Source of the DNA: Novosphingobium sp.
GTDB taxonomy: Bacteria; Pseudomonadota; Alphaproteobacteria; Sphingomonadales; Sphingomonadaceae
Direction of reading: 5' to 3'
Assembly (NCBI RefSeq): GCF_030699305.1
Contig: NZ_JAUYNB010000013.1
Span: 124,001 to 188,000, forward strand
Length of the DNA: 64,000 bases
The notes below the pieces were generated by a model. The model saw only the letters and a program-made list of their open reading frames with translations. It was not told the DNA's origin and did no database searches. Shown here one piece after another: positions 1 through 64,000 of this stretch (positions within the stretch are counted from its first letter, which is position 1; every line of letters starts with the position of its first letter). A program made the translations under genes and the position numbers.

Positions 1-427
<427 letters not shown>

Positions 428-433
428 GACATC

Positions 434-691
434 ATGGCCCTCCACTTCGAACTCGTCACGCCTGCGCGCCTGGTCCGCTCGGACGACGTCCACATGGTCG
501 TCGTGCCCGGTGCCGAGGGTGAGTTCGGCGTGTTGGAGGGCCACGCGCCCTTCATGTCGACCATCCGTGACGGTGCGCTGAAGGTCTACCGGACCGAAGG
601 TGGCCAGCCGGAAGAAATCATGATCCAGGGTGGTTTCGCCGAAGTGAGCGCCACTGGCCTCACCGTGCTGGCGGAACACGTCGAGGGCTGA
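434..691 (+). CDS. atpC: F1F0 ATP synthase subunit epsilon
   Basis: 85 residues beginning [14 protein letters not shown], followed by the beta-sandwich motif [15 protein letters not shown] typical of epsilon. It is shorter than enterobacterial AtpC (about 138 residues) because the C-terminal two-helix inhibitory domain is absent; this short form is common in sphingomonads. The subunit is part of the central stalk of ATP synthase on the cytoplasmic face of the inner membrane. It lies directly behind atpD and before a strong terminator, so it is the last gene of the operon. Confidence 0.96.
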
Positions 692-718
692 TCCGCCTTC
701 CACTTGTGTCTCATGAAC

Positions 719-750
719 AAGGGCGGTCCTGCGGGGCCGCCCTTTTCGTT
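719..750 (+). terminator. Rho-independent terminator of the atp operon
   Basis: A 9-bp stem (721-729 GGGCGGTCC with 734-742 GGGCCGCCC, including one G-T pair) with a TGCG loop is followed by TTTTCGTTT. It sits 28 bp after the atpC stop. Confidence 0.85.
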
Positions 751-778
751 TGTCCGGGCGCAGTGTAAGCCCTGCCCC

Positions 779-1117
779 ATGGCAAAGATTGATCGACTGG
801 AGCGGCTGGATACGCACCGTGCTGAACTGGAAGCGGAATATACCGCCGCGCTGATCGACGCCCTGCGGGTCACCGCCGCCGGGAAATGGGGCCTGTTCGA
901 CCATCAGGCTGACCGTAATGCGCGCAAGGCGGTTGCCCCGGTGATCGAAAACCTGACCGAACTGGCCGAGACGATCGAACGGATGCGCGAACAGCTGATG
1001 ATGCCGCCGTTCGAGCTGCATCACGAATTCATGGCCGCGCGCGGGCCGGTCAGTTCGCAGGCTGTGGGTGAGCCGAAGCAGGCGCAGGCCTGGCTCGGTC
1101 GGCTGACTGCCAGCTAG
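779..1117 (+). CDS. Small conserved hypothetical helical protein
   Basis: 112 residues from the ATG at 779 (MAKIDRLERLDTHRAEL). An earlier in-frame ATG at 704 would place the atp terminator inside the gene, so 779 is preferred. The sequence is soluble, rich in charged residues and predicted helical, with no signal peptide or membrane segment. I do not recognise a named family. It lies alone between the atp terminator and the convergent sulfatase-fold gene, whose stop is 4 bp away. Confidence 0.65.
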   Translation: MAKIDRLERLDTHRAELEAEYTAALIDALRVTAAGKWGLFDHQADRNARKAVAPVIENLTELAETIERMREQLMMPPFELHHEFMAARGPVSSQAVGEPKQAQAWLGRLTAS

Positions 1118-1120
1118 CCC

Positions 1121-2452
1121 TTATTTCGCGCGCAGGAACACCCACGGCACTTTGTCCCCGTCAAACCGCTCACGCGCCTTGCGCTGAAAAAATGGCGGCA
1201 TGTGATCGCCCACGATCAGGATGTCGGTTGGCGGCAATTTCGGGTCCATCGCCATCGCGGTGATCGCATTGGCCAACTGGTGGTGGATCACGAAAATCCG
1301 GCACAGCATCGGCGGCCCGTCAGCCAGCACAGCCCCGCCATGATCGCAATCGGTGGTGCCCAGCGAGGGATCGTCCAGCACGGGCAAGTGCGTGTTGAGC
1401 GTGACCCAGTAATGCAGTTGGGGCTGCTTCGCGTCCTTGATCCGTTGACCGATGATCCCGGCGATGTCGGTGTCACAGGCCCCCGGAAACACCCCGCCGC
1501 ACGGCTTGGCCCCGGCTTGCAGCGAACGCTCGGCAAAGTTGCGTTCCTGAAGGCCCAGCTTGGGCCACCACTGATGGCGGCTGAAGAACCAGCCCGGAAA
1601 GGCGTGCCAGCCGGTGGTCTTGTATCCGGCCGCCGCATAGCGTTTGGGCAGGCAGTTCGCAGCGGCAATGTCCAGCGTCAGGTAATCGGCCCATTGGCTG
1701 CACAACTCGCGCATTTCGGCTGAGGTGGTCGAGCCGTAATAGGGCGTGATTCCAGCGCTCACCGCATAGCGCGCGCGCCATTCGGGGCGGTTCCAGTCCG
1801 CCTCGAACAAGCGGCGCTCTTCTGCCCCCACGGGATTGCCCAGCGCCTCGACCAGCACGATCACCAGGTGACGGCGCTCCTGGCCGGGTTGTTCCACCCC
1901 GGCCTGACGCACGGCGGAGGTGAAGGGATTGCGCGGATCGGGCAGGCCCTGATAGCTGCCAGCCGTGCTGGCAGTGGCGCCGTTGTCGATCAACGTCACG
2001 CCCAGCGCGATCAGCAGGCCGAGCAGCCACGGCTTGGCCCCGGCAAAGCGCGGCACGCGCGGGACCATGAACCACCCCGCGACCAGCGCCGCCAGCACCA
2101 CCGCTCCGCCGATCACGTAATCGGGCGAACGCAGCGGGCGCACTTCCAGCAGGAACGGCAGCAGCAATTCGTAATTGTAGATCGTGATGTTAAACGTCTT
2201 GCCGACATAGACCACCGCCATGGCCAGCGTCAGCAGCACCAGCACCGCGCGCCGCACCCGCAACCCCGGCAGTTGCGAGGCGGCCAGCGCCAGCGCGCCC
2301 AGCCCCAGCCAGTATCGCCCCATCGGCGGCCCGCCGATCGGCCAGGTCAGCATCACCACCAGCCCCGGAAGGACCAGCCAGACCAGCGCCCATAACCACG
2401 GAATCGAACGAACAAGCGAAGACTGCAATTCAGGGTTCCCGGTAACGATCAT
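1121..2452 (-). CDS. Membrane-anchored sulfatase/phosphoethanolamine-transferase-fold protein
   Basis: 443 residues. The first 150 residues hold about four to five hydrophobic segments; from about residue 195 a periplasmic alkaline-phosphatase-superfamily domain begins. The usual metal and nucleophile positions can be matched: E202 in VLVEALG, the threonines in YYGSTTSAEM (about 242-243) as nucleophile, and GDHMPPF near residue 420 for the Asp-His metal pair. Known relatives move phosphoethanolamine or phosphoglycerol onto envelope glycans or lipid A. The substrate here cannot be read from sequence. Several Cys residues in the catalytic domain could form disulfides, as in EptA-type enzymes. 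Confidence 0.75.
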   Translation of the reverse strand: MIVTGNPELQSSLVRSIPWLWALVWLVLPGLVVMLTWPIGGPPMGRYWLGLGALALAASQLPGLRVRRAVLVLLTLAMAVVYVGKTFNITIYNYELLLPFLLEVRPLRSPDYVIGGAVVLAALVAGWFMVPRVPRFAGAKPWLLGLLIALGVTLIDNGATASTAGSYQGLPDPRNPFTSAVRQAGVEQPGQERRHLVIVLVEALGNPVGAEERRLFEADWNRPEWRARYAVSAGITPYYGSTTSAEMRELCSQWADYLTLDIAAANCLPKRYAAAGYKTTGWHAFPGWFFSRHQWWPKLGLQERNFAERSLQAGAKPCGGVFPGACDTDIAGIIGQRIKDAKQPQLHYWVTLNTHLPVLDDPSLGTTDCDHGGAVLADGPPMLCRIFVIHHQLANAITAMAMDPKLPPTDILIVGDHMPPFFQRKARERFDGDKVPWVFLRAK

Positions 2453-2519
2453 CGTCGGCGCGCGGCGATGTCAGCAGTGTGACGGCCATTCCTTTGCGGT
2501 AAAAGCCGTTGCACTCAAG

Positions 2520-3431
2520 CTAATCATGCGCCGCAGGTTTGCCTGACGCGGCTGGCGCACTGCCCGCACGCCACAAATACAGCCCGGCGATGATGATGAT
2601 CCCCGCCCCCAGCAGCGTCCAGGCATCGAGGCGATCGCCAAACACCAGCCACCCGGCCAGCGACGCGACCAGCAACTGCACATACGTCATCGGCGCGATG
2701 GTGGCCGCCCCGGCGCGGACCGTGCCCATATAGATCAGCCAGTGCGCGCAGCTCGCCGAACAGGCCACCAGCGCGCAGCGGGCCAGCACGCTCCAGTGCG
2801 GCCAGGTCAGGACGTATTGTTCGATCCCGCTGAAATGGAACGCCGCCGCCGCGACCAGCAACAGCGGCGCGGCAAAGGCCCCGACATAGAACTGCATCGC
2901 CAGCGCCGAGCCCTTGCCCGCGACAAAACGGTTGCCGATCATCAGCAGGCTCATCCCTAGCGCCGACAGCAGCGGCAGCAGCGCCGCCCAGCCCGCCGCC
3001 ATGAAATTGGGCCGCAGCACGATCAGCACCCCGGTGAACGCAATGGCCGATGCGACCCACGTCTGCCGCCGCGCCGGTTCGCCCAGCAGCAAGGCGGCCA
3101 GCAGCGCGGTGATCATCGGACTGGTGAAGGTCACCGCCGTCGCCGCCGCCAGCGGCATGAAGAAGATCGCGGAGAAGAACCCCAGCGTCGCCATCCCGAC
3201 CGCCGCCCCGCGCACCAGTTGCACCCTGGGATGCGGCATCCGGAACACCGCCGTGCCCTCACGCGCGTGCAGCAAGCCGGCCAGCCCGATCGCGCCGATC
3301 ACATACCGCGCCGCCGCGATCGCCACCGGCGACCACTGCCCCACCATCGTCTTGACCACCACATCGCCGAACGAGAGCATGGCGAACCCCGCCAGCGCGA
3401 ACAGCAATCCGGATCGTTCCAGCGATTTCAT
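2520..3431 (-). CDS. DMT-superfamily transporter (EamA type)
   Basis: 303 residues with ten hydrophobic segments arranged as two EamA repeats. The N-terminal FALAGFAMLSFGDVVVKTMVG and the VTFTSPMITALLAALLLGE segment before the fifth helix fit the RhaT/EamA family of drug/metabolite exporters in the inner membrane. The substrate is unknown. The gene is monocistronic and convergent with nothing upstream; 67 bp separate its stop from the start of the sulfatase-fold gene on the same strand. Confidence 0.85.
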   Translation of the reverse strand: MKSLERSGLLFALAGFAMLSFGDVVVKTMVGQWSPVAIAAARYVIGAIGLAGLLHAREGTAVFRMPHPRVQLVRGAAVGMATLGFFSAIFFMPLAAATAVTFTSPMITALLAALLLGEPARRQTWVASAIAFTGVLIVLRPNFMAAGWAALLPLLSALGMSLLMIGNRFVAGKGSALAMQFYVGAFAAPLLLVAAAAFHFSGIEQYVLTWPHWSVLARCALVACSASCAHWLIYMGTVRAGAATIAPMTYVQLLVASLAGWLVFGDRLDAWTLLGAGIIIIAGLYLWRAGSAPAASGKPAAHD

Positions 3432-3598
3432 GGGCCTCCCCGGTTAGCCGTGTGGCCGCTTCGTTAGGGGCTTTGTCGGTGGATGTCATCCCGCGTCCGC
3501 GTGAGCCGCCAAGGCTTTACCCGGCGTTAAACAGTCATGCTTAACAAGGTCTCACCAGCTGCCCGCTCGCTTTGCGGTCAACTGAATTCCGGGGGCCT

Positions 3599-4609
3599 AT
3601 GACCAAGCTGATTATCCAGATCCCGTGCTTTAACGAGGCAGGCAGTCTGCCCGACACGCTGATCGCCCTGCCGCGCAAGATCGACGGGATCGACACGGTC
3701 GAGATTCTGGTGATCGACGATGGCAGCCACGATGGCACGGCCGACGTGGCGCGCCGGTTCGGGGTTCAGCATATTGTCCGACATCGCCGCAACCGGGGGC
3801 TGGCTGCCGCGTTCCAGTCTGGCATCGATGCAGCTCTGGCCGCTGGCGCGGATATCATCGTGAACACCGATGCCGATGGCCAGTATGTCGGCGCCGACAT
3901 TGCCTTGCTGGTCGGGCCGATTGTCCGGCATGAAGCCGATATCGTGATTGGTGATCGCGGCGTTGGCCGCAACGCCCATTTCGGTCCGCTGAAGCGCCTG
4001 TTGCAGCGGCTGTGCAGCTTTGCCGTGCGGCGATTGTCCCGCACCGATGTGACCGATGCTGTCAGCGGCTTTCGCGCAATCAGCCGCGCCGCTGCACAGC
4101 GGATCACCATCACCACCGATTTTTCATACACCACCGACATGCTCATCCAGGCCGGACGCAAGCGGTTGAAAATTACCAGCGTGCCGATCCGCACCAATGC
4201 TACCGAACGACCGTCGCGGCTGTTCAAATCGATCCCGCAGTTTATCGCCCGTCAGTTGATGACGATGGCCCGCGCCTATGCAACTCATAACCCGATGCGC
4301 ACTTTCGCGCTGTTGGGCGCAGCGATGACCGTGCTGGGACTGATCCCGATTGTGCGGTTCCTGTATTTCTGGATGATTGATGGCGGTGCCGGGCACATTC
4401 AGTCGCTGGTGCTGGGCGGAGCGTTGCTGGTGCTGGGCGTCGTCACCGGGTTGATGGGGGTGCTGGCCGAACTGATCGGCGCGAACCGCAAGTTGCTGGA
4501 AGCGTCGCTGCAAAAGCTGCGCCAGCTGGAAGAGCAGGTCGCAGCGCTGGATCCGCCCGCACCAGCCGCAAGACGACCCAGCGCGGATCAGCACAAGAAC
4601 GCAGCATGA
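3599..4609 (+). CDS. Polyprenyl-phosphate glycosyltransferase, family 2
   Basis: 336 residues from ATG 3599 (MTKLIIQIPCFNEAG); the upstream in-frame ATG at 3572 only adds nine residues without family similarity. The GT2 fold shows IPCFNEAGSL, the nucleotide-sugar Asp pair in VIDDGSHDGT (about residue 40) and NTDADGQY (about 95), as in dolichol-phosphate mannosyltransferases. Two membrane helices follow the catalytic domain (about 235-290), then a short coiled tail. It overlaps the next gene by ATGA at 4606, so the two are translationally coupled. It likely charges a lipid carrier for the downstream GT39-type enzyme. Confidence 0.85.
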   Translation: MTKLIIQIPCFNEAGSLPDTLIALPRKIDGIDTVEILVIDDGSHDGTADVARRFGVQHIVRHRRNRGLAAAFQSGIDAALAAGADIIVNTDADGQYVGADIALLVGPIVRHEADIVIGDRGVGRNAHFGPLKRLLQRLCSFAVRRLSRTDVTDAVSGFRAISRAAAQRITITTDFSYTTDMLIQAGRKRLKITSVPIRTNATERPSRLFKSIPQFIARQLMTMARAYATHNPMRTFALLGAAMTVLGLIPIVRFLYFWMIDGGAGHIQSLVLGGALLVLGVVTGLMGVLAELIGANRKLLEASLQKLRQLEEQVAALDPPAPAARRPSADQHKNAA

Positions 4610-6285
4610 CGGCCCCTGTCGCGTCCACCGTGTCAGCCCCGCAAGTCCCGGCCCGACCGTTGTCGGAACGCTGGCTGTTCGCCGCGTTCGCACTGGCCGT
4701 GCTGTTGCAACTGGAACTGGTGTTCAACCGCCCGGTCAACTGGGACGAGTTCTATCACCTGACCGAGGCCCACGCGTTCCACCAGGGCCGTCTGACCGAA
4801 ACGTTGCAGGTGCTGTATGCCCGCGCGTTCTTCTGGCTGCCGCTGTTACCGGTGGATGCAGTCGACCAGGTGCGGGTGGCCCGGCTGTTCATGCTGGCAT
4901 GCGAACTGTTCACCGTCTGGGCCATTTTTGCGATGGCCAGTCGGTTTGTGACGCGAACCGCCGCGATGGTCGCGGCTCTGGCCTATTTGACCGGCGGCTA
5001 TGTCTTTCAGCACGGCATGTCATTCCGGGCTGATCCTATGGCAGCCGCATTCCTGATGGGGACGCTGTATATCCTGCTGACCAGCCGCCTGAACTGGCTG
5101 GCAATCGCACTGGCGGGGTTCCTGACCGGGCTGGCATTTCTTACCACGATCAAGATCGTGCTCTATGCCCCGGCGTTTGCGGCGATCGCGTGGCTGCGCT
5201 GGGTGCAAACCGATGACCGCCGCGATCTGATCGTGCGCGGGGCCGCGTTCACCGGCGCGGCGCTGGCATTTTCCGCGGTGCTGGTCGGGCTGACGATGTT
5301 GACCTTGCCCCCCGAAGATCCCGCCGCCGCCCATGCTGCGGCCCAGCGGCTGTCCTCATCGGGCACCATGATGTTCGACATGGGGCTGTTCCCGCGCTGG
5401 GGTTATGCGCTGGCGGCAATTGCCTTTGCGCCGGTCCTGGGCATCATCGTATTGCGCACGCCGTTCGATCTGCGCACCGCCCCTTATGCAAAGGCCGACA
5501 AGATCGCCCTGTTGCTGCTGATGGGACCGTTGCTGAGCATCAGTTTCTACAGCAACAGCCTGCCGTATTTTTACACTTTCATCCTGCCGCCGGTAATGGT
5601 CGGCGCGGCGATCGGGGCCGATGTCATGCAGCGCCGTTTCGGACTGGGGTTGATCACGGCTGCGCTGCTGGCGAACGCCGCAATCATCAGCCTGGGCACC
5701 CCGCGCAGCGTTCTGACCACCCAGAAGCAAGTGCTGGCAGCCGTCGCGGAGATCTTTCCACAACCGGTGGCCTATTTCGACTTTCCGGGGATGATCGCGC
5801 ATTTTCCCAAAGCCAATTTCTTCATGACCAACTGGGGCGTGCGAAAATACTGGGATGGACTGGAGCCCAGCTTCGGCGCGGTAATGGCAAGCGAAACGGT
5901 GCCCTTGCTGATCCTGAACCAGGAGCCGCTGACCCGCAACCAGACCGAGCATGACGGCGCGTGGGAGTTTACGCCTGCCGATCGGGTTGCCTTGCGCGAA
6001 GGCTTCATTCCGCATTGGGGGCCGCTGTGGGTAGCGGGGCAACGTCTGGCGGGCGGGGAACTGAACCGCGTCATCACGATCCGCACGCCGGGGACTTATA
6101 CGATCGAAGGCGCAGCCGTGCGAATTGGCGGACAGGTGTATCGGGCCGGATCGACGGTTGAGTTCGCGCGCGGCCCGCTCCGGGTTGAGCGCACGTCGCC
6201 CGCCGAAACGGTGCTGCGCTGGGGCGACCACTTGCCCAAGCCCGCCGCGCCCTATCGCGGCGACCCGGTGATGCAGGACTTCTGA
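4606..6285 (+). CDS. GT-C fold membrane glycosyltransferase (GT39/ArnT-like)
   Basis: 559 residues with about ten to eleven membrane helices followed by a C-terminal periplasmic tail of about 150 residues. After the first helix the motif NRPVNWDEFYHLTEA carries the catalytic Asp/Glu expected in the first periplasmic loop of GT-C enzymes using polyprenyl-phosphate sugars. It overlaps the GT2 gene, which probably makes its donor. The acceptor is unknown (lipid A, polysaccharide or protein). Its stop lies 17 bp from the convergent flippase-like gene. Confidence 0.8.
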   Translation: MTAPVASTVSAPQVPARPLSERWLFAAFALAVLLQLELVFNRPVNWDEFYHLTEAHAFHQGRLTETLQVLYARAFFWLPLLPVDAVDQVRVARLFMLACELFTVWAIFAMASRFVTRTAAMVAALAYLTGGYVFQHGMSFRADPMAAAFLMGTLYILLTSRLNWLAIALAGFLTGLAFLTTIKIVLYAPAFAAIAWLRWVQTDDRRDLIVRGAAFTGAALAFSAVLVGLTMLTLPPEDPAAAHAAAQRLSSSGTMMFDMGLFPRWGYALAAIAFAPVLGIIVLRTPFDLRTAPYAKADKIALLLLMGPLLSISFYSNSLPYFYTFILPPVMVGAAIGADVMQRRFGLGLITAALLANAAIISLGTPRSVLTTQKQVLAAVAEIFPQPVAYFDFPGMIAHFPKANFFMTNWGVRKYWDGLEPSFGAVMASETVPLLILNQEPLTRNQTEHDGAWEFTPADRVALREGFIPHWGPLWVAGQRLAGGELNRVITIRTPGTYTIEGAAVRIGGQVYRAGSTVEFARGPLRVERTSPAETVLRWGDHLPKPAAPYRGDPVMQDF

Positions 6286-6301
6286 AAGCAACCGCTCGCA
6301 A

Positions 6302-7165
6302 TCAGCGTGAGCGGCTCCGCCACTGGGTGAACAGTCCATAACCCAGATCGCCAAGCACCGAGCCGATCCGCAGCGCCAGCACGGCGGCCAGCAAGGCCGG
6401 TGCGGGCATCGTCCCGGCGGCGAGCGCCAGCAGTGCGGCCTCGCGCACGCCAAGTCCGCCAGGGGCGACGGGAATCACGAACCCAGCAAGCCACGCCAGC
6501 AGGAACAGCGCGGCGAACTGCGCCAGAGCCGCGCCTGCGGGTAGCACCGCCGCACCGACTACGGCGGCCGCGGCGGCAAATCCGGAAAACGCGATCAACT
6601 GGCAACCCAGCGCTCGCAGCAACGGGCGGCGCCCGGTAACGGTGGCGGCAATGACGCCCAGCGCCGCCGCACCCGCCAGCAGCGGTTGCTGCACGGCTAT
6701 CAGGCATCCGGCAGCCACCGTCATGCTGGCGGCGACATGCAGCCCGATTTCCGCAACGCTGGCCTTGGCCAACTGCCTGTGTTCCAGCCCGGCGCTGGCA
6801 CCGCCGAACTGGCGGCTCACATATTGAAAGACCGACCCGGGCAGATATTTCATCAGCACGCCCCGGCCGTATATGGCAGCAGCGGCGCGCTTGCCCAGCC
6901 GCGCTTCGGGATCGGCCAGCACCTGCCAGCCGCGCGCCAGCGCAACGTCCGCCGCGCCAAACAGCACCGGGGTCGCCAGCAAGGCCGCACCCAGCGACCA
7001 GCTGGCCTGATCGAGCAAACCGGCAGGTTCCAGCTGCCACAGCCGTTCACCGATAAAGCCGATACATCCGGCCAGGATCAGCCCAGAACCCCACCGGCCA
7101 AACTGGTCGGCGGCAGAGCGGCTCAGCGGAACTGGCTGTGCCGCGTCCGTCGGCGTTTCAGCCAT
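6302..7165 (-). CDS. Lysylphosphatidylglycerol synthase/flippase-like membrane protein
   Basis: 287 residues from the ATG at 7165 (MAETPTDAAQPVPL), giving about eight membrane helices. The motif FVIPVAPGGLGVREAALL near the C terminus is the signature of the LPG synthase membrane-domain (UPF0104/YbhN) family. Members act with polyprenyl or dolichol-linked glycosylation, so the context beside GT2 and GT39 enzymes fits envelope glycan assembly. A start at 7246 is possible but would overlap the upstream gene by 89 bp; at 7165 the overlap is 8 bp (ATGGCTGA). Confidence 0.75.
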   Translation of the reverse strand: MAETPTDAAQPVPLSRSAADQFGRWGSGLILAGCIGFIGERLWQLEPAGLLDQASWSLGAALLATPVLFGAADVALARGWQVLADPEARLGKRAAAAIYGRGVLMKYLPGSVFQYVSRQFGGASAGLEHRQLAKASVAEIGLHVAASMTVAAGCLIAVQQPLLAGAAALGVIAATVTGRRPLLRALGCQLIAFSGFAAAAAVVGAAVLPAGAALAQFAALFLLAWLAGFVIPVAPGGLGVREAALLALAAGTMPAPALLAAVLALRIGSVLGDLGYGLFTQWRSRSR

Positions 7166-7802
7166 GCAGGATGCTGCTGAAATCGGGATAGGGCACGCAA
7201 TAGGAACGGCCGAAGTAGCGGTGCTCGCGCAGCCCGCACCGGGCAATGCCGGCCCGGTAACGCTTCCGCCCTGAATCGTCGAACAACACGATGCCGCCCG
7301 GCTTCAGGAACGGGATGGCCCGTTCAAGGCATTCGATCCGGCGGCGGCCATCGACCACGATCAGGTCAAACTGCCCACCAGCTTCGGCAATCGCGCCGAT
7401 GTAATCTTCACCGGCCAGTTCACGGTGCCACAGGCGGGCGTTGGTGAACCCCGCCACCAATGGCGACAGCAGTTTGTGCCAATCACCATGGTGTTCGACG
7501 CTGATGACTTCATGTGCGCGGCGGGCGAGCCAGGCAGTGCTGGCACCCGAACCATATTCAAAGACCCGCGCACCGGGACGCAGGGCCAGAAACTCTGCCA
7601 CTTCACGCGTCGCGCCAACATGCCACCATGGGCAATCCAGCGGGATCATCCGCTGCGGCTGATGGATCGCCAGCAAAGATGCGCTCCAGCGGCGCCAGCC
7701 ATAGGCATTGTCAACACGTGCGCGGTTGGAAAACGCCTCCAGCACCGGCACGGCCGCAAGGGCCTGAGCCGAAGATGAATACAGCCGCTTTGCCAAGTCC
7801 AT
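7158..7802 (-). CDS. Class I SAM-dependent methyltransferase
   Basis: 214 residues. The segment RPGARVFEYGSGASTAWLA (about 75-93) is motif I for S-adenosylmethionine binding, followed by VISVEHHGDW (motif II acidic residue) and FDLIVVDGRRR. The fold resembles FkbM/macrocin-O-type small methyltransferases. It is the first gene of a two-gene minus-strand unit with the flippase-like protein, opposite the GT2/GT39 pair, suggesting a methylation step on an envelope sugar. The substrate is unproven. Confidence 0.75.
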   Translation of the reverse strand: MDLAKRLYSSSAQALAAVPVLEAFSNRARVDNAYGWRRWSASLLAIHQPQRMIPLDCPWWHVGATREVAEFLALRPGARVFEYGSGASTAWLARRAHEVISVEHHGDWHKLLSPLVAGFTNARLWHRELAGEDYIGAIAEAGGQFDLIVVDGRRRIECLERAIPFLKPGGIVLFDDSGRKRYRAGIARCGLREHRYFGRSYCVPYPDFSSILHG

Positions 7803-7846
7803 GGTTCACCCCTTCGATTGATCCGCCGGGTCTAACCACTGGGCTG

Positions 7847-7861
7847 TTAAGAACATCCTAA
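7847..7861. promoter_or_regulatory. CtrA-like site upstream of cpaF
   Basis: TTAA (7847-7850), seven bases, then CTAA (7858-7861): one mismatch from the TTAA-N7-TTAA CtrA consensus of alphaproteobacteria. It lies about 190 bp before cpaF and 45 bp before the divergent methyltransferase. Pilus genes are known CtrA targets in Caulobacter; the assignment here is by motif only. Confidence 0.35.
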
Positions 7862-8053
7862 CGATACTTCGCAACACATGACCGCGCCGCACGGATACCG
7901 TTTACCTCCAGACAACATGCCGCCGTCCACTCGCACGACTGAGGCTTGTTAGGAAATATTCAAAGTTTCCGTCCTATTCACCATGTCGATAAGCCGCAGG
8001 GTAGTTATCCCCGTGGCACCTGGACAGTCCGATTTTCCGAAGGTTCCCGCACG

Positions 8054-9556
8054 ATGAGCGCATTTGGCCGACGCAATGGAGTGAGTGGCATGGCCGCCGG
8101 GGCCAGGCCGAAATTCGGTGTGGCACGCCCGATGAAGGGCGGCATCGATACGGCAAAGTCTGCGGCGGAACATTCGATGCCGATGCCGGGCGAAGATATC
8201 GGCGCCCAGCTGGACCCCAACAAGCAGGACGCGATGACGCGGCTGGCTGACCGCGTGAACGGCGTGAACGAGGGCAATTATCAGGCCGAAGGCTTCGAAG
8301 CATCGGTTCACAAGATCAAGGAACAGGTGCTGCCGCGCCTGCTGGAACGCGTCGACCCCGAAGCCGCCGCCACGCTGACCAAGGATGAGCTGTCGGAAGA
8401 ATTCCGCCCGATCATCATGGAAGTGCTGGCCGAACTGAAAGTCACCCTGAACCGGCGTGAACAGTTCGCGCTGGAAAAGGTGCTGATCGACGAGCTGCTG
8501 GGCTTTGGCCCGCTCGAAGAACTGCTCAACGATCCCGACGTGTCGGACATCATGGTCAACGGGCCGGAACAGACCTACATCGAAAAGAAGGGCAAGCTGA
8601 CGATTGCCCCGATCCGCTTCCGCGATGAAGCGCACCTGTTCCAGATCGCCCAGCGCATCGTGAACCAGGTCGGCCGCCGCGTCGACCAGACCACCCCGCT
8701 CTGCGACGCCCGCCTGAAAGACGGCAGCCGCGTCAACGTGATCGTCCCGCCGCTGAGCTTGCGTGGCACCGCGATCTCGATTCGCAAGTTTTCCGAAAAG
8801 CCGATCACGCTCGATATGCTGCGCGATTTCGGATCGATGTCGGACAAGATGTGTACCGCGCTGAAAATCGCCGGTGCCTGCCGGATGAACATCGTGATCT
8901 CGGGCGGTACGGGTTCGGGTAAGACGACCATGCTCAACGCCATGTCGAAGATGATCGACCCGGGCGAACGCGTACTGACGATCGAAGACGCCGCCGAACT
9001 GCGGCTGCAACAGCCGCACTGGCTGCCGCTGGAAACCCGCCCGCCGAACCTGGAAGGGCAAGGCGCGATCACCATCGGCGATCTGGTCAAGAACGCCCTG
9101 CGTATGCGGCCCGACCGGATCATCCTGGGCGAAATTCGCGGCGCGGAGTGCTTCGATCTGCTCGCCGCGATGAACACCGGTCACGATGGTTCGATGTGCA
9201 CGCTCCACGCCAACAGCGCGCGCGAAGCCCTCGGCCGTATGGAAAACATGATCCTGATGGGTGACATCAAGATCCCCAAGGAAGCCATCAGCCGCCAGAT
9301 CGCCGAATCGGTCGACCTGATCGTGCAGGTCAAGCGTCTGCGCGATGGTTCGCGCCGCACGACCGGCATCACCGAAGTGATCGGGATGGAAGGCGATGTG
9401 ATCGTGACGCAGGAACTGTTCAAGTTCGAGTATCTTGACGAAAGCGACGACGGCAAGATCATCGGCGAATTCCGCGCCAGCGGCCTGCGTCCCTATACGC
9501 TGGAAAAGGCCCGCCAGTTCGGGTTTGACCAGGCCTATCTGGAAGCCTGCCTCTAG
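8054..9556 (+). CDS. cpaF: CpaF/TadA-type pilus assembly ATPase
   Basis: 500 residues from ATG 8054 (MSAFGRRNGVSG); the in-frame start at 7946 adds 36 residues of unlikely composition. After a disordered N-terminus comes the helical N-domain (about 75-150), then the secretion ATPase core: Walker A SGGTGSGKTT (about 283-292), the Asp box with RVLTIEDAAELRL, Walker B RIILGEIRG (about 355) and the His box TGHDGSMCTLHANS. This hexameric ATPase powers Flp/Tad pilus assembly at the inner membrane. No other cpa/tad genes are beside it, which is unusual; partners must be elsewhere. Confidence 0.92.
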   Translation: MSAFGRRNGVSGMAAGARPKFGVARPMKGGIDTAKSAAEHSMPMPGEDIGAQLDPNKQDAMTRLADRVNGVNEGNYQAEGFEASVHKIKEQVLPRLLERVDPEAAATLTKDELSEEFRPIIMEVLAELKVTLNRREQFALEKVLIDELLGFGPLEELLNDPDVSDIMVNGPEQTYIEKKGKLTIAPIRFRDEAHLFQIAQRIVNQVGRRVDQTTPLCDARLKDGSRVNVIVPPLSLRGTAISIRKFSEKPITLDMLRDFGSMSDKMCTALKIAGACRMNIVISGGTGSGKTTMLNAMSKMIDPGERVLTIEDAAELRLQQPHWLPLETRPPNLEGQGAITIGDLVKNALRMRPDRIILGEIRGAECFDLLAAMNTGHDGSMCTLHANSAREALGRMENMILMGDIKIPKEAISRQIAESVDLIVQVKRLRDGSRRTTGITEVIGMEGDVIVTQELFKFEYLDESDDGKIIGEFRASGLRPYTLEKARQFGFDQAYLEACL

Positions 9557-9807
9557 CTCGCGTTCAGCCACCCGCGCAGCGCTGCCAGCAACAGCAGCAG
9601 CGCTGCGAAGGTCGACCAGAACGAAATATCGCGCCACGCAATCAGCCCGACCGCATCGGGATCGCTGCGGCGCATCCGGCGGCGATCGGCAGCCCAGGCA
9701 ATGATCGCGATCAGCGTCGCGGCAATCCCCGGCAACAGCCACCACAACACCCAGTCGTGATACAGCCAGTCATCCAGCGCCGCAGGGATCAGGTCTTGTA
9801 GAAGCAT
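9553..9807 (-). CDS. Small two-helix membrane protein, hypothetical
   Basis: 84 residues with two hydrophobic segments, WLLPGIAATLIAIIAWAA (about 24-41) and STFAALLLLLAALRGW (about 64-80), separated by a basic loop RRRMRRSD. No family is recognised. It is convergent with cpaF and overlaps its stop by 4 bp, and faces away from the DMT gene starting at 9830, with only 22 bp between the two starts. Confidence 0.55.
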   Translation of the reverse strand: MLLQDLIPAALDDWLYHDWVLWWLLPGIAATLIAIIAWAADRRRMRRSDPDAVGLIAWRDISFWSTFAALLLLLAALRGWLNAS

Positions 9808-9829
9808 CGCGCGCCGCTATGGCAAAACG

Positions 9830-10735
9830 GTGCAGCCTGTCCAGCGTCCGTTCCTTGCCTTGTTCCTGCGCCTGCTGGCGACGGCGGTGCTGACAACCCT
9901 GATAATGCTGGTCAAATACACCGCGGAAAGCGGCGTCGCCTTTGCCGAAATCCTGTTCTGGCGGCAAGCGCCGACAGTGATCCTGATCCTGGGCTGGCTG
10001 GCGCTGCGCGGACAAATCAGCCGCCTGCGCACCCGGCGCTTGCCGATCCATGCCCGCCGGGCGTTTCTGGGGCTGACTGGCATGTGCTTCACGTTCGGCG
10101 CGCCGATCCTGCTGCCACTGGCCGAATCGACCACGCTGGGTTTCACCACACCGATCTTCGCGGTGATCCTGTCAGCCCTCGTCCTGCGCGAAAAGGTCGG
10201 TCCGGTGCGCTGGCTGGCCGTGGCGCTGGGCTTTGCCGGGGTCCTCATCATCGCCCAGCCGGGGCAATCGCATATTCCCGCGTTCGGGGCGTTCGTGGGC
10301 CTGGGCGCGGGGTTCATGGTAGCGCTGATCTCGATCCAGGTGCGCGATCTGGGGCGGACCGAGGAATCCATCTCGATCGTGTTCTGGTTCGCGGCGCTGT
10401 CCAGCCCGATCCTGGCGCTGATCCTGCCGTTCGTGATCAGCGCGCACACCCCCTGGCAGTGGTTTCTGCTGCTGTCGTGCGGGGTGCTGGGCTGCATCGG
10501 GCAACTGCTGCTGACCGCGTCGCTGCGCTATGGTCAGGTGGCGACGGTGATCGTGATGGATTACACCGCGCTGATCTGGGCCACGCTCTATGGCTGGCTG
10601 GTGTGGGAGCAGCTCCCGCCCGCCGCCACCTGGCTCGGCGCACCGGCGATTATCGCCGCCGGGGCGGTGATCGTCTGGCGCGAACACCGCCTCAACCAGC
10701 GCACCCCGCCCGCCACCGCCAGCGCAGGCGAATGA
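9830..10735 (+). CDS. DMT-superfamily transporter (EamA type)
   Basis: 301 residues from a GTG at 9830 (GTG CAG CCT). Ten hydrophobic segments form two EamA domains; FTTPIFAVILSALVLREKVGP closes the first repeat and IWATLYGWLVWEQLPPA the second, as in S-adenosylmethionine or amino-acid exporters of this family. The substrate is unknown. No upstream ATG in frame exists, so the GTG start is the best choice. It is the second EamA protein in the window (see 2520-3431) and is not closely similar to it by eye. Confidence 0.82.
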   Translation: MQPVQRPFLALFLRLLATAVLTTLIMLVKYTAESGVAFAEILFWRQAPTVILILGWLALRGQISRLRTRRLPIHARRAFLGLTGMCFTFGAPILLPLAESTTLGFTTPIFAVILSALVLREKVGPVRWLAVALGFAGVLIIAQPGQSHIPAFGAFVGLGAGFMVALISIQVRDLGRTEESISIVFWFAALSSPILALILPFVISAHTPWQWFLLLSCGVLGCIGQLLLTASLRYGQVATVIVMDYTALIWATLYGWLVWEQLPPAATWLGAPAIIAAGAVIVWREHRLNQRTPPATASAGE

Positions 10736-10808
10736 CGGCGGTTCTCCTCCGGTTCATGCAGCAGCGCTAGACCGGCATGGCCTTCGGGTCGCACCAGAGG
10801 AAAATCCC

Positions 10809-10940
10809 ATGATTCGCAAACTGCTGACCACCCTGGCCCTGACCGGCGTCGTCTTGACCGCCACCGCCTGCAATACCGTGAAGGGGCTTGGCCGCGATAT
10901 TGAATCGGTCGGCGAAGCGGGCGACCGCGCGGTCCGCTGA
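10809..10940 (+). CDS. Entericidin A/B family small lipoprotein
   Basis: A 43-residue gene: MIRKLLTTLALTGVVLTATA then Cys-21 in the lipobox TATAC, followed by NTVKGLGRDIESVGEAGDRA. The mature peptide pattern N-T-x-x-G-x-G-x-D-x-x-x-x-G matches entericidins (EcnA/EcnB), lipid-anchored cell-envelope peptides described in enterobacteria as an antidote/toxin pair and widespread in proteobacteria as stress lipoproteins. AGAGGAAAATCCC precedes the ATG and holds a plausible ribosome site. Only one copy is present here, so a two-gene cassette is not seen. Confidence 0.8.
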   Translation: MIRKLLTTLALTGVVLTATACNTVKGLGRDIESVGEAGDRAVR

Positions 10941-11042
10941 GCCACGGTTCGGCGGATCGTATCGCGCATCGGTCGATAGCGGGATGCAGCGGTGTTATCC
11001 CGTTGTATGGCACCGTCTTAATTGACCGACGGGAGCTTTCCG

Positions 11043-12233
11043 ATGCGCCGAACCCTGCTGATCTGCACCGCCGCGCTGGGCCTCGCTGCGCCCGCACTGG
11101 CGCAGGAGATCGTCGTCACCGGCAAGCCGTTGTCGCAGACCGAAGCGGAGCTGAAAGACTGCATCAAGCGGCAATGCTCGCCCGATCAGGACGTGGCCGC
11201 CTCGCTCGCCCACGCCGAGAATCTGTTCGTCGCCGGCAATTACAAGGATAGCCGCACCACGCTGAAAGCCTCGCTCGGCAGGAACCGCCAGCACGGCAAG
11301 GCCTATCCGGTCCCGGTGTCAGACCTGCTACGCGCAAACAGCCGGATCGCGGAGCACGTGGGTGAGGCCAAGGATTTCCAGCTATCCGTGCTGGAAATGC
11401 GCGACACCCTGAAAAAGGGCGTCGGCGCGGACGACTTCCGCACGCTGGTCGCCCAGATCGAAGTCGGTGACAGCCGGGCCAAGCTGGGCTTCGCCAAGGA
11501 CGCGGAGCGGATCTATGGCGAGGTGGAGAAGAAAGCCCTGAAACTGGGCCAGAACCGCGTCGCCAGCTTCGCCCGACTGCGCAAGGCGCTGCTCACCCAG
11601 GTTGCCTATGACGCTGAACCGACCAACGCTTACTTGCGCGAACGGCTGGGCCGCGAACTCGGCCAGCTGATCGACCAGCCGCTGCCGGGGGGTGACGAGT
11701 TTGCCCTCGCCGCCGAAGTGCTGCGCGCCAAGGCAGATCGCAAGGCAGGCGACACCGCTTCCACCGACGCGCTGATCAGGCGCTTTGCCCAGCGCGGCGG
11801 CGTAACCCGGCCGGTGCTGCTGTTTGCCGAGCCGCTGGAACGCGCGCTCAGCGACCAGGACTTTCCCGGCACCATGAGCGGGCTGAACACCCTGAACCAG
11901 ATCACCGCGATCCAGAACCGCGGGCAATGGGCCGACATCGGCTTCTGGATCAGCGCGGACGGCAAGGTCAGCGATGTCGATGTGCTGCGCAAATCGGGCG
12001 AGCAATCCTGGCTGAAGCCGGTGACCAGGAACATCGCCAAGCGCATCTATGCCCCGCTGAAGCAGAACGGTGACAGCGCGCCGGGGTTCTACATGGTCGA
12101 ACGCTACACCCAGACCGCGCGGATCGCCGAAGACCAGACCGGCACCCGCATCCGCCGCCGCGAAGCGACGCCCCGGATTGAGGTGATGGACCTGACCCCG
12201 GACAATTACGAAGCGCCCAAGACCGAGGACTGA
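11043..12233 (+). CDS. Secreted protein with TonB C-terminal-like domain
   Basis: 396 residues from ATG 11043 with GGGAG 7-11 bp upstream; the in-frame ATG at 11022 is poorer. Residues 1-21 form a signal peptide ending LAAPALAQ. A helical, TPR-like middle (about 50-240) contains SLAHAENLFVAGNYKDSR. The C-terminal ADIGFWISADGKVSDVDVLRKSG resembles the beta-alpha-beta fold of TonB C-terminal domains, but there is no membrane anchor or Pro-rich linker. It is probably periplasmic. The role is unknown; such proteins are common in sphingomonads. Confidence 0.65.
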   Translation: MRRTLLICTAALGLAAPALAQEIVVTGKPLSQTEAELKDCIKRQCSPDQDVAASLAHAENLFVAGNYKDSRTTLKASLGRNRQHGKAYPVPVSDLLRANSRIAEHVGEAKDFQLSVLEMRDTLKKGVGADDFRTLVAQIEVGDSRAKLGFAKDAERIYGEVEKKALKLGQNRVASFARLRKALLTQVAYDAEPTNAYLRERLGRELGQLIDQPLPGGDEFALAAEVLRAKADRKAGDTASTDALIRRFAQRGGVTRPVLLFAEPLERALSDQDFPGTMSGLNTLNQITAIQNRGQWADIGFWISADGKVSDVDVLRKSGEQSWLKPVTRNIAKRIYAPLKQNGDSAPGFYMVERYTQTARIAEDQTGTRIRRREATPRIEVMDLTPDNYEAPKTED

Positions 12234-12249
12234 ACCAACGACCCAAGCC

Positions 12250-12321
12250 CCGTTCGTGTCGAGCGTAGTCGAGACACGTTGCGTTTTGCTTGCGTGTCTC
12301 GACTACGCTCGACACGGACGG
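12250..12321. repeat. REP-like inverted repeat, family A copy 1
   Basis: Two 29-bp arms, 12250-12278 and 12293-12321, are inverted copies (28 of 29 match) around the core GTGTCGAGCGTAGTCGAGAC. The second copy of this family is at 34127-34194. It lies between convergent genes and could also end transcription. Confidence 0.85.
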
Positions 12322-12339
12322 CAGTTATCGGTTCGGGCG

Positions 12340-12792
12340 CTAGCCCCGCCCGATCTTGCGCGCGGCCCGTTCGCGCACGATCAGCCAGCCCAGCAGGCCA
12401 ACCGGCCCGGCCAGGAAGGTCGCCAGCAGGAACGGCGCCTGCCACACGCGGCTGAACTGCTTGGCATCGGCATCACGCGCGATCCACAGGCCGGTGAACA
12501 GGTCGAACGCAAGGTAATGCGTCCATCCGATCACCACGCCGCCATCGCTCATGAACAGGGCGCGCACGCCTTCGATCGAGGTCGCCCCCGGCTCGCCTGC
12601 GCCGGGCAGTGCGCCCGCATCGACACTGCCGGTCAGGAACAGCGCAAAGCACACGGCATAGATCAGGCACAGCAACGCCACGCCCAGATAGAGCACCGCG
12701 CTGTGCGTCAGCGGTTTGCGCGGGAAAAAGATCAGCAGCACCCAGCCCAGCAGCGCCAGGATATTGGTCAGGCTGAAAAGAACGGGCCACAT
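12340..12792 (-). CDS. ABA4-like membrane protein (DUF4281)
   Basis: 150 residues with four membrane helices. The central motif GGVVIGWTHYLAFDLFTGLWIARDA is the signature of the ABA4/DUF4281 family, named after the plant neoxanthin-formation protein ABA4; in bacteria the function is uncharacterised. It is an inner-membrane protein. Gene order gives no functional clue: it lies between the REP-like repeat and the end of the gcv operon, on the same strand as gcv but separated from it by a terminator. Confidence 0.75.
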   Translation of the reverse strand: MWPVLFSLTNILALLGWVLLIFFPRKPLTHSAVLYLGVALLCLIYAVCFALFLTGSVDAGALPGAGEPGATSIEGVRALFMSDGGVVIGWTHYLAFDLFTGLWIARDADAKQFSRVWQAPFLLATFLAGPVGLLGWLIVRERAARKIGRG

Positions 12793-12819
12793 CGCTGAAA
12801 TTCCCCCGGAAAACGGATC

Positions 12820-12848
12820 AGGGCGACCCAGCCGCGCCGGATCGCCCT
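12820..12848 (-). terminator. Probable terminator of the gcv operon
   Basis: On the minus strand, 38 bp beyond the gcvPB stop, AGGGCGA (from 12848-12842) can pair with TCGCCCT (12826-12820) across a GC-rich loop, followed by GATCCGTTTTCC. The T-run is short, so termination strength is uncertain. Confidence 0.45.
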
Positions 12849-12885
12849 GTCCTTTGTTTACCCGCGCGGCGGCGGGGTCAAGTAT

Positions 12886-14442
12886 TTACCCCTGCCAGGT
12901 CAGCACCGGCTTGCGCGCGGCCAGCGTTTCATCCAGCCGCCGGCGCGGGGCGAAGTGCGGCGCGCTTTTCAGCGTTTCGTCGCCCGCCTTGGCGCGGCTC
13001 GCCAGACTGCGCATCGACGCGATGAAACGGTCAAGGCCCGCCTTGCTTTCCGTCTCGGTCGGCTCGATCAGCATCGCGCCGTGGACGACCAGCGGGAAAT
13101 AGACCGTCATCGGGTGGAACCCTTCGTCGATCAGCCCCTTGGCGATATCCAGCGTCGAGAAGCCCTCGGCCAGCCCTGCATCGCTGAACAGCGCCTCGTG
13201 CATGCACGGGCCAGCCGCGCCGAACGGTGCTTCAAGCACGTCGTCCAGACTGCGCAGGACGTAGTTGGCGTTCAGCACCGCGTCTTCCGCCACCTGCCGC
13301 AGCCCGTCCGCGCCATGGCTGAGGATATAGGTCAGCGCGCGGGTGAACATCCCCATCTGCCCGTGGAACGCCGCCATCCGGCCAAAGCTGGTCGGCATTT
13401 CGGTAGCGGCGTCTTCCTCCTCGATCAGCCGCACGGTGCCGTCGGCCATCCGCGCGGTCCACGGCAGCGGGCCGAACGGGGCCAGCGCCTGCGACAGCAC
13501 GACCGGCCCTGAACCCGGACCGCCGCCGCCATGCGGGGTGGAGAACGTCTTGTGCAGGTTGATGTGCATCGCATCGATGCCAAGGTCGCCGGGGCGGACC
13601 TTGCCGACGATGGCGTTGAAGTTCGCCCCGTCGCAATAGACGTAGCCGCCCGCAGCATGAACCGCGTCGGAAATCGCCTTCATGTCCCGCTCGAACAGCC
13701 CGCAGGTGTTGGGATTGGTGATCATCACCCCCGCCACGTGCGGCCCCAGCTTCGCGGTCAGCGCGGCCAGATCGACCCGGCCATCGGCGGTGGCTGGAAT
13801 GCTTTCCACGCTGAACCCCGCAAACGCCGCCGTCGCCGGATTGGTGCCATGCGCGCTTTCGGGCACGAGGATGACCGAGCGGTCCTCGCCCCGCGCCTCG
13901 ATCGCGGCCTTGATGCACAAGAGGCCGCACAGTTCCCCATGCGCGCCCGCCTTGGGCGACATCGCGACGCCGTGCATGCCGGTCAGCTCAATCAGCCACA
14001 CCGCCAACTCGTTGATCGCAGCCAGCGCCCCGCGCACTGTCTGCTGCGGCTGGAGCGGGTGGACGTCGGCAAAGCCCGGCAGGCGGGCCAGCTTTTCGTT
14101 CAGGCGCGGATTGTGCTTCATGGTGCACGAACCCAGCGGGAACGGCCCCAGATCGATGGCATAGTTCTGCCGTGACAGGCGGGTATAGTGCCGCACCGTT
14201 TCCGGTTCGGTCAGACCGGGCAGCGCGGGCGCTTCGGCGCGCAGGAACCCGGCCAGCGCGTCCAGCGGTTCCAGCCCCAGATCATCGATATCGACCCCGG
14301 TGGTGCCGGGCTGCCGCAGTTCGAAGATCAGCGGTTCTTCCAGCATCAGCGCGCGGTCGCCGCTGACCGTGGGGCTTTCGAACCCGTCGGGCGCGGCTAC
14401 GCCCATCGCGGGACGCCAGCCAGAGGGATTGGGCGCGTTCAT
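12886..14442 (-). CDS. gcvPB: Glycine dehydrogenase (decarboxylating) subunit 2
   Basis: 518 residues. This is the pyridoxal-phosphate half of the P-protein that decarboxylates glycine and passes aminomethyl to lipoyl-GcvH. The PLP lysine lies in [20 protein letters not shown] (about residue 294), and [18 protein letters not shown] is the conserved N-terminal signature. The P-protein is split into two subunits as in most alphaproteobacteria and Gram-positives. The start ATG overlaps the gcvPA stop by 4 bp, giving translational coupling. Confidence 0.96.
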
Positions 14443-15797
14443 GCCAGCACTCCTTCAAGGGCCTTGCCGAGGGCTTCAATATCTTCGGGCGAAGTCAGTT
14501 CGGTCGCGGTGACGAGCAGGCCATTCGCCAGCGCCGCTTCATGCGGATAGAGCCGCCCCAGCGACACCCCGCCCAGCACGCGCAGATCAGCCAGTTCACG
14601 CACCACGTCGCGCGCATCGCGCGGCAGGATCACCGTGAACTCGTTGAAGTAGGCACGGTTGAGCACGGTCACCCCCGGCACTGCCGCCAGCCGCGTGGCC
14701 AGTTGCTGCGCGCGGGCATGGTTGACGCGGGCGAGCTGCGCCAGCCCTGCCCCGCCCAGCAAGGTCATGTGAATGCTGAAAGCCAGCGCGCAAAGTCCTG
14801 CATTCGTGCAGATATTGCTGGTCGCCTTTTCCCGCCGGATATGCTGTTCACGGGTCGAAAGCGTCAGCACGAACCCGCGCTTGCCGGTGGCGTCCACGGT
14901 CTGTCCGCACAGCCGGCCCGGCATCTGCCGGACATACTTTTCGCGGCAGCCGAACAGGCCGAGATACGGCCCGCCGAATTGCAGGCCGACGCCCAGCGCC
15001 TGCCCTTCACCCACCACGATGTCCGCGCCCAGCTTGCCCGGCGCTTCGATCAGCCCCAGCGCGACCGGCTCGGTCACGACCGCGATCATCAGCGCGCCAT
15101 GCGCCTGCGCGGCGGCGGCGATCTTCTTCAGATCGGGGATGCGGCCCAGAATGTCGGGGTACTGCACCACCACGCACGACGTCTCGGCGTCAATCGCGGC
15201 AATCGTCGCGGCGTCATCGGGCACAGCATCCAGCATCGGCGCGCGGGTATCCAGCACATCGCCGGTAAAGCGCGCCATCGTCGCCGCCGTGCTGACGTAG
15301 TGCGGATGCAGCCCGCCCGACAGCACCGCCTTCTTGCGCCGCGTGATCCGCGCCGCCATCGCAATTGCTTCCCAGCACGCGGTCGAGCCATCGTACATCG
15401 AGGCATTGGCCACATCCGTGCCCAGCAGCCGCGCGACCTGGGTCTGAAACTCGAACAGCACTTGCAGCGTGCCTTGCGCGATTTCCGGCTGGTAGGGGGT
15501 GTAGGCGGTCAGAAACTCGCCGCGCTGGATCAGGTGATCGACGCTGGCGGGCACGTGGTGGCGGTATGCCCCCGCCCCCAGGAAGAACGGCGCAGCCCCG
15601 GCCGACAGGTTCTGCGCAGCGAGCGCAGTCATGTGGCGTTCGACGGCCATTTCGCTGGCGTGGTGCGGCAGACCGGCGACCGGCCCCGGCAGGCGCGCGG
15701 CGGCGGGCACATCGACGAACAGGTCATCGACACTGCCCGCACCGATCACGCCCAGCATCTCGGCCCGGTCGGCCAGAGAGAGGGGAAGATAGCGCAT
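14439..15797 (-). CDS. gcvPA: Glycine dehydrogenase (decarboxylating) subunit 1
   Basis: 452 residues, the N-terminal-half homologue of P-protein. Recognisable blocks are [20 protein letters not shown] (about 92-111), [21 protein letters not shown] (about 115-135) and the [14 protein letters not shown] segment. It forms a heterotetramer with GcvPB and lacks the PLP lysine, as expected. It lies 4 bp downstream of gcvH in the four-gene cleavage operon controlled by the glycine riboswitch at 17378-17574. Confidence 0.96.
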
Positions 15798-15801
15798 CGC
15801 C

Positions 15802-16173
15802 TTACAGCCCCGCGACGTAGGCGTCGTAAGCCGCCTGATCCATCATGCCGTCCAGTTCGCCCGCATCGGCCAGCTTCACGCGGAACAGCCAGCCGCCGGT
15901 TTCGGGATCGGTGTTGACCAGTTCCGGCTCGTCACCCAGCGCTTCGTTGACGTCGGTGACAGTGCCGCTGACCGGCGCATAGACGTCGCTGGCGGCCTTG
16001 ACGCTGTCGACCACGCAGGGCGCATCGCCCTTCTTCAGCACCGCGCCCACTTCGGGCAGGTCGACATAGGTGATGTCACCCAGCTGCCCTTGCGCATAGT
16101 CGGTAATCCCGACGGTGCCAGTATCGCCGTCGACTTCGATCCATTCGTGGTCTTGCGTGAAATAACGGGGCAT
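15802..16173 (-). CDS. gcvH: Glycine cleavage system H protein
   Basis: 123 residues from ATG 16173 ([17 protein letters not shown]); the longer frame from 16188 would overlap gcvT. The lipoyl-attachment lysine is K59 in [14 protein letters not shown]. GcvH carries the aminomethyl group between P, T and L proteins in the cytoplasm. The usual ITxYAQxxLGDI block ([12 protein letters not shown]) is intact and length is normal. Confidence 0.97.
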
Positions 16174-16184
16174 CGGAAAACTCC

Positions 16185-17339
16185 TCAACGATGATAGCGG
16201 TGGGGGACAAACGGCATGGGCACCACCACGGCGGGCAGGCGCTTGCCGCGCAGTTCGATTTCAAGCGCAGTGCCGGGGGCAGCCTGCGCGGCGGTGACAT
16301 AGGCCATGGCGATGGGGTGGTTCAGCGTGGGTGAGAACCCGCCTGAAGTCAGAACGCCAACCTGTTCATTTCCTGCAAAAACCAGCGCGCCTTCGCGCGC
16401 AGCCTGCCGCCCTTCGAGCTTGAGGCCCACCCGCTTGCGCGGCGCGCCGTTCGCCAGTTCGGCCAGAATGCGCGTCGCGCCGGGGAAGCCGCCTTCGGCG
16501 CGGCGGCGCTTGTTGATCCCGAACGTCAGGTCAGCCTCGACCGGGCTGGTTTCCGGCGAAAGGTCATGCCCGTACAGCGGCAGCCCCGCCTCCAGCCGCA
16601 GCGAATCCCGCGCGCCCAGACCAATGGGCTTCACTTCCGGCTGGGCGCGCAGCAGGTCGGCCACGGCGGCGGCGGCCTCGGCTGGAATGGAAATCTCGAA
16701 GCCGTCCTCGCCGGTGTAGCCGGAACGGCTGATCCACGCATCGACCCCGGCCAGCTTGAACTGGCCGCCCTTCATGAACGTCAGGGCGGAGAGCGGGTAT
16801 TCGCCGCTGACCACCCGGTCCAGCGCGGCGAAGGCCAGTGGCCCCTGCAAGGCCAGCAGTGCCGAATCCTCAAGGTGGTTGATCGTCACGGCATCGGGCA
16901 GCGCCTCACGCAAGTGGCCGAGGTCGTCCCACTTGGTCGCGCCGTTGACCACGAGGTAGAACCCCTCGGTCCAGCGGGTGACCATCAGGTCATCAAGGAT
17001 CCCGCCCTCGTCATCCAGCAGCAGCGAATAGCGCGGGCCATAGGGCTTCAGGGTGGCAAGATCGATCGGCAACACGGCTTCGAGTGCAGCCTCGACGCCC
17101 TCACCCGAAATGAACAGCTGGCCCATGTGGGAGACATCGAACAGCCCGGCGCTTTCGCGGGTCCAGGTGTGTTCGGCGATGATCCCTTCGTACTGGACCG
17201 GCATCCAGTAGCCCGCGAATTCGACCATCCGGCCGCCGCGTGCGCGGTGCCAGGCGTCGAGCGGCAGAACCTCGGTAACGGGGGCTTCCGCCTCGTCCGC
17301 GCCAGTATCTTGCCCATTAATTTCGTAAGTATCGCTCAC
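16185..17339 (-). CDS. gcvT: Aminomethyltransferase (T protein)
   Basis: 384 residues from a GTG at 17339, preceded by GGGAA in the leader. It transfers the methylene carbon from lipoyl-GcvH to tetrahydrofolate. Motifs include AEHTWTRESAGLFDVSHMGQ (about 55-75), ALLALQGP, and SRSGYTGEDGFEI, all standard for GcvT/folate-binding YgfZ-type folds. About 25 extra residues with little conservation precede the conserved LDAWHRARGGRMVEFAGY, so translation may start later. It is the first gene after the riboswitch. Confidence 0.94.
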   Translation of the reverse strand: MSDTYEINGQDTGADEAEAPVTEVLPLDAWHRARGGRMVEFAGYWMPVQYEGIIAEHTWTRESAGLFDVSHMGQLFISGEGVEAALEAVLPIDLATLKPYGPRYSLLLDDEGGILDDLMVTRWTEGFYLVVNGATKWDDLGHLREALPDAVTINHLEDSALLALQGPLAFAALDRVVSGEYPLSALTFMKGGQFKLAGVDAWISRSGYTGEDGFEISIPAEAAAAVADLLRAQPEVKPIGLGARDSLRLEAGLPLYGHDLSPETSPVEADLTFGINKRRRAEGGFPGATRILAELANGAPRKRVGLKLEGRQAAREGALVFAGNEQVGVLTSGGFSPTLNHPIAMAYVTAAQAAPGTALEIELRGKRLPAVVVPMPFVPHRYHR

Positions 17340-17362
17340 TAATAAAATTCCCGTACAGCTGT

Positions 17363-17378
17363 GGCACCTTGCGGTGCC
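17363..17378 (-). promoter_or_regulatory. Hairpin between glycine riboswitch and gcvT start
   Basis: A 6-bp perfect stem (GGCACC/GGTGCC) with a 4-nt loop lies just after the second aptamer and about 24 bp before the gcvT GTG. No T-run follows it on the minus strand, so it looks more like part of a translational switch or an expression-platform helix than a terminator. Confidence 0.45.
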
Positions 17379-17574
17379 CCCTCTGTCACGGAAACCTGAG
17401 AGCTTTCCCCGGCAATTGCCAGGTTACCCCTTCGGCGGCCCTGCCGAATGCGGCATGAGCACTTTCCAGAGCGTCGCTATCGACCCACGCGGTCCATTGG
17501 CCTGAGAGATTCCGGGGCGGTTGCTCCTTCGGCGTCCCGTGACCCAGTTACCCGAATCACAAGAACTCTCCCGC
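17378..17574 (-). ncRNA. Tandem glycine riboswitch (gcvT leader)
   Basis: Read on the minus strand, the leader shows two aptamers in series. The first begins GCGGGAGAG and contains GCCGAAGGAGCAA and CTCTCAGGC; after a short linker, the second contains CTCTGGA, GCCGAAGGGGTAA, CTCTCAGG and GACAGAGGGGG. These are the conserved blocks of the glycine riboswitch (gcvT motif). Glycine binding is known to raise expression of the cleavage operon. It stands directly upstream of gcvT-gcvH-gcvPA-gcvPB. Confidence 0.95.
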
Positions 17575-17645
17575 GCGATCAGCGACTGGGGTTGGAATGA
17601 CGTTGTGCAGGTGCGAAGTCAACGGGGGGCATTTTGCTTTTGGGG

Positions 17646-17812
17646 GATTTTGGGTTCGCGCAGAGTTCGCAAAGGACGCAGAGACTGTGTGAGCGCCGCA
17701 GGCTGAACCTTTCACCGCCGAGCAGTTCGCGCGGCAGGCGGCGCAATCAGCTGCGTCGCCGATTGCGCTTCATCTCTGCGCCCTCTGCGAACTCTGCGCG
17801 AACCCAAAAAAT
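17646..17812. repeat. Long inverted repeat between gcv leader and NAD-binding protein gene
   Basis: Arms at about 17646-17683 and 17774-17812 are near-perfect inverted copies around TGGGTTCGCGCAGAGTTCGC, separated by about 90 bp containing further GC-rich pairing. The right arm runs into the stop of the gene ending at 17812. The region 17575-17811 contains no gene that I can support. It may be a bidirectional terminator or a non-autonomous repeat. Confidence 0.75.
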
Positions 17813-18489
17813 CAATCCGCCTTGCGCGCTGCCCGCAGGATTGCATCGTGTTCGAACACGAACCGCCCCGCCGCCTTCTCCCGCGTCAGGCCGACAATCG
17901 CGCGGGCCATTGTCGCCGACTTGACCGAGCGGTATTTGCGATACTGGCCCTGCATCAGCAGGTCGGCCAGCGGGCTGAGGATCATCCCGACCCGTTCGGC
18001 CGGGCGCATTTCCGTGCGGGCGCCGCGCAGCAGGCCGGGGCGCAGGACGTCGAGCCGGGTCAGGCCCAGCTTGCCCAGCGCCTGTTCGGTTTCGCCCTTC
18101 ACCCGCAAGTAAAAGTTCTTCGCGCCCGCATCCGCGCCGACCGAAGAGACCGCGATCATCTGCCGGATGCCCGACTCTTTCGCCGCTTTCCCGCAGGCCA
18201 CCACCAGCTGCTGGTCAACGCTGCGGAACACGGCCTCATCCTTGCCCGCCGCCTTCCACGTGGTGCCGAGTGCGCAGACCAGCACATCGGCATTGGCAGC
18301 GGCAATCGCATCGCCCCAGTTGGCCGGATCGGCCACCAGCACTTCCATCCGCGCACCCGGCGGCAGCGGGATTTCCCGCCGCGCGATGGCGATCACGCGA
18401 ATGTCGCTGCGGCCCACTGCCAGCTTGATCAGACTGGTCCCGATCAGGCCAGACGCGCCGACCAGCGCAATACGAACCGGCTTAGACAT
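17812..18489 (-). CDS. NAD(P)-binding atypical short-chain oxidoreductase
   Basis: 225 residues with the N-terminal dinucleotide motif GASGLIGTS (about 11-19), a Rossmann fold, and VSSVGADAGAKNFYLRVKGETE, where YxxxK is the usual atypical-SDR pair (Y about 125). This resembles the HTATIP2/NAD(P)H-binding group of unknown substrate. It follows dgt with an 8-bp overlap, so both are probably co-transcribed with the racemase upstream. Confidence 0.75.
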   Translation of the reverse strand: MSKPVRIALVGASGLIGTSLIKLAVGRSDIRVIAIARREIPLPPGARMEVLVADPANWGDAIAAANADVLVCALGTTWKAAGKDEAVFRSVDQQLVVACGKAAKESGIRQMIAVSSVGADAGAKNFYLRVKGETEQALGKLGLTRLDVLRPGLLRGARTEMRPAERVGMILSPLADLLMQGQYRKYRSVKSATMARAIVGLTREKAAGRFVFEHDAILRAARKAD

Positions 18490-19642
18490 TGCTCAACCCC
18501 TCCGGCGTGTGGCCATAGATCCGCGCGTGGGCGGAAATGGCGTAGCGATCGGTCATCCCGGCGATGAAGTCCGCGATATGACGGCTGCGTTCCGGTTCCT
18601 GCGCGGGCATCCGCGCGGTCCAGCCCGGCTCCATCAGCGCGGGGTCCTGCGCATAGGCGGCGTACAGTTCCGCCGTCACCGCACGGGCGCGCTCCGCCGT
18701 CTGGAGCTGCTGCGGGTGATGGTAGAGCCGCGCATACATGAACCGCTTGAGCGTGCGTTCCTGGTCCGCCAGCGCGGCCGAAAATGCGGCGGTGGCCCGC
18801 CCGGCCCCGCGCACGTCATCGACCGAGCCCATGCCCTGCGCGCGCGCCGCCGTTTCACCGATCACGTCGTTGACCATCCAGCCGATCTGGCTGCGCACCA
18901 GTTCGCGCAGGCGGCGGTCCTGCGGGGCATGGGGAAACTTGCGCTCGATCGCGCGCCATTGATCGCCGACGAAATCGAGGCTGAGCAGTTCTTCCAGTTC
19001 AAGGAACCCGGCGCGCAGGCCATCGTCGATGTCGTGGTTGTCATAGGCAATGTCGTCCGCCAGCGCGGCGACTTGCGCTTCAAGGCTGGACCACTGCGCC
19101 AGATCCAGCGGAAATGCCGCGTCCAGTTCGGCCAGCGCCCAGTTGACCATGCCGACCGGGCCGTTGTGCTTGGCCAGTCCTTCCAGCAGTTCCCAGGTCA
19201 GGTTCAGGCCTTCATGCTCGCAATAGGGGCTTTCCAGCCGCATCAGCGTGCGCAGCGACATCGCGTTGTGATCGAACCCGCCGAACTTTTGCAGCGCCGC
19301 GTCCAGCGCATCCTCGCCCGCATGGCCGAACGGGGGGTGGCCGATATCGTGGGCGAGGCAGAGCGCCTCGGTCAGATCCTCGTCCAGCCCCAGCGCGCGG
19401 GCGATGACCCGGCCGATCTGCGCGACTTCCAGACTGTGGGTCAGCCGAACGCGGTAATGATCGCCATCAGGCGCGACGAACACCTGCGTCTTGTGGCGCA
19501 GGCGGCGGAACGCGATCGAATGAACGATCCGGTCGCGGTCGCGCTGGTAATCGCTGCGCGGCCCGCGCGCGAGCGCGCCTTCGAGCGGGAACTCCCGCCC
19601 CCGGCTGCGCGCCGGATCGCTGGCAAAGGGGGCGCGCGTCAC
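18482..19642 (-). CDS. dgt: dGTPase-like deoxynucleoside triphosphate triphosphohydrolase
   Basis: 386 residues from a GTG at 19642 (VTRAPFASDPARSRGREF), 8 bp past the racemase stop; a longer frame from 19705 would overlap that gene. The HD-domain metal ligands are visible in LTHSLEVAQIGR (His), AHDIGHPPFGHAGE (HD) and LADDIAYDNHDIDD (Asp). The enzyme removes triphosphate from dNTPs, with a role in nucleotide-pool control. FRRLRHKTQVFV is the conserved N-terminal block of the type found across alphaproteobacteria. Confidence 0.92.
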   Translation of the reverse strand: MTRAPFASDPARSRGREFPLEGALARGPRSDYQRDRDRIVHSIAFRRLRHKTQVFVAPDGDHYRVRLTHSLEVAQIGRVIARALGLDEDLTEALCLAHDIGHPPFGHAGEDALDAALQKFGGFDHNAMSLRTLMRLESPYCEHEGLNLTWELLEGLAKHNGPVGMVNWALAELDAAFPLDLAQWSSLEAQVAALADDIAYDNHDIDDGLRAGFLELEELLSLDFVGDQWRAIERKFPHAPQDRRLRELVRSQIGWMVNDVIGETAARAQGMGSVDDVRGAGRATAAFSAALADQERTLKRFMYARLYHHPQQLQTAERARAVTAELYAAYAQDPALMEPGWTARMPAQEPERSRHIADFIAGMTDRYAISAHARIYGHTPEGLSNV

Positions 19643-19650
19643 CGGTTCGT

Positions 19651-20346
19651 TCAGCCTTCGCCCATGATCCAGTCCACCGCCGCTTCGGCGTGGATCCGGG
19701 TGCAATCATAGACCGGCAGGACGCTGGCATCGACATCGACCACCATTTCCAGCTCGGTGCAGCCCAGCACGACCGCTTCGGCCCCGTCCTGATCGAGGTT
19801 GGTCAGGATCGTTTTCAGTTCCCGTTCGGACTGGCGGGTCGCCTTGCCCAGCAGCAGTTCATCGTAAATGATCCGGTCGAGCGTATCGACGAACTGCATT
19901 TCCGGCGGCAGCAATTCGATATCGCGGGCGATCAGTTTCTGGCGATAGAAGCTTTCGGTCATCACATTGCGGGTGCCGATCAGGGCGGCCTTTTTCACCC
20001 CGTCCGCCGCCATCCGCGCCGCCACGCATTCGGCGATGTGGATGATCGGCACGCCGACGCTGGCAGCGACCTGATCATAGACCTTGTGCATCGAATTCGC
20101 GCCGATCAGCAGCGCGGTCGCCCCGGCGGTTTCCAGTCGCTGCGCCGATGCGGACAGCACTTCTGCCGCGTGCGCCCATTCATCGCCGCCCGACAGCCGC
20201 GACAGCCCTTCATAGTCGAGGCTTTCGATCAGCAGCGGCGCGCTGCGGCGCTGGCCGGCGCGGGCCTGCACCAGCTTGTTGATGTGCTCGTAATACGTGC
20301 GGGTCGACAGCCAGGACATGCCGCCGATCAGGCCGATTTTGCGCAA
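19651..20346 (-). CDS. Aspartate/glutamate racemase family protein
   Basis: 231 residues beginning MRKIGLIGGMSWLSTRTYYE, the YgeA/RacX signature. The second catalytic cysteine is present in VLGCTELEMVV (about 190-200). At the first catalytic position, where glutamate racemases have Cys, the motif reads IGANSMHKV, so that Cys is missing, as in YgeA-like broad-specificity amino-acid racemases. It interconverts L/D amino acids, or may have lost racemase activity. It heads the racemase-dgt-oxidoreductase group. Confidence 0.82.
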   Translation of the reverse strand: MRKIGLIGGMSWLSTRTYYEHINKLVQARAGQRRSAPLLIESLDYEGLSRLSGGDEWAHAAEVLSASAQRLETAGATALLIGANSMHKVYDQVAASVGVPIIHIAECVAARMAADGVKKAALIGTRNVMTESFYRQKLIARDIELLPPEMQFVDTLDRIIYDELLLGKATRQSERELKTILTNLDQDGAEAVVLGCTELEMVVDVDASVLPVYDCTRIHAEAAVDWIMGEG

Positions 20347-20417
20347 GATGCAGTTCTCCCCAGAGGGTCAGCCCCCGTCACCACCGGCCTTAGAGAAGCT
20401 GCACCGCGTCGTCCAGT

Positions 20418-21380
20418 TCAGCCGGCCTTGCCGTCAACCGCTTGCGCCGCAAGAAAGGCTTGCAGATCCGCCGCGCTGCGGTCCGCCGCCTCCTCGTGCG
20501 GCAGGTGGCCGATGCCGGGATAGGCCACCAGCTTGGCGCCCGGAATGGCCTGCGCAAACAGCTTGCCCGCCGCCAGCGGGATCAGCGCGTCCTCCTCTCC
20601 CCAGATCACCAGCGTCGGCATTTTCAGTCCGGCCAGTTGCTGGGTGGTATAAGGCACGCGCGCCATGGCAAAGCGCATGGCGGTGGCCTGCCGGTTGCCG
20701 GGATAGCGCAGCAGCTCCCAATAGCGGTCGATCATCGCCTCGGTCACGACGGCCTGGTTGGACACGCTCTGACGCAAGCTGCGCTCCACCAGTCCGCGCG
20801 GGGTGACCTGCCCCATCAGCCAGCTGACGCCGGGCGTTCCGGCCAGTTTGAAGCCGATGTTGCCTTTCGATTTCTGCGTCACCGGCGCACCCGCCGCATC
20901 GACCAGCACCAGCGCGGAGAGCCGCTCCGGATGCTTCAGCGCATAGGCCAGCGCGATCCCGCCGCCCATCGAATTGCCCGCGAGCGTAAACTGCTTCAGC
21001 CCCAGCTTGTCCGCGACCTGCCCCAGCGTTTCGGCAAAGGCGGCGGGCGTATAATCGCCGCGCGGATGCGGGCCGGTCAGTCCGTGGCCGAACTGGTCAT
21101 AGCGGATCACGCGGTAGCGCCCCTTCAGCGCCTGCACCCACGGTTCCCACGTATGGAGATCGGCGTTGGAGCCATGCAGCAGCACGATCACCGGCGCATC
21201 GCGCGGGCCTTCATCGCGGATGTGGACGGCGCGGTTCCCCTCCACCAGCAGGAATTTGGACGGCGGCGCGCCATATTTCGCCGCCATTTCGCGCGGATCG
21301 GTATCGGGCGTGCGAAAGGCGTAAAGCGTGATCAGCGCCACTGCCAGCAGCCAGCCAAAGACCTTGAGCGCCGTCTTCAC
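20418..21380 (-). CDS. Alpha/beta hydrolase with N-terminal membrane anchor
   Basis: 320 residues from GTG 21380, whose GTGA overlaps the stop of the cytochrome gene. Residues 4-22 form one hydrophobic anchor. The hydrolase core shows the oxyanion segment VLLHGSNADLHTW, the nucleophile in AGNSMGGGIAL (Ser about 138), the acid in VIWGEEDALIPL and the His in GIGHLPHEE. The substrate is unknown. Coupling to the diheme cytochrome/beta-helix pair suggests shared function, which is inference. Confidence 0.82.
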   Translation of the reverse strand: MKTALKVFGWLLAVALITLYAFRTPDTDPREMAAKYGAPPSKFLLVEGNRAVHIRDEGPRDAPVIVLLHGSNADLHTWEPWVQALKGRYRVIRYDQFGHGLTGPHPRGDYTPAAFAETLGQVADKLGLKQFTLAGNSMGGGIALAYALKHPERLSALVLVDAAGAPVTQKSKGNIGFKLAGTPGVSWLMGQVTPRGLVERSLRQSVSNQAVVTEAMIDRYWELLRYPGNRQATAMRFAMARVPYTTQQLAGLKMPTLVIWGEEDALIPLAAGKLFAQAIPGAKLVAYPGIGHLPHEEAADRSAADLQAFLAAQAVDGKAG

Positions 21381-22363
21381 CGTTTCATCCCCCTGATCCA
21401 TTCCGCCACGACCGCTAACCCATCGGGATCAACGCTGTCACGCCCCACTTCGGGCATCGACACCCCGCCTTCCAGACTGGCCATGCGGTGATAGAGGATC
21501 GACGCAGCGGGATCGCCCGGCGCGATGTCAAACTCCAGTCCGCCCGATCCGCGCCCTGCGGCAACCGGGCGTTTGCCAATCCCCAGCGCCACCGGATCGG
21601 CCTGTTCCCAATCGAGGAACAACCCGGAATTCGACGCCGCCCCGCGCGGGTTGTGGCAATGCGCGCAATTGGCATCCAGATACCCACGCGCCGCATCGGC
21701 CACCGACACTTTCGCGCGCGCCTCCCACAAGGGCACGCGGCGCGTCACTTGCGGCACGCTATCCAGCCGCCCGGACTTGTGGAACGCGGCCAGCCATGCG
21801 GCGGGCAGGTTGCGCGCCTTTGGCCCCAGCGGCACGACCGCGCCGCTGCTGGCGTGGCATTCCTTGCACTGGTTCTTGTTCGGGATGGCATAGCTGATCG
21901 GCTGCCCCGCCGGGGTTTTCGCCGGGAACCGCGCGCCCGCCAGCACCAGCTTCGCCTCGGTCTGCTCCGCATTCCATTGATAGGGCAGCGCCAACCAGCC
22001 GTCCGCGCGGTGCAGCAGCACGCGGGTTTCGATCAACCGCCCGTCCAGCTTGAACGTCTTGATCAGCGCAGAGCCGACCGGCAGGTCCAGCAGGCCATCA
22101 CCTTGTGCTTTGGCCTTCTGCCCGGCAGGCACGAACACGAACCGCAGCTTTTCCGCCCCGTCCGACCACAGCGGGGTCTGCACCCGATAAGGGGTGACGC
22201 CCGCCGCCGGAACCTGCGCTGCGGGATCGCGGAAGAAACCGTATTCGCCCAGCGTCGCGGGAAACCCGGTGGCCGTGATCGCCGCCGGATTGACCCTGCC
22301 CCCCTGCGGCGCGGCGGCCACGGCCGCCCCGGCCAGCAATACCGCCGCCAGCAATACCCTCAC
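21377..22363 (-). CDS. SO2930-family diheme c-type cytochrome
   Basis: 328 residues with an N-terminal signal peptide (about 1-18) and two haem-binding motifs, CKECH (about residue 165) and CAHCH (about 233). The TPLWSDGAEKLRFV and NPRGAASNSGLFLDWEQ blocks match the HNE_0200/SO2930 family (TIGR03806). It is periplasmic. In this family the gene is regularly paired with a parallel beta-helix protein, exactly as here (4-bp overlap at 22360-22363). The electron partner and substrate are unknown. Confidence 0.85.
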   Translation of the reverse strand: MRVLLAAVLLAGAAVAAAPQGGRVNPAAITATGFPATLGEYGFFRDPAAQVPAAGVTPYRVQTPLWSDGAEKLRFVFVPAGQKAKAQGDGLLDLPVGSALIKTFKLDGRLIETRVLLHRADGWLALPYQWNAEQTEAKLVLAGARFPAKTPAGQPISYAIPNKNQCKECHASSGAVVPLGPKARNLPAAWLAAFHKSGRLDSVPQVTRRVPLWEARAKVSVADAARGYLDANCAHCHNPRGAASNSGLFLDWEQADPVALGIGKRPVAAGRGSGGLEFDIAPGDPAASILYHRMASLEGGVSMPEVGRDSVDPDGLAVVAEWIRGMKR

Positions 22364-23568
22364 CGGGCGATCCGGGCCTCAAGCGCCGCGGGCGCGCCGA
22401 CCGGGCCGGGCATGACCAGCTCCGCCGGATCGGCGGGCGTGACGAGGCCCGGATTGGCCTTGTCCATCCCCGCCCCTTGCGCGGGCAGGTTCAGCGTCAG
22501 CACGGGGCCACGCGGGACCAGCGCCAGCGCGTCCTTGCCGCCCAGCCCGTCCCACAACACGGGCGGCAGCGCCCCGCCGAACGCAGCCTTGAGCTGAGCC
22601 CCGCCCGGCAGCGCCGGATCGGTGCCGCCGCCGCTGATCCGGTTTACCCCGATCACCACCCGGCGCGGGAACGGGTTATAGCGCTTGTCATCGAACGCGT
22701 TGGGATAGGCGACGACCATGATCTGCCCGGTCGAATTATCGACCAGCGTATTGTCCTTCACCAGCACGGTATCGTTGGCCATGATCATCACCCCCGTCCC
22801 GCGCGGCACCCCGGCAACGATATTGCCCTTCGGCGCGAAGTTCGGCGTATCGTTGGCGATCACCAGGTTGTGCTCGATCACCGTCTGGCCGCCGTTCATC
22901 ACCGGCAGGTTGGGCAGATCGAACACCAGAATACCGCCGGTGTTGCGGGTGACGAGGTTGCCCGTCACCAACGCTTGACGGCTGTTCTCGATCTCAATCC
23001 CGGCGACGTTGTATTCGGCCATGTTGTAGCGGACGGTGATGTCCTTGCTCTGCCCGACATAGATGCCCGCATCCGATGCGCCGATCACCTTGCAGCCATC
23101 GACCAGCACGCCGGTGCTTTCGACCGGATAGATCCCGTAGGCGCCGTTGGTTTCGCGCGGCCCGCCGGTCCATTCCACGCGGATCCGGTAATAGACGATG
23201 TTGTCCGCGCCCTTGGACTTGATCCCGTCACCGCGGGTGTTCTCCACCGCGAAATCGCGCAAGGTGACGTTGTCGGACGTGACCAGCAGGCCCTCGCCCG
23301 CGCCCTTCTGCCCGGTAAAGTCGAGCACGGTGGCTTCCATCCCCGCGCCGCGCACCGTCACGCCGCCCACGTCGAGCGATAACCCATCGGTCAGCACGAA
23401 CCGTCCGGCCCCCAGTTCGACCACGTCGCCCGGCTCAGCCAGGATCAGCGCCTCCTGCAACCGCGTCTGCGCACCGTCCCCGGCAGCAACGCTGAGCGTC
23501 TTGGCATGGAGCGGGGCCGTCAGCGCAAGCGCGGAAACGGCGGCGATCAGTTTTATGGACATCCTCAT
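22360..23568 (-). CDS. Secreted parallel beta-helix repeat protein (TIGR03805 type)
   Basis: 402 residues from ATG 23568 (MRMSIKLIAAVSALALT), with signal peptide ending in LHA. Successive right-handed beta-helix turns run from about 60 to 260: GVTVRGAGMEATVLDF, DNVTLRDFAVENTRGDGI, GVLVDGCKVIGASDAGIYVG, ALVTGNLVTRNTGGILVF. This architecture is used by polysaccharide lyases and epimerases, but the family's activity is not established. It is the obligate neighbour of the diheme cytochrome. An ATG at 23610 is in frame but gives no better signal peptide. Confidence 0.82.
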   Translation of the reverse strand: MRMSIKLIAAVSALALTAPLHAKTLSVAAGDGAQTRLQEALILAEPGDVVELGAGRFVLTDGLSLDVGGVTVRGAGMEATVLDFTGQKGAGEGLLVTSDNVTLRDFAVENTRGDGIKSKGADNIVYYRIRVEWTGGPRETNGAYGIYPVESTGVLVDGCKVIGASDAGIYVGQSKDITVRYNMAEYNVAGIEIENSRQALVTGNLVTRNTGGILVFDLPNLPVMNGGQTVIEHNLVIANDTPNFAPKGNIVAGVPRGTGVMIMANDTVLVKDNTLVDNSTGQIMVVAYPNAFDDKRYNPFPRRVVIGVNRISGGGTDPALPGGAQLKAAFGGALPPVLWDGLGGKDALALVPRGPVLTLNLPAQGAGMDKANPGLVTPADPAELVMPGPVGAPAALEARIAR

Positions 23569-23635
23569 GGAATGCGATTGTGAACTGACAGCGGTGTAAG
23601 TCAATTCCAACTTCCACCCCCAAGGAGGAGGAAGG

Positions 23636-23950
23636 CTAACGCTTTTCGCGCGCGAGGCCGGTGGCGCAAAGCGCGGCGCTGCTGGCGGTCACCTCGACCG
23701 CCTCGGTATCGCCCACCCGGCGCACGGCGGCGACGTAATCCATCAACCCGCGCTTTTCGCCTTTCAGCTGTTTCAGCTTTTGCAGCTGGCCCAGCGAGAG
23801 CCGGTCGGTCATCCGTTCCGCCATGCAGGCCGAATTGGATTCCGACAGGCCGGCATCCATCATCGCGCTTTTGACCTGACCATAGGCCAGCTTCGACGGC
23901 GAACAGGCCGCCAGTGCGGCCAGAGCCAGCGGAACCGCAAATCCGCGCAT
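23636..23950 (-). CDS. Small putative lipoprotein
   Basis: 104 residues: MRGFAVPLALAALAACSPS gives a signal peptide with lipobox LAAC and Cys-16. The mature part is helical, with two further cysteines (SACMAERM and ALCATGL) that may pair. Its start codon overlaps the pntB stop as TGATG, so it is the last gene of the pnt operon. No characterised family is recognised. Confidence 0.7.
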   Translation of the reverse strand: MRGFAVPLALAALAACSPSKLAYGQVKSAMMDAGLSESNSACMAERMTDRLSLGQLQKLKQLKGEKRGLMDYVAAVRRVGDTEAVEVTASSAALCATGLAREKR

Positions 23951-25464
23951 CAGTGCGCCAGCCCCTTGTTGATATCCTCGACCATCTTCTTGGCATCGGC
24001 CAGCAGCATCAGGGTCTGGTCCATGTAGAACACGTCGTTGTCGACGCCCGCATAGCCCACCCCGCCCATGCTGCGCTTGATGAAGAACACCTGCTTGGCC
24101 TTGTCGACATCGAACACCGGCATCCCATAGATCGGGCTGGACTTGTCGGTTTTCGCCGCCGGATTGACCACGTCGTTGGCGCCGATGATGAAGGCAACGT
24201 CGGCGGTGGCGAATTCGGAATTGATGTCTTCCAGCTCGAACACTTCGTCATAGGGGACGTTGGCTTCGGCCAGCAGCACGTTCATGTGCCCCGGCATGCG
24301 GCCCGCGACGGGGTGGATCGCGTATTTCACTTCCACGCCCTTGGCCTTCAGCAGGTCGCCCATTTCGCGCAAGGCATGCTGGGCCTGCGAAACGGCCATC
24401 CCGTAACCGGGGATGATGATGACCTTCTCGGCCTCGCCCAGCATATAGGCCGCGTCTTCGGCGCTGCCGCGCTTCCACGGCCGCTGTTCGCGTGCCTCAC
24501 CGCCGCCAGCCGCAGCTTCTGCCCCAAACCCGCCTGCGATCACCGAAATGAAGCTGCGGTTCATCGCCTTGCACATGATGTAGGACAGGATCGCGCCGGA
24601 CGAGCCGACCAGCGCCCCGGTGATGATCATCGCCGTGTTCGACAGCGTAAAGCCCATCGCCGCCGCCGCCCAGCCGGAATAGCTGTTCAGCATCGACACC
24701 ACGACCGGCATGTCCGCACCGCCAATCGGGATGATCAGCAGAAACCCGATGATGAAGGCAAGCGCGGTGATCGTGGCGATCACCCACAGGGACTGGTCCT
24801 GCGTGAACCAAGCGGTCAGGCCGATGATGCCTGCCAGCGTGCCCAGATTGATGACATGGCGCGCGGGCAGCATGATCGGTGCGCCGCTCATCTTGCCCGC
24901 CAGTTTCAGGAACGCGATGACCGAGCCGGAGAACGTGATCGCGCCGATGGCAATGCCCAGCCCCAGTTCAACGCGGCTGACCGCATGGATCATTCCGTCC
25001 GCGCCGACAATCCCGAACGCTTCGGGATTGAGGTAAGCCGCCCAGCCGACCAGCACGGCGGCGAGGCCGACCAGGCTGTGAAATGCGGCAACCAGTTGCG
25101 GCATGTCGGTCATCTTGATCCGGCGGGCGATTATCCAGCCAATTGCTCCTCCCAAACCAATTGCGGCCAGAATCTCTGCTGCCGAAATCCAATCTGGGAC
25201 AAACTCTTCAGAGCAGAAACCGAACGCGCCAGAAGCCTCTAGCTGATCACAAGTACTTCCGCCCGGCCAATGCGTGACCAACGTGGTCACCATCGCGATG
25301 GTCATGCCAATCATGCCGTAACGGTTGCCCGCGCGGCTGGTGCTGGGGCTGGACAGCCCGCGCAGCGCCAGGATGAACAGCACGCCGGACGCCAGATAGG
25401 CCAGCATGGCCAGCGGATTGGCGGCCACTGCACCAGCAGCGGCAGACAGGAGCGGGAAGCTCAT
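23950..25464 (-). CDS. pntB: Proton-translocating NAD(P) transhydrogenase subunit beta
   Basis: 504 residues from ATG 25464, whose ATGA overlaps the pntAB stop. About nine membrane helices are followed by the NADP-binding domain III (about 325-504) with IPGYGMAVSQAQHAL, AIHPVAGRMPGHMNVLLAEA and IGANDVVNPAAKTD. It couples hydride transfer between NADH and NADP+ to proton re-entry. Between the second and third helices a loop of about 30 residues with two Cys (STCDQLEASGAFGFCSEEF) is present that I do not recall from E. coli PntB. Confidence 0.95.
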   Translation of the reverse strand: MSFPLLSAAAGAVAANPLAMLAYLASGVLFILALRGLSSPSTSRAGNRYGMIGMTIAMVTTLVTHWPGGSTCDQLEASGAFGFCSEEFVPDWISAAEILAAIGLGGAIGWIIARRIKMTDMPQLVAAFHSLVGLAAVLVGWAAYLNPEAFGIVGADGMIHAVSRVELGLGIAIGAITFSGSVIAFLKLAGKMSGAPIMLPARHVINLGTLAGIIGLTAWFTQDQSLWVIATITALAFIIGFLLIIPIGGADMPVVVSMLNSYSGWAAAAMGFTLSNTAMIITGALVGSSGAILSYIMCKAMNRSFISVIAGGFGAEAAAGGGEAREQRPWKRGSAEDAAYMLGEAEKVIIIPGYGMAVSQAQHALREMGDLLKAKGVEVKYAIHPVAGRMPGHMNVLLAEANVPYDEVFELEDINSEFATADVAFIIGANDVVNPAAKTDKSSPIYGMPVFDVDKAKQVFFIKRSMGGVGYAGVDNDVFYMDQTLMLLADAKKMVEDINKGLAH

Positions 25465-25748
25465 CACTTCTTCTCCTTCTTCTTGTACATCGCCAGCATG
25501 CGGGCCGTCACGGCAAAGCCGCCAAAGATGTTCACGCTGGCCAACACCACCGCCAGCAGCCCCAGCCACTTCGATGAAGCGCTACCCGCGGCAGCGGCAG
25601 CAATCAGCGCGCCGACCACGATGACGGATGAGATCGCATTCGTCACCGCCATCAGCGGAGTGTGCAGCGCCGGGGTGACCGACCAGACAACGTAATAGCC
25701 CACGAAACAGGCCATGACGAAGATCGACAGGATCGAGATGAAGTCCAT
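25464..25748 (-). CDS. pntAB: NAD(P) transhydrogenase subunit alpha, membrane part
   Basis: 94 residues, three to four membrane helices, starting MDFISILSIFVMACFVGYYVVWSV. This is the split-off membrane domain of the alpha subunit (PntAB), as in Rhodospirillum and other alphaproteobacteria. GNIFGGF-like VNIFGGFAVTARML closes the protein. Its ribosome site GGAGG, 10 nt before the ATG, is provided by the outer arm of the hairpin element at 25755-26204. Confidence 0.94.
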   Translation of the reverse strand: MDFISILSIFVMACFVGYYVVWSVTPALHTPLMAVTNAISSVIVVGALIAAAAAGSASSKWLGLLAVVLASVNIFGGFAVTARMLAMYKKKEKK

Positions 25749-25750
25749 AC

Positions 25751-26221
25751 CTAGTTTGCCTCCCCGGCACGGGGAGGGGGACCGTCCGCAGGACGGTGGA
25801 GGGGGCTGGCCACCAGCGCGGCGATTGCCTCGGCAGTGGCCGTTGCATCCGCCAGCACACGCTGGGCAGAAACCCTCAAAACCCTGAACCCGTTATCATT
25901 CATGAATTTGGTGCGCACTTCGTCCCGCGCTGCACGAACGGCCGCGTCATGGGCCATGCCGTCCACTTCAATCGCAAGACGCGCCGACAAACAGCAAGAA
26001 TCAGCCACGTAAGGGCCAATCGGATGCTGGCGGCGAAACTTCAGACCAGCGGGGCGCTGCCGCAAGGCTTGCCAGAGCAACCGTTCTGGAACGGTCATTT
26101 CGCTGCGCAGGCGGCGGGCGAGATCGACAACCGGGCGCTGAGCGGGAGGATGGCCCCCTCCACCGCGCTGCGCGCGGTCCCCCTCCCCGTGCCGGGGAGG
26201 CAAAGCGTTACCTGCGCTCAA
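25751..26221 (-). CDS. DUF559 endonuclease-like protein
   Basis: 156 residues if started at TTG 26221, which overlaps the pntAA stop as TTGA; no ATG lies upstream of ATG-41, so the true start is uncertain. The core from about 33 shows the DUF559 pattern: LARRLRSEMTVPERLLWQAL, KFRRQHPIGPYVADS, LAIEVDGMAH. This family has a Vsr/PD-(D/E)xK-like nuclease fold; D73, E84 and D86 are the likely catalytic acids, though VADS replaces the usual ADF. About 15 N- and 20 C-terminal residues are encoded by the flanking hairpins. Function in vivo is unknown. Confidence 0.7.
   Translation of the reverse strand: MSAGNALPPRHGEGDRAQRGGGGHPPAQRPVVDLARRLRSEMTVPERLLWQALRQRPAGLKFRRQHPIGPYVADSCCLSARLAIEVDGMAHDAAVRAARDEVRTKFMNDNGFRVLRVSAQRVLADATATAEAIAALVASPLHRPADGPPPRAGEAN
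25759..25797. repeat. Left-end double hairpin of the DUF559 element
   Basis: Hairpin 1, CCTCCCCGGCACGGGGAGG (25759-25777), is a perfect 8-bp stem with GCA loop. Hairpin 2, ACCGTCCGCAGGACGGT (25781-25797), is a perfect 7-bp stem with GCA loop. GGTGGAGGGGGC follows. Confidence 0.9.
26162..26200. repeat. Right-end double hairpin of the DUF559 element
   Basis: Inverted counterpart of the left end. Hairpin 2 is at 26162-26178 (minus strand ACCGCGCGCAGCGCGGT) and hairpin 1 at 26182-26200 (minus strand identical to the left hairpin 1). The stem of hairpin 2 keeps pairing despite two changed base pairs. Confidence 0.9.
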
Positions 26222-27333
26222 CCCAGCAGCCTTTCGTTCACAACCTTGCCGCCGTGCGTCAGGCGGATCGCGTTGCCGATTTCCTCGTCCAGCACGGGCC
26301 GACCCGCCTCCTTGTCCCAGAACGCGGACAGGAAGTTATAGAGGTTGCGGGAAAACAGCGCCGAGGCATCGGCCGGCAGTTTCGCGGGGGTGTTGGCATA
26401 ACCGATGATCTTCACCCCGTGCTTGACCACGACCTCATCCGGCTTGCTGCCTTCGACATTGCCGCCTGCGGGCGCGGCCAGATCGAAGATCACGCTGCCG
26501 GGTTTCATCGTCGCGATCTGCGCGTCGGTGATCAGGCGCGGCGCGGCGCGCCCCGGAATCAAGGCAGTGGTGATGACGATGTCCTGCTTGGCGATGTGGC
26601 TGCTGACCAGTTCGGCCTGGGCCTTCTGGTATTCCTCTGACATTTCCGTGGCATAGCCGCCCGCGCCCTCACCCTCGATCCCGGCGACGCTTTCGACGAA
26701 GATCGGCTTGGCGCCAAGTGACTGGATCTGTTCCCTGGTCGCGCTGCGCACGTCGGTGGCAGAGACTTGCGCGCCCAAGCGCCGCGCCGTGGCGATGGCC
26801 TGAAGTCCGGCGACACCCACGCCCATGATGAACGCCTTGGCCGCGCTGACGGTGCCAGCCGCCGTCATCATCATCGGGAAGGCGCGGCCATAGACATTCG
26901 CCGCCTCGATCACCGCCTTGTACCCGGACAGGTTCGACTGGCTGGACAGGATGTCCATGCTTTGCGCACGGGTAATGCGCGGCATGAATTCCATCGCCAG
27001 CGCTTCCAGCCCGGCGGCGGCATAGCCATCGACGCGGGCGCGCTGGCCGAACGGATCAAGCCCCGCGACCACCCACGCGCCGGGATTGACCCCGGCGAGG
27101 GCAGCGGGATCAGGCCCCTGCACGCCCAGCACGATGTCCGCTCCGGTGGCTGGATTCGCCGTCACTTCGGCCCCGGCGGCGGCATAGTCCACATCGGCAA
27201 TCGACGCGGCTTCACCCGCCCCGGCTTCCACCGCGACGACCGCCCCCAAGGCTATGAACTTTTTGACAGTTTCGGGCGTCGCCGAAACGCGGGTTTCCCC
27301 GGCTGCGCGTTCCTTCAGGACCGCGATCCGCAT
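26218..27333 (-). CDS. pntAA: NAD(P) transhydrogenase subunit alpha, soluble NAD-binding part
   Basis: 371 residues from ATG 27333 (MRIAVLKERAAGETRVSATP). It binds NAD(H) (domain I) on the cytoplasmic side. Motifs: KERxxxExRV at the N terminus, the Rossmann loop MGVGVAGLQAIATARRLGA (about 165-185), and PGRAAPRLIT. The alanine dehydrogenase/PNT fold is complete. Order aa3-IV, pntAA, pntAB, pntB on the minus strand suggests one operon, now interrupted by the DUF559 element after this gene. Confidence 0.95.
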   Translation of the reverse strand: MRIAVLKERAAGETRVSATPETVKKFIALGAVVAVEAGAGEAASIADVDYAAAGAEVTANPATGADIVLGVQGPDPAALAGVNPGAWVVAGLDPFGQRARVDGYAAAGLEALAMEFMPRITRAQSMDILSSQSNLSGYKAVIEAANVYGRAFPMMMTAAGTVSAAKAFIMGVGVAGLQAIATARRLGAQVSATDVRSATREQIQSLGAKPIFVESVAGIEGEGAGGYATEMSEEYQKAQAELVSSHIAKQDIVITTALIPGRAAPRLITDAQIATMKPGSVIFDLAAPAGGNVEGSKPDEVVVKHGVKIIGYANTPAKLPADASALFSRNLYNFLSAFWDKEAGRPVLDEEIGNAIRLTHGGKVVNERLLG

Positions 27334-27353
27334 GGCGGCGCCCCCCTGGTCCA

Positions 27354-27476
27354 TCAGGCGATCAGGTAAACCACCAGCACGGTGACCAGCGCCGTCAGGA
27401 TCGAGCCCCACTTCACCAGACCCAGAAAACCTGTGTAAGTTGCTGCGTGCGCTTTCATGTCGTTACCGGAAGCCAT
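27354..27476 (-). CDS. aa3-type cytochrome c oxidase subunit IV-like small protein
   Basis: A 40-residue protein beginning MASGNDMKAHAATYTGFLGL, then one membrane helix (about 18-39). The sequence pattern D-M-x-x-H-x-x-T-Y-x-G-F matches bacterial aa3 oxidase subunit IV (PF07835), a one-helix companion of cytochrome oxidase. It is the first gene of the transhydrogenase operon, 20 bp ahead of pntAA. Whether it works with cytochrome oxidase or with transhydrogenase here is unknown. Confidence 0.82.
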   Translation of the reverse strand: MASGNDMKAHAATYTGFLGLVKWGSILTALVTVLVVYLIA

Positions 27477-27650
27477 CGTGTTCTTTCCCCATAAATTGCC
27501 GCGTGGGCCTGTTCATCCCGTCTATCGTCCGTTCCCGCGCGGCTCAAGCGGCAATCCCCGCCAATGTGAAGGAAATCGGCTGCCTTAATCCGGTCTTTAC
27601 CCAAACGCGCTAATTGCGGCTGACACTTTAAGGGGGCCGTGAACAGGACA

Positions 27651-29072
27651 ATGGCGGAATTCGAACAGCGCCTGCTGATGCTGATCGATGATGAACCGGC
27701 GCAAAGCCGGTTGATCACCGCGCTGGCCGCGCGTGAAGGCTGGCGGACGCTGGTCGTGCGCGATTCGGAAACCGCGATCGCCACGCTGGGCACCCGGCAG
27801 GGGATGCAACTGTCCGCGATCGTCCTTGACCAGTGGGTGCCGGGCGATGACGCCTGCGAACTGATTGCCGAACTGAAAAGCCGCCGCCCCGCCCTGCCGA
27901 TCCTGATGCTGACCACCAGCGCATCGCCGCTGCTGGCGGTCGAGGCGATGCGGGCCGGTGCGCGCGATTATCTGATCAAGCCGGTCGCGCCGGACCGGCT
28001 GATGCAGGCGCTGCGCGCCGCGACCACCCGCGAAGCCCCGCGCGACGAATTGCAGCCACTGACCGAAAAGATGTCGTCCGCGCCCGATTTCGACGCGATG
28101 ATCGGCGCGGCCCCGACGTTCCGCACCGCCCTGGCGGTTGCCGCAAAGGCCGCGCGCAGCCATGCGCCGGTCCTGATCGAGGGCGAAAGCGGCACCGGCA
28201 AGGAAATGCTGATCCGCGCGATGCAGGCCGCCAGCCCGCGCGCCAAGGCACCGTTCCGGATGTTCAATGTGGGCGGAATTCCGGGAAATTCCGTCGAAAG
28301 CGCCCTGTTCGGACATGAAAAGGGCGCTTTTGCAGGCGCGTTCGACCGTCATGTCGGCGCGCTGCAACACGCCGACGGCGGCACGCTGGCGCTCGATGAA
28401 ATCGACCGTCTGCCGCCGACCGTCCAGCAGCGCCTGCTGGAAGCGATCCAGCGCGGCGACGTGCGGCCGATTGGCGCGCGCCATTCGTTCCGGGTTGATG
28501 TGCGGCTGATCGTGGCCAGCAACATCCCGCTGAAAGACATGGCCGCCGACGGGCAGTTCCTGCCAGAACTGCTGGCCGCAATCAGCGGCACCGTAGTCCA
28601 GTTGCCCCCCTTGCGCGAACGCAGCGGCGATATCCCCGCGCTGGCCCGCCATTTCCTCGCCCGGATCGGTGAACAACCGGGGCTGCGCGCACTGGGCATT
28701 ACCGATGGCGCGCTGGCGCTGCTGGGCGCCTATGACTGGCCGGGCAACGTCCGCCAGTTGCAGGCCGCGCTGTTCCGTGCGGCGGTGTTCTGCGACGGCG
28801 ACGCGCTGACGGCGGACGATTTCCCGCAACTGTCTGACCTGCTGGGCAGCGATGGCACCGCAGTCCATGCGCCGCTTCAGGAAGGCGTGGGCGTGATGCT
28901 CTATACCCCCGACGGCAACCTGCGCCCGCTGGAAGAGATCGAGGCCGACGTGATCCGCCTGGCAATCGGCCATTACCGTGGCCGCATGACCGAAGTCGCG
29001 CGCCGGCTGGGGATCGGCCGATCGACGCTTTACCGTAAACTCAATGAGTTGGGGATGGGCGACGCGGCGTAG
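27651..29072 (+). CDS. Sigma-54-type AAA+ response regulator with altered GAFTGA loop
   Basis: 473 residues from ATG 27651 (MAEFEQRLLMLIDDEP); a GTG at 27639 is an alternative. Receiver domain: acidic pair at LIDDEP, phospho-acceptor D60 in IVLDQW, Lys in DYLIKPV. AAA+ domain: Walker A GESGTGKE (about 178), Walker B TLALDEID, R-finger region DIPALARHF. C-terminal Fis-type HTH: MTEVARRLGIGRSTLYRKL. The sigma-54 contact loop reads GAFAGA instead of GAFTGA (about 224), which in known activators impairs sigma-54 remodelling. Confidence 0.9.
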   Translation: MAEFEQRLLMLIDDEPAQSRLITALAAREGWRTLVVRDSETAIATLGTRQGMQLSAIVLDQWVPGDDACELIAELKSRRPALPILMLTTSASPLLAVEAMRAGARDYLIKPVAPDRLMQALRAATTREAPRDELQPLTEKMSSAPDFDAMIGAAPTFRTALAVAAKAARSHAPVLIEGESGTGKEMLIRAMQAASPRAKAPFRMFNVGGIPGNSVESALFGHEKGAFAGAFDRHVGALQHADGGTLALDEIDRLPPTVQQRLLEAIQRGDVRPIGARHSFRVDVRLIVASNIPLKDMAADGQFLPELLAAISGTVVQLPPLRERSGDIPALARHFLARIGEQPGLRALGITDGALALLGAYDWPGNVRQLQAALFRAAVFCDGDALTADDFPQLSDLLGSDGTAVHAPLQEGVGVMLYTPDGNLRPLEEIEADVIRLAIGHYRGRMTEVARRLGIGRSTLYRKLNELGMGDAA

Positions 29073-29139
29073 GCGGCGCACCCTTCCATTTCACGCCACT
29101 TGTGCCAAATTGCTGTCCGGTTCAATCGTTTGAGGGGCA

Positions 29140-31995
29140 GTGATGATCTGGTGGGCGACGATCGCCGGGGTCCTGCTGGGCTTCAGTCAATACGACTTCG
29201 GCGGCATCATCACCGGCGGCCTGCTGGGCGCGGCGATGGGCGCATGGCTGAAGCACTCGGTCCAAGAAGCGATCACCCGCGAGGTTGAACGCCGGATCGC
29301 CGGACTGGAACTTGCCGGAGTGGAACTGGCAAAACCCGCTGCGCCGCCATCCCCAGTAACGCCGCGCGCCGCCTCTCCGTGGGAAGCATCCACGTCGGCC
29401 GCTGTGGCAGAACCAGCCGCACCACCGTCACCGCCCCAACCCATTCCGGCCCGGCCCATTCCGGCCCAGTCGGTTGCGGCCGAGCCTGCGTCGCCCGCTC
29501 CCATCGAACCAACCGCCGCCCCGACGCTGCCGGTGGGCGAACTGTTCGCCAAGGCGCAAGGCTGGCTGCTGGGTGGCAACACCATTGTCCGGGTCGGGCT
29601 GGTGATCCTGTTCGTCGGGCTGACGTTCCTCATCCGGCTGGTCGCCAACTCAGGCCTTTTCCCGATTGAAGCGCGGCTGGCGACGGTTGGCGCGATTGGC
29701 GCCGGGCTGCTGGCGTTCGGGTTTCGCAAACGGATTGAAAAGCCCGGTTTCGGCCTCTCGCTGCAAGGCGCGGGCGTGGGGGTGATGTACCTCACCGTCT
29801 TCGCCGCCGCGCGGCTCTATGATGTGATGCCGCCGCTGGCCGCGTTCGGTTTCATGATCGTGTTCGCGGCGCTCGGCTGCGCGCTGGCGATCCTGCAAAA
29901 TTCGCAGGCGCTGGCGCTGGCGGCGTTCCTGGGCGGCTTTGCCGTGCCGATCCTGCTGGGCGGGGAAAGCAAGACGCCGCTGCCGCTGTTCGCGTACATC
30001 ACCGTGCTCAACCTCGCGATTCTGGTGATCGCAGGCAAGAAAAGCTGGCGGCCGCTCAACCTGCTGGGGTTCTTCGCCACGTTCACGATGGCCGGACTGT
30101 GGGGCATGACCAGCTATGGCGATCAGCACTATCTGGTTTGCCAGCTGTTCCTCGCGCTGACCATTGCGATCTACCTCGCGATGGCGCTGCTCTATGCCCA
30201 CAACACCCCCGGCAAGCTGGGCAATGCGGCGGATTCGACGCTGCTGTTCGGTCCGGCGCTGGCCGGGTTCGGGCTGCAAGTGGGGCTGGTCAGGGATATC
30301 GAGTTTGGCAGCGCCTTTTCCGCGCTGGCATTCGGCGCAGCCTATCTGGGGGTCACCGCGTTCGCCCTGCGCAAGCGGCGCGGCGAGATGCAGCTGCTGA
30401 ACGAATGCCTGCTGGCGATTGGCGTCGGGTTCGTGACGCTGGCGATCCCGCTCGCGCTCGATGCCAGGTGGACCTCTGCCGCCTGGGCGCTGGAAGGCGC
30501 GGGCGCGTTCTGGGTCGGCGCGCGGCAGGCCCGCTGGATGCCGCGCCTGTTCGGACTGGCGCTTCAGGCCGTCGCCGCGCTGATCGTGCTGACCACGCTG
30601 GACGGCAACGTCTCGGCCTGGCCGTTCGGGCACGATGGTTTTGTCGGCCCGGTGATCGTTGCAGCGGCCTTGCTGCTGACCGCGTGGTGGCTGCGTGTCC
30701 CCCTACCCCATTCCGGCTCAAGACTGGCGCTGCGCTATACGCGGGACGAGGCGCTGCTGGGCAAGCCGTGGTTCCTCGCCGGATTCCTGTTCGCCGCCAT
30801 TGCACTGGTGCGCGAAGTCACCCGCAAGCTGCCCGCCCCGACGAGCGAGGATTACCCGAACTTCGTCTTTACTCCGCACGAGCAGCTGCTGCTGACCATG
30901 CTGGCACTGCTGGGCGCGATGGCGCTGGCGGACTGGTTCGGGCGGCGCAAGGACTGGGCCGTGGCGACCTGGCCCGCGCGGCTCAGCCTGCCGCTGCTGT
31001 GGGTGTGCTTCCTGGTGTCGGTCGGGCTGGGGCGGCATGTGCTGTACCTGCCCGATCTGGCGGGCTGGGTGCTGGCGCTGGGCGGACACTGGTGGCTGTT
31101 GAAGCGGCAGGACGGCGATACCGGGCATGGCATGACGACCATCCGCTCGACGCTCCACGCCGGCGGCGTCTGGCTGCTCGCGGCAATGCTGGCGGAAAGC
31201 CTGCAACTGGGGATCGACCGCGCGCGGCTGTGGGATACCTCGTGGGCGGGGGTGATCTTCCTCGTCAGCGTGACCGCCGTGCTGGCCGCACTGACCCGCT
31301 GGGCCGGACGCGCCGCGCCGCTGGCGCTGGCGCTGGGACAAACGGAGGGTTTACGCTGGCCGCTGCATCCCAATGCGCCGGCCTATTGGTGGAACGCGGC
31401 GGTGCCGCTGGCGGTGCTGGCGCTGGCCGGGGCCGCATTTGCCGCTGTCATGGCCCAAGGGGTGACCGATCCGCTGCCCTACCTGCCGCTGCTCAACCCG
31501 GTCGACCTGTCGGTCGCGCTGGCGCTGGCCGCGCTGGCGCTGTGGCGGCGGATGGTCGCCAGCGCCGCGCACCCACCCGCCGGGGCCAAACCGCTGCTGG
31601 GCGATGCGCCGGTCATCATGGCCGGACTGATCGCGTTCGGCTGGATCAACGCAATCTGGCTGCGCAGCGCGCATCACTGGCTGGATATCCCCTGGACGCC
31701 GCAGGATCTGGCCGGGAACGGTACGGTCCAGACCGGTATCTCGATCCTGTGGACGCTGCTGGCGATGGCGCTGATGCTGGCCGCCAAGCGCACCGGCGCG
31801 CGGGTGCTGTGGCTGACCGGCGCGGCCTTGCTCGCAGCGGTGGTGGTCAAGCTGCTGCTGCTCGACATGTCCAAGGTCGAGGGGCTGGCCCGGATCATCG
31901 CCTTCATGGGCGTGGGCGGACTGATGCTGGCGATCGGCTATTTCGTCCCCCTGCCCCCGCGCAAGGGCGGGGAAGCGCAGGAGCAACCGGCATGA
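29140..31995 (+). CDS. DUF2339 multi-spanning membrane protein
   Basis: 951 residues, ATG 29140. The first helix pair is followed by a Pro/Ala-rich linker (about 65-130), then LFAKAQGWLLGGNTIVRVGLVILFVGLTFLIR, the start signature of DUF2339, and around 25 membrane helices. The protein is in the inner membrane and function is unknown. It is coupled by a 4-bp overlap to the DUF3999 gene, its regular partner, which suggests a two-component envelope machine. Confidence 0.85.
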   Translation: MMIWWATIAGVLLGFSQYDFGGIITGGLLGAAMGAWLKHSVQEAITREVERRIAGLELAGVELAKPAAPPSPVTPRAASPWEASTSAAVAEPAAPPSPPQPIPARPIPAQSVAAEPASPAPIEPTAAPTLPVGELFAKAQGWLLGGNTIVRVGLVILFVGLTFLIRLVANSGLFPIEARLATVGAIGAGLLAFGFRKRIEKPGFGLSLQGAGVGVMYLTVFAAARLYDVMPPLAAFGFMIVFAALGCALAILQNSQALALAAFLGGFAVPILLGGESKTPLPLFAYITVLNLAILVIAGKKSWRPLNLLGFFATFTMAGLWGMTSYGDQHYLVCQLFLALTIAIYLAMALLYAHNTPGKLGNAADSTLLFGPALAGFGLQVGLVRDIEFGSAFSALAFGAAYLGVTAFALRKRRGEMQLLNECLLAIGVGFVTLAIPLALDARWTSAAWALEGAGAFWVGARQARWMPRLFGLALQAVAALIVLTTLDGNVSAWPFGHDGFVGPVIVAAALLLTAWWLRVPLPHSGSRLALRYTRDEALLGKPWFLAGFLFAAIALVREVTRKLPAPTSEDYPNFVFTPHEQLLLTMLALLGAMALADWFGRRKDWAVATWPARLSLPLLWVCFLVSVGLGRHVLYLPDLAGWVLALGGHWWLLKRQDGDTGHGMTTIRSTLHAGGVWLLAAMLAESLQLGIDRARLWDTSWAGVIFLVSVTAVLAALTRWAGRAAPLALALGQTEGLRWPLHPNAPAYWWNAAVPLAVLALAGAAFAAVMAQGVTDPLPYLPLLNPVDLSVALALAALALWRRMVASAAHPPAGAKPLLGDAPVIMAGLIAFGWINAIWLRSAHHWLDIPWTPQDLAGNGTVQTGISILWTLLAMALMLAAKRTGARVLWLTGAALLAAVVVKLLLLDMSKVEGLARIIAFMGVGGLMLAIGYFVPLPPRKGGEAQEQPA

Positions 31996-33332
31996 TCCGC
32001 CGCCTGACCATCGCCCTGCTGGCGCTCACCGCCGCCGCGTGTGACAGCGCCGCTCCGCCCGACCCGACCCGGCCGGATCAGTTCGCGGTGCGGTTGACGG
32101 TGGAACCGGCGGCAGGCGGCCCGGTCCAGCGCGTGATCCTGCCGGAACAGGCGCTGATCGCGGTCCAGCGCGCGGATCTGGGCGACGTGCGGGTGTTCGA
32201 CGGACGCGGCAAGCCGCTCTCGCTCGCCCTCAGCGGCGGCGCGGACGAGGAGCGGCGCTCGGTCACGCTCAGCGCGATCGCCCTGCGCGGCGCGGCAAGC
32301 GCCTTGACCGCCCCCGGCGCAGCAATCCGGATCGAGGACAACGGCACCGCGCGCGTCGTCACCATCGGCGGCGAGGCGCAGGCGCAGGAAACGCTCAGCG
32401 CCAGCCTGATCGACACCCGCGCGGTGACCGATCCGATTGTAGGCATCGCGCTGAATGTCACGCTGGCAGACCGGCGCGCGACGACTGTCCGGCTGAGTTC
32501 GAGCGCCGACCTGAAAAGCTGGGAACCGCTGGCCGAACGCGTGCTGTTCAGCCCCGCCCCCGGCGCGCCCAGTCTGGGGGGCAGTGTGCTGACCCTGCCC
32601 GGCGTCAGCCTGAGAGACCGCTACTTGCGGGCCGACTGGGACGCAGGCAGCGGCGCGGCCTTGCAGGGGGTGACGATCACCACCGCCCGCACCGCCCCCC
32701 TGCCGCGCGCCGTGGTGGCCAGCCGCGGATTGCAGCTGGTGGATGACCATCACGCCCGCTTCGCCGTGCCGTTCGCCGCGCCGCTGGCCGCGATCCGGCT
32801 GGTGCAAGCCGGGCCGGTCGGGGTGCTGCCGGTGGAAGTGTTTGCCCGCACCAACCCCGAACAGCCCTGGACGATGCTCGCTGCCGCGACCCTGCGGCAG
32901 GACAGCGCGGGCACGGTGATCGATCTGATGCCGGGGCCATGGCGCGAATACCGGATCGTCGCAGACTCGCGCAGCGCCGGGTTTTCCGCCGCGCCGAACG
33001 TGGAACTGCTGCTGGACCGGATTGAAGTGCTCGCCGCGTTCAACGCCGCCCCGCCCTATACGCTGGCGGTCGGGGCCAGCGCCGCTGCACCGCGCTATCT
33101 GGACGCGGCCGATCTGGCGCCCGAAGCCCTGCGCAAGGCCGGCCCGCTGCCAATCGCGCGGGTCGATGTATCCGGGCAAAAGCCCGCGCCAATTGCCGTC
33201 GCGCCGCAGCCCGACAGCCCGTTTGACCTGCGCAAGCTGGCGTTGTGGGGCGTGCTGCTGCTCGGCACAGCGATCCTCGCCTTCGCGGCCTTCCGGCTGG
33301 CGCGCGGCAATCGGACGCCGGAACAGCCATGA
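31992..33332 (+). CDS. DUF3999 family lipoprotein/membrane protein
   Basis: 446 residues from ATG 31992, overlapping the DUF2339 stop. The signal peptide [20 protein letters not shown] has a lipobox-like AAAC; the long beta-rich periplasmic part ends in one membrane helix ([20 protein letters not shown], about 415-434) and a basic tail. This matches DUF3999, the conserved neighbour of DUF2339 proteins. The stop overlaps the start of the SDR gene as ATGA. Function unknown. Confidence 0.85.
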
Positions 33333-34108
33333 CCCGGTTGGCGGGCAAGACCTGCATTGTTACCGGCGGCGCGCGCGGGATCGGCAAGGCGATCTGCGCG
33401 GCCTTCGCGGCGGAAGGGGCGGATGTGGTCCTGACCGACATTGATCGCGTGGGCGGAGCAGCGGCAGCGGCAGACATCGGTTGCCGGTTCATCCCGCTCG
33501 ACGTCCGCTCCGAAGCGGGCTGGGCCGCGCTGGCCGCTGCCGTTCCGGTCGCCGACGTAGTGGTCAATAATGCCGGGATCACGGGGTTCGAGGATTCGCC
33601 CGGCCCGCATGATCCCGAACACGCCAGTCTGGCCGATTGGCGCGCGGTCCACGCGACCAACCTCGACGGCACGTTCCTGGGCTGCCGCTATGCCATCGGC
33701 GCGATGAAGGTGAAGGGCGCGGGCGCGATCATCAACGTGTCGTCCCGCTCCGGTCTGGTCGGCATTCCGGGCGCGGCAGCTTATGCCAGTTCCAAGGCAG
33801 CGGTGCGCAATCACACCAAGTCGGTCGCGCTCTATTGCGCGGCGCAGGGCTGGCAAATCCGCTGCAACTCCATCCACCCCGCCGCGATCCTGACCGAGAT
33901 GTGGGAGCCGATGCTGGGCGACGGGCCGGACCGGGCCGAGCGCATGGCCGCATTCGTGGCCGACACCCCGCTCAAGCGGTTCGGCCTGCCACAGGACGTC
34001 GCAGCCATCGCGGTGCTGCTCGCCTCGGACGAGGCGGGTTACGTGACCGGCGCGGAATTCAATATCGACGGCGGATTGCTGGCCGGATCGGCCGCCGCAC
34101 CGGGCTGA
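33329..34108 (+). CDS. Short-chain dehydrogenase/reductase
   Basis: 259 residues from ATG 33329. Classical [14 protein letters not shown] (cofactor Gly-rich, about 10-20), D at DIDRV suggesting NAD preference, NNAGITG, catalytic Ser in INVSSRSG, and YASSKAA (Tyr-x3-Lys about 150-154). C-terminal [14 protein letters not shown] is typical. Substrate unknown; steroid or sugar dehydrogenases are similar. It overlaps the DUF3999 gene by 4 bp, but this may reflect packing rather than function. Confidence 0.88.
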
Positions 34109-34126
34109 CCTGAAGCCCCACCCCCG

Positions 34127-34194
34127 CCGTTCGTGTCGAGCGCAGTCGAGACACGGTTGCGCAAGCGTGTCTCGACTACGCTCGACACGAACGG
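34127..34194. repeat. REP-like inverted repeat, family A copy 2
   Basis: Arms 34127-34155 and 34166-34194 are inverted copies with core TCTCGACTACGCTCGACAC, nearly identical to those at 12250-12321. It lies between the convergent SDR and folP genes. Confidence 0.85.
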
Positions 34195-34214
34195 ATATGG
34201 GGCGGTGAAGGGAT

Positions 34215-35318
34215 CTAGAGCGGCGGCAACTGGCTGAAATCGGTCAGCGCCGCATCGCGCAAACCGCGCCAGACGCGTAGCGCCTGCATCGTTTCGGGCA
34301 CATCATGCACGCGCAGCAATTGCACGCCCGCGTCCATGCCCTTCAGCGCGAGCGCCACACTGCCCGCGACGCGGTGATGTGCCGGAACCTCGTTCGACAG
34401 CGCGCCGATCATCCGCTTGCGGCTGGCCCCCAGCAACAGCGGCTGGCCCAGCGCGTGGAACAGCGGCAGTGCATTCATCAGCGCAAGGTTGTCCGCCAGC
34501 GACTTGCCAAAGCCGATGCCGGGATCGAGCACGATCCGGTCGCGCGCAATGCCCGCCGCCAGCGCGGCAGCGCAGCGCGCGGCCAGCCAGTCAAACACGT
34601 CCAGCACGACATCGGTGTAGTCGGCGGCCCCGTGCAGGTCCTCGCCTTCTCCCGGCGCGTGCATCAGCACCACCGGCGCGCCGCTGCCTGCGGCGAATTC
34701 CAGGCTGCGCGGATCGTGGCGCAGCGCGGAGACATCGTTGATCACGTGCGCGCCCGCCGCCAGCGCGGCTTCCATCACGCCGGGGCGGCGGGTATCGATG
34801 CTGATCGCCGCGCCCATTGCCGCCAGCCGCTCAACCGCCGGGATCACGCGCTTGAGCTCGTCCCCTTCCCACACCGCCGCCGCACCGGGGCGGGTGCTTT
34901 CCCCGCCAACGTCGATCAGCGCCGCTCCGGCCTCCAGCATGGCCGAGGCATGGGCGTTGGCCACGGCCGGATCGTCCATAAACTGGCCGCCATCGGAAAA
35001 ACTGTCAGGCGTGACGTTAAGGATGCCCATGACCTGCGGCTGATCGAGCCGCACGGTGCGCGCGCCGCATTGCAGCGGCGCGTGGGCGCGGCGCAAGTTG
35101 TCCCACTGCTCTCGCACCGCTTCGGGCAGGTCCGGCAGCGCCGCTTCCAGTTCGCGCACGCCAAAGCGTTCGCGCGATACCACTTTGCCGCCCTCGCGCA
35201 CGATCAGCGCGAAGCGGCTGGCATAGACCATCCCGCCCGCCAGCCGCACAGCCGCGCCTTCCTCGCTTTGCGGGGATTCGGCCAGGGCGATCGGGCGAAG
35301 GTAGTGCGTGCGTGTCAT
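34215..35318 (-). CDS. folP: Dihydropteroate synthase
   Basis: 367 residues; the catalytic TIM-barrel begins near residue 90 with VMGILNVTPDSFSDGG and GGESTRPGAAAV, and the pterin-binding loop SIDTRRPGVMEAAL follows. ASRKRMIG and RVHDV complete the family blocks. It condenses p-aminobenzoate with the pterin pyrophosphate in folate synthesis. The about 85-residue N-terminal extension is unusual relative to E. coli FolP (282 residues), although similar extensions occur in sphingomonads. The gene stands alone, flanked by REP-like repeats on both sides. Confidence 0.95.
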   Translation of the reverse strand: MTRTHYLRPIALAESPQSEEGAAVRLAGGMVYASRFALIVREGGKVVSRERFGVRELEAALPDLPEAVREQWDNLRRAHAPLQCGARTVRLDQPQVMGILNVTPDSFSDGGQFMDDPAVANAHASAMLEAGAALIDVGGESTRPGAAAVWEGDELKRVIPAVERLAAMGAAISIDTRRPGVMEAALAAGAHVINDVSALRHDPRSLEFAAGSGAPVVLMHAPGEGEDLHGAADYTDVVLDVFDWLAARCAAALAAGIARDRIVLDPGIGFGKSLADNLALMNALPLFHALGQPLLLGASRKRMIGALSNEVPAHHRVAGSVALALKGMDAGVQLLRVHDVPETMQALRVWRGLRDAALTDFSQLPPL

Positions 35319-35339
35319 GTTCTGCCCTTACCCAAACCC

Positions 35340-35478
35340 CGTCATGCTGAACTTGTTTCAGCTTCCATCCCGCGTTTCACCGCAAGGTTGCGATTAGCGC
35401 GCAGCCCGGAGGTTAGCTGCCCAACCGATGCCATCAAGTGTGTGGCGCGATGGATCCTGAAACAAGTTCAGGATGACG
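35340..35478. repeat. REP-like inverted repeat, family B (CTGAACTTGTTTCAG type)
   Basis: Arms at 35340-35369 and 35449-35478 are inverted copies with 27 of 30 positions matching; core CTGAACTTGTTTCAG. About 80 bp separate them, with no gene in between. It lies between ccrM's stop and folP's start. Confidence 0.8.
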
Positions 35479-35488
35479 ATCATAAAGG

Positions 35489-36646
<1,158 letters not shown>

Positions 36647-36823
36647 TTATCCACAGGGTGAGTCATTTGGAGTCCCGCGTCAAGTCGCGACTCCGCAGGA
36701 ATCCTTGGGATTCGGGGTATTGGCAGGGTGTGGATAAGCGGAACAGAACGAGTCCTGCACAGGATATGGAGTCTTGGCGGGCAAGCGGGACTCAACATCT
36801 AGGGGGTGTGTCCCGGCGGACTC
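36647..36823 (-). promoter_or_regulatory. GANTC array with two DnaA boxes upstream of ccrM
   Basis: Nine GANTC sites start at 36660, 36670, 36689, 36699, 36709, 36750, 36769, 36789 and 36819. Gaps are 10, 19, 10, 10, 41, 19, 20 and 30 bp, all close to multiples of 10, so sites fall on one DNA face. Two exact consensus DnaA boxes flank part of the array in opposite orientation: TTATCCACA at 36647-36655 and TGTGGATAA at 36729-36737. The array starts 25 bp upstream of the ccrM ATG. No gene is supportable in 36623-36889. Confidence 0.8.
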
Positions 36824-36889
36824 AGAGTGAAAAAATTCCGCGAACCGCCCCCAACGCGTGCCCCGGCCCAGCCCGTTCCCCTCGCCTTC

Positions 36890-36974
36890 CGTCATCCCGG
36901 ACTTGATCCGGAATCCCGCTTCCTGATGGCGCGCGCAAAGATAGCAGGACCCCGGATCAAGTCCGGGGTGACGA
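36890..36974. repeat. REP-like inverted repeat, family B (CCGGACTTGATCCGG type)
   Basis: Arms at about 36890-36917 and 36947-36974 are inverted copies centred on CCGGACTTGATCCGG, the same layout as the family-B repeat at 35340-35478 but with GC-shifted, still self-complementary arms. It fills the space between the ccrM control region and the lipoprotein gene. Confidence 0.85.
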
Positions 36975-37033
36975 CAGCGCTTGAGATACCCTTTGAGAAT
37001 TGGGAAAACCAAAAACCGAGTAAACAGAAAACA

Positions 37034-37465
37034 CTACTGCTTATAGGTTTCGATGCCGCGCGGTAACTCTCTATAGAAAAATGGCTGCCCTGCGCTACTC
37101 TTGATACAAGCGATTATGTCTTTGTCATTCGGATGCCAAAACGTTGAGCCTTGCCAAATAACATTTTTTTCTGAAGGCATGATGATGGCAGCTGAATGGC
37201 TGGTTTTCTCGATCCATGACACTGCTGGGCCGCACAGCACCAACGCTGAAATCAGCTGTGCAGGGTCAGCGCTTCGATCTTTGCCGCCTTCTACTTTCGT
37301 ATAACCCGCCGGATTATCGTCGGGACCGTATTGAAGTGGAAACTCCAAGGAAATGCTGTGGGCGGCGGACATCATTGTTTCCGATTTTCCGCGGGCCTGC
37401 TCCTGATCCGGTGACCCACACGACGACACAAGGAGCGCAGAGATGAAAAAGACTGATTTTCTCAT
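37034..37465 (-). CDS. Putative lipoprotein of unknown function
   Basis: 143 residues from ATG 37465: MRKSVFFISALLVSSC is a signal peptide with a lipobox (LVSSC, Cys-16). The mature part contains two further Cys (LVLCGPA and IIACIKS) and no recognised family. Its base composition is visibly richer in A/T than that of its neighbours. It lies between rnhB and ccrM, which are close neighbours in many alphaproteobacteria, so it may be an insertion. Confidence 0.65.
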   Translation of the reverse strand: MRKSVFFISALLVSSCGSPDQEQARGKSETMMSAAHSISLEFPLQYGPDDNPAGYTKVEGGKDRSADPAQLISALVLCGPAVSWIEKTSHSAAIIMPSEKNVIWQGSTFWHPNDKDIIACIKSSAGQPFFYRELPRGIETYKQ

Positions 37466-37557
37466 CCGCAACAAATGACGAAGAAAACGAAAGTCCGCAA
37501 CTTCACCGTCGTCGGAACGTCCGCTTGCAGAATGGCAAAGCGAACAGCTGCCGTCCC

Positions 37558-38193
37558 CTAAATCAGCACCAGCTGCGCCACCGGGGCAAAGCTGCGGCGG
37601 TGGATCGGGGTTGGGCCATGGTTCCGCAGCGCCGCCAGATGCTCCGCCGTGCCGTATCCGGCGTTGCGATCCCAGCCATAGTGCGGCCAGGTTTCCGCAT
37701 GGGCGCGCATGACGCGGTCGCGGTGTTCCTTGGCAAGGATCGAGGCGGCGGAAATGCAAGGTTCCAGCGCGTCGCCGCCCACGATCGCCCGCGCGGTCCA
37801 ACGCCATTCCGGCACGCGGCCCGCCGGGGTCTTGTTGCCGTCGATCAGCACTTCGTCCGGCTCTGCCCCAAGCGCCTGCACCAGCGCGCCGACCGCGCGG
37901 GTCATCGCCAGCATGGTGGCGGCAAAAATGTTGATCCGGTCGATCTCGTCCGCTTCAACCACGCCCAGCGCCCAGCCGCAGCTTTGCCCGATGAGCGGTT
38001 CCAGCACGGCGCGCCGTCTGGCCGACAGCTTTTTGGAATCGTCCAGCCCATCTGGCGCGGTCACGCCCAGCACGCAGGCGGCGGCCACCACCGGCCCCGC
38101 CAGTGGCCCGCGCCCCGCTTCGTCGACCCCGATCACCCACCGGTCGGACGGGTGCTTGGCAAATCGCTGCGGAACCCCGATGATAGCATCCAT
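37558..38193 (-). CDS. rnhB: Ribonuclease HII
   Basis: 211 residues from ATG 38193. The catalytic acids lie in [17 protein letters not shown] (D and E, about 25-35) and VLIDGNK (D about 124); [11 protein letters not shown] and [12 protein letters not shown] with the last Asp/His region are present. It removes ribonucleotides from RNA-DNA hybrids. The start codon overlaps that of the divergent sugar dehydrogenase at the shared CATG (38191-38194). Confidence 0.94.
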
Positions 38194-39337
38194 GACCAAA
38201 CCGCTCCTCACCGCCCTTTCGCCCCTCGCCCTGTTCCTCGCAAGCTGCGGCCCGTCGGTTGCTGGGGACAGCCCCGCCCCGCCGGCAAGCGAAGTGAAGG
38301 ACGCATTTGCCATCACCGAAGTGGCCAAATTCAACGAGCCCTGGGCGATGACCTTCCTGCCCGGCGGCAAGGAAGCGCTGATTACCGAGAAGTCCGGCAA
38401 GCTGAAGCTGTGGGACGGCGCAGCGGTGCTGGACGTGGCCGGGGCGCCCACGGTCGCCTATGGCGGTCAGGGCGGTCTGGGCGAGGTGATCCTCGCCCCC
38501 GATTTCGCCAGATCGGGCATGATCTATCTCAGCTGGGCCGAAGCGGGCGACGGCGAAACGCGCGGCGCAGCCGTGGGCCGGGCCAAGCTGGTGCGCGGCG
38601 GCGTCCCCCGGCTGGAAGGGCTGGAAGTGATCTGGCGGCAGGCACCCAAGGTTACCGGGCGCGGCCACTATTCGCACCGTCTGACGTTCTCGCCCGATGG
38701 TCGGCATCTGTTTGTCGCGTCGGGTGACCGGCAGAAGTTCACTCCGGCGCAGGACATGGCGCAGAACCTCGGCAAGGTTCTGCGGCTGCTGCCCGATGGC
38801 AAGCCCGCACCGGGCAACCCGTTTGCGGCGCAGGGCGGTGTCGCGGCTGAAGTGTGGTCGCTCGGCCACCGCAACATTCTGGCGCTGGCGTTCGATCCCA
38901 CTGGCAAGCTCTGGGATCTGGAACACGGCCCGGCTGGCGGGGATGAACTCAATCTGGTCAAGCCAGGACAGAACTATGGCTGGCCGGAGGTTTCGGACGG
39001 CGATCACTATGACGGCAGGGCCATCCCGCGCCACGCCACCCGGCCGGAATTCGCGAAAGCCGCGCTCGGCTGGACCCCGGTGATCGCGCCGGGCAACATG
39101 ATTTTCTACACCGGCAAGATGTTCCCGCAGTGGCGCGGACAGGCGCTGATCGCAGGCCTTGCCAAGAACAGCGGTGTGGTGCGCGTGGCGGTGGACGGCG
39201 AAACCGCCCGCGAAGTCGCCCGCCACCCGATGGACAAGCGCATCCGCGAAATCGAACAGGCCCCGGACGGCGCGATCTGGCTGCTGGAAGACGGCAAGGA
39301 CGCGCGGATGCTGCGGCTTTCGAAGCCGAAAGGGTAA
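38192..39337 (+). CDS. PQQ-dependent sugar dehydrogenase-like lipoprotein
   Basis: 381 residues from ATG 38192: [19 protein letters not shown] is a lipoprotein signal (lipobox LASC, Cys-19). A six-bladed propeller follows with [69 protein letters not shown] and [12 protein letters not shown], the set typical of soluble aldose sugar dehydrogenases (Asd/YliI). It likely oxidises sugars in the periplasm using PQQ. An in-frame ATG at 38180 is an alternative start. Confidence 0.85.
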
Positions 39338-39381
39338 AATACATCGACAACCCGGCGCGGGCGGCTTATCCGCCCGCGCCG

Positions 39382-39897
39382 ATGACTACGCCCGCCCTCA
39401 TTCCGCTCGATCAGGTCGATCCGCAATGGATCGAGGACCTGCTGGACCGCGCGTTCGAACCGGGGCGGCAGCAGCGAACCGCCTACAAGGTGCGCGAAGG
39501 GATGGACTGGCTGCCCACCTTGTCGTTCGCCGCGCTCGACAGCGATGAGCACCTCGTCGGCACGATCCAGTGCTGGCCGGTCGCGCTGAACAGCCCCGAT
39601 GGCAAGGCTCACCCCATGATCATGGTCGGCCCGGTCGCGGTCCTGCCCGAATTGCAGGGGGCCGGTTACGGCAAGGCGCTGATGACCGCCAGCCTGTCGG
39701 CGCTCAGCCCCAATGCCCCGCTGCCGCAAGTGATGATCGGCGATCCGGAATACTACGGCCGGTTCTGGGACTTCACCAATGCCCACACCGGTGGATGGAC
39801 CTTGCCCGGCCCGTTTGAACAGCACCGCCTGCTGGTGCGCACCAGCAATCCGGCCGTCCTCCCCCGTGACGGCATTCTGGGCCCTTGGAAAGGCTGA
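39382..39897 (+). CDS. GNAT family N-acetyltransferase
   Basis: 171 residues from ATG 39382 (MTTPALIPLDQVDPQWIEDLL). The acetyl-CoA binding motif A reads VGPVAVLPELQGAGYGKALM (about 80-99, Q/RxxGxG/A as QGAGYG). GDPEYYGRFWDFTNA near residue 125 is the YhbS-type block. Substrate unknown. It is followed 24 bp later by the DUF1285 gene on the same strand. Confidence 0.85.
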   Translation: MTTPALIPLDQVDPQWIEDLLDRAFEPGRQQRTAYKVREGMDWLPTLSFAALDSDEHLVGTIQCWPVALNSPDGKAHPMIMVGPVAVLPELQGAGYGKALMTASLSALSPNAPLPQVMIGDPEYYGRFWDFTNAHTGGWTLPGPFEQHRLLVRTSNPAVLPRDGILGPWKG

Positions 39898-39920
39898 CCT
39901 GATCTGGCATCGCCATTGCA

Positions 39921-40463
39921 ATGCCATACAGTCCTCCGCCCGACCTTGCTTCGCTGTCCCTGCCGGAAATCGCCGCGCTGGTGGCGGCGCGCAAGCTGCC
40001 GCCGGTTGATCAGTGGCAACCGCAGGCGGTCAGCGACAGCTTGATGGTAATCAAGGCGGACGGACGCTGGTTCCACGACGGCGGGGAAATCCGCCGTCCG
40101 GCAATGGTCCGCGCCTTTGCCAGCCTGCTGTGGCGCGATGGGGAAGGCCGGCACTGGCTGGTCACCCCGTTCGAGAAGCAGGCGATTGCGGTGGAGGACG
40201 CCGCCTTCATCGCCACCGATGTGTCAGAGCGTGACGGGGCACTGGCGTTCCGGCTGAACACCGATGAAATCGTGCTGGCCGGGCCGGACAATCCGCTGAC
40301 CGCGCGCGGCGATCCCGAAACGCCCGCACTCTACCTGCTGGTGCGGCACGGGGTAGAGGCCCGGATCAACCGCAGCACCTGGCTGCAACTGGTCGAACTG
40401 GCGGGCGCCGACTTGTGCCTGACCAGCCAGGGCGCGCGGTTTTCGCTGGTGCCTGCGCCATGA
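39921..40463 (+). CDS. DUF1285 family protein
   Basis: 180 residues. The N-terminal PVDQWQPQAVSDSLMVIKADGRWFHDGGEI and the EDAAFIATDV block match DUF1285, a soluble family of unknown role with a beta-rich fold. The stop overlaps the start of the Nudix gene as ATGA (40460), and in alphaproteobacteria this trio DUF1285-Nudix-cca is a recurring order, so a shared operon is likely. Confidence 0.85.
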   Translation: MPYSPPPDLASLSLPEIAALVAARKLPPVDQWQPQAVSDSLMVIKADGRWFHDGGEIRRPAMVRAFASLLWRDGEGRHWLVTPFEKQAIAVEDAAFIATDVSERDGALAFRLNTDEIVLAGPDNPLTARGDPETPALYLLVRHGVEARINRSTWLQLVELAGADLCLTSQGARFSLVPAP

Positions 40464-41047
40464 CGCTGATCCCGCGCCTGCACCGGCTCCATGCCGAAGG
40501 CCACGCCCGCCCGGTCCAGCACCGCGACGAAGTGGGCTTTACCGACAGCGAACTGCGCCCCGCCGCCGTACTGGCGGCCATCACGGAACGAGGCGACCGC
40601 CCCGGCTTCCTGTTGATCCACCGCCCCAGCAACATGCGCTCTCACCCCGGGCAAGTCGCGTTTCCGGGCGGCAAGATCGATCCCGGCGAAACTCCGGTCG
40701 AAGCCGCCCTGCGCGAGGCTTACGAGGAACTGGGCATCCACGAGCGCGACGTGACCGTGATCGGCCCCAGCGACGTCTACCGCACCGGCAGCGGCTATGC
40801 GATCACGCCGGTCGTCGCGGTCGTCCCGCCCGACATCAAGCTGAACCCCAGCCCGACCGAAGTGGCCAGGTGGTTCGAAGCCCCGGTCGACTTCGTGTTC
40901 GACCCCGCCAACCACACCCACCATGCCGCCTTCTGGCAGGGGCGCGAACGGCGCTATATCGAGATCATGTGGCAGGAACACCGCATCTGGGGCGTCACCG
41001 CCGGGATCATCGCCAATCTGGCCCAAAGGATCGACTGGCATGGCTGA
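40460..41047 (+). CDS. CoA pyrophosphatase (Nudix hydrolase)
   Basis: 195 residues from ATG 40460. The Nudix box is complete: GGKIDPGETPVEAALREAYEELG (about 73-95) with REAYEE as catalytic core, preceded by the NudL-type signature LIHRPSNMRSHPGQVAFPGG. This subgroup cleaves coenzyme A or its derivatives to 4'-phosphopantetheine and 3',5'-ADP. The stop overlaps the cca start by 8 bp. Confidence 0.88.
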   Translation: MTLIPRLHRLHAEGHARPVQHRDEVGFTDSELRPAAVLAAITERGDRPGFLLIHRPSNMRSHPGQVAFPGGKIDPGETPVEAALREAYEELGIHERDVTVIGPSDVYRTGSGYAITPVVAVVPPDIKLNPSPTEVARWFEAPVDFVFDPANHTHHAAFWQGRERRYIEIMWQEHRIWGVTAGIIANLAQRIDWHG

Positions 41048-42211
41048 GGTGCTTTGCGCCGACTGGATGCAGCGCGATGACCTCGCCGCGCTGGTCGCCG
41101 CGCTGGGCGCGGGCAACGCACGCTACGTCGGCGGGGCGGTGCGCGACACGCTGCTGGGCATTGCGGTCAAGGATATCGACATCGCCACCCCGCTGGTCCC
41201 CGCCGAAGTGATCGACCGGCTGAAAACGGCGCACATCCGCAGCGTGCCGACCGGCATCGAACACGGCACCGTCACCGCGATCCTGCCCGGCGGGCCGGTG
41301 GAAATCACCACGCTGCGCCATGATGTCTCCACCGATGGCCGCCGCGCGACCGTGGCTTTCGCGCAGGACTGGCAGGACGACGCCGCCCGCCGCGATTTCA
41401 CGATCAACGCGCTTTATGCCGATCCGGCCAGCGGCGAAGTGTTCGACTGGTTCGGCGGGCTGGCCGATCTGGCCGCGCGCCGCCTGCGCTTCATCGGCGA
41501 TGCCCGTCAGCGCATCCGCGAGGATCACTTGCGGATCCTGCGCTATTTCCGGTTTCAGGCCCGCTTCGGCAGCCAGCCCGCCGATAGCGTCGCTGAACAG
41601 GCCTGCACCGACCTTGCCGCCACGCTGAAAGGGCTGTCGCGGGAGCGGGTTGGGATGGAAATGCTCAACCTGCTGGGCCTGCCCGATCCCGCGCCGACCA
41701 TCGCCCGCATGGCGCAGCTGGACGTACTGCCGGTGGTCCTGCCCGAAGCCGATCCCGCCGCGCTGGCCGCGCTGGTCGCGCAGGAAGCGCGGCAAGCCAT
41801 CGCCCCCGACGCGATCCGCCGCCTCGCCGCCCTGCTGCCCGCCGATCCCGCCCTGGCCGAAAAAATCGCCAGCCGCTTCCGCCTGTCCGGCACGCAGAAA
41901 AAGCGCCTGACACTGGCGGCTGCCCGCTTCCTCCCCGGCACGGGGAGGAAATTGAGGCCCGCGCCCTCGCCTATCGCCTCGGCCGGGAATCTGCGCTGGA
42001 CCGCTTGCTGCTGACCGGAGCGGATACGGCGCCCTTGCAAGGCTGGGACATCCCGATCTTCAGGCTGAAAGGCGGCGACATCGTCGCACGTGGGGTTGGC
42101 GCCGGGCCTGAAGTCGCCCGGATCCTTCGCGCGGTTGAGGCGCAGTGGCTTAACGAAGATTTCCCGGATAGCGCCCGCGTCAATGCAATTCTAACCGATT
42201 TACTGGACTAA
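41040..42211 (+). pseudogene. cca: CCA tRNA nucleotidyltransferase, apparent frameshift near 41931-41947
   Basis: N-terminal part from ATG 41040: GGAVRDTLLGIAVKDIDIAT with the catalytic DxD, VSTDGRRATVAFAQDWQDDAARRDFTINALY and the RIREDHLRILRYFRFQARFG helix block. The frame carries on to 42014 but meaningful homology stops at LAAARF. The C-terminal part (EEIEARALAYRLGRESALDRLLL to TDLLD, stop 42211) lies in another frame. The shift coincides with a 17-nt perfect hairpin at 41931-41947; deleting exactly those 17 nt restores one frame (RF-EIEARALAYR). It could also be an indel error. The enzyme matures tRNA 3' ends. Confidence 0.8.
41930..41948. repeat. Solo copy of the DUF559-element outer hairpin inside cca
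   Basis: CCTCCCCGGCACGGGGAGG is identical over 19 bases to hairpin 1 of the element at 25759-25777, with the next base on the 3' side different. The perfect stem CTCCCCG/CGGGGAG occupies 41931-41947 with loop GCA. The second hairpin of the element is absent here. Confidence 0.8.
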
Positions 42212-42340
42212 CACGCAATAATCGGTTCCGGCTCAACTCATCGGACCTGAGGCCCGGTCCACCGCCCCAAGCGTTGATCCTTCGGCAGACAGTCCGCAAT
42301 CAACTCTGCCTACACCACATCAACGGGAAGGACCGATTTA

Positions 42341-42889
42341 ATGAAGTTCAAGCAGACGATCGCAATCGGCGTCACGGCGCTGGCTGGGTGGTCAGTAGCA
42401 GCTCAGGCCCAGAGCATTGCGGCAGCGGGCGTTTCGGTAGGTGTCACCGTGTATGGCCCGCAAGGCAACGAAGTGGGCCAGGTCGAACGGATCGACGGGG
42501 ATATCGTCACCATCAACACGGGCAAGAACGCAGCCGCACTCGGCGGTGCATCCTTCGCCCAGGGCGCGAAGGGCCCGGTGATCGGCTATACCAAGGCCCA
42601 GTTGGATGACGCGATTGAAGCTGCCAACCAGCAGGCCAAGGCAAAGCTGGATGCTGCACTGGTCGCCGGAAATGCCCTGCGCGGCGCCGATGGCGTAGGC
42701 GTAGGCACGATCAAGACCGTGAACGAAGACGGCACGATCGTCATCGAAGGATCCTCACAAACGTTTTCGCTGAACCGCGACCTGTTCAGCGCCGACGATT
42801 CCGGGCCGATGCTGCGGATCACCAGCCAGCAGTTGCAAGAGGCGCTGGCGAAAAGTGCGGCAGCCGCACCCGCGGCCCCGGCCAGCTGA
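42341..42889 (+). CDS. Secreted hypothetical protein
   Basis: 182 residues with a signal peptide (MKFKQTIAIGVTALAGWSVAAQA) and GGGAAGGAC ribosome site 7 bp upstream. The mature part has two similar beta segments, VGVTVYGPQGNEVGQVERIDGD and VGVGTIKTVNEDGTIVIEG, resembling PRC-barrel-like folds, separated by an Ala/Gln-rich helix (about 88-110), and an Ala/Pro-rich tail. Role unknown; probably periplasmic. Confidence 0.7.
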   Translation: MKFKQTIAIGVTALAGWSVAAQAQSIAAAGVSVGVTVYGPQGNEVGQVERIDGDIVTINTGKNAAALGGASFAQGAKGPVIGYTKAQLDDAIEAANQQAKAKLDAALVAGNALRGADGVGVGTIKTVNEDGTIVIEGSSQTFSLNRDLFSADDSGPMLRITSQQLQEALAKSAAAAPAAPAS

Positions 42890-42892
42890 CGA

Positions 42893-45178
42893 TCAGAACT
42901 TGTTGTCGCGCGGGAAGCCCGTCGGCGGCATCCGCCCCGCCGCCCCGCGCGCGACTTTCCACATCACCACGTCCTTTTCGGTGCGGGTCCGGCCCGTTTC
43001 GCCGCCCATGGTCCAGCTGAGGCCGTCTTCCAGCCGCAGCGTGATCGCGTCGGACAGCCCGCCGTCGCGGTAGCGTTGCAGGGTTACGCCCTGCCCCTTG
43101 GCCAGCACCGGCATTTCCGACAGCGCGAAGACCACCAGCTTGCGGTTGTCGCCGACCACGGCGATGTGGTCATGCTCCGCCGGGACTTCGCGCACCACGG
43201 TCAGCTTCACATCGGGCTTGGTGGTCATCACCCCCCGGCCCTTGCGGGTTTCGGCCAGCAATTCGTCCATTTCAGCCACGAAGCCGCGTCCGATGTTGCT
43301 GGCCAGCAGCAGCTGCCCCTTGGGCTTGTAGGGGATCAGCGCGATGATCTGCGCGCTGGCGTCGATATCCAGCATCGTCCGGATCGGTTCACCAAACCCA
43401 CGTGCGGAGGGCAGCTTGTCGGCCCCCAGCGTATAGAACCGGCCATTGTCGCAGGCGATCAGCAGCTTGTCGGTGGTCTGCGCATGGAGCGCGAAGGCCG
43501 GGCCGTCGCCTTCCTTGAACTTGAACTCCTTGCCCTCTGGCTCGTGCCCGCTGGCCCCGCGAATCCAGCCCCTGGCTGACAGGATCACCGTGACCGGCGC
43601 CTTTTCGATCATCGCGTCCATGCTGAATTCCACCGTCGGCGCGGCTTCGGCGATGGTCGTGCGGCGGCGGCCCAGCAGGGTGGTTTCAGCGTAGTCCTTG
43701 CGCAGATTGGTCAGATCGCGCTTCAGCCGGGTGCGCTGGCGGGCGGGACTGTCGAGCAGCTTTTGCAGTTCCTCCTGCTCGGCCACCAGCTCGTCGAATT
43801 CGCGGCGCAGTTCCATTTCCTCCAGCTTGCGCAAGGAGCGCAGCCGCATGTTGAGGATCGCTTCGGCCTGCCGGTCATTCAGCTGGAATTCGGCCATCAT
43901 CACCGGCTTCGGCTCATCCTCGGTCCGGATGATCTCGATGATCCGGTCGAGGTTGAGGTAGGCGATGATATAGCCCTGGAGCAGTTCCAGCCGCGCGGCG
44001 ATCTTGTCCAGCCGGTGCTGGCTGCGGCGCAGCAGGATATCGATCTGGGCGATCACCCATTCCTGCAGCAACAGCTTCAGCCCCAGCACGCCGGGGGTGC
44101 GGGTGGCATCCAGCACGTTGAGGTTGAGCGAAAACCGGCTTTCCAGATCGGTCAGCTTGTAGAGCGATTCCTTGAGCAGTTCCGGATCGATGTTGCGGCT
44201 TTTGGGCACGAACACCAGCCGGATCTGTTCATCGGATTCGTCGCGGATATCCTCAAGGATCGGCAGCTTCTTGTCAGCGATAAGCTGGGCGACCTGCTCG
44301 ATCAGCTTGCCCTTTTGCAGCATGTAGGGGATCTCGCTGATCACCAGCTGCCACTGCCCGCTGCCCAGCTTTTCGATGCCGGTCGGCTCCCAGCTGCCAT
44401 CGGCTTCGCGCCCGGTGGAGAACCGCCCGCGCACCCGTATCGCGCCCTTGCCGGTTTCATAGGCATGCGACAGCGCCGCCGGGCTATCCACCACCACGCC
44501 GCCGGTCGCGAAGTCCGGGCCGTGGAACACTTCCATCAATTGCGCGTGTTCAACGTGCGGATTGTCGATCAGCAGCAGCGTTGCGTCGATGATCTCGGCC
44601 ACGTTGTGGCTGGGGATCGATGTCGCCATGCCCACCGCGATCCCGCTGGAACCGTTGGCCAGCAGGTTGGGGAAGATGCCGGGGAAAATCTCCGGCTCTT
44701 CCTCTTCACCGTTGTAGGTCGGGATGAAGTTGACGGTGCCTTCGTCCAGCCCGGCCATCAGCTGGATCGCGGTCTTGGTCAGCCGCGCTTCGGTGTAGCG
44801 ATAGGCGGCGGCGTTATCGCCGTCGATGTTGCCGAAATTGCCCTGCCCGTCGACCAGTGGGTAACGCAGGCTGAAATCCTGCGCGAGCCGGACCATCGCG
44901 TCATAAACCGACTGATCGCCATGCGGGTGATACTTGCCGATCACGTCCCCCACCACGCGGGCGGATTTCTTGTAGGCCTGGCTGGGGTCCAGCTTCAGCT
45001 GCCGCATCGCCCAGAGCAGGCGGCGGTGGACCGGCTTCAACCCGTCGCGCAGATCGGGCAGCGACCGCGCGGTGATCGTGGAGAGCGCATAGACCAGATA
45101 CCGCTCGGACAACGCCGCATCGAACGGCGCATCGACGATGGCGTCAAACGGATCGGGTTCGGTGGTGTCTATGGCCAT
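42893..45178 (-). CDS. parC: DNA topoisomerase IV subunit A
   Basis: 761 residues. The breakage-reunion domain contains [35 protein letters not shown] (quinolone-pocket region) and the catalytic tyrosine in [13 protein letters not shown]. The C-terminal part has about four to five beta-pinwheel repeats and is shorter than GyrA, favouring ParC. With ParE it decatenates daughter chromosomes. At the position of E. coli GyrA Ser83 it has Gln, a feature I believe common in alphaproteobacterial ParC. The gene is monocistronic. Confidence 0.94.
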
Positions 45179-45321
45179 ATCGGGAACGCTCTAGCAGGCG
45201 CGGAATCGGCGCGCCAAGCGCAAACCCAGCCTTATCCAGAGGGAAAACGCGCGGGACTTCTGTTTGGAAACCTAAGCGGTTAGGCTGCTACCGAGACTCG
45301 CGGCGTGGAGAGGCAGGCGAA

Positions 45322-46299
45322 ATGAAGCACTTGATCCGGTTTGCCCTGCCTGCACTGGCGCTCTTGTCGGCCTGTGGCGAGAAGGCCGAGGAGGCTGCTG
45401 AGCAGCCAAAGCTCATGTCCTACGATTTGAAAAAGCCCAGCGCAGAAGGGGCAGCCCCACAGAACAAGTTCGGCTTTGCGGAAGCGGTAGAGCGCCCCCA
45501 GTTGCTGCGGGACAAGCAAGCGGAAGCACGCAGCGATGCCGGAAAAGCGGCGTCCAATGCGGCGGTTCAGACCGACCCTGCCGCAGCTCCGGTCGCGGCG
45601 GCGCGGATTGCCTATGCCTATTCGTTCGGCTTTCGCGTTGCCGCCAACAGCCTGCCGGACCTGCAACGCGGCCACGCCGACTTGTGCAAGAAAATGGGGC
45701 CGCAAAGCTGCCGCGTGATGGAAATGAGCCAGTCCGGCGCGGACGAGGACTATGCCTATGGCAAGCTGCTGCTCGAAGTGGCGGCACCACAAGCGCAGGG
45801 CTTTGGCGCTCAGCTGGAAAAAATCGCGCAAGGGTTGGACGGCGAACAGATTTCCAGTGCGGTCAGCGGCGAGGACTTGTCCAAGCAGATCGTCGATACC
45901 GAGGCCAAATTGCGCGCCCGCGTGCTGCTGCGCGATCGGCTGATGGAACTGCTCGCCACCCGCAAAGGCACCGTGGCCGAACTGATCGAGGCTGAGCGCG
46001 GCGTGGCCGAAGTGAACCAGGAAATCGACGAGGCGCAAAGCTGGCTGAAGGAGCTGCAAGGCCGGGTCGAATTCAGCAAGGTCACCATCGAGTATGAAAG
46101 CGAAAACCGGTCCGGCAGCAGCTTCCTCAGCCCGATCAAGGCGGTGCTGGGCAGCCTTGGCACGATCTTTGGCGGGGTGATCGCAGGCCTGATCGCCCTC
46201 ACGGTCGCGCTGGTGCCGATCTCGCTGTTTGTGGTGGGGGTCCGCTGGCTGTGGCGCCGGGTGCGCCGCTTGCTGCAACGCGGCTCGGTAGCGCCTTAA
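45322..46299 (+). CDS. DUF4349 lipoprotein
   Basis: 325 residues: signal MKHLIRFALPALALLSAC (lipobox LSAC, Cys-18). The DUF4349 domain runs from about 95 to 265: RIAYAYSFGFRVAANSLPDLQ, EDLSKQIVDTEAKLRARVLLRDRLMELL and a long coiled coil, then GRVEFSKVTIEYES. A C-terminal membrane helix (about 285-310) is followed by an Arg-rich tail, so the protein seems anchored at both ends, in an inner-membrane/periplasmic layout. Function unknown. Confidence 0.8.
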   Translation: MKHLIRFALPALALLSACGEKAEEAAEQPKLMSYDLKKPSAEGAAPQNKFGFAEAVERPQLLRDKQAEARSDAGKAASNAAVQTDPAAAPVAAARIAYAYSFGFRVAANSLPDLQRGHADLCKKMGPQSCRVMEMSQSGADEDYAYGKLLLEVAAPQAQGFGAQLEKIAQGLDGEQISSAVSGEDLSKQIVDTEAKLRARVLLRDRLMELLATRKGTVAELIEAERGVAEVNQEIDEAQSWLKELQGRVEFSKVTIEYESENRSGSSFLSPIKAVLGSLGTIFGGVIAGLIALTVALVPISLFVVGVRWLWRRVRRLLQRGSVAP

Positions 46300-46628
46300 C
46301 GGCGCTGCATATCCCGGCTTTCCCCCGGAATTCGCACTTCCAGCCCGTCCACCTCCTCGGTCAGCGTGATCTGGCACGACAGCCGGCTGGTGCGGGTAAC
46401 GCCAGCGGCCAGATCGAGCATATCCTCCTCATCCTCGCTGGCACGGGGCAGCTTGGCGAACCAGTCTGGCGCGATGACCACGTGGCAGGTGGAGCAGGCC
46501 ATCTGCCCTTCGCAGGTGCCTTCCAGCGGCATATCGGCGTGCTGCGCCACATCGAGCAGGCAATCGCCCGCTGCCCCGCTGACTTCGACCTTGTCGCCCT
46601 GCGCCGTGATGAACGTGACTTTGACCAT
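46296..46628 (-). CDS. fdx: 2Fe-2S ferredoxin (adrenodoxin/Isc type)
   Basis: 110 residues from ATG 46628. Cluster ligands C39, C45 and C48 in GTCEGQMACSTCHV, with the fourth Cys in SRLSCQI (about 85). WFAKLPRASEDEEDMLDLAAG is typical of Isc-type ferredoxins used in Fe-S cluster assembly or P450 reduction. The start overlaps the stop of the cysteine desulfurase gene at 46628, and both follow another desulfurase, so an Fe-S assembly role is the best reading. Confidence 0.9.
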   Translation of the reverse strand: MVKVTFITAQGDKVEVSGAAGDCLLDVAQHADMPLEGTCEGQMACSTCHVVIAPDWFAKLPRASEDEEDMLDLAAGVTRTSRLSCQITLTEEVDGLEVRIPGESRDMQRR

Positions 46629-47695
46629 TACACCCCTTGCGAGCGGGCTGCGGCATCCAGTGTGCGGCAAGCCTCGATAAGTTCGTCCCTAGTCGTATAG
46701 CGCCCGAAACCCAAGCGGATCGAATTCTTCGCCTGCGCCGCGCTGAGGCCCAATGCCGCCAGCACGTGGCTGGGCCGGCCGGAGCCGCTGGCGCAGGCCG
46801 ATCCGGCGGAAAAGGCAATCGTCCGGCATTCGCTCATCAACCGGCCAACGTCCAGCCCATCGAGCCGCAAGTTGAGGTTGCCAGGCCAGCGCTGCTCCGC
46901 GCTGCCGTTTAGCGTCCAGCGCGCCAGCACATCGCGCGCGGCATCGCGCAGCGTTGCAACATGGGCGGCGTCCGCCTCCATCCGGGCCAGCGACAGCGCC
47001 GCCGCCGCCCCGAACCCGGCGCAGAGCGCAGGTGACAGCGTGCCGGAGCGCAGGCCGCCCTCCTGCCCACCGCCGAGGATCACGGGGGACAATTGCACCC
47101 CATCGCGGACCCACAGTGCGCCGATCCCTTTTGGTCCATAGAGCTTGTGCGCCGATACCGCGATCAGGTCCGCCCCGGCCGGGGGCGCGATTTTGCCCGC
47201 GCCCTGCACCGCATCGCACAGGAACAACGCGCCCGTCGCTTTCGCGCGCTCCGCCAGCCGCCCGGTCGGCTGGATCGTGCCGATCTCGTTGTTGACCTGC
47301 ATCACGGCGATCAGCTTGGCCTCGGCGGGGAACGGCACTTCCGGATCGATTACGCCGTCCGCACCGACCGGCAGTTCAAAGTCCTCGCCAAACCAGCGCG
47401 CCGTATCGCGCACGGCGGCGTGTTCGATCGCGGAGACGGCGGCCGGGCCATACGGCCCGCCCCGGATCGCCAGATTGATCGCCTCGGTCGCGCTGCCGGT
47501 AAACACGACCTTGCCGCCCGGCGGGAACAGCGCGGCGACCGAATCGCGCGCCACTTCCACCGCAGCCGCCGCCGCGCGGCCGGGCCGGTGTGCGCTGTGC
47601 GGGTTGGCAAAGCCGTCATCCGCCAGCCAGCGCAGCATCGCGTCGCGCGCTTCGGGCGCGAGCGGTGTGGTCGCCTGATAATCGAGATAGGTCAC
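46628..47695 (-). CDS. Cysteine desulfurase family protein
   Basis: 355 residues, aminotransferase class V fold. N-terminal LDYQATTPLAPEARDAML; EHAAVRDTARWF (His stacking PLP); PLP Lys in SAHKLYGPKGIGALWV (about 180); active-site Cys loop SAGSACASGSGRPSHVL (about 310). It resembles the IscS/NifS group. It overlaps ferredoxin downstream and the second desulfurase upstream (ATGA-type overlap at 47692), so three genes form a unit. Confidence 0.92.
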   Translation of the reverse strand: MTYLDYQATTPLAPEARDAMLRWLADDGFANPHSAHRPGRAAAAAVEVARDSVAALFPPGGKVVFTGSATEAINLAIRGGPYGPAAVSAIEHAAVRDTARWFGEDFELPVGADGVIDPEVPFPAEAKLIAVMQVNNEIGTIQPTGRLAERAKATGALFLCDAVQGAGKIAPPAGADLIAVSAHKLYGPKGIGALWVRDGVQLSPVILGGGQEGGLRSGTLSPALCAGFGAAAALSLARMEADAAHVATLRDAARDVLARWTLNGSAEQRWPGNLNLRLDGLDVGRLMSECRTIAFSAGSACASGSGRPSHVLAALGLSAAQAKNSIRLGFGRYTTRDELIEACRTLDAAARSQGV

Positions 47696-48720
47696 CCGGC
47701 CACCTGCTGCCAGGCGGCGATGAAGCGGTCGATCTCGGCCAGGCTCGTCTCGCGCCCGATGCTCACCCGGATGACTTCGTTCGCGCCTTCGATCCCCATC
47801 GCGTCCAGCACATGGCTGGTGCGCAGCGAGCCCGAAGAACAGGCGCTGCCCGCCGAAACCGCAATGCCCATGCCATCAAACCGGATCAGCTGGGCGTTGG
47901 CCGACTTGCCCGGCATCCGGTAAGCCGCAATGGTCGGCACCCGCGCCGTTCCTTCCGCAATAGACACACCGCCCGCCGCCGCGATCGCCGTATCCAGCCG
48001 GTCGCGCAATTCAACCGCATGATCCAGCCAGTCCGCCCCCGCTTCCAGCGCCGCGACCATCGCCAGCACGCCCGGCAGGTTCTCGGTTCCGCCGCGATAG
48101 CCACGCTCCTGCCCGCCGGTGGGGCGCAGCAGCGCCCAATCGCGCACCAGCAGCGCGCCCACGCCAATCGGCCCGCCGAACTTGTGGGCTGACAATGCGA
48201 TCAGATCGGCATCGGGCAGCGCCAGCTTGCCCACGCCCTGGGCGCAATCCGCCAGCAGCAAGCCGCCCGCCCCGCGCACCGCAGCGGCGATGGCCTCCAG
48301 CGGCTGCATCACGCCGGTTTCGTTATTGGCCTGCTGGACCGCGACCAGCCCCGGCAGCGCACAGGCCGCCGGATCGACCAGCCCCAGCCCATCGACCGCG
48401 ATCCGCGCCGCGTCGCCCGCATGGCGTAGCACGGCCTCATGCTCCACCACTGAGACGCCCGCCAGAGGCAGGACGCAGCGGGTGATCGCCAGCGCCAGCG
48501 CCTCGCTCGCGCCGCCGGTGAAGATCACTTCACCGTCCCAGCAAAGCGCGGCCTTCAGCCGTGCGCGGGCCTCTTCCAGCGCGGCCCGCGCCGCCCGGCC
48601 GGGCTTGTGCGGGCTGGACGGATTGGCCCAGATCGCAAAGCCATGCAGCAACGCGTCGCGCGCTGCGGGCAGCAGCGGCGTGGTGGCAGCGTGGTCCAGA
48701 TAAAGGGAATCAGGGGTCAT
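47692..48720 (-). CDS. Cysteine desulfurase family protein
   Basis: 342 residues, a paralogue of the gene at 46628-47695. LDHAATTPLLPAARDALL, EHEAVLRHAG, PLP Lys in SAHKFGGPIGVGALLV, and Cys loop SAGSACSSGSLRTSHVL are intact. Two different tandem desulfurases suggest division of labour, or one acting on another acceptor. Which is the housekeeping IscS cannot be decided from sequence. Confidence 0.9.
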   Translation of the reverse strand: MTPDSLYLDHAATTPLLPAARDALLHGFAIWANPSSPHKPGRAARAALEEARARLKAALCWDGEVIFTGGASEALALAITRCVLPLAGVSVVEHEAVLRHAGDAARIAVDGLGLVDPAACALPGLVAVQQANNETGVMQPLEAIAAAVRGAGGLLLADCAQGVGKLALPDADLIALSAHKFGGPIGVGALLVRDWALLRPTGGQERGYRGGTENLPGVLAMVAALEAGADWLDHAVELRDRLDTAIAAAGGVSIAEGTARVPTIAAYRMPGKSANAQLIRFDGMGIAVSAGSACSSGSLRTSHVLDAMGIEGANEVIRVSIGRETSLAEIDRFIAAWQQVAG

Positions 48721-48853
48721 GTTCGGAAAAGTTGCTTTTAAGAGACACGTTTCTATATAGCGCCTCTCTCCCGATCATACCCTTATCCGGTCCGGCACGC
48801 CGCTTTATCAACGGACGCCGCGGAATTGGCCTTACAAGAGCAGGTGCCAGACT

Positions 48854-49510
48854 ATGCCCGCAGTGATTTTCCCCGGTCCCGAAGGTCGCCTTGAAGGCCG
48901 GTTCCAGCCCGCGTCGCGCCCGCGCGCACCCGTGGCGATGATCCTGCACCCGCACCCGCAGGCCGGCGGCACGATGAATGATCGCATCACGCAGGCGCTG
49001 TATAAAACGTTCGTTAATCGCGGCTTCGCCACGCTGCGCTTCAACTTTCGCGGCGTCGGCCGCAGCCAGGGCAGCTTTGACAACGGGATCGGCGAGTTGT
49101 CCGATGCCGCCGCCGCGCTCGACTGGGTACAGTCGATCCACCCCGAAGCGAGCACGACCTGGATCGGCGGCTACAGCTTTGGCGCGCTGATCGGCATGCA
49201 GCTGTTGATGCGCCGCCCGGAAATCCGGGGCTTCATCTCGATCGCGCCGCCCGCCAACATGTATGATTTCAGCTTCCTGGCCCCCTGCCCGGCATCGGGC
49301 ATCATCGTGCAGGGTGCTTCCGACACGGTGGTCACGCCCAATTCCGTGCAAAAGCTGGTCGACAAGCTGCGCACGCAAAAGCACATCACCATCCACCACG
49401 AGGAAATCCCCCGTGCGAACCATTTCTTCGAAAACGAAATGGAAGACCTGATGCGCTCGGTCGACAACTACCTCGATATGCGCCTGTCGCCGGATTGCCC
49501 GATCAAGTAG
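48854..49510 (+). CDS. Alpha/beta hydrolase, dienelactone/CocE-like small type
   Basis: 218 residues. LHPHPQAGGTMNDRITQAL and GFATLRFNFRGVGRSQG are the characteristic opening of this group; nucleophile Ser in IGGYSFGALIG (about 110), Asp in GASDTVV (about 157) and His in PRANHFFENEMED (about 190). The substrate is unknown. The gene diverges from the Fe-S cluster and starts 133 bp from the desulfurase start; this neighbourhood is common in sphingomonads. Confidence 0.85.
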   Translation: MPAVIFPGPEGRLEGRFQPASRPRAPVAMILHPHPQAGGTMNDRITQALYKTFVNRGFATLRFNFRGVGRSQGSFDNGIGELSDAAAALDWVQSIHPEASTTWIGGYSFGALIGMQLLMRRPEIRGFISIAPPANMYDFSFLAPCPASGIIVQGASDTVVTPNSVQKLVDKLRTQKHITIHHEEIPRANHFFENEMEDLMRSVDNYLDMRLSPDCPIK

Positions 49511-49511
49511 G

Positions 49512-49709
49512 CTACTGGGGAAGCTGACCCGCCGGGGCAGTCCCGGCGGCGTCTGGCCAGGTCCAGATCGCGACGTTGATCGCTGCCACGAAGGTCAGCA
49601 CCAGCATCAGCACCGCCTGCTGGCGCGCGCCGCGCCGCCACAGTGACCACGCCAGCACCGGCAGCAGCAGCACTGCCAGCACCAGCAGCGAGAGCACTGC
49701 ATTCATCAC
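49512..49709 (-). CDS. Small membrane protein, hypothetical
   Basis: 65 residues with two hydrophobic segments, VLSLLVLAVLLLPVLAWSLW and AVLMLVLTFVAAINVAIWTW, joined by a basic turn (RRGARQQ). No family recognised. Its start overlaps the DUF937 stop by 4 bp, so the two are likely co-translated. Confidence 0.6.
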   Translation of the reverse strand: MMNAVLSLLVLAVLLLPVLAWSLWRRGARQQAVLMLVLTFVAAINVAIWTWPDAAGTAPAGQLPQ

Positions 49710-50332
49710 TTGATGAGCTTGCCCGCCATATTCAGAATATCGTCGAGCGCGTTGCCATCGCCGTCCATATCGAGCAGCGAACCGAGGCTGCCAAGCACAC
49801 CGCCGCCGGTTGCCGTGCCATTCTGGTTGCCGCCCTGATTGTCGCCCAGCACTGCGCCCAGAATCGATCCGATCCCGTCCAGCCCGCCGCTGCCTTGCGC
49901 GCCGCTGCCGCCCGCTCGCGCGGAAAAATAGCCCCCGACCAGCATCGCCAGCATTGGCAACATCTGCTTCAGGATTGCCGGGTCGATCCCGGTGCGGCCC
50001 GCCGCATCCGCCGCGACCGAGCGGCTGACATCTTTCGAGCCGAAGATCTGGCCCAGCACGCCGTTGCCCCTGGCTACGTCCGTTTCATCAGGGCCAAGCA
50101 CGCTGGCCGCCAGCGCGCCGCCGCCCAGTCCGCCCAGCATCGTCACGAGTGCCCCAAGCCCGGCTTCGCCGCCGCCTGATGCCTCGGATGTCTTGCGAAA
50201 GCCGCCAATGATTGCGGGCACCAGTGCTTCAGTCCCGGCCATCGCCGTTGCCGGGCTGATGCCAAGTTGATTGGCGACGGCGTTGATCCCGCCACTCCGC
50301 CGCAGCATATCCAGCACGTCCATATTTGCCAT
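49706..50332 (-). CDS. DUF937 family protein
   Basis: 208 residues. VLDMLRRSGGINAVANQLGISPATAMAGTEALVPAIIGGF is the DUF937 opening, and DPAILKQMLPMLAMLVGGYFS a second block. It ends with a calcium-binding-like acidic Gly repeat, DMDGDGNALDDILNMAG, seen also in the second DUF937-like gene at 52582-53127. The middle is Gly-rich. Function unknown; YidB-related proteins belong here. Confidence 0.82.
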   Translation of the reverse strand: MANMDVLDMLRRSGGINAVANQLGISPATAMAGTEALVPAIIGGFRKTSEASGGGEAGLGALVTMLGGLGGGALAASVLGPDETDVARGNGVLGQIFGSKDVSRSVAADAAGRTGIDPAILKQMLPMLAMLVGGYFSARAGGSGAQGSGGLDGIGSILGAVLGDNQGGNQNGTATGGGVLGSLGSLLDMDGDGNALDDILNMAGKLIK

Positions 50333-50480
50333 TCCCGGGGGTCCTCGGTGCGACCCGATAACGTCCCTCTATCCGTTGTCCTCTAACGCAACTGCCCCCG
50401 CTCGCGCCAGTCCATTCTTTGGTCGGACTTAACCATGTTCTGATTTGACACAGCCCGCGCGGCCACGCAGTTTCGTTGTC

Positions 50481-52316
50481 ATGACAAACACTTCCCTTTC
50501 CCGGCGCCAGGCGCTTTCGTTGATCGGCTCAGGAACGGCGGCACTGACGCTGCAGGCATGCGGCGCGGGCCAGCTGGCCGCCCCGCCGCCACTGCGCGAT
50601 GCCGCTGCCTTGCTCGATTCGCTGGCCTGGGATCTGCTGCAACTCTCGCCCGAAGCCGCCACCTCGCTGGGGATCGACACTGGCGCACACGCCGGCTTGC
50701 GCAGCCGGTTGGGCGATCGATCGCAAGCCGGGCAGAACGCCATGGCAGCGCTGCTGCGCAAGGGCCTTGATCAGGTGCAAGCGATCGACCCCGCAGGACT
50801 GGACCATGCGGTGCGGATCAGCCTGGCCGTGGTCAAAAGTGCGTTCTCAGTCGCGCTGGACGGCTTTGCGCTGCCCTATGGCGATGTCGCGGTCGGCGGG
50901 TGGCGTAACACGCCGTACGTGGTGATCCAGAATGTCGGGGCCTATCTCGATACACCGCGCTTCCTCGATGGCGATCACCCGGTGCGGGAAGCCGCCGACG
51001 CAGAGGCTTATCTGGCGCGGCTGGCGGCAATGCCTGCCCAGCTGGACGGCGAACTGGAACGGCTTGTCAGCGCCGGACGGATCGGCGCGATTGCCCCGTC
51101 CTTTCTGCTCGACAAGGCGATCCGGCAGCTCGAACGCACCCTGGCCGATGCCCGCAGCGGCGGCGATATCGTGCAATCGCTGGTTCGCCGGACAGCCTCG
51201 ATCCCCGGCGATTGGGAACGCCGTGCGAAGGACAGCGCAGCGGGGCCGGTCGCCGCCGCGCTGGAACGGCAACTTGCAGAGCTGACCGCCCAGCGCGCCC
51301 GCGCCAGCGATGCCGCCGGTCTGTGGGCGCGCCCGCGCGGGGATGAATGGTATGCCTGGGGGCTGCGCGCCAGCACCACCACCCGCCACACCCCCGCTGA
51401 CGTCCACCGGATGGGTCTGGAACAGCTGGCCGAATTGCAGGCCCGGATGGACCCGATCCTGCGCAAGCTGGGCTACACCAGCGGCACGGTCGGTGAACGG
51501 ATGACCGCGCTGGGCAACGATCCGCGCTTTGCGTTCAGCAACGACGACAAGGGCCGCGCCGAAATCATTGCGCTGATGCAGGACAAGATCGCCGCGATGC
51601 GCACCAAGCTGCCGCAAGCGTTCCGCACGCTGGTCAAGGGCAATCTGGAAATCCGCCGGCTGCCCGTGGCCGAGGAAGCGGGCGCGCCGGGGGCCTATGG
51701 CGGGGCCGGGTCAATCGACGGAACGATCCCCGGCAAGATCTGGCTCAATCTGGGCGATACCGGCCGTCACAGCCGCTTCAGCCTGCCGACGCTGGCGTTT
51801 CACGAGGGGATTCCCGGTCACGTCTGGCAAGGGGAATATGCCAACCGCCTGCCGCTGATCCGCACGCTGCTGGCCTTCAACGCCTATTCCGAAGGGTGGG
51901 CGCTCTATTCCGAAACGCTGGGCGATGAACTGGGCATCTATGCCGACGATCCGGTCGGTCAGCTGGGCTATCTGCAATCCATTGCGTTCCGGGCCTGCCG
52001 GATGGTGGTCGACACCGGGCTGCACGCCAAGCGCTGGACGCGCGAACATGCGGTGCAGTGGTTCGCGACGACCAATGGCTCCAGCCTTTCCGATGTCGCG
52101 CCGGAAGTGGACCGCTATTGCAGCTGGCCGGGACAGGCCTGCGGCTACAAGATGGGCCACGGCGAGATCCTGGCCCAGCGCGCCCGCGCGCAGCAGACAT
52201 TGGGCGGCGCCTATGATCTGCGTGATTTCAACGACGCGGTGATTACTGGCGGGAACGTGCCGCTGGATGTGCTCGCCACGAACGTCGATCGCTATATTGC
52301 GACGGCTCAACGCTAA
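50481..52316 (+). CDS. DUF885 family protein, exported lipoprotein
   Basis: 611 residues from ATG 50481: SLSRRQALSLIGSGTAALTLQAC is a Tat-type signal (SRRQ) with a lipobox Cys-27. The DUF885 domain spans the rest; the metallopeptidase-like motif FHEGIPGHVWQGEY (about 450-463) and LFAFNAYSEGWALYSE-type segment (LLAFNAYSEGWALYSETL) are the family hallmarks. It may be a zinc carboxypeptidase-like enzyme of the M32-related fold; no activity is established for the family. Confidence 0.85.
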   Translation: MTNTSLSRRQALSLIGSGTAALTLQACGAGQLAAPPPLRDAAALLDSLAWDLLQLSPEAATSLGIDTGAHAGLRSRLGDRSQAGQNAMAALLRKGLDQVQAIDPAGLDHAVRISLAVVKSAFSVALDGFALPYGDVAVGGWRNTPYVVIQNVGAYLDTPRFLDGDHPVREAADAEAYLARLAAMPAQLDGELERLVSAGRIGAIAPSFLLDKAIRQLERTLADARSGGDIVQSLVRRTASIPGDWERRAKDSAAGPVAAALERQLAELTAQRARASDAAGLWARPRGDEWYAWGLRASTTTRHTPADVHRMGLEQLAELQARMDPILRKLGYTSGTVGERMTALGNDPRFAFSNDDKGRAEIIALMQDKIAAMRTKLPQAFRTLVKGNLEIRRLPVAEEAGAPGAYGGAGSIDGTIPGKIWLNLGDTGRHSRFSLPTLAFHEGIPGHVWQGEYANRLPLIRTLLAFNAYSEGWALYSETLGDELGIYADDPVGQLGYLQSIAFRACRMVVDTGLHAKRWTREHAVQWFATTNGSSLSDVAPEVDRYCSWPGQACGYKMGHGEILAQRARAQQTLGGAYDLRDFNDAVITGGNVPLDVLATNVDRYIATAQR

Positions 52317-52412
52317 CCTGTTGGCCCGCCCTGCAAATGTGATAGCCCACCCTATGCAGTTGGTTCAGCGGCTCAATTCCGATTCGCCGCCGACTGTGAG
52401 GAGTCGCTTGCC

Positions 52413-52781
52413 ATGTCGATTTTCAGCAAGATCAAGGAAAAAATTTTCGGCAAGAAGGCCGAAGCTGCCCCGGTCGAACAGCCCGCCGCCGCTCCGGTTG
52501 CTGCCCCCGTTGCTGCACCCGTGGCAATCAGCGAAGTTGATGTCGAAGCCAACCTTGCCGCCATGGCGGGCGCTGACACGCTCAACTGGCGCACGTCGAT
52601 TGTCGACCTGATGAAGCTGGTCGGGCTGGACGCCAGCTTTGCAGAGCGCAAGGAACTGGCGCACGAACTCGGCGATACCGACTATTCCGGCACGGCCGAA
52701 GAAAACATCGCGCTGCACAAGCACGTGATGAAGGCGCTGGCCCAGAACGGCGGAAAGGTGCCCGCCAGCATGCTGGACTGA
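52413..52781 (+). CDS. DUF3597 family protein
   Basis: 122 residues: MSIFSKIKEKIFGKK, an Ala/Pro-rich linker (about 18-44), then DVEANLAAMAGADTLNWRTSIVDLMKLVGLDAS, the DUF3597 signature, and AHELGDTDYSGTAEENIALHKHVM. Small soluble protein of unknown function. Its 3' two thirds lie antisense to the tail of the convergent DUF937-like gene. Confidence 0.85.
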   Translation: MSIFSKIKEKIFGKKAEAAPVEQPAAAPVAAPVAAPVAISEVDVEANLAAMAGADTLNWRTSIVDLMKLVGLDASFAERKELAHELGDTDYSGTAEENIALHKHVMKALAQNGGKVPASMLD

Positions 52782-53127
52782 GCCAGACCGAAGCCATGCC
52801 CAGCATGTCGTTGATCGGGTTTCCGTCACCGTCGCGGTCAAGCATGCCGAGGATGCTGGCCGCTTGCGGATTGTCCTTGAGCAATCCGCTGAGCTGGCCC
52901 AGCCCGCCTTCGCCGCCCAGCTGCTGCACGAGCTGGCCGAGCATGCCGACATCCAGTCCGGTGCTGGCAGCGGCGGTTTCAATCGTGTTGCCCGGCTCCG
53001 GATGCGCTTTGCCCAGCGCAGCAACGGCCTTTTCCGCCAGTTCCGGGGCAATCCCGAACTGACCGGCAATAGCGGCAATATCAACGTTCCCGGCCATCTG
53101 GCCCATGATTCCATCCAACAAACCCAT
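52582..53127 (-). CDS. DUF937-like protein with extended antisense tail
   Basis: 181 residues from ATG 53127 (MGLLDGIMGQMAG). Residues 1-110 match a short YidB/DUF937-like protein: IAAIAGQFGIAPELAEKAVAALG and DRDGDGNPINDMLGMA. Relatives end a few residues after that motif, but here the frame continues for about 65 residues of atypical composition (Trp/Arg/Cys-rich) antisense to the DUF3597 gene. The natural stop seems lost by a frameshift or substitution near 52780. The real gene may therefore end close to 52780. Confidence 0.6.
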   Translation of the reverse strand: MGLLDGIMGQMAGNVDIAAIAGQFGIAPELAEKAVAALGKAHPEPGNTIETAAASTGLDVGMLGQLVQQLGGEGGLGQLSGLLKDNPQAASILGMLDRDGDGNPINDMLGMASVWLSPACWRAPFRRSGPAPSSRACAARCFLRPCRNSRYRRVRAPVPCALQSWRPARPASSGRQSTCAS

Positions 53128-53212
53128 GAATGCGACTCCATTTGCAAAGGAGCCGCCTACATGCCCGCAAAGCACTGGTCTGCATATCGATTTCACGGAA
53201 GGCCAAACGCAA

Positions 53213-53238
53213 ACGGCCCCGCCGGATGGCGGGGCCGT
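53213..53238 (-). terminator. Rho-independent terminator of pckA
   Basis: An 11-bp perfect stem (ACGGCCCCGCC / GGCGGGGCCGT) with a 4-nt loop stands 25 bp past the pckA stop; on the minus strand it is followed by TTGCGTTTGG. It may also act on the divergently placed DUF937-like promoter side. Confidence 0.8.
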
Positions 53239-53262
53239 CGCTGTTCAACTGAGTGATTGCGG

Positions 53263-54882
53263 TCAGGCTGCTTTGGGCGCCGCATCCAGCACGCTGGCAT
53301 CGACATGATCGGCAAACTGGGCGAAGTTCTCGATGAACTTGCCGACCAGATCCTGCGCGGTCTTGTCGTATTCGGCGGCATCGGCCCAGGCCCCGCGCGG
53401 ATCGAGCAGCTTGCTGTCAACGCCTGCCACTGCGACCGGCACTTCAAAGCCGAAGTTCGGATCGCGGTTGAATTCAGCAGCGTTCAGGCTGCCATCGAGC
53501 GCCGCGTTGAGCAGCGCGCGGGTCGCCTTGATCGGCATCCGCTTGATGCCTTCCATCGTGGCCTTGCCGCCCGACCAGCCGGTGTTGACCAGCCAGCACT
53601 TCACCCCGCCTTTGGCGATGCGTTCTTTCAGCAGGTTGCCATAGACCGACGGGTGACGCGGCATGAACGGCGCGCCAAAGCAGGTGGAGAACGTCGCTTC
53701 GGGTTCGGTCACGCCGATTTCGGTGCCCGCCACGCGCGCGGTGTAGCCCGACAGGAAGTGATACATCGCCTGATCCGGGGTCAGCCGCGCGATCGGCGGC
53801 AGCACGCCATAGGCGTCGGCGGTCAGGAAGATCAGGTTGGCCGGAACCGGGCCGAGGTTGTCGGCGCTGGCGTTCGGGATGAAGTCGATCGGATACGAAC
53901 CGCGACTGTTTTCAGCCAGGCTGTTGTCGTCCAGATCAATCTCGCGGGTGACGGGATCGATCACCACGTTTTCCAGCACCGTCCCGAAGCGCTTGGTGGT
54001 GGCGAAGATTTCCGGTTCGGCTTCGGCCGAAAGCCGGATCATCTTGGCATAGCAGCCGCCTTCGAAGTTGAACACGGCGGTATCGGACCAGCCATGTTCA
54101 TCATCGCCGATCAGGGTGCGGCTGGCGTCGGCCGACAGCGTGGTCTTGCCGGTGCCCGACAGGCCAAAGAACACGGCCGTCTTGCCGTCCGCGCCGATGT
54201 TGGCCGAACAGTGCATCGGCATCACGCCCTTGGCCGGCAGCAGATAATTGAGAATGCCGAACACCGACTTCTTCATTTCCCCGGCATAGGCCGTGCCGCC
54301 GATCAGGATCAGCTTCTCGGTAAAGTTCACCGCAACCACGGTTTCGCTGCGGCAACCGTGGCGCGCGGGATCGGCGCGGAAGCTGGGCAGGTCGATGATG
54401 GTGTATTCAGGCGTGAACGCCGCCTGTTCGGCCGCTGAAGGGCGAACCAGCAGCGTCTTGATAAACAGGTTGTGCCACGCAAATTCGTTGATGACGCGCA
54501 CATTGACGCGGTTTTCCGGCTGCGAGCCGCCAAACAGGTCCGCCACGTACAGCGTGTTCTTGCTGGCCAGCGCGGCCAGAAAATCAGCCTTGAGCGCAGC
54601 AAAATGATCCGGCGTCATTTCGACGTTGGTCTTGCCCCACCACACGGTGTTTTCGGTTTCCGCATCGCGGACGATATACTTGTCTTTCGCGCTGCGGCCG
54701 GTGTGCGCGCCGGTTTCGACCACCAGCGGGCCATCCTTCGACAGCACGCCTTCGCCGTTGCGCACTGCATGCTCGACCAGCGGCGCGGTGCCAAGGTTGG
54801 CGAAAATCGTCGCGCCGGTGGCAATGCCCTGATTTTCAAGCGGGAAGAAAAGCGAACCGGACAAGGCCATCTCCATGATCAT
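53263..54882 (-). CDS. pckA: Phosphoenolpyruvate carboxykinase (ATP)
   Basis: 539 residues from ATG 54882 (54876 and 54870 are nearby alternatives; the frame is open to 55059). Motifs: [12 protein letters not shown] and metal/substrate residues around it, kinase-1a loop [15 protein letters not shown] (about 240), [13 protein letters not shown], and VNTGWSGGK. It decarboxylates oxaloacetate to PEP in gluconeogenesis. It diverges from chvI, an arrangement conserved in alphaproteobacteria where ChvI is known to control pckA. Confidence 0.95.
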
Positions 54883-54984
54883 GGGTCGGGCACACCCAGC
54901 GCGCGCCCGGTCCTGTGCATAGGTATGCAAAGGAGTCGAGCCGCGCATAGTCGGTTGGAGCGATTCCGTCAAATTGCCCCGGAA

Positions 54985-55017
54985 ATTCGCCAAATATTCG
55001 CCAAATATTCGCCTAAT
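54985..55017. promoter_or_regulatory. Three tandem 11-bp repeats between pckA and chvI
   Basis: ATTCGCCAAAT occurs at 54985-54995 and 54996-55006, then ATTCGCCTAAT at 55007-55017. One-turn tandem repeats are the binding pattern of OmpR-family regulators, so this is a candidate ChvI operator, 103 bp before pckA and 110 bp before chvI. Confidence 0.5.
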
Positions 55018-55126
55018 CAATCGCTTATCCGAAAGTCCCGCCGCAGCGATTGCCAGCACGATCCCAAGTCGCTAACTCTTTGGCCCCGCTTCAAATCCTG
55101 CTGTCCATCCGCAATGGCAATCCGCT

Positions 55127-55876
55127 ATGGTCGACGCCGCTTCACCCCCTGCCCCGGCTGACAGCGCCCGCCAGACGATCGCGCTGGTGGATGATGACCG
55201 CAATATCCTGACCACCGTATCGATCGGCTTGCAGGCCGAAGGGTTCGCGACCCGCCTCTACACCGACGGTGCCACGGCGCTGAAAGCCTTGCTCGACAAT
55301 CCCCCCGATCTGGCAGTGTGCGACATCAAGATGCCGCGCATGGACGGGCTGGAACTGCTTCAGAAACTGCGGGAGAAATCGGCCCTTCCAGTGATCTTTC
55401 TGACCAGCAAGGATGAAGAACCGGACGAGGCGCTGGGGCTGGCGCTGGGGGCGGACGATTACATCACCAAGCCGTTCAGCCAGCGCCTGCTGATTGCCCG
55501 GATCCGCGCCATCCTGCGCCGCTCCGAACTGGTGCGGGGCGAAGTGGAAGCGCCATCTCCCACCGCGCAGCCCGATGCCATCCGGCGCGGACGGTTACTG
55601 ATGGATCCGCCGCGCCACGCGGTAACGTGGGATGACCAGCCGGTGTCGCTGACTGTCACCGAATTCCTGATCCTTGAGGCGCTGGCGCAGCGCCCCGGTC
55701 TGATCAAGACCCGCAACCAGTTGATGGACGCCGCCTATAACGACGATGTGTTCGTCGATGACCGGACGATTGACAGCCACATCAAGCGACTGCGGCGCAA
55801 GTTCCGCAGCGTCGATCCGGAATTCGGCGCGATCGAGACGCTGTACGGCGCGGGCTATTCCTTTGCCGACGGCTGA
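55127..55876 (+). CDS. chvI: Two-component response regulator, ChvI type
   Basis: 249 residues. Receiver domain with acidic residues VDDDRN (about 21-26), phospho-acceptor D66 in [13 protein letters not shown], Thr/Lys in [29 protein letters not shown]-terminal OmpR-type winged helix: [28 protein letters not shown] and [13 protein letters not shown]. It is the partner of the kinase that follows; in rhizobia and Caulobacter the pair responds to acid and envelope stress. Confidence 0.92.
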
Positions 55877-57446
55877 TCGGCGGCCGCGCGAACCCGGCCC
55901 CGTCCGGCTGTTCTGGACCCGGCGAACCTCGCTCACCGCCCGCATCCTCGCGGTCAACGTGATCGCGCTGGGCCTGATGGCGGGCAGCCTGTTCTACCTC
56001 GACAGCTATCGCAAGCAATTGCTGGCCGAACGGTTTCAACTCGCCCGCGCCGAGGCAGAGATTACGGCTGATGGCCTGGCCGAAACCCCCATCGGCGGGC
56101 GGCGCGCGCTGATTGAGCGGGTCAGCACCGATCAGGCGCTGCGGCTGCGGCTGTACAATTCCAAAGGCAAGTTGCTGATCGACAGTTTCGATCTGGCCGG
56201 ACCGACCTTCACCTTCGTCGACCCCGACCAGGAGGACTGGTATCAGCACGCCGCCCGCCGGATCGATGCGGGGATGAACTACCTGCTCGGCACCGCGCCG
56301 CTTGAACCGTATGCCGATCCCGCCGAAGAGCGCGCCGACGCCTGGCCGGAAGTCACCCGCGCGGTGGCGCTGGGCCAGACGATCGTGGTCCAGCGCGCCG
56401 CGCCCGATGAAACCCCGGTGCTCAATGCTGCGGCAACCGTTGGCGCGCGGGGCGAAGTGCTGCTGGCCACCCGCAACGCCACCGATATTACCCAGTCGGT
56501 CCGTGATGCCCGCCAGACGCTGGTGATCGTGCTTGCGGTCACGCTGCTCATCTCGATCCAGCTGTCGCTGTTTCTGGCGCGCACCATCGTCCAGCCGCTG
56601 CGCACGCTGGTGCGCGCGGCGGTGCGGGTGCGATTGGGGCGCGACCGCGCCGTCGTGGTGCCCCGCCTGCCGGAACGACGCGACGAGATCGGCCTGCTGG
56701 CCCGCGCCATTTCCGACATGACCACCGCCCTGCGCCGCCGGATCGACGGGGTGGAAGCCTTCGCCGCCGACGTTGCGCACGAAATCAAGAACCCGCTGGC
56801 CAGCCTGCGCAGCGCGCTCGAAACGCTGGAAAAGGTTGACGACGCCCAGCTCCGCCGCGAACTGACCGCGATTGCCGCGCATGACGTCCGCCGGATCGAC
56901 CGGCTGGTGACCGAAATCGCCGAAGCCAGCCGGATCGACGCCGAACTCAGCCGCACCCAGTTCGTCGCGGTTGATCTGTTGGCGCTGGCCGAAGGACTGG
57001 CCCGCGGCCGGATCGAACGCGGCGGCAATGGTGCCTGCCGGGTACTCGTCACTCCGGTCGATACCGGCCCCTGGGACGTGCCGGGCGACCCGGCGCGGCT
57101 GGTACGGGTGCTGGAAAACCTGCTGGACAATGCCGTTTCGTTCTCCCCGCCCGGCGGCCATGTCGAAGTTACGGTGGAACGGCTGTTTGACCGGGTCGAG
57201 CTGGCTGTCAGCGATGACGGCCCCGGCATCCCGGCAGAAGCGCGTGAAAAGGTATTTGAACGGTTTCATTCGCTGCGTCCGTCCGGCGAGGATTTCGGCA
57301 GCCACTCGGGCCTTGGGCTGGCAATCGCGCGCACCATTGCCGAAGCACACGATGGCACCCTGATCGCGAGCGACCGGACCGATGCCCGCCCCGGCGCGCG
57401 GCTGGTGCTGAACCTGCCATCGCTGGATGAGGAGGACGAGGAATGA
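55863..57446 (+). CDS. chvG: Sensor histidine kinase, ChvG type
   Basis: About 527 residues if started at TTG 55863, overlapping the chvI stop by 14 bp; no ATG is available near the conserved [23 protein letters not shown] first helix, and the ATG at 55746 would overlap chvI deeply. Two membrane helices (about 25-45 and 215-238) bound a periplasmic sensor domain; HAMP follows, then H-box [13 protein letters not shown] (His about 305), N-box [12 protein letters not shown] and G-box DDGPGIP, GLGLAIA. The start is uncertain; the kinase identity is firm. Confidence 0.88.
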
Positions 57447-57868
57447 GCCTGCTGCATCAGGCCAGCTGCATCGCGATTCGCCGCCGGGCCGTGCTGATCG
57501 AAGGCCCGGCGGGCAGCGGAAAATCCAGCCTTGCGCTCGCGCTGCTCGATCGCGGGGCAGAACTGATCGGCGACGACGGGGTAACGCTGAGCGTCCGGGA
57601 CGAGCGCTTGCTGGCCAGCCCGCCGCCGCGCATCGCCGGATTGATCGAGGTGTGCAACGTCGGCCTGCTGACGCGCCCCACCGTTGCAGGCGTGCCCGTG
57701 GTGCTGGTGCTGACGCTCGATCCACAAGCGCCGCGCTTCATTGAGCAGGCCGAACTGGCGGTGCGAGCGGGCGTGACGATTCCACTGGTGCGGCTCTGGC
57801 CGGACAGCCCGGTGCTGCACTTGCGCGCCGAACTGGCGCTTGACCGGTATGGCCTGACAGCCGACTAG
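57443..57868 (+). CDS. hprK: HPr kinase/phosphorylase, short alphaproteobacterial form
   Basis: 141 residues, overlapping chvG by 4 bp. P-loop GPAGSGKSS (21-29), ELIGDDGVTLS (metal/DD), and the capping segment IEVCNVGLLTRPTV correspond to the HprK catalytic domain; the N-terminal domain of about 130 residues found in Bacillus is absent, as in other alphaproteobacteria. It phosphorylates HPr on the regulatory serine. Confidence 0.9.
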   Translation: MSLLHQASCIAIRRRAVLIEGPAGSGKSSLALALLDRGAELIGDDGVTLSVRDERLLASPPPRIAGLIEVCNVGLLTRPTVAGVPVVLVLTLDPQAPRFIEQAELAVRAGVTIPLVRLWPDSPVLHLRAELALDRYGLTAD

Positions 57869-57921
57869 CTCCGCTTTGTCCCTTCCCTTTGGGCCTGCGC
57901 CCGCCCACCCAGGAGGCCGTG

Positions 57922-58875
57922 ATGTCTGAACCAGTCCACCCTGCCACCCGCCAGCGCGTGCTGCTGGTCACCGGCCTGCTGGGCGCGGGCAAGTCGACCG
58001 CGCTCAACGTGCTGGAAGATCTGGGCTGGGAGACGATCGACAATTTCCCGATCCGCCTGCTCGACCGGTTGATCGACGGTCCGGACGCCCCGGCGCCGGA
58101 CTTGCGCCCGCCGCTCGCCATCGGGTTCGATTCGCGCACACGCGGGTTCGATCCGAACAAGGTGATCGAACGCGTGAAAAAGCTGGTCGGTCGCAACGAC
58201 CTGGAGCTGACAACACTGTTTCTGGACTGCGCCGGGCAGGAGCTGGAACGCCGCTACAACGAAACCCGCCGCCGTCATCCGCTGGCGCAGGATATGCCGG
58301 CCGCATCCGGGATCGCGGCTGAGCGCGAGACGATGGAACCGTTGCGGCGCTGGGCCGACATGGTGATTTCCACCACGGATTTCACCAGCAACGATCTGCA
58401 ACAGGCGATCCGCGAACGGTTTGGACGCGATGCGCCGATGGGCACCACCGTTTCCATCACCAGTTTCGGTTTCTCCCGCGGGATGCCGCCCGTCGCCGAT
58501 CTGGTGTTCGATATGCGGTTCCTGCACAATCCGCATTGGAACCCGCAACTGCGCGCCCAGACCGGGCGCGACGCCCCGGTGGGCGATTTCATCCGCACGG
58601 ATCCCGCGTTTGAAGAGGCGTTTGGCCGGATCCGCGACCTGATCCTGCAACTGCTGCCGCGCTATCAGGCGCAAGGCAAAGCCTACGTGAACATTGCCTT
58701 TGGCTGCACGGGCGGGCGGCACCGCTCGGTCTTTACCGCCGAACTGATGGCGGCGGCGTTGCGCGCGGCGGGCTATTCACCCAGCATCCTGCATCGCAAC
58801 CTGTCCGCCCGCGCCGCCGATCTGGTGGAAGACCCATCGGGGAATCTACGCGGATCAGCGCCACTAAAACGTTGA
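57922..58875 (+). CDS. rapZ: RNase adapter RapZ
   Basis: 317 residues from ATG 57922, with AGGAGG 9-14 bp upstream. Walker A GLLGAGKS (18-25), TIDNFPIRLL, FDSRTRGFDP, and the C-terminal block GCTGGRHRSVFTAELMAAAL are diagnostic (YvcJ/RapZ). In enterobacteria it binds GlmZ sRNA; in alphaproteobacteria it belongs to the PTS regulatory cluster. It lies 53 bp after hprK. Confidence 0.94.
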   Translation: MSEPVHPATRQRVLLVTGLLGAGKSTALNVLEDLGWETIDNFPIRLLDRLIDGPDAPAPDLRPPLAIGFDSRTRGFDPNKVIERVKKLVGRNDLELTTLFLDCAGQELERRYNETRRRHPLAQDMPAASGIAAERETMEPLRRWADMVISTTDFTSNDLQQAIRERFGRDAPMGTTVSITSFGFSRGMPPVADLVFDMRFLHNPHWNPQLRAQTGRDAPVGDFIRTDPAFEEAFGRIRDLILQLLPRYQAQGKAYVNIAFGCTGGRHRSVFTAELMAAALRAAGYSPSILHRNLSARAADLVEDPSGNLRGSAPLKR

Positions 58876-58957
58876 CCGTGGGCCGGTTCAGCGCCATTCG
58901 GAGCGGCTGAAATCGAGGCCGAATCGGCGGGTTGCAACAGCGGAGCGTCAGTTCAGC

Positions 58958-59362
58958 ATGATCGGCATGATCCTTGTCACGCACGGCCGCCTGGCCGAAG
59001 AGTTCGTGCATGCCATGCAGCACGTTGTTGGCCGCCAGGAAGGCGTCGCAACGATTTGCATCGGCCCCAATGACGACATGGAGATTCGACGGCGCGAAAT
59101 TGCCGACGCGATCCGCGACGTCAACAGCGGCCAGGGCGTAATCATTCTGACCGACCTGTTCGGCGGCACTCCGTCAAACCTTGCGATTTCGCTGATGCAG
59201 GCGGGCACGGTGGAAGTGATTGCGGGTATCAATCTGCCCATGCTGATCCGGCTCGCCAAGGCGCGCGGCTGCATGGACATCAAGGCCGCCACCGCTGCGG
59301 CTCGCGATGCAGGCCGCAACTACATCACGATCGCGTCTGAATTTCTGGGGCAAGACGCTTAA
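58958..59362 (+). CDS. PTS mannose-family EIIA component
   Basis: 134 residues. Phosphorylated His-9 in MILVTHGRLAEEF; TDLFGGTPSNLAI and INLPMLIRLAKARG complete the EIIA-man fold. No IIB, IIC or IID sits beside it, so it is a regulatory relay protein, taking phosphate from HPr. It lies between rapZ and HPr. Confidence 0.9.
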   Translation: MIGMILVTHGRLAEEFVHAMQHVVGRQEGVATICIGPNDDMEIRRREIADAIRDVNSGQGVIILTDLFGGTPSNLAISLMQAGTVEVIAGINLPMLIRLAKARGCMDIKAATAAARDAGRNYITIASEFLGQDA

Positions 59363-59384
59363 CACGTTGGGGGATTTCAGCGGG

Positions 59385-59663
59385 ATGACAGAGGCACGCG
59401 CAAGCGTCGAGATCGTGAACAACCGCGGGCTGCACGCCCGCGCCAGTGCAAAATTCGTCAACGCGGTCACCAAACTTCCCGATGGGCTGGCGGTGCGCGT
59501 TGCCAAGGACGGAAATGATGCGGTCGGCGGGTCGATCCTGGGCCTGATGATGCTGGGCGCAGCCAAAGGGGATACGATCGACATCATCGTCGCCGGGGAC
59601 GGCGCGGATCTGGCGCTGACCAAGCTGGTTGGGCTGGTCAAGGATGGCTTTGGCGAGGACTGA
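59385..59663 (+). CDS. ptsH: Phosphocarrier protein HPr
   Basis: 92 residues from ATG 59385, with GGG directly upstream. His-17 in NNRGLHARASAKFV is the phospho-acceptor; regulatory Ser-50 in GGSILGLMMLGA is the HprK target. Both sites are intact, so HprK control is plausible. It is the last PTS gene of the chvG cluster; EI (PtsP) is not in the window. Confidence 0.93.
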   Translation: MTEARASVEIVNNRGLHARASAKFVNAVTKLPDGLAVRVAKDGNDAVGGSILGLMMLGAAKGDTIDIIVAGDGADLALTKLVGLVKDGFGED

Positions 59664-59666
59664 GGC

Positions 59667-60473
59667 TTGACCCTGCGCCGCACGATCACCGGATTTTCCA
59701 ACCCCACGGTCAAATATCTGCGAAGCTTGCGCGAAAAGAAGCACCGCAAGGCCGCCGGGCAGTTCCTGGCCGAAGGTTTGCGGCTGCTGACCGACGCGCG
59801 CGAAAGCGGCCAGCTCCCCGAAATCCTGGTCATGGCGACGGGCCGCGAGGCCCATCCGCTGCTGTCCGCGCTGGAGGCAGACGTGATCGCTGCCGGGGGC
59901 GAAGTGCTGGAAATGGACGAGGACATCCTCGCCAAAGTCACCGGCAAGGATAACCCGCAGGCGGTGGCCGGGGTATTCGCGGAATTCGATACGGGGCTGG
60001 CCGCGCTCGACCGGTCTTCGGCCAGGATCTGGCTGGTCGCGCAGGCGCTGCGCGATCCGGGCAATCTGGGCACGATGCTGCGAACCGGCGATGCTGTCGG
60101 CGCGGGCGGGCTGATCCTGATCGACGATTGCGCCGATCCGTTCTCGGTCGAGGCGGTGCGCGCCAGCATGGGCGCGATCTTTACCCAGCAACTGGCGCAG
60201 GCCCGCTGGGACGAATTCCTGCCCTGGCTGCGCAGCGGCGCGGGGCAACTGGTCGCCGCCAGCCTGCGTGACGCCCAGCCCTATCGCGGCGCGCCGTATG
60301 CCGCGCCGTGCTTCCTGATGGTCGGGAACGAATCGCGCGGCCTGCCTGAGGAATACGAGTTGGCCTGCGATCTGCGCGTCACCATGCCGATGAAAGGGCG
60401 CGCTGACAGCCTCAACGCCGCCGTCGCCGGGGCGGTGCTGGCCTATGAAGCGCTGGCCGCGCTGGACGGCTGA
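59667..60473 (+). CDS. TrmH/SpoU family RNA 2'-O-methyltransferase
   Basis: 268 residues from TTG 59667, three bases after the HPr stop; no ATG is near the conserved FSNPTVKYLRSLREKKHRKA start. SPOUT knot motifs: ALRDPGNLGTMLRTGDAVGAGG (motif 1), FLMVGNESRGLPEE (motif 2), MPMKGRADSLNAAVAGAVLAYE (motif 3). The N-terminal L30e-like RNA-binding part is present. The target RNA is likely 23S rRNA or tRNA; not resolvable. Confidence 0.9.
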   Translation: MTLRRTITGFSNPTVKYLRSLREKKHRKAAGQFLAEGLRLLTDARESGQLPEILVMATGREAHPLLSALEADVIAAGGEVLEMDEDILAKVTGKDNPQAVAGVFAEFDTGLAALDRSSARIWLVAQALRDPGNLGTMLRTGDAVGAGGLILIDDCADPFSVEAVRASMGAIFTQQLAQARWDEFLPWLRSGAGQLVAASLRDAQPYRGAPYAAPCFLMVGNESRGLPEEYELACDLRVTMPMKGRADSLNAAVAGAVLAYEALAALDG

Positions 60474-60517
60474 TCCGTTCAGCCTGCGATCAGACAGCGT
60501 GCCCCACAACACGCGCC

Positions 60518-60916
60518 ATGATCCGCACAATCACGCTCACCGCCATCGCCGCCCTGTCGCTGACCGCCTGCGCCCACGCCGCCGCCCCGCGCCAGACCGC
60601 GCTGCACGATACCAACTGGAAGATCGTGCGGATCGACGGCAAGGCCCCGGCCAGCGAACGCGCCGCGATTCGCTTCACGCAGGACCGGCTGAGCGCCACC
60701 GTTGGTTGCAACGGCCAGGGCGGCACCTGGCGTATCGAACAGGGCAAGCTGGTGGGCGGCCCCTATATGTCCACCATGATGTATTGCGACGGCCTGATGG
60801 AACAGGAACGCGCGCTGGCGGACCTGCTGGGCGCGAAGCCGTCGGTCGATGTCACGGGCGGCACACTGACGCTGCGGTCAAAGGACCATGTGATCGAAGC
60901 CCGCCGGGTGCGATAA
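60518..60916 (+). CDS. META-domain lipoprotein
   Basis: 132 residues: MIRTITLTAIAALSLTAC lipoprotein signal (Cys-18). The META/HslJ-like domain follows: NWKIVRIDGKAP, IRFTQDRLSATVGCNGQGGTW (the GCN motif) and MSTMMYCDGLMEQERALADLL. HslJ relatives are linked to outer-membrane stress. Short length fits a single META domain. Confidence 0.85.
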   Translation: MIRTITLTAIAALSLTACAHAAAPRQTALHDTNWKIVRIDGKAPASERAAIRFTQDRLSATVGCNGQGGTWRIEQGKLVGGPYMSTMMYCDGLMEQERALADLLGAKPSVDVTGGTLTLRSKDHVIEARRVR

Positions 60917-60962
60917 TCCCAATCCTCGCTTCCTGCATTCGTCCCGACCCCACTGCCCCATC

Positions 60963-61040
60963 CGCCCTGAGCTTGTCGAAGGACTGCCTTTTCCTGTTCG
61001 CTGGGAAAGTAAGGACAGTCCTTCGACAAGCTCAGGACGA
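60963..61040. repeat. REP-like inverted repeat, family C (CTGAGCTTGTCGAAGG) copy 1
   Basis: Arms at 60963-60986 and about 61016-61040 are inverted copies with core CTGAGCTTGTCGAAGGACTG, separated by about 30 bp. It lies between the META lipoprotein and rmuC stop ends. The second copy is at 63815-63889. Confidence 0.85.
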
Positions 61041-61066
61041 GCGGGTTAGGGTGGTTTCGAGTGCTT

Positions 61067-62527
61067 TCAGGCGGGCGTATCGGTTTCCAGCGGCTCGCTA
61101 TCCGCTGACGGCAAAGCGGGCTGCGCCGATTCCACATGGTCAGAATAGCGCGGATTCGATTCAACAAACGGAATCTCTTCGCTGATTTCACGCTTACCGA
61201 TCTTGATGTGCTTTTCAGTCAGCCTGCGGGCGCGACTGAGTACATTACCTTCATAAGTCTTTGTAAAGTCATTGAACGAATTAACAGCGCGTCCGAGATG
61301 CACACCGGTCTTCACCAAGTCATCTTGGGTCTTTGCAAGACTGTCATAAAGATCGGATGCCAGTTTGCCGATCTCTCGGGCCTCCTTTGCAAGCCCTTCC
61401 TGCTGCCATACCTGCGCAATTGTCCGCGCGATCGCGACCAGGTTGGTCGGACTGGCGAGCAAGACCTTGTTGCGGAATGCAAAATCCCAAAGCGTGGTAT
61501 CATGCTCTAATGCTGCGGAAATGAAATGTTCGCCCGGGACGAACATGATCACGTAATCGGGCGCATTCTCGAACTGCGACTGATAGCTTTTGGTCGCGAG
61601 CGTCTGGATATGATTGCGCATCGAGGCTGCGTGCAAATCAAGATGCACCTTGCGCGCATCATCACCCTCCGCTTCAAACGCGTCCTGATAAGCATTGAGC
61701 GAAACCTTGGCGTCGATCACCAACTGCTTATGGCCCGGCACCCGAATAATCGCGTCCGGGCGCAGCCTACCGTCTTCGGTTTCTACAGAATGCTCAAGGA
61801 GGAAATCGGTATGCTCTGACAGGCCGCACTGCTCCAGCACGTTCTTGAGTTGCTGTTCGCCCCAGCGGCCGCGCGCCTTTGGCGCATTGCGGAGAGAGTT
61901 ACCCAGCCGTGCTGCCTCAACCCTTACGGCATCCTGGCCCTTGCGCATCTCGTCGATCTGCCCAGCAAGCTTACCAAAGGCATCGACCCGGTCCTTTTCC
62001 AGCTTCTGGACCTGTTCCTCATAACTCTTGAGGCGGTCCCCGACCGGCTGGAGCAGCGCCTTGATCTTTTCCGCGCTCTTGTCCTCTGACACGGTCATCC
62101 GCTCCTGCGCGCGGGCGAGGAACGATTCCTGTGCGGCGGCCAGCACTTTGGCCCCGGCGTTCTCAAACTCTTTCTTCAGCCCGTCCTGCGCGGTCAGCAG
62201 CAGGCGCTTCTGTTCATCGAAGTGATCAGCCTTGGCATGCATCGTTGCCAGTTCAGCCGTCTGCTCATCGCGGTGCCTACGCACCTCGGCCAGCTCCGCC
62301 TGCAACGCACCGACCCGTTCTGCCCGCTCACTCGCGGCGGCAAGGTCACGGATCGCGGCTTTGAACATGTCATCAAGTTCGCGCGAAAACCCTTCGGCCT
62401 GCGCCAGCCGCACGCGCAGATCCCCCACCGGGCGACTGGCGAGAAACCAGCCCAGCAGTGCGCCCAGCACGAGCGCGAAAACAACGATTACGGCAATGAC
62501 GAACGGCGAATCCACATCGGCTCCCAT
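61067..62527 (-). CDS. rmuC: DNA recombination protein RmuC
   Basis: 486 residues: N-terminal membrane helix (about 9-30), long coiled coil (about 35-180), then the RmuC nuclease-like core with NAPKARGRWGEQQLKNVLEQCG, PDAIIRVPGHKQLVIDAKVSLNAYQ, MFVPGEHFISAAL and LLASPTNLVAIARTIAQVWQ. In E. coli RmuC limits inversion at short repeats. Note its placement in a window full of inverted repeats, perhaps by chance. Confidence 0.93.
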   Translation of the reverse strand: MGADVDSPFVIAVIVVFALVLGALLGWFLASRPVGDLRVRLAQAEGFSRELDDMFKAAIRDLAAASERAERVGALQAELAEVRRHRDEQTAELATMHAKADHFDEQKRLLLTAQDGLKKEFENAGAKVLAAAQESFLARAQERMTVSEDKSAEKIKALLQPVGDRLKSYEEQVQKLEKDRVDAFGKLAGQIDEMRKGQDAVRVEAARLGNSLRNAPKARGRWGEQQLKNVLEQCGLSEHTDFLLEHSVETEDGRLRPDAIIRVPGHKQLVIDAKVSLNAYQDAFEAEGDDARKVHLDLHAASMRNHIQTLATKSYQSQFENAPDYVIMFVPGEHFISAALEHDTTLWDFAFRNKVLLASPTNLVAIARTIAQVWQQEGLAKEAREIGKLASDLYDSLAKTQDDLVKTGVHLGRAVNSFNDFTKTYEGNVLSRARRLTEKHIKIGKREISEEIPFVESNPRYSDHVESAQPALPSADSEPLETDTPA

Positions 62528-62583
62528 CTGGAACGAAATGTGAACTTAGCGCCAGTTCCCCGTCAGCACAACACCCCTGACGA

Positions 62584-63153
62584 TCAGGCCACCTTGCGCA
62601 GCTTGTCCAGCTTCTTCAGCGCCATCTGCCGCTTCAGGCGCGACAGGTGGTCGATGAACAGGATGCCTTCGAGGTGGTCCATTTCGTGCTGGAGGCAGGT
62701 CGCCATCAGGCCGTCCATGTCCGCTTCATGGGTCTTGCCGTCCAGATCCTGCCAGCGGGCGCGGATGCGCGCGGGGCGTTCCACTTCGGCGTAGATTTCC
62801 GGGACCGACAGGCAGCCTTCGGAATAGACCGAGTGCTCTTCGGACGGATCGAGGATTTCCGGATTGATGAACACGCGCGGTTCGCGCTTCACCGGCTGAT
62901 GGGTGTGGCTGTGCCCGCCGTGGGCGGTGCAGACTTCGGGTTCGGCATCGGGATCGTCGGGCTGAAGATCAATCACCAGCACCCGCAGCGGCGCGCCCAC
63001 CTGCACGGCGGCAAGACCGATGCCGGGCGCATCATACATGGTTTCGAACATGTCTTCGACCAGCGTCTTCAGCGCAGCGTCGAAAGTGGTGACGGGTTCG
63101 GACACCACTTTGAGGCGCGGGTCGGGAACTTCGATGATTTCACGGATAGCCAT
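62584..63153 (-). CDS. def: Peptide deformylase
   Basis: 189 residues from ATG 63153 (MAIREIIEVPDPRLKVVSEP). The three PDF motifs are complete: GIGLAAVQVG (motif 1), EGCLSVPEIY (motif 2, metal Cys) and QHEMDHLEGILF (motif 3, metal His pair). It removes formyl groups from nascent proteins. An insertion with three His (HGGHSHTH, about 90) precedes the motif-2 strand. fmt starts 750 bp away, with recR in between. Confidence 0.95.
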   Translation of the reverse strand: MAIREIIEVPDPRLKVVSEPVTTFDAALKTLVEDMFETMYDAPGIGLAAVQVGAPLRVLVIDLQPDDPDAEPEVCTAHGGHSHTHQPVKREPRVFINPEILDPSEEHSVYSEGCLSVPEIYAEVERPARIRARWQDLDGKTHEADMDGLMATCLQHEMDHLEGILFIDHLSRLKRQMALKKLDKLRKVA

Positions 63154-63196
63154 CTGGGCCAGATAGGAGCGTTGCGCGCGATTCTCAACCCACCCC

Positions 63197-63793
63197 TCAG
63201 CCCATCGGACGCCGCGCGCGCAGCGCCTGCGCCAAAGTGCCTTCATCGAGGTAGTCCAGTTCCCCGCCCACCGGCAATCCGTGCGCCAGCTGGGTGATCC
63301 GCACCGGATAGCCTTCCAGCCGCTCGGCAATGTAGTGCGCGGTGGTCTGCCCCTCCAGTGTGGCGTTCATCGCCAGCACAACTTCGTCGATCCCGCCTTG
63401 CGACACGCGCTCGATCAGCTGGCCGATGGTCAGGTCTTCAGGCCGCACGCCCTCCAGCGCGGAAAGCCGCCCGCCCAGCACGTGATAGCGCCCGGTAAAC
63501 AGCCGCGCCCGGTCCAGCGCCCAGAGGTCCGCGACATCTTCCACCACGCAGAGCGCGCGGGAATCGCGGCGGGCATCGGTGCAGATCGCGCACGGATTGG
63601 TGGTATCGACGTTGCCGCAGGTATCGCATTCGACCAGCGTCGTGCGCACCGCTTCCAGCGCGTCGAGCAGCCCGACCAGCGCGGATTCGCGCCGCTTGAT
63701 CAGCCATAGCACCGCCCGCCGGGCCGAGCGCGGGCCGAGGCCCGGCAGCTTTGCCAGCGCGGATGTGAGCGTTTCGATTTCAACCGAGGCCAT
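63197..63793 (-). CDS. recR: Recombination protein RecR
   Basis: 198 residues. HhH start [17 protein letters not shown], Cys4 zinc finger [18 protein letters not shown] (about 54-71), and Toprim domain with [15 protein letters not shown] and [22 protein letters not shown]-terminal [18 protein letters not shown]-type motif ([19 protein letters not shown]) is present. It works with RecFO in gap repair. Transcribed with def on the minus strand, 43 bp apart. Confidence 0.95.
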
Positions 63794-63814
63794 GCCACCC
63801 CTTAACCGCTTGGC

Positions 63815-63889
63815 CAGAGCTTGTCGAAGGCCCGTCCTTTTCTTTTGCGACGGTAAAGCTAAGGACAGCCCTTCGACAAGCTCAGGGCG
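63815..63889. repeat. REP-like inverted repeat, family C copy 2
   Basis: Arms 63815-63839 and 63861-63889 are inverted copies around GAGCTTGTCGAAGG, similar to the repeat at 60963-61040. It lies between the divergent starts of recR and fmt, so it is in a promoter region rather than between convergent genes. Confidence 0.8.
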
Positions 63890-63906
63890 AACGGGGTTGG
63901 GTACAC

Positions 63907-64000
63907 ATGCGCATCATCTTCATGGGAACCCCGGATTTTGCCGTGCCCGCGCTGATCGCGCTGGTCGAGGCAGGGCATGAGGTCGTCTGCGCCTATTCCC
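63907..64000 (+). CDS. fmt: Methionyl-tRNA formyltransferase, N-terminal fragment
   Basis: The frame from ATG 63907 reads [20 protein letters not shown], the canonical Fmt start, and runs off the window. Fmt formylates initiator methionyl-tRNA, pairing functionally with peptide deformylase, encoded nearby on the opposite strand; the def-fmt neighbourhood is conserved though here interrupted by recR. Confidence 0.95.

Follow-up and report, generated by a model that had tools for sequence, protein, structure and literature searches.

Why does the region upstream of a methyltransferase gene in Novosphingobium sp. carry nine copies of the methylase's own site, GANTC? In the window, i.e. the whole stretch of 64,000 nucleotides analysed here, these sites are found at 36660, 36670, 36689, 36699, 36709, 36750, 36769, 36789 and 36819, with gaps of 10, 19, 10, 10, 41, 19, 20 and 30 bp, exactly as listed in the original prediction. 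The expected number given there, about 0.5, is reproduced from the base composition (0.51 for 160 starts), and the window's own density gives an expectation of 0.195 for the same number of starts. The window is depleted in GANTC, with 78 sites in 64 kb versus a mean of 235 in dinucleotide shuffles. The rarity of the array was evaluated by counting sites per 164 bp in 400 kb of contig C35 of the same genome (630 GANTC, 1.6 per kb), where the densest stretch contains four sites, a maximum reached at 2 of the 630 starts, compared with nine in the array. The window outside the array also has at most four GANTC per 164 bp, at 61128.

The gene that follows the array is ccrM (35489-36622, minus strand), coding for a GANTC adenine methyltransferase of 377 aa. 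The protein contains the two domains expected of a CcrM, a Pfam N6_N4_Mtase domain (223.4 bits) and a C-terminal RAMA domain (72.5 bits), and it is 97% identical to a Novosphingobium arvoryzae protein. Among 199 family genomes, 198 have a CcrM match (E <= 0.001), a match not always being an orthologue. From the domains we infer that the product is an orphan GANTC methyltransferase of the alphaproteobacterial CcrM kind, and methylation of the array sites in this strain is predicted. GANTC is m6A-methylated in a Sphingomonas, according to PMC8067484 (this and the papers cited below are used through extracts).

The original prediction proposed an alignment of the ccrM upstream regions of relatives, and this alignment shows that the array is conserved and that its spacing is fixed. 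The family set consists of 170 ccrM loci, 80 from named records and 90 from family genomes, the window's own included; two upstream regions are common to both sets (the identical pairs L047/L084 and L080/L090). The alignment was made with 76 representatives from 75 of 96 genera (genus g1 is present twice), leaving out further loci of covered genera and L168-L170. The 21 genera outside the representative set are mostly those with the worst CcrM match. The loci are related by descent, so the counts of conservation and spacing given below are not independent.

All 80 named loci (median 8, mostly Novosphingobium) and 82 of the 90 family-genome loci (median 6) have four or more GANTC within 260 bp of the match start; the other eight family-genome loci have two or three. 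For the 90 loci, the density is 21.9 per kb in these 260 bp and drops to 1.25 per kb over the following 240 bp, most of which is probably coding; the genomes L171 and L172 were kept out of both groups in this comparison. Judged by this conservation, the array is a genuine regulatory element, the cis-regulatory region of ccrM. Five columns are prominent in the alignment of the 76 loci, here called s1, s2, s3, s4 and pB. According to the alignment, the array is built in three layers: a core promoter, an upstream block of four sites, and a comb of sites with a 10.0-bp period in Novosphingobium.

The core promoter follows the pattern TTGAC-N14-GANTC-A-NNN-T, which places a CcrM site at -16 to -12, usually accompanied by another one 9-12 bp farther up. 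In the window, all its elements are on the minus strand. The putative -35 box, TTGACG, is located at 36678-36683; TTGAC occurs in the 40 bp preceding the pB column in 76/76 representatives and exactly 19 bp upstream of pB in 70 of them. It is separated by 17 bp from a putative -10 box, CACCCT (36655-36660), which is identical in 38 of the 65 representatives with pB. The site pB itself (GACTC, 36660-36664, predicted position -16 to -12) is a GANTC in 65/76 representatives and 150/170 loci. The next base, at -11, is an A in 64/65 representatives, and a T is present at -7 in 52/65. The transcription start of ccrM is predicted near 36648. A second site, pA (GACTC, 36670-36674), lies in the spacer between the -35 and -10 boxes, and a GANTC 9-11 bp upstream of pB is found in 52/65 representatives. 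In these 52, the N of pA is G in 28, C in 23 and A in 1, while single-base changes of pB from its modal pentamer are located at N in 9/10 cases among the representatives and in 18/25 among the 170 loci. Since the N varies at pA, and pB changes mostly at its N, selection appears to keep GANTC itself, the site of the methylase. Taken together, the sequence evidence for a constrained ccrM promoter is strong.

A GANTC between the -35 and -10 boxes of a sigma-70 type promoter, placed relative to the predicted start, is the arrangement of GcrA-type promoters. Of the 99 family genomes searched for gcrA, 98 have the gene, the genome studied here among them. (The Pfam GcrA model scored above its cut-off in an archaeal control, Sulfolobus acidocaldarius, as it did in Caulobacter.) Control of ccrM by GcrA is already predicted in print: the extracts of PMC7987155 list ccrM as a predicted core GcrA target in many Alphaproteobacteria, and this predicted control seems to have disappeared from part of the Caulobacterales (Caulobacter included) and from the Parvularculales. 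According to PMC3667746, the binding of GcrA depends on methylated GANTC, and GcrA covers -35 to +7 on the fully methylated ctrAP1 and shorter stretches when the promoter is hemimethylated. Sigma domain 2 is bound by GcrA (PMC7403470), and in Caulobacter those start sites that have a GANTC between -10 and -35 belong to a common timing group (PMC4287350).

The known Caulobacter GcrA promoters (mipZ, podJ, ctrA P1) resemble the one described here in having a CcrM site near or between the -35 and -10 boxes of a sigma-70 type promoter of a cell-cycle gene, with GcrA and CcrM present in both organisms. They differ in that they have mostly one site near the start, compared with two promoter sites, a fixed block and a comb in the window, where GcrA binding is predicted. 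In PMC4287350, more than one GANTC is present at 11 of the 96 cell-cycle start sites that have the motif within 50 bp. GANTC is on average more than 1.5-fold over-represented between genes (PMC3973325), far below the excess in the array. The Sphingomonadales ctrA promoters likewise contain several GANTC, up to five within 300 bp, and in the extracts of PMC8116508 no conserved phased architecture is reported for them. In a limited search, with most subscription papers outside it, neither a phased GANTC array at ccrM nor the half-site motif described below was found; in PMC11514494 and PMC5172544 the same search found no passage on the ccrM promoter. What is in print, as far as these extracts go, is thus the prediction of GcrA control, and no account of the architecture of the array was found in the same limited search.

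We consider it moderately probable, from the sequence comparisons, that the array is a GcrA- and methylation-gated promoter through which CcrM feeds back on its own gene. The sequences show the conserved geometry of the promoter, the spacing of the block, the identity of the sites, the fixed position of the DnaA box where it is present and the presence of gcrA; we infer that GcrA binds the array, in which direction methylation acts, what DnaA does and that CcrM methylates the array sites. RNA polymerase carrying the housekeeping sigma factor would use a good -35 box (TTGAC) together with a poor -10 box (CANNNT), at which it would need assistance. Of the two CcrM sites, one reaches into the upstream edge of the -10 box and the other lies about one turn farther up, and GcrA would aid the polymerase there by binding both methylated GANTC and sigma domain 2 at pA and pB.

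The cycle that we find most likely starts with a fully methylated array, which would be covered while the promoter is quiet; passage of the replication fork would leave the array hemimethylated and the promoter would fire; newly made CcrM would then remethylate the array sites and shut the promoter again. Having many sites may make such a switch steeper and less noisy. In Caulobacter, transcription of ccrM is said to require a hemimethylated chromosome (PMC2217572).

Several observations argue against this reading, among them the eight family-genome loci with just two or three GANTC, the 7 of 67 loci outside the family that lack the motif in 260 bp, and the weak phasing of non-core sites in other genera, described below. 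In 8/170 loci, seven from named records (L015, L017, L018, L027, L028, L032 and L052) and L082, TTGAC and the -10 box are kept, a DnaA box about 40-60 bp upstream of ccrM fills the spacer, and there is no GANTC at pA or pB. In these loci, the core methylation sites are dispensable, which counts against methylation gating. It appears that a methylation input has been swapped there for a DnaA input.

DnaA boxes are also present in the window. The original prediction described two exact boxes TTATCCACA in the array, and both are found, at 36647-36655 on the plus strand and at 36729-36737 on the minus strand; the whole 3.36-Mb genome contains 12. The two boxes behave differently among relatives. 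The promoter-proximal box (36647-36655), which reads TGTGGATAA on the minus strand and covers the predicted positions -7 to +2, recurs as an exact box at most 70 bp 3' of pB in 34/76 representatives, and in 32 of these 34 the offset is identical. Allowing one mismatch it is found in 38/76 representatives and is absent even so in the other 38, and it is present in 71/170 loci. Its placement suggests repression: DnaA bound over the predicted start would hold ccrM off around initiation. The second exact box (36729-36737, minus strand) is not conserved, and the locus of the window is the only one of 170 in which the last 320 bp contain a pair of exact boxes. Four loci (L141, L151, L158 and L167) have a single DnaA box farther upstream. 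Of the pair in the original prediction, only the proximal box recurs.

Two exact boxes 82 bp apart, out of 12 genome-wide, could also mark a chromosomal replication origin or a DnaA-loading locus, the array then not being a ccrM promoter. We give this hardly any credence. The sign of the GC skew does not change at the array, no further DnaA box within one mismatch is found near it, and only one of the boxes comes back in relatives, where its position in the promoter is fixed. As a candidate origin, the array was rejected on the GC skew.

The upstream block consists of four GAGTC sites, s1 to s4, with a spacing of 29-20-19 and including an inverted repeat. The outermost site, s1, is a GAGTC on the ccrM strand (36819-36823, minus strand) in 72/76 representatives, and its distance to s2 is 29 bp in 53/60. 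The sites s2 (36789-36793) and s3 (36769-36773) end the two halves of a dyad, CCCTAGATGTTGAGTC at 36789-36804 on the minus strand and CACAGGATATGGAGTC at 36758-36773 on the plus strand; s2 is a GAGTC in 61/76 representatives and s3 a GACTC on the ccrM strand in 53/76, and they are 20 bp apart in 41/48. The innermost site, s4, is a GACTC on the ccrM strand (36750-36754, minus strand) in 50/76, at 19 bp from s3 in 34/37.

The distance from the block to the promoter varies among genera mostly by whole helical turns. Between s4 and pB (n=43) it is 69-71 bp in three representatives, 78-81 in 30 and 89-91 in ten, with none between these classes. The distance from s2 to pB, measured directly (n=55), is 116-119 bp in 37, 128-129 in 12, 107-109 in five and 115 in one. 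Jumps of 10-11 bp correspond to whole turns, an argument for a required rotational alignment of the block with the promoter. In the GcrA-gated promoter that we prefer, further GcrA and/or a second protein bound to the dyad would cooperate from the block with the promoter complex at these distances.

Because GAGTC can pair with GACTC and the sites are nested as s1-s4 and s2-s3, the block could in principle act as RNA, i.e. as a leader, a terminator or a hairpin. RNAalifold over the 76 loci gives no consensus structure, the dyad arms match each other no better than shuffled partners, Rfam has no match over the array, and the predicted transcription start is downstream of it. An RNA element is accordingly very improbable. 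No covariation of the arms was found, and a hairpin or cruciform at the dyad was rejected for this reason. The lack of arm covariation together with the lack of a consensus RNA fold indicates that the inverted repeat is a DNA dyad.

The half-sites raise a different alternative, in which the block is mainly the operator of a dimeric DNA-binding protein that recognises CACAASATRTYGAGTC, the terminal GANTC letting methylation tune this protein, and GcrA acts at pA and pB only. The sites s2 and s3 terminate two inverted copies of CACAASATRTYGAGTC, and the base profiles of the arms are alike, again with no covariation. At s2 and s3 the N is fixed, with only 1 of 17 single-base changes at this position among the 170 loci; it is freer at s1 (6/9 changes) and s4 (24/37, 23 of them GATTC). 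The two fixed sites may thus serve a protein that reads GAGTC and not methylation, which counts against the methylation-gated reading. The base before GAGTC, scored at s2 and s3 with reference to the YGAKTCK motif of PMC7987155, is T or C in 45/48 and 32/48 representatives, respectively. The block is also retained in the eight loci without promoter GANTC, a further point in favour of the operator.

A search with the CACAASATRTYGAGTC 16-mer, allowing at most two mismatches, gave one match each in 9 of 12 genomes, seven of them at ccrM by position, and the reversed control gave one match in all 12 genomes together. The matches away from ccrM are in G132 and G036. Methylation-tuned binding has parallels in Lrp at pap and OxyR at agn43. 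In the genome studied here, dyad half-site 2 is the sole match to the 16-mer consensus within two mismatches, and the lack of a second strong site is unusual for a general regulator. Three of the 12 genomes have no match, which also speaks against the operator. Weighing these points together with the loci outside the family described below, we regard the operator as possible, though doubtful. The half-site motif was also considered as the signature of a regulon and rejected, given one match per genome in 9/12 and seven of these at ccrM; no regulator was identified.

The third layer, the comb, consists of three GANTC at 36689, 36699 and 36709 (36689-36713, minus strand), 10 bp apart, corresponding to alignment columns 639, 628 and 617. 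These columns are filled in 67, 48 and 54 of the 170 loci, and in just 5, 4 and 4 of the 76 representatives. The named loci, mostly Novosphingobium, have extra sites in the gap between block and promoter at 10-bp steps. Two GANTC exactly 10 bp apart occur at 14 places genome-wide, three of them within the array. All nine array positions are in phase at 10.0 bp with a vector strength of 0.957, a value reached by 1 of 20,000 random placements at any period of 9.5-11.5.

The original prediction read this regularity as nearly all sites lying on one helical face. For relaxed B-DNA and the array as a whole this is not the case: the vector strength falls to 0.126 for a turn of 10.5 bp, and a single helical face at this period was rejected. 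On relaxed B-DNA, steps of 10 bp drift by about 17 degrees, so that sites share a face over short distances at best, unless overwinding or wrapping of the DNA brings them into line. In representatives of other genera, the non-core sites are only weakly phased, 23/43 being in phase where 30% is expected (p = 0.001 if the 43 sites were independent, which they are not), with a vector strength of at most 0.49 at the periods tried.

Such a number of sites (the median is 8 for the 80 named loci, most of them from Novosphingobium) could also serve as a decoy or timer, the clustered CcrM sites being slow to remethylate or soaking up CcrM or GcrA, and so delaying shut-off with no phased complex. CcrM is said in the extracts of PMC3667746 to remethylate distributively, which would suit such a timer. 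Against this, mere titration would work at any spacing and orientation and without a comb of 10.0 bp, and nine sites add little to a background of 1.6 per kb in the 400-kb sample. We therefore find a decoy or timer unlikely. A GcrA-type methylation-gated promoter with a phased upstream module, as the sequence suggests, explains the array better than a one-face array joining DnaA, methylation and GcrA.

Caulobacter ccrM is a CtrA target, which counts against a GcrA-gated reading. It is the same gene, but its promoter is CtrA-activated, and the array in the window does not contain the CtrA half-site TTAACCAT, the only form that was scored. Between s4 and the -35 box, TTAACCAT is present in 26/76 family representatives. 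Comb sites occur in 2 of these 26 loci versus 17 of the 50 without it (Fisher p = 0.013, not corrected for kinship), only a hint that TTAACCAT and comb sites exclude each other and that a CtrA input may have been swapped for methylation sites. According to PMC2877005, DnaA motifs at ccrM are found mainly where CtrA sites are absent, and DnaA control of ccrM was predicted there earlier.

Methylation sites inside the operators of DNA-binding proteins are known from the Dam-controlled genes pap (Lrp) and agn43 (OxyR). The ccrM array differs from these in being the methylase's own promoter, in using GANTC and CcrM, and in being conserved across genera, and it is not known as a phase-variation locus. 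Autoregulated methyltransferase genes are known from restriction-modification systems, where the methylase acts on sites in its own promoter, but CcrM is an orphan cell-cycle methylase with a multi-site GcrA-type promoter.

To see how far the promoter extends, we used 67 loci outside the family, 27 returned by the search and 40 picked for family spread, several families being present twice; the choice was made among 196 genomes, out of 240, that had a match. In the 260 bp upstream, at least one GANTC is found in 60/67, at least four in 35/67 and none in 7/67, with a density of 14.4 per kb versus 0.88 per kb farther upstream. The strict pattern TTGAC-N14-GANTC is present in 33/67, compared with 0 matches in 200 bp far-upstream controls, and among these 33 promoters A-11 is found in 33, T-7 in 32 and a second spacer GANTC in 25. 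The looser TTGAC-N13-15-GANTC is found in 36/67, compared with 0.15 expected in shuffles. Used as a regulon finder in six genomes, TTGAC-N14-GANTCA gives 2-4 matches each, one always at ccrM by position. By these patterns, the ccrM promoter type extends well beyond the family, and the four-site block is a family feature in the loci examined. As a whole, the original reading of the locus is borne out in part: its conservation is supported and its one-face and two-box parts are not, and GANTC clusters joined to a GcrA-type promoter at ccrM also turn up in numerous further families of the class.

A motif related to the half-site was found with a score of at least 12 at 19 of the 67 outside loci, ten of which score above 16.0, the best of 1,340 shuffles; the ceiling in far-upstream DNA is 10.5. 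This adds to the case for an operator, as does the fact that some of these copies are the full palindrome CACAANATNTTGTG. The other 48 loci have no motif at that score, which weakens it. Of 15 genomes, five contain CACAANATNTTGTG: at ccrM in G296 and G323, from two other families, and elsewhere in G264, G313 and, twice, G350.

A more far-reaching reading, which we put forward only as speculation and think unlikely to be right as a whole, would be an ancient alphaproteobacterial ccrM switch. It would combine the GcrA-type promoter with a private CACAASATRTYGAGTC operator for a methylation-reading protein; the Novosphingobium comb would wrap methylated DNA in a cooperative GcrA complex, and the cell would count methylated sites to time its cycle. 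CtrA would be partly replaced, and DnaA could take the promoter spacer.

The cis-map given here provides the kept bases, the place where the promoter is expected, the distances that vary chiefly in whole turns and the recurrent DnaA box. With it, the general prediction of ccrM control by GcrA becomes a promoter that can be tested, and a possibly dedicated operator comes into view. It bears on how alphaproteobacteria outside Caulobacter restrict CcrM to a short phase of the cell cycle. If the methylation-gated promoter is true, the array would be a natural case of multi-site methylation acting as feedback on the methylase itself.

Some minor observations were made around the array and the motifs. 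The upstream neighbour of ccrM on the same strand is rnhB (RNase HII; 37558-38193, minus strand; Pfam RNase_HII 135.5 bits). The interval of about 730 bp from rnhB to the array contains a small frame (37037-37444), without a Pfam match and lipoprotein-like by eye. Between this frame and the array there is a palindromic repeat (36890-36975) with two sub-threshold matches to microRNA models, the only ones given by Rfam, probably a REP-like or MITE-like repeat. In G350, a perfect CACAANATNTTGTG at L274, near the contig start, lies between frames resembling recF and gyrB by eye. Finally, the window contains a second, smaller GANTC cluster at 61128-61175, with four sites in 48 bp.
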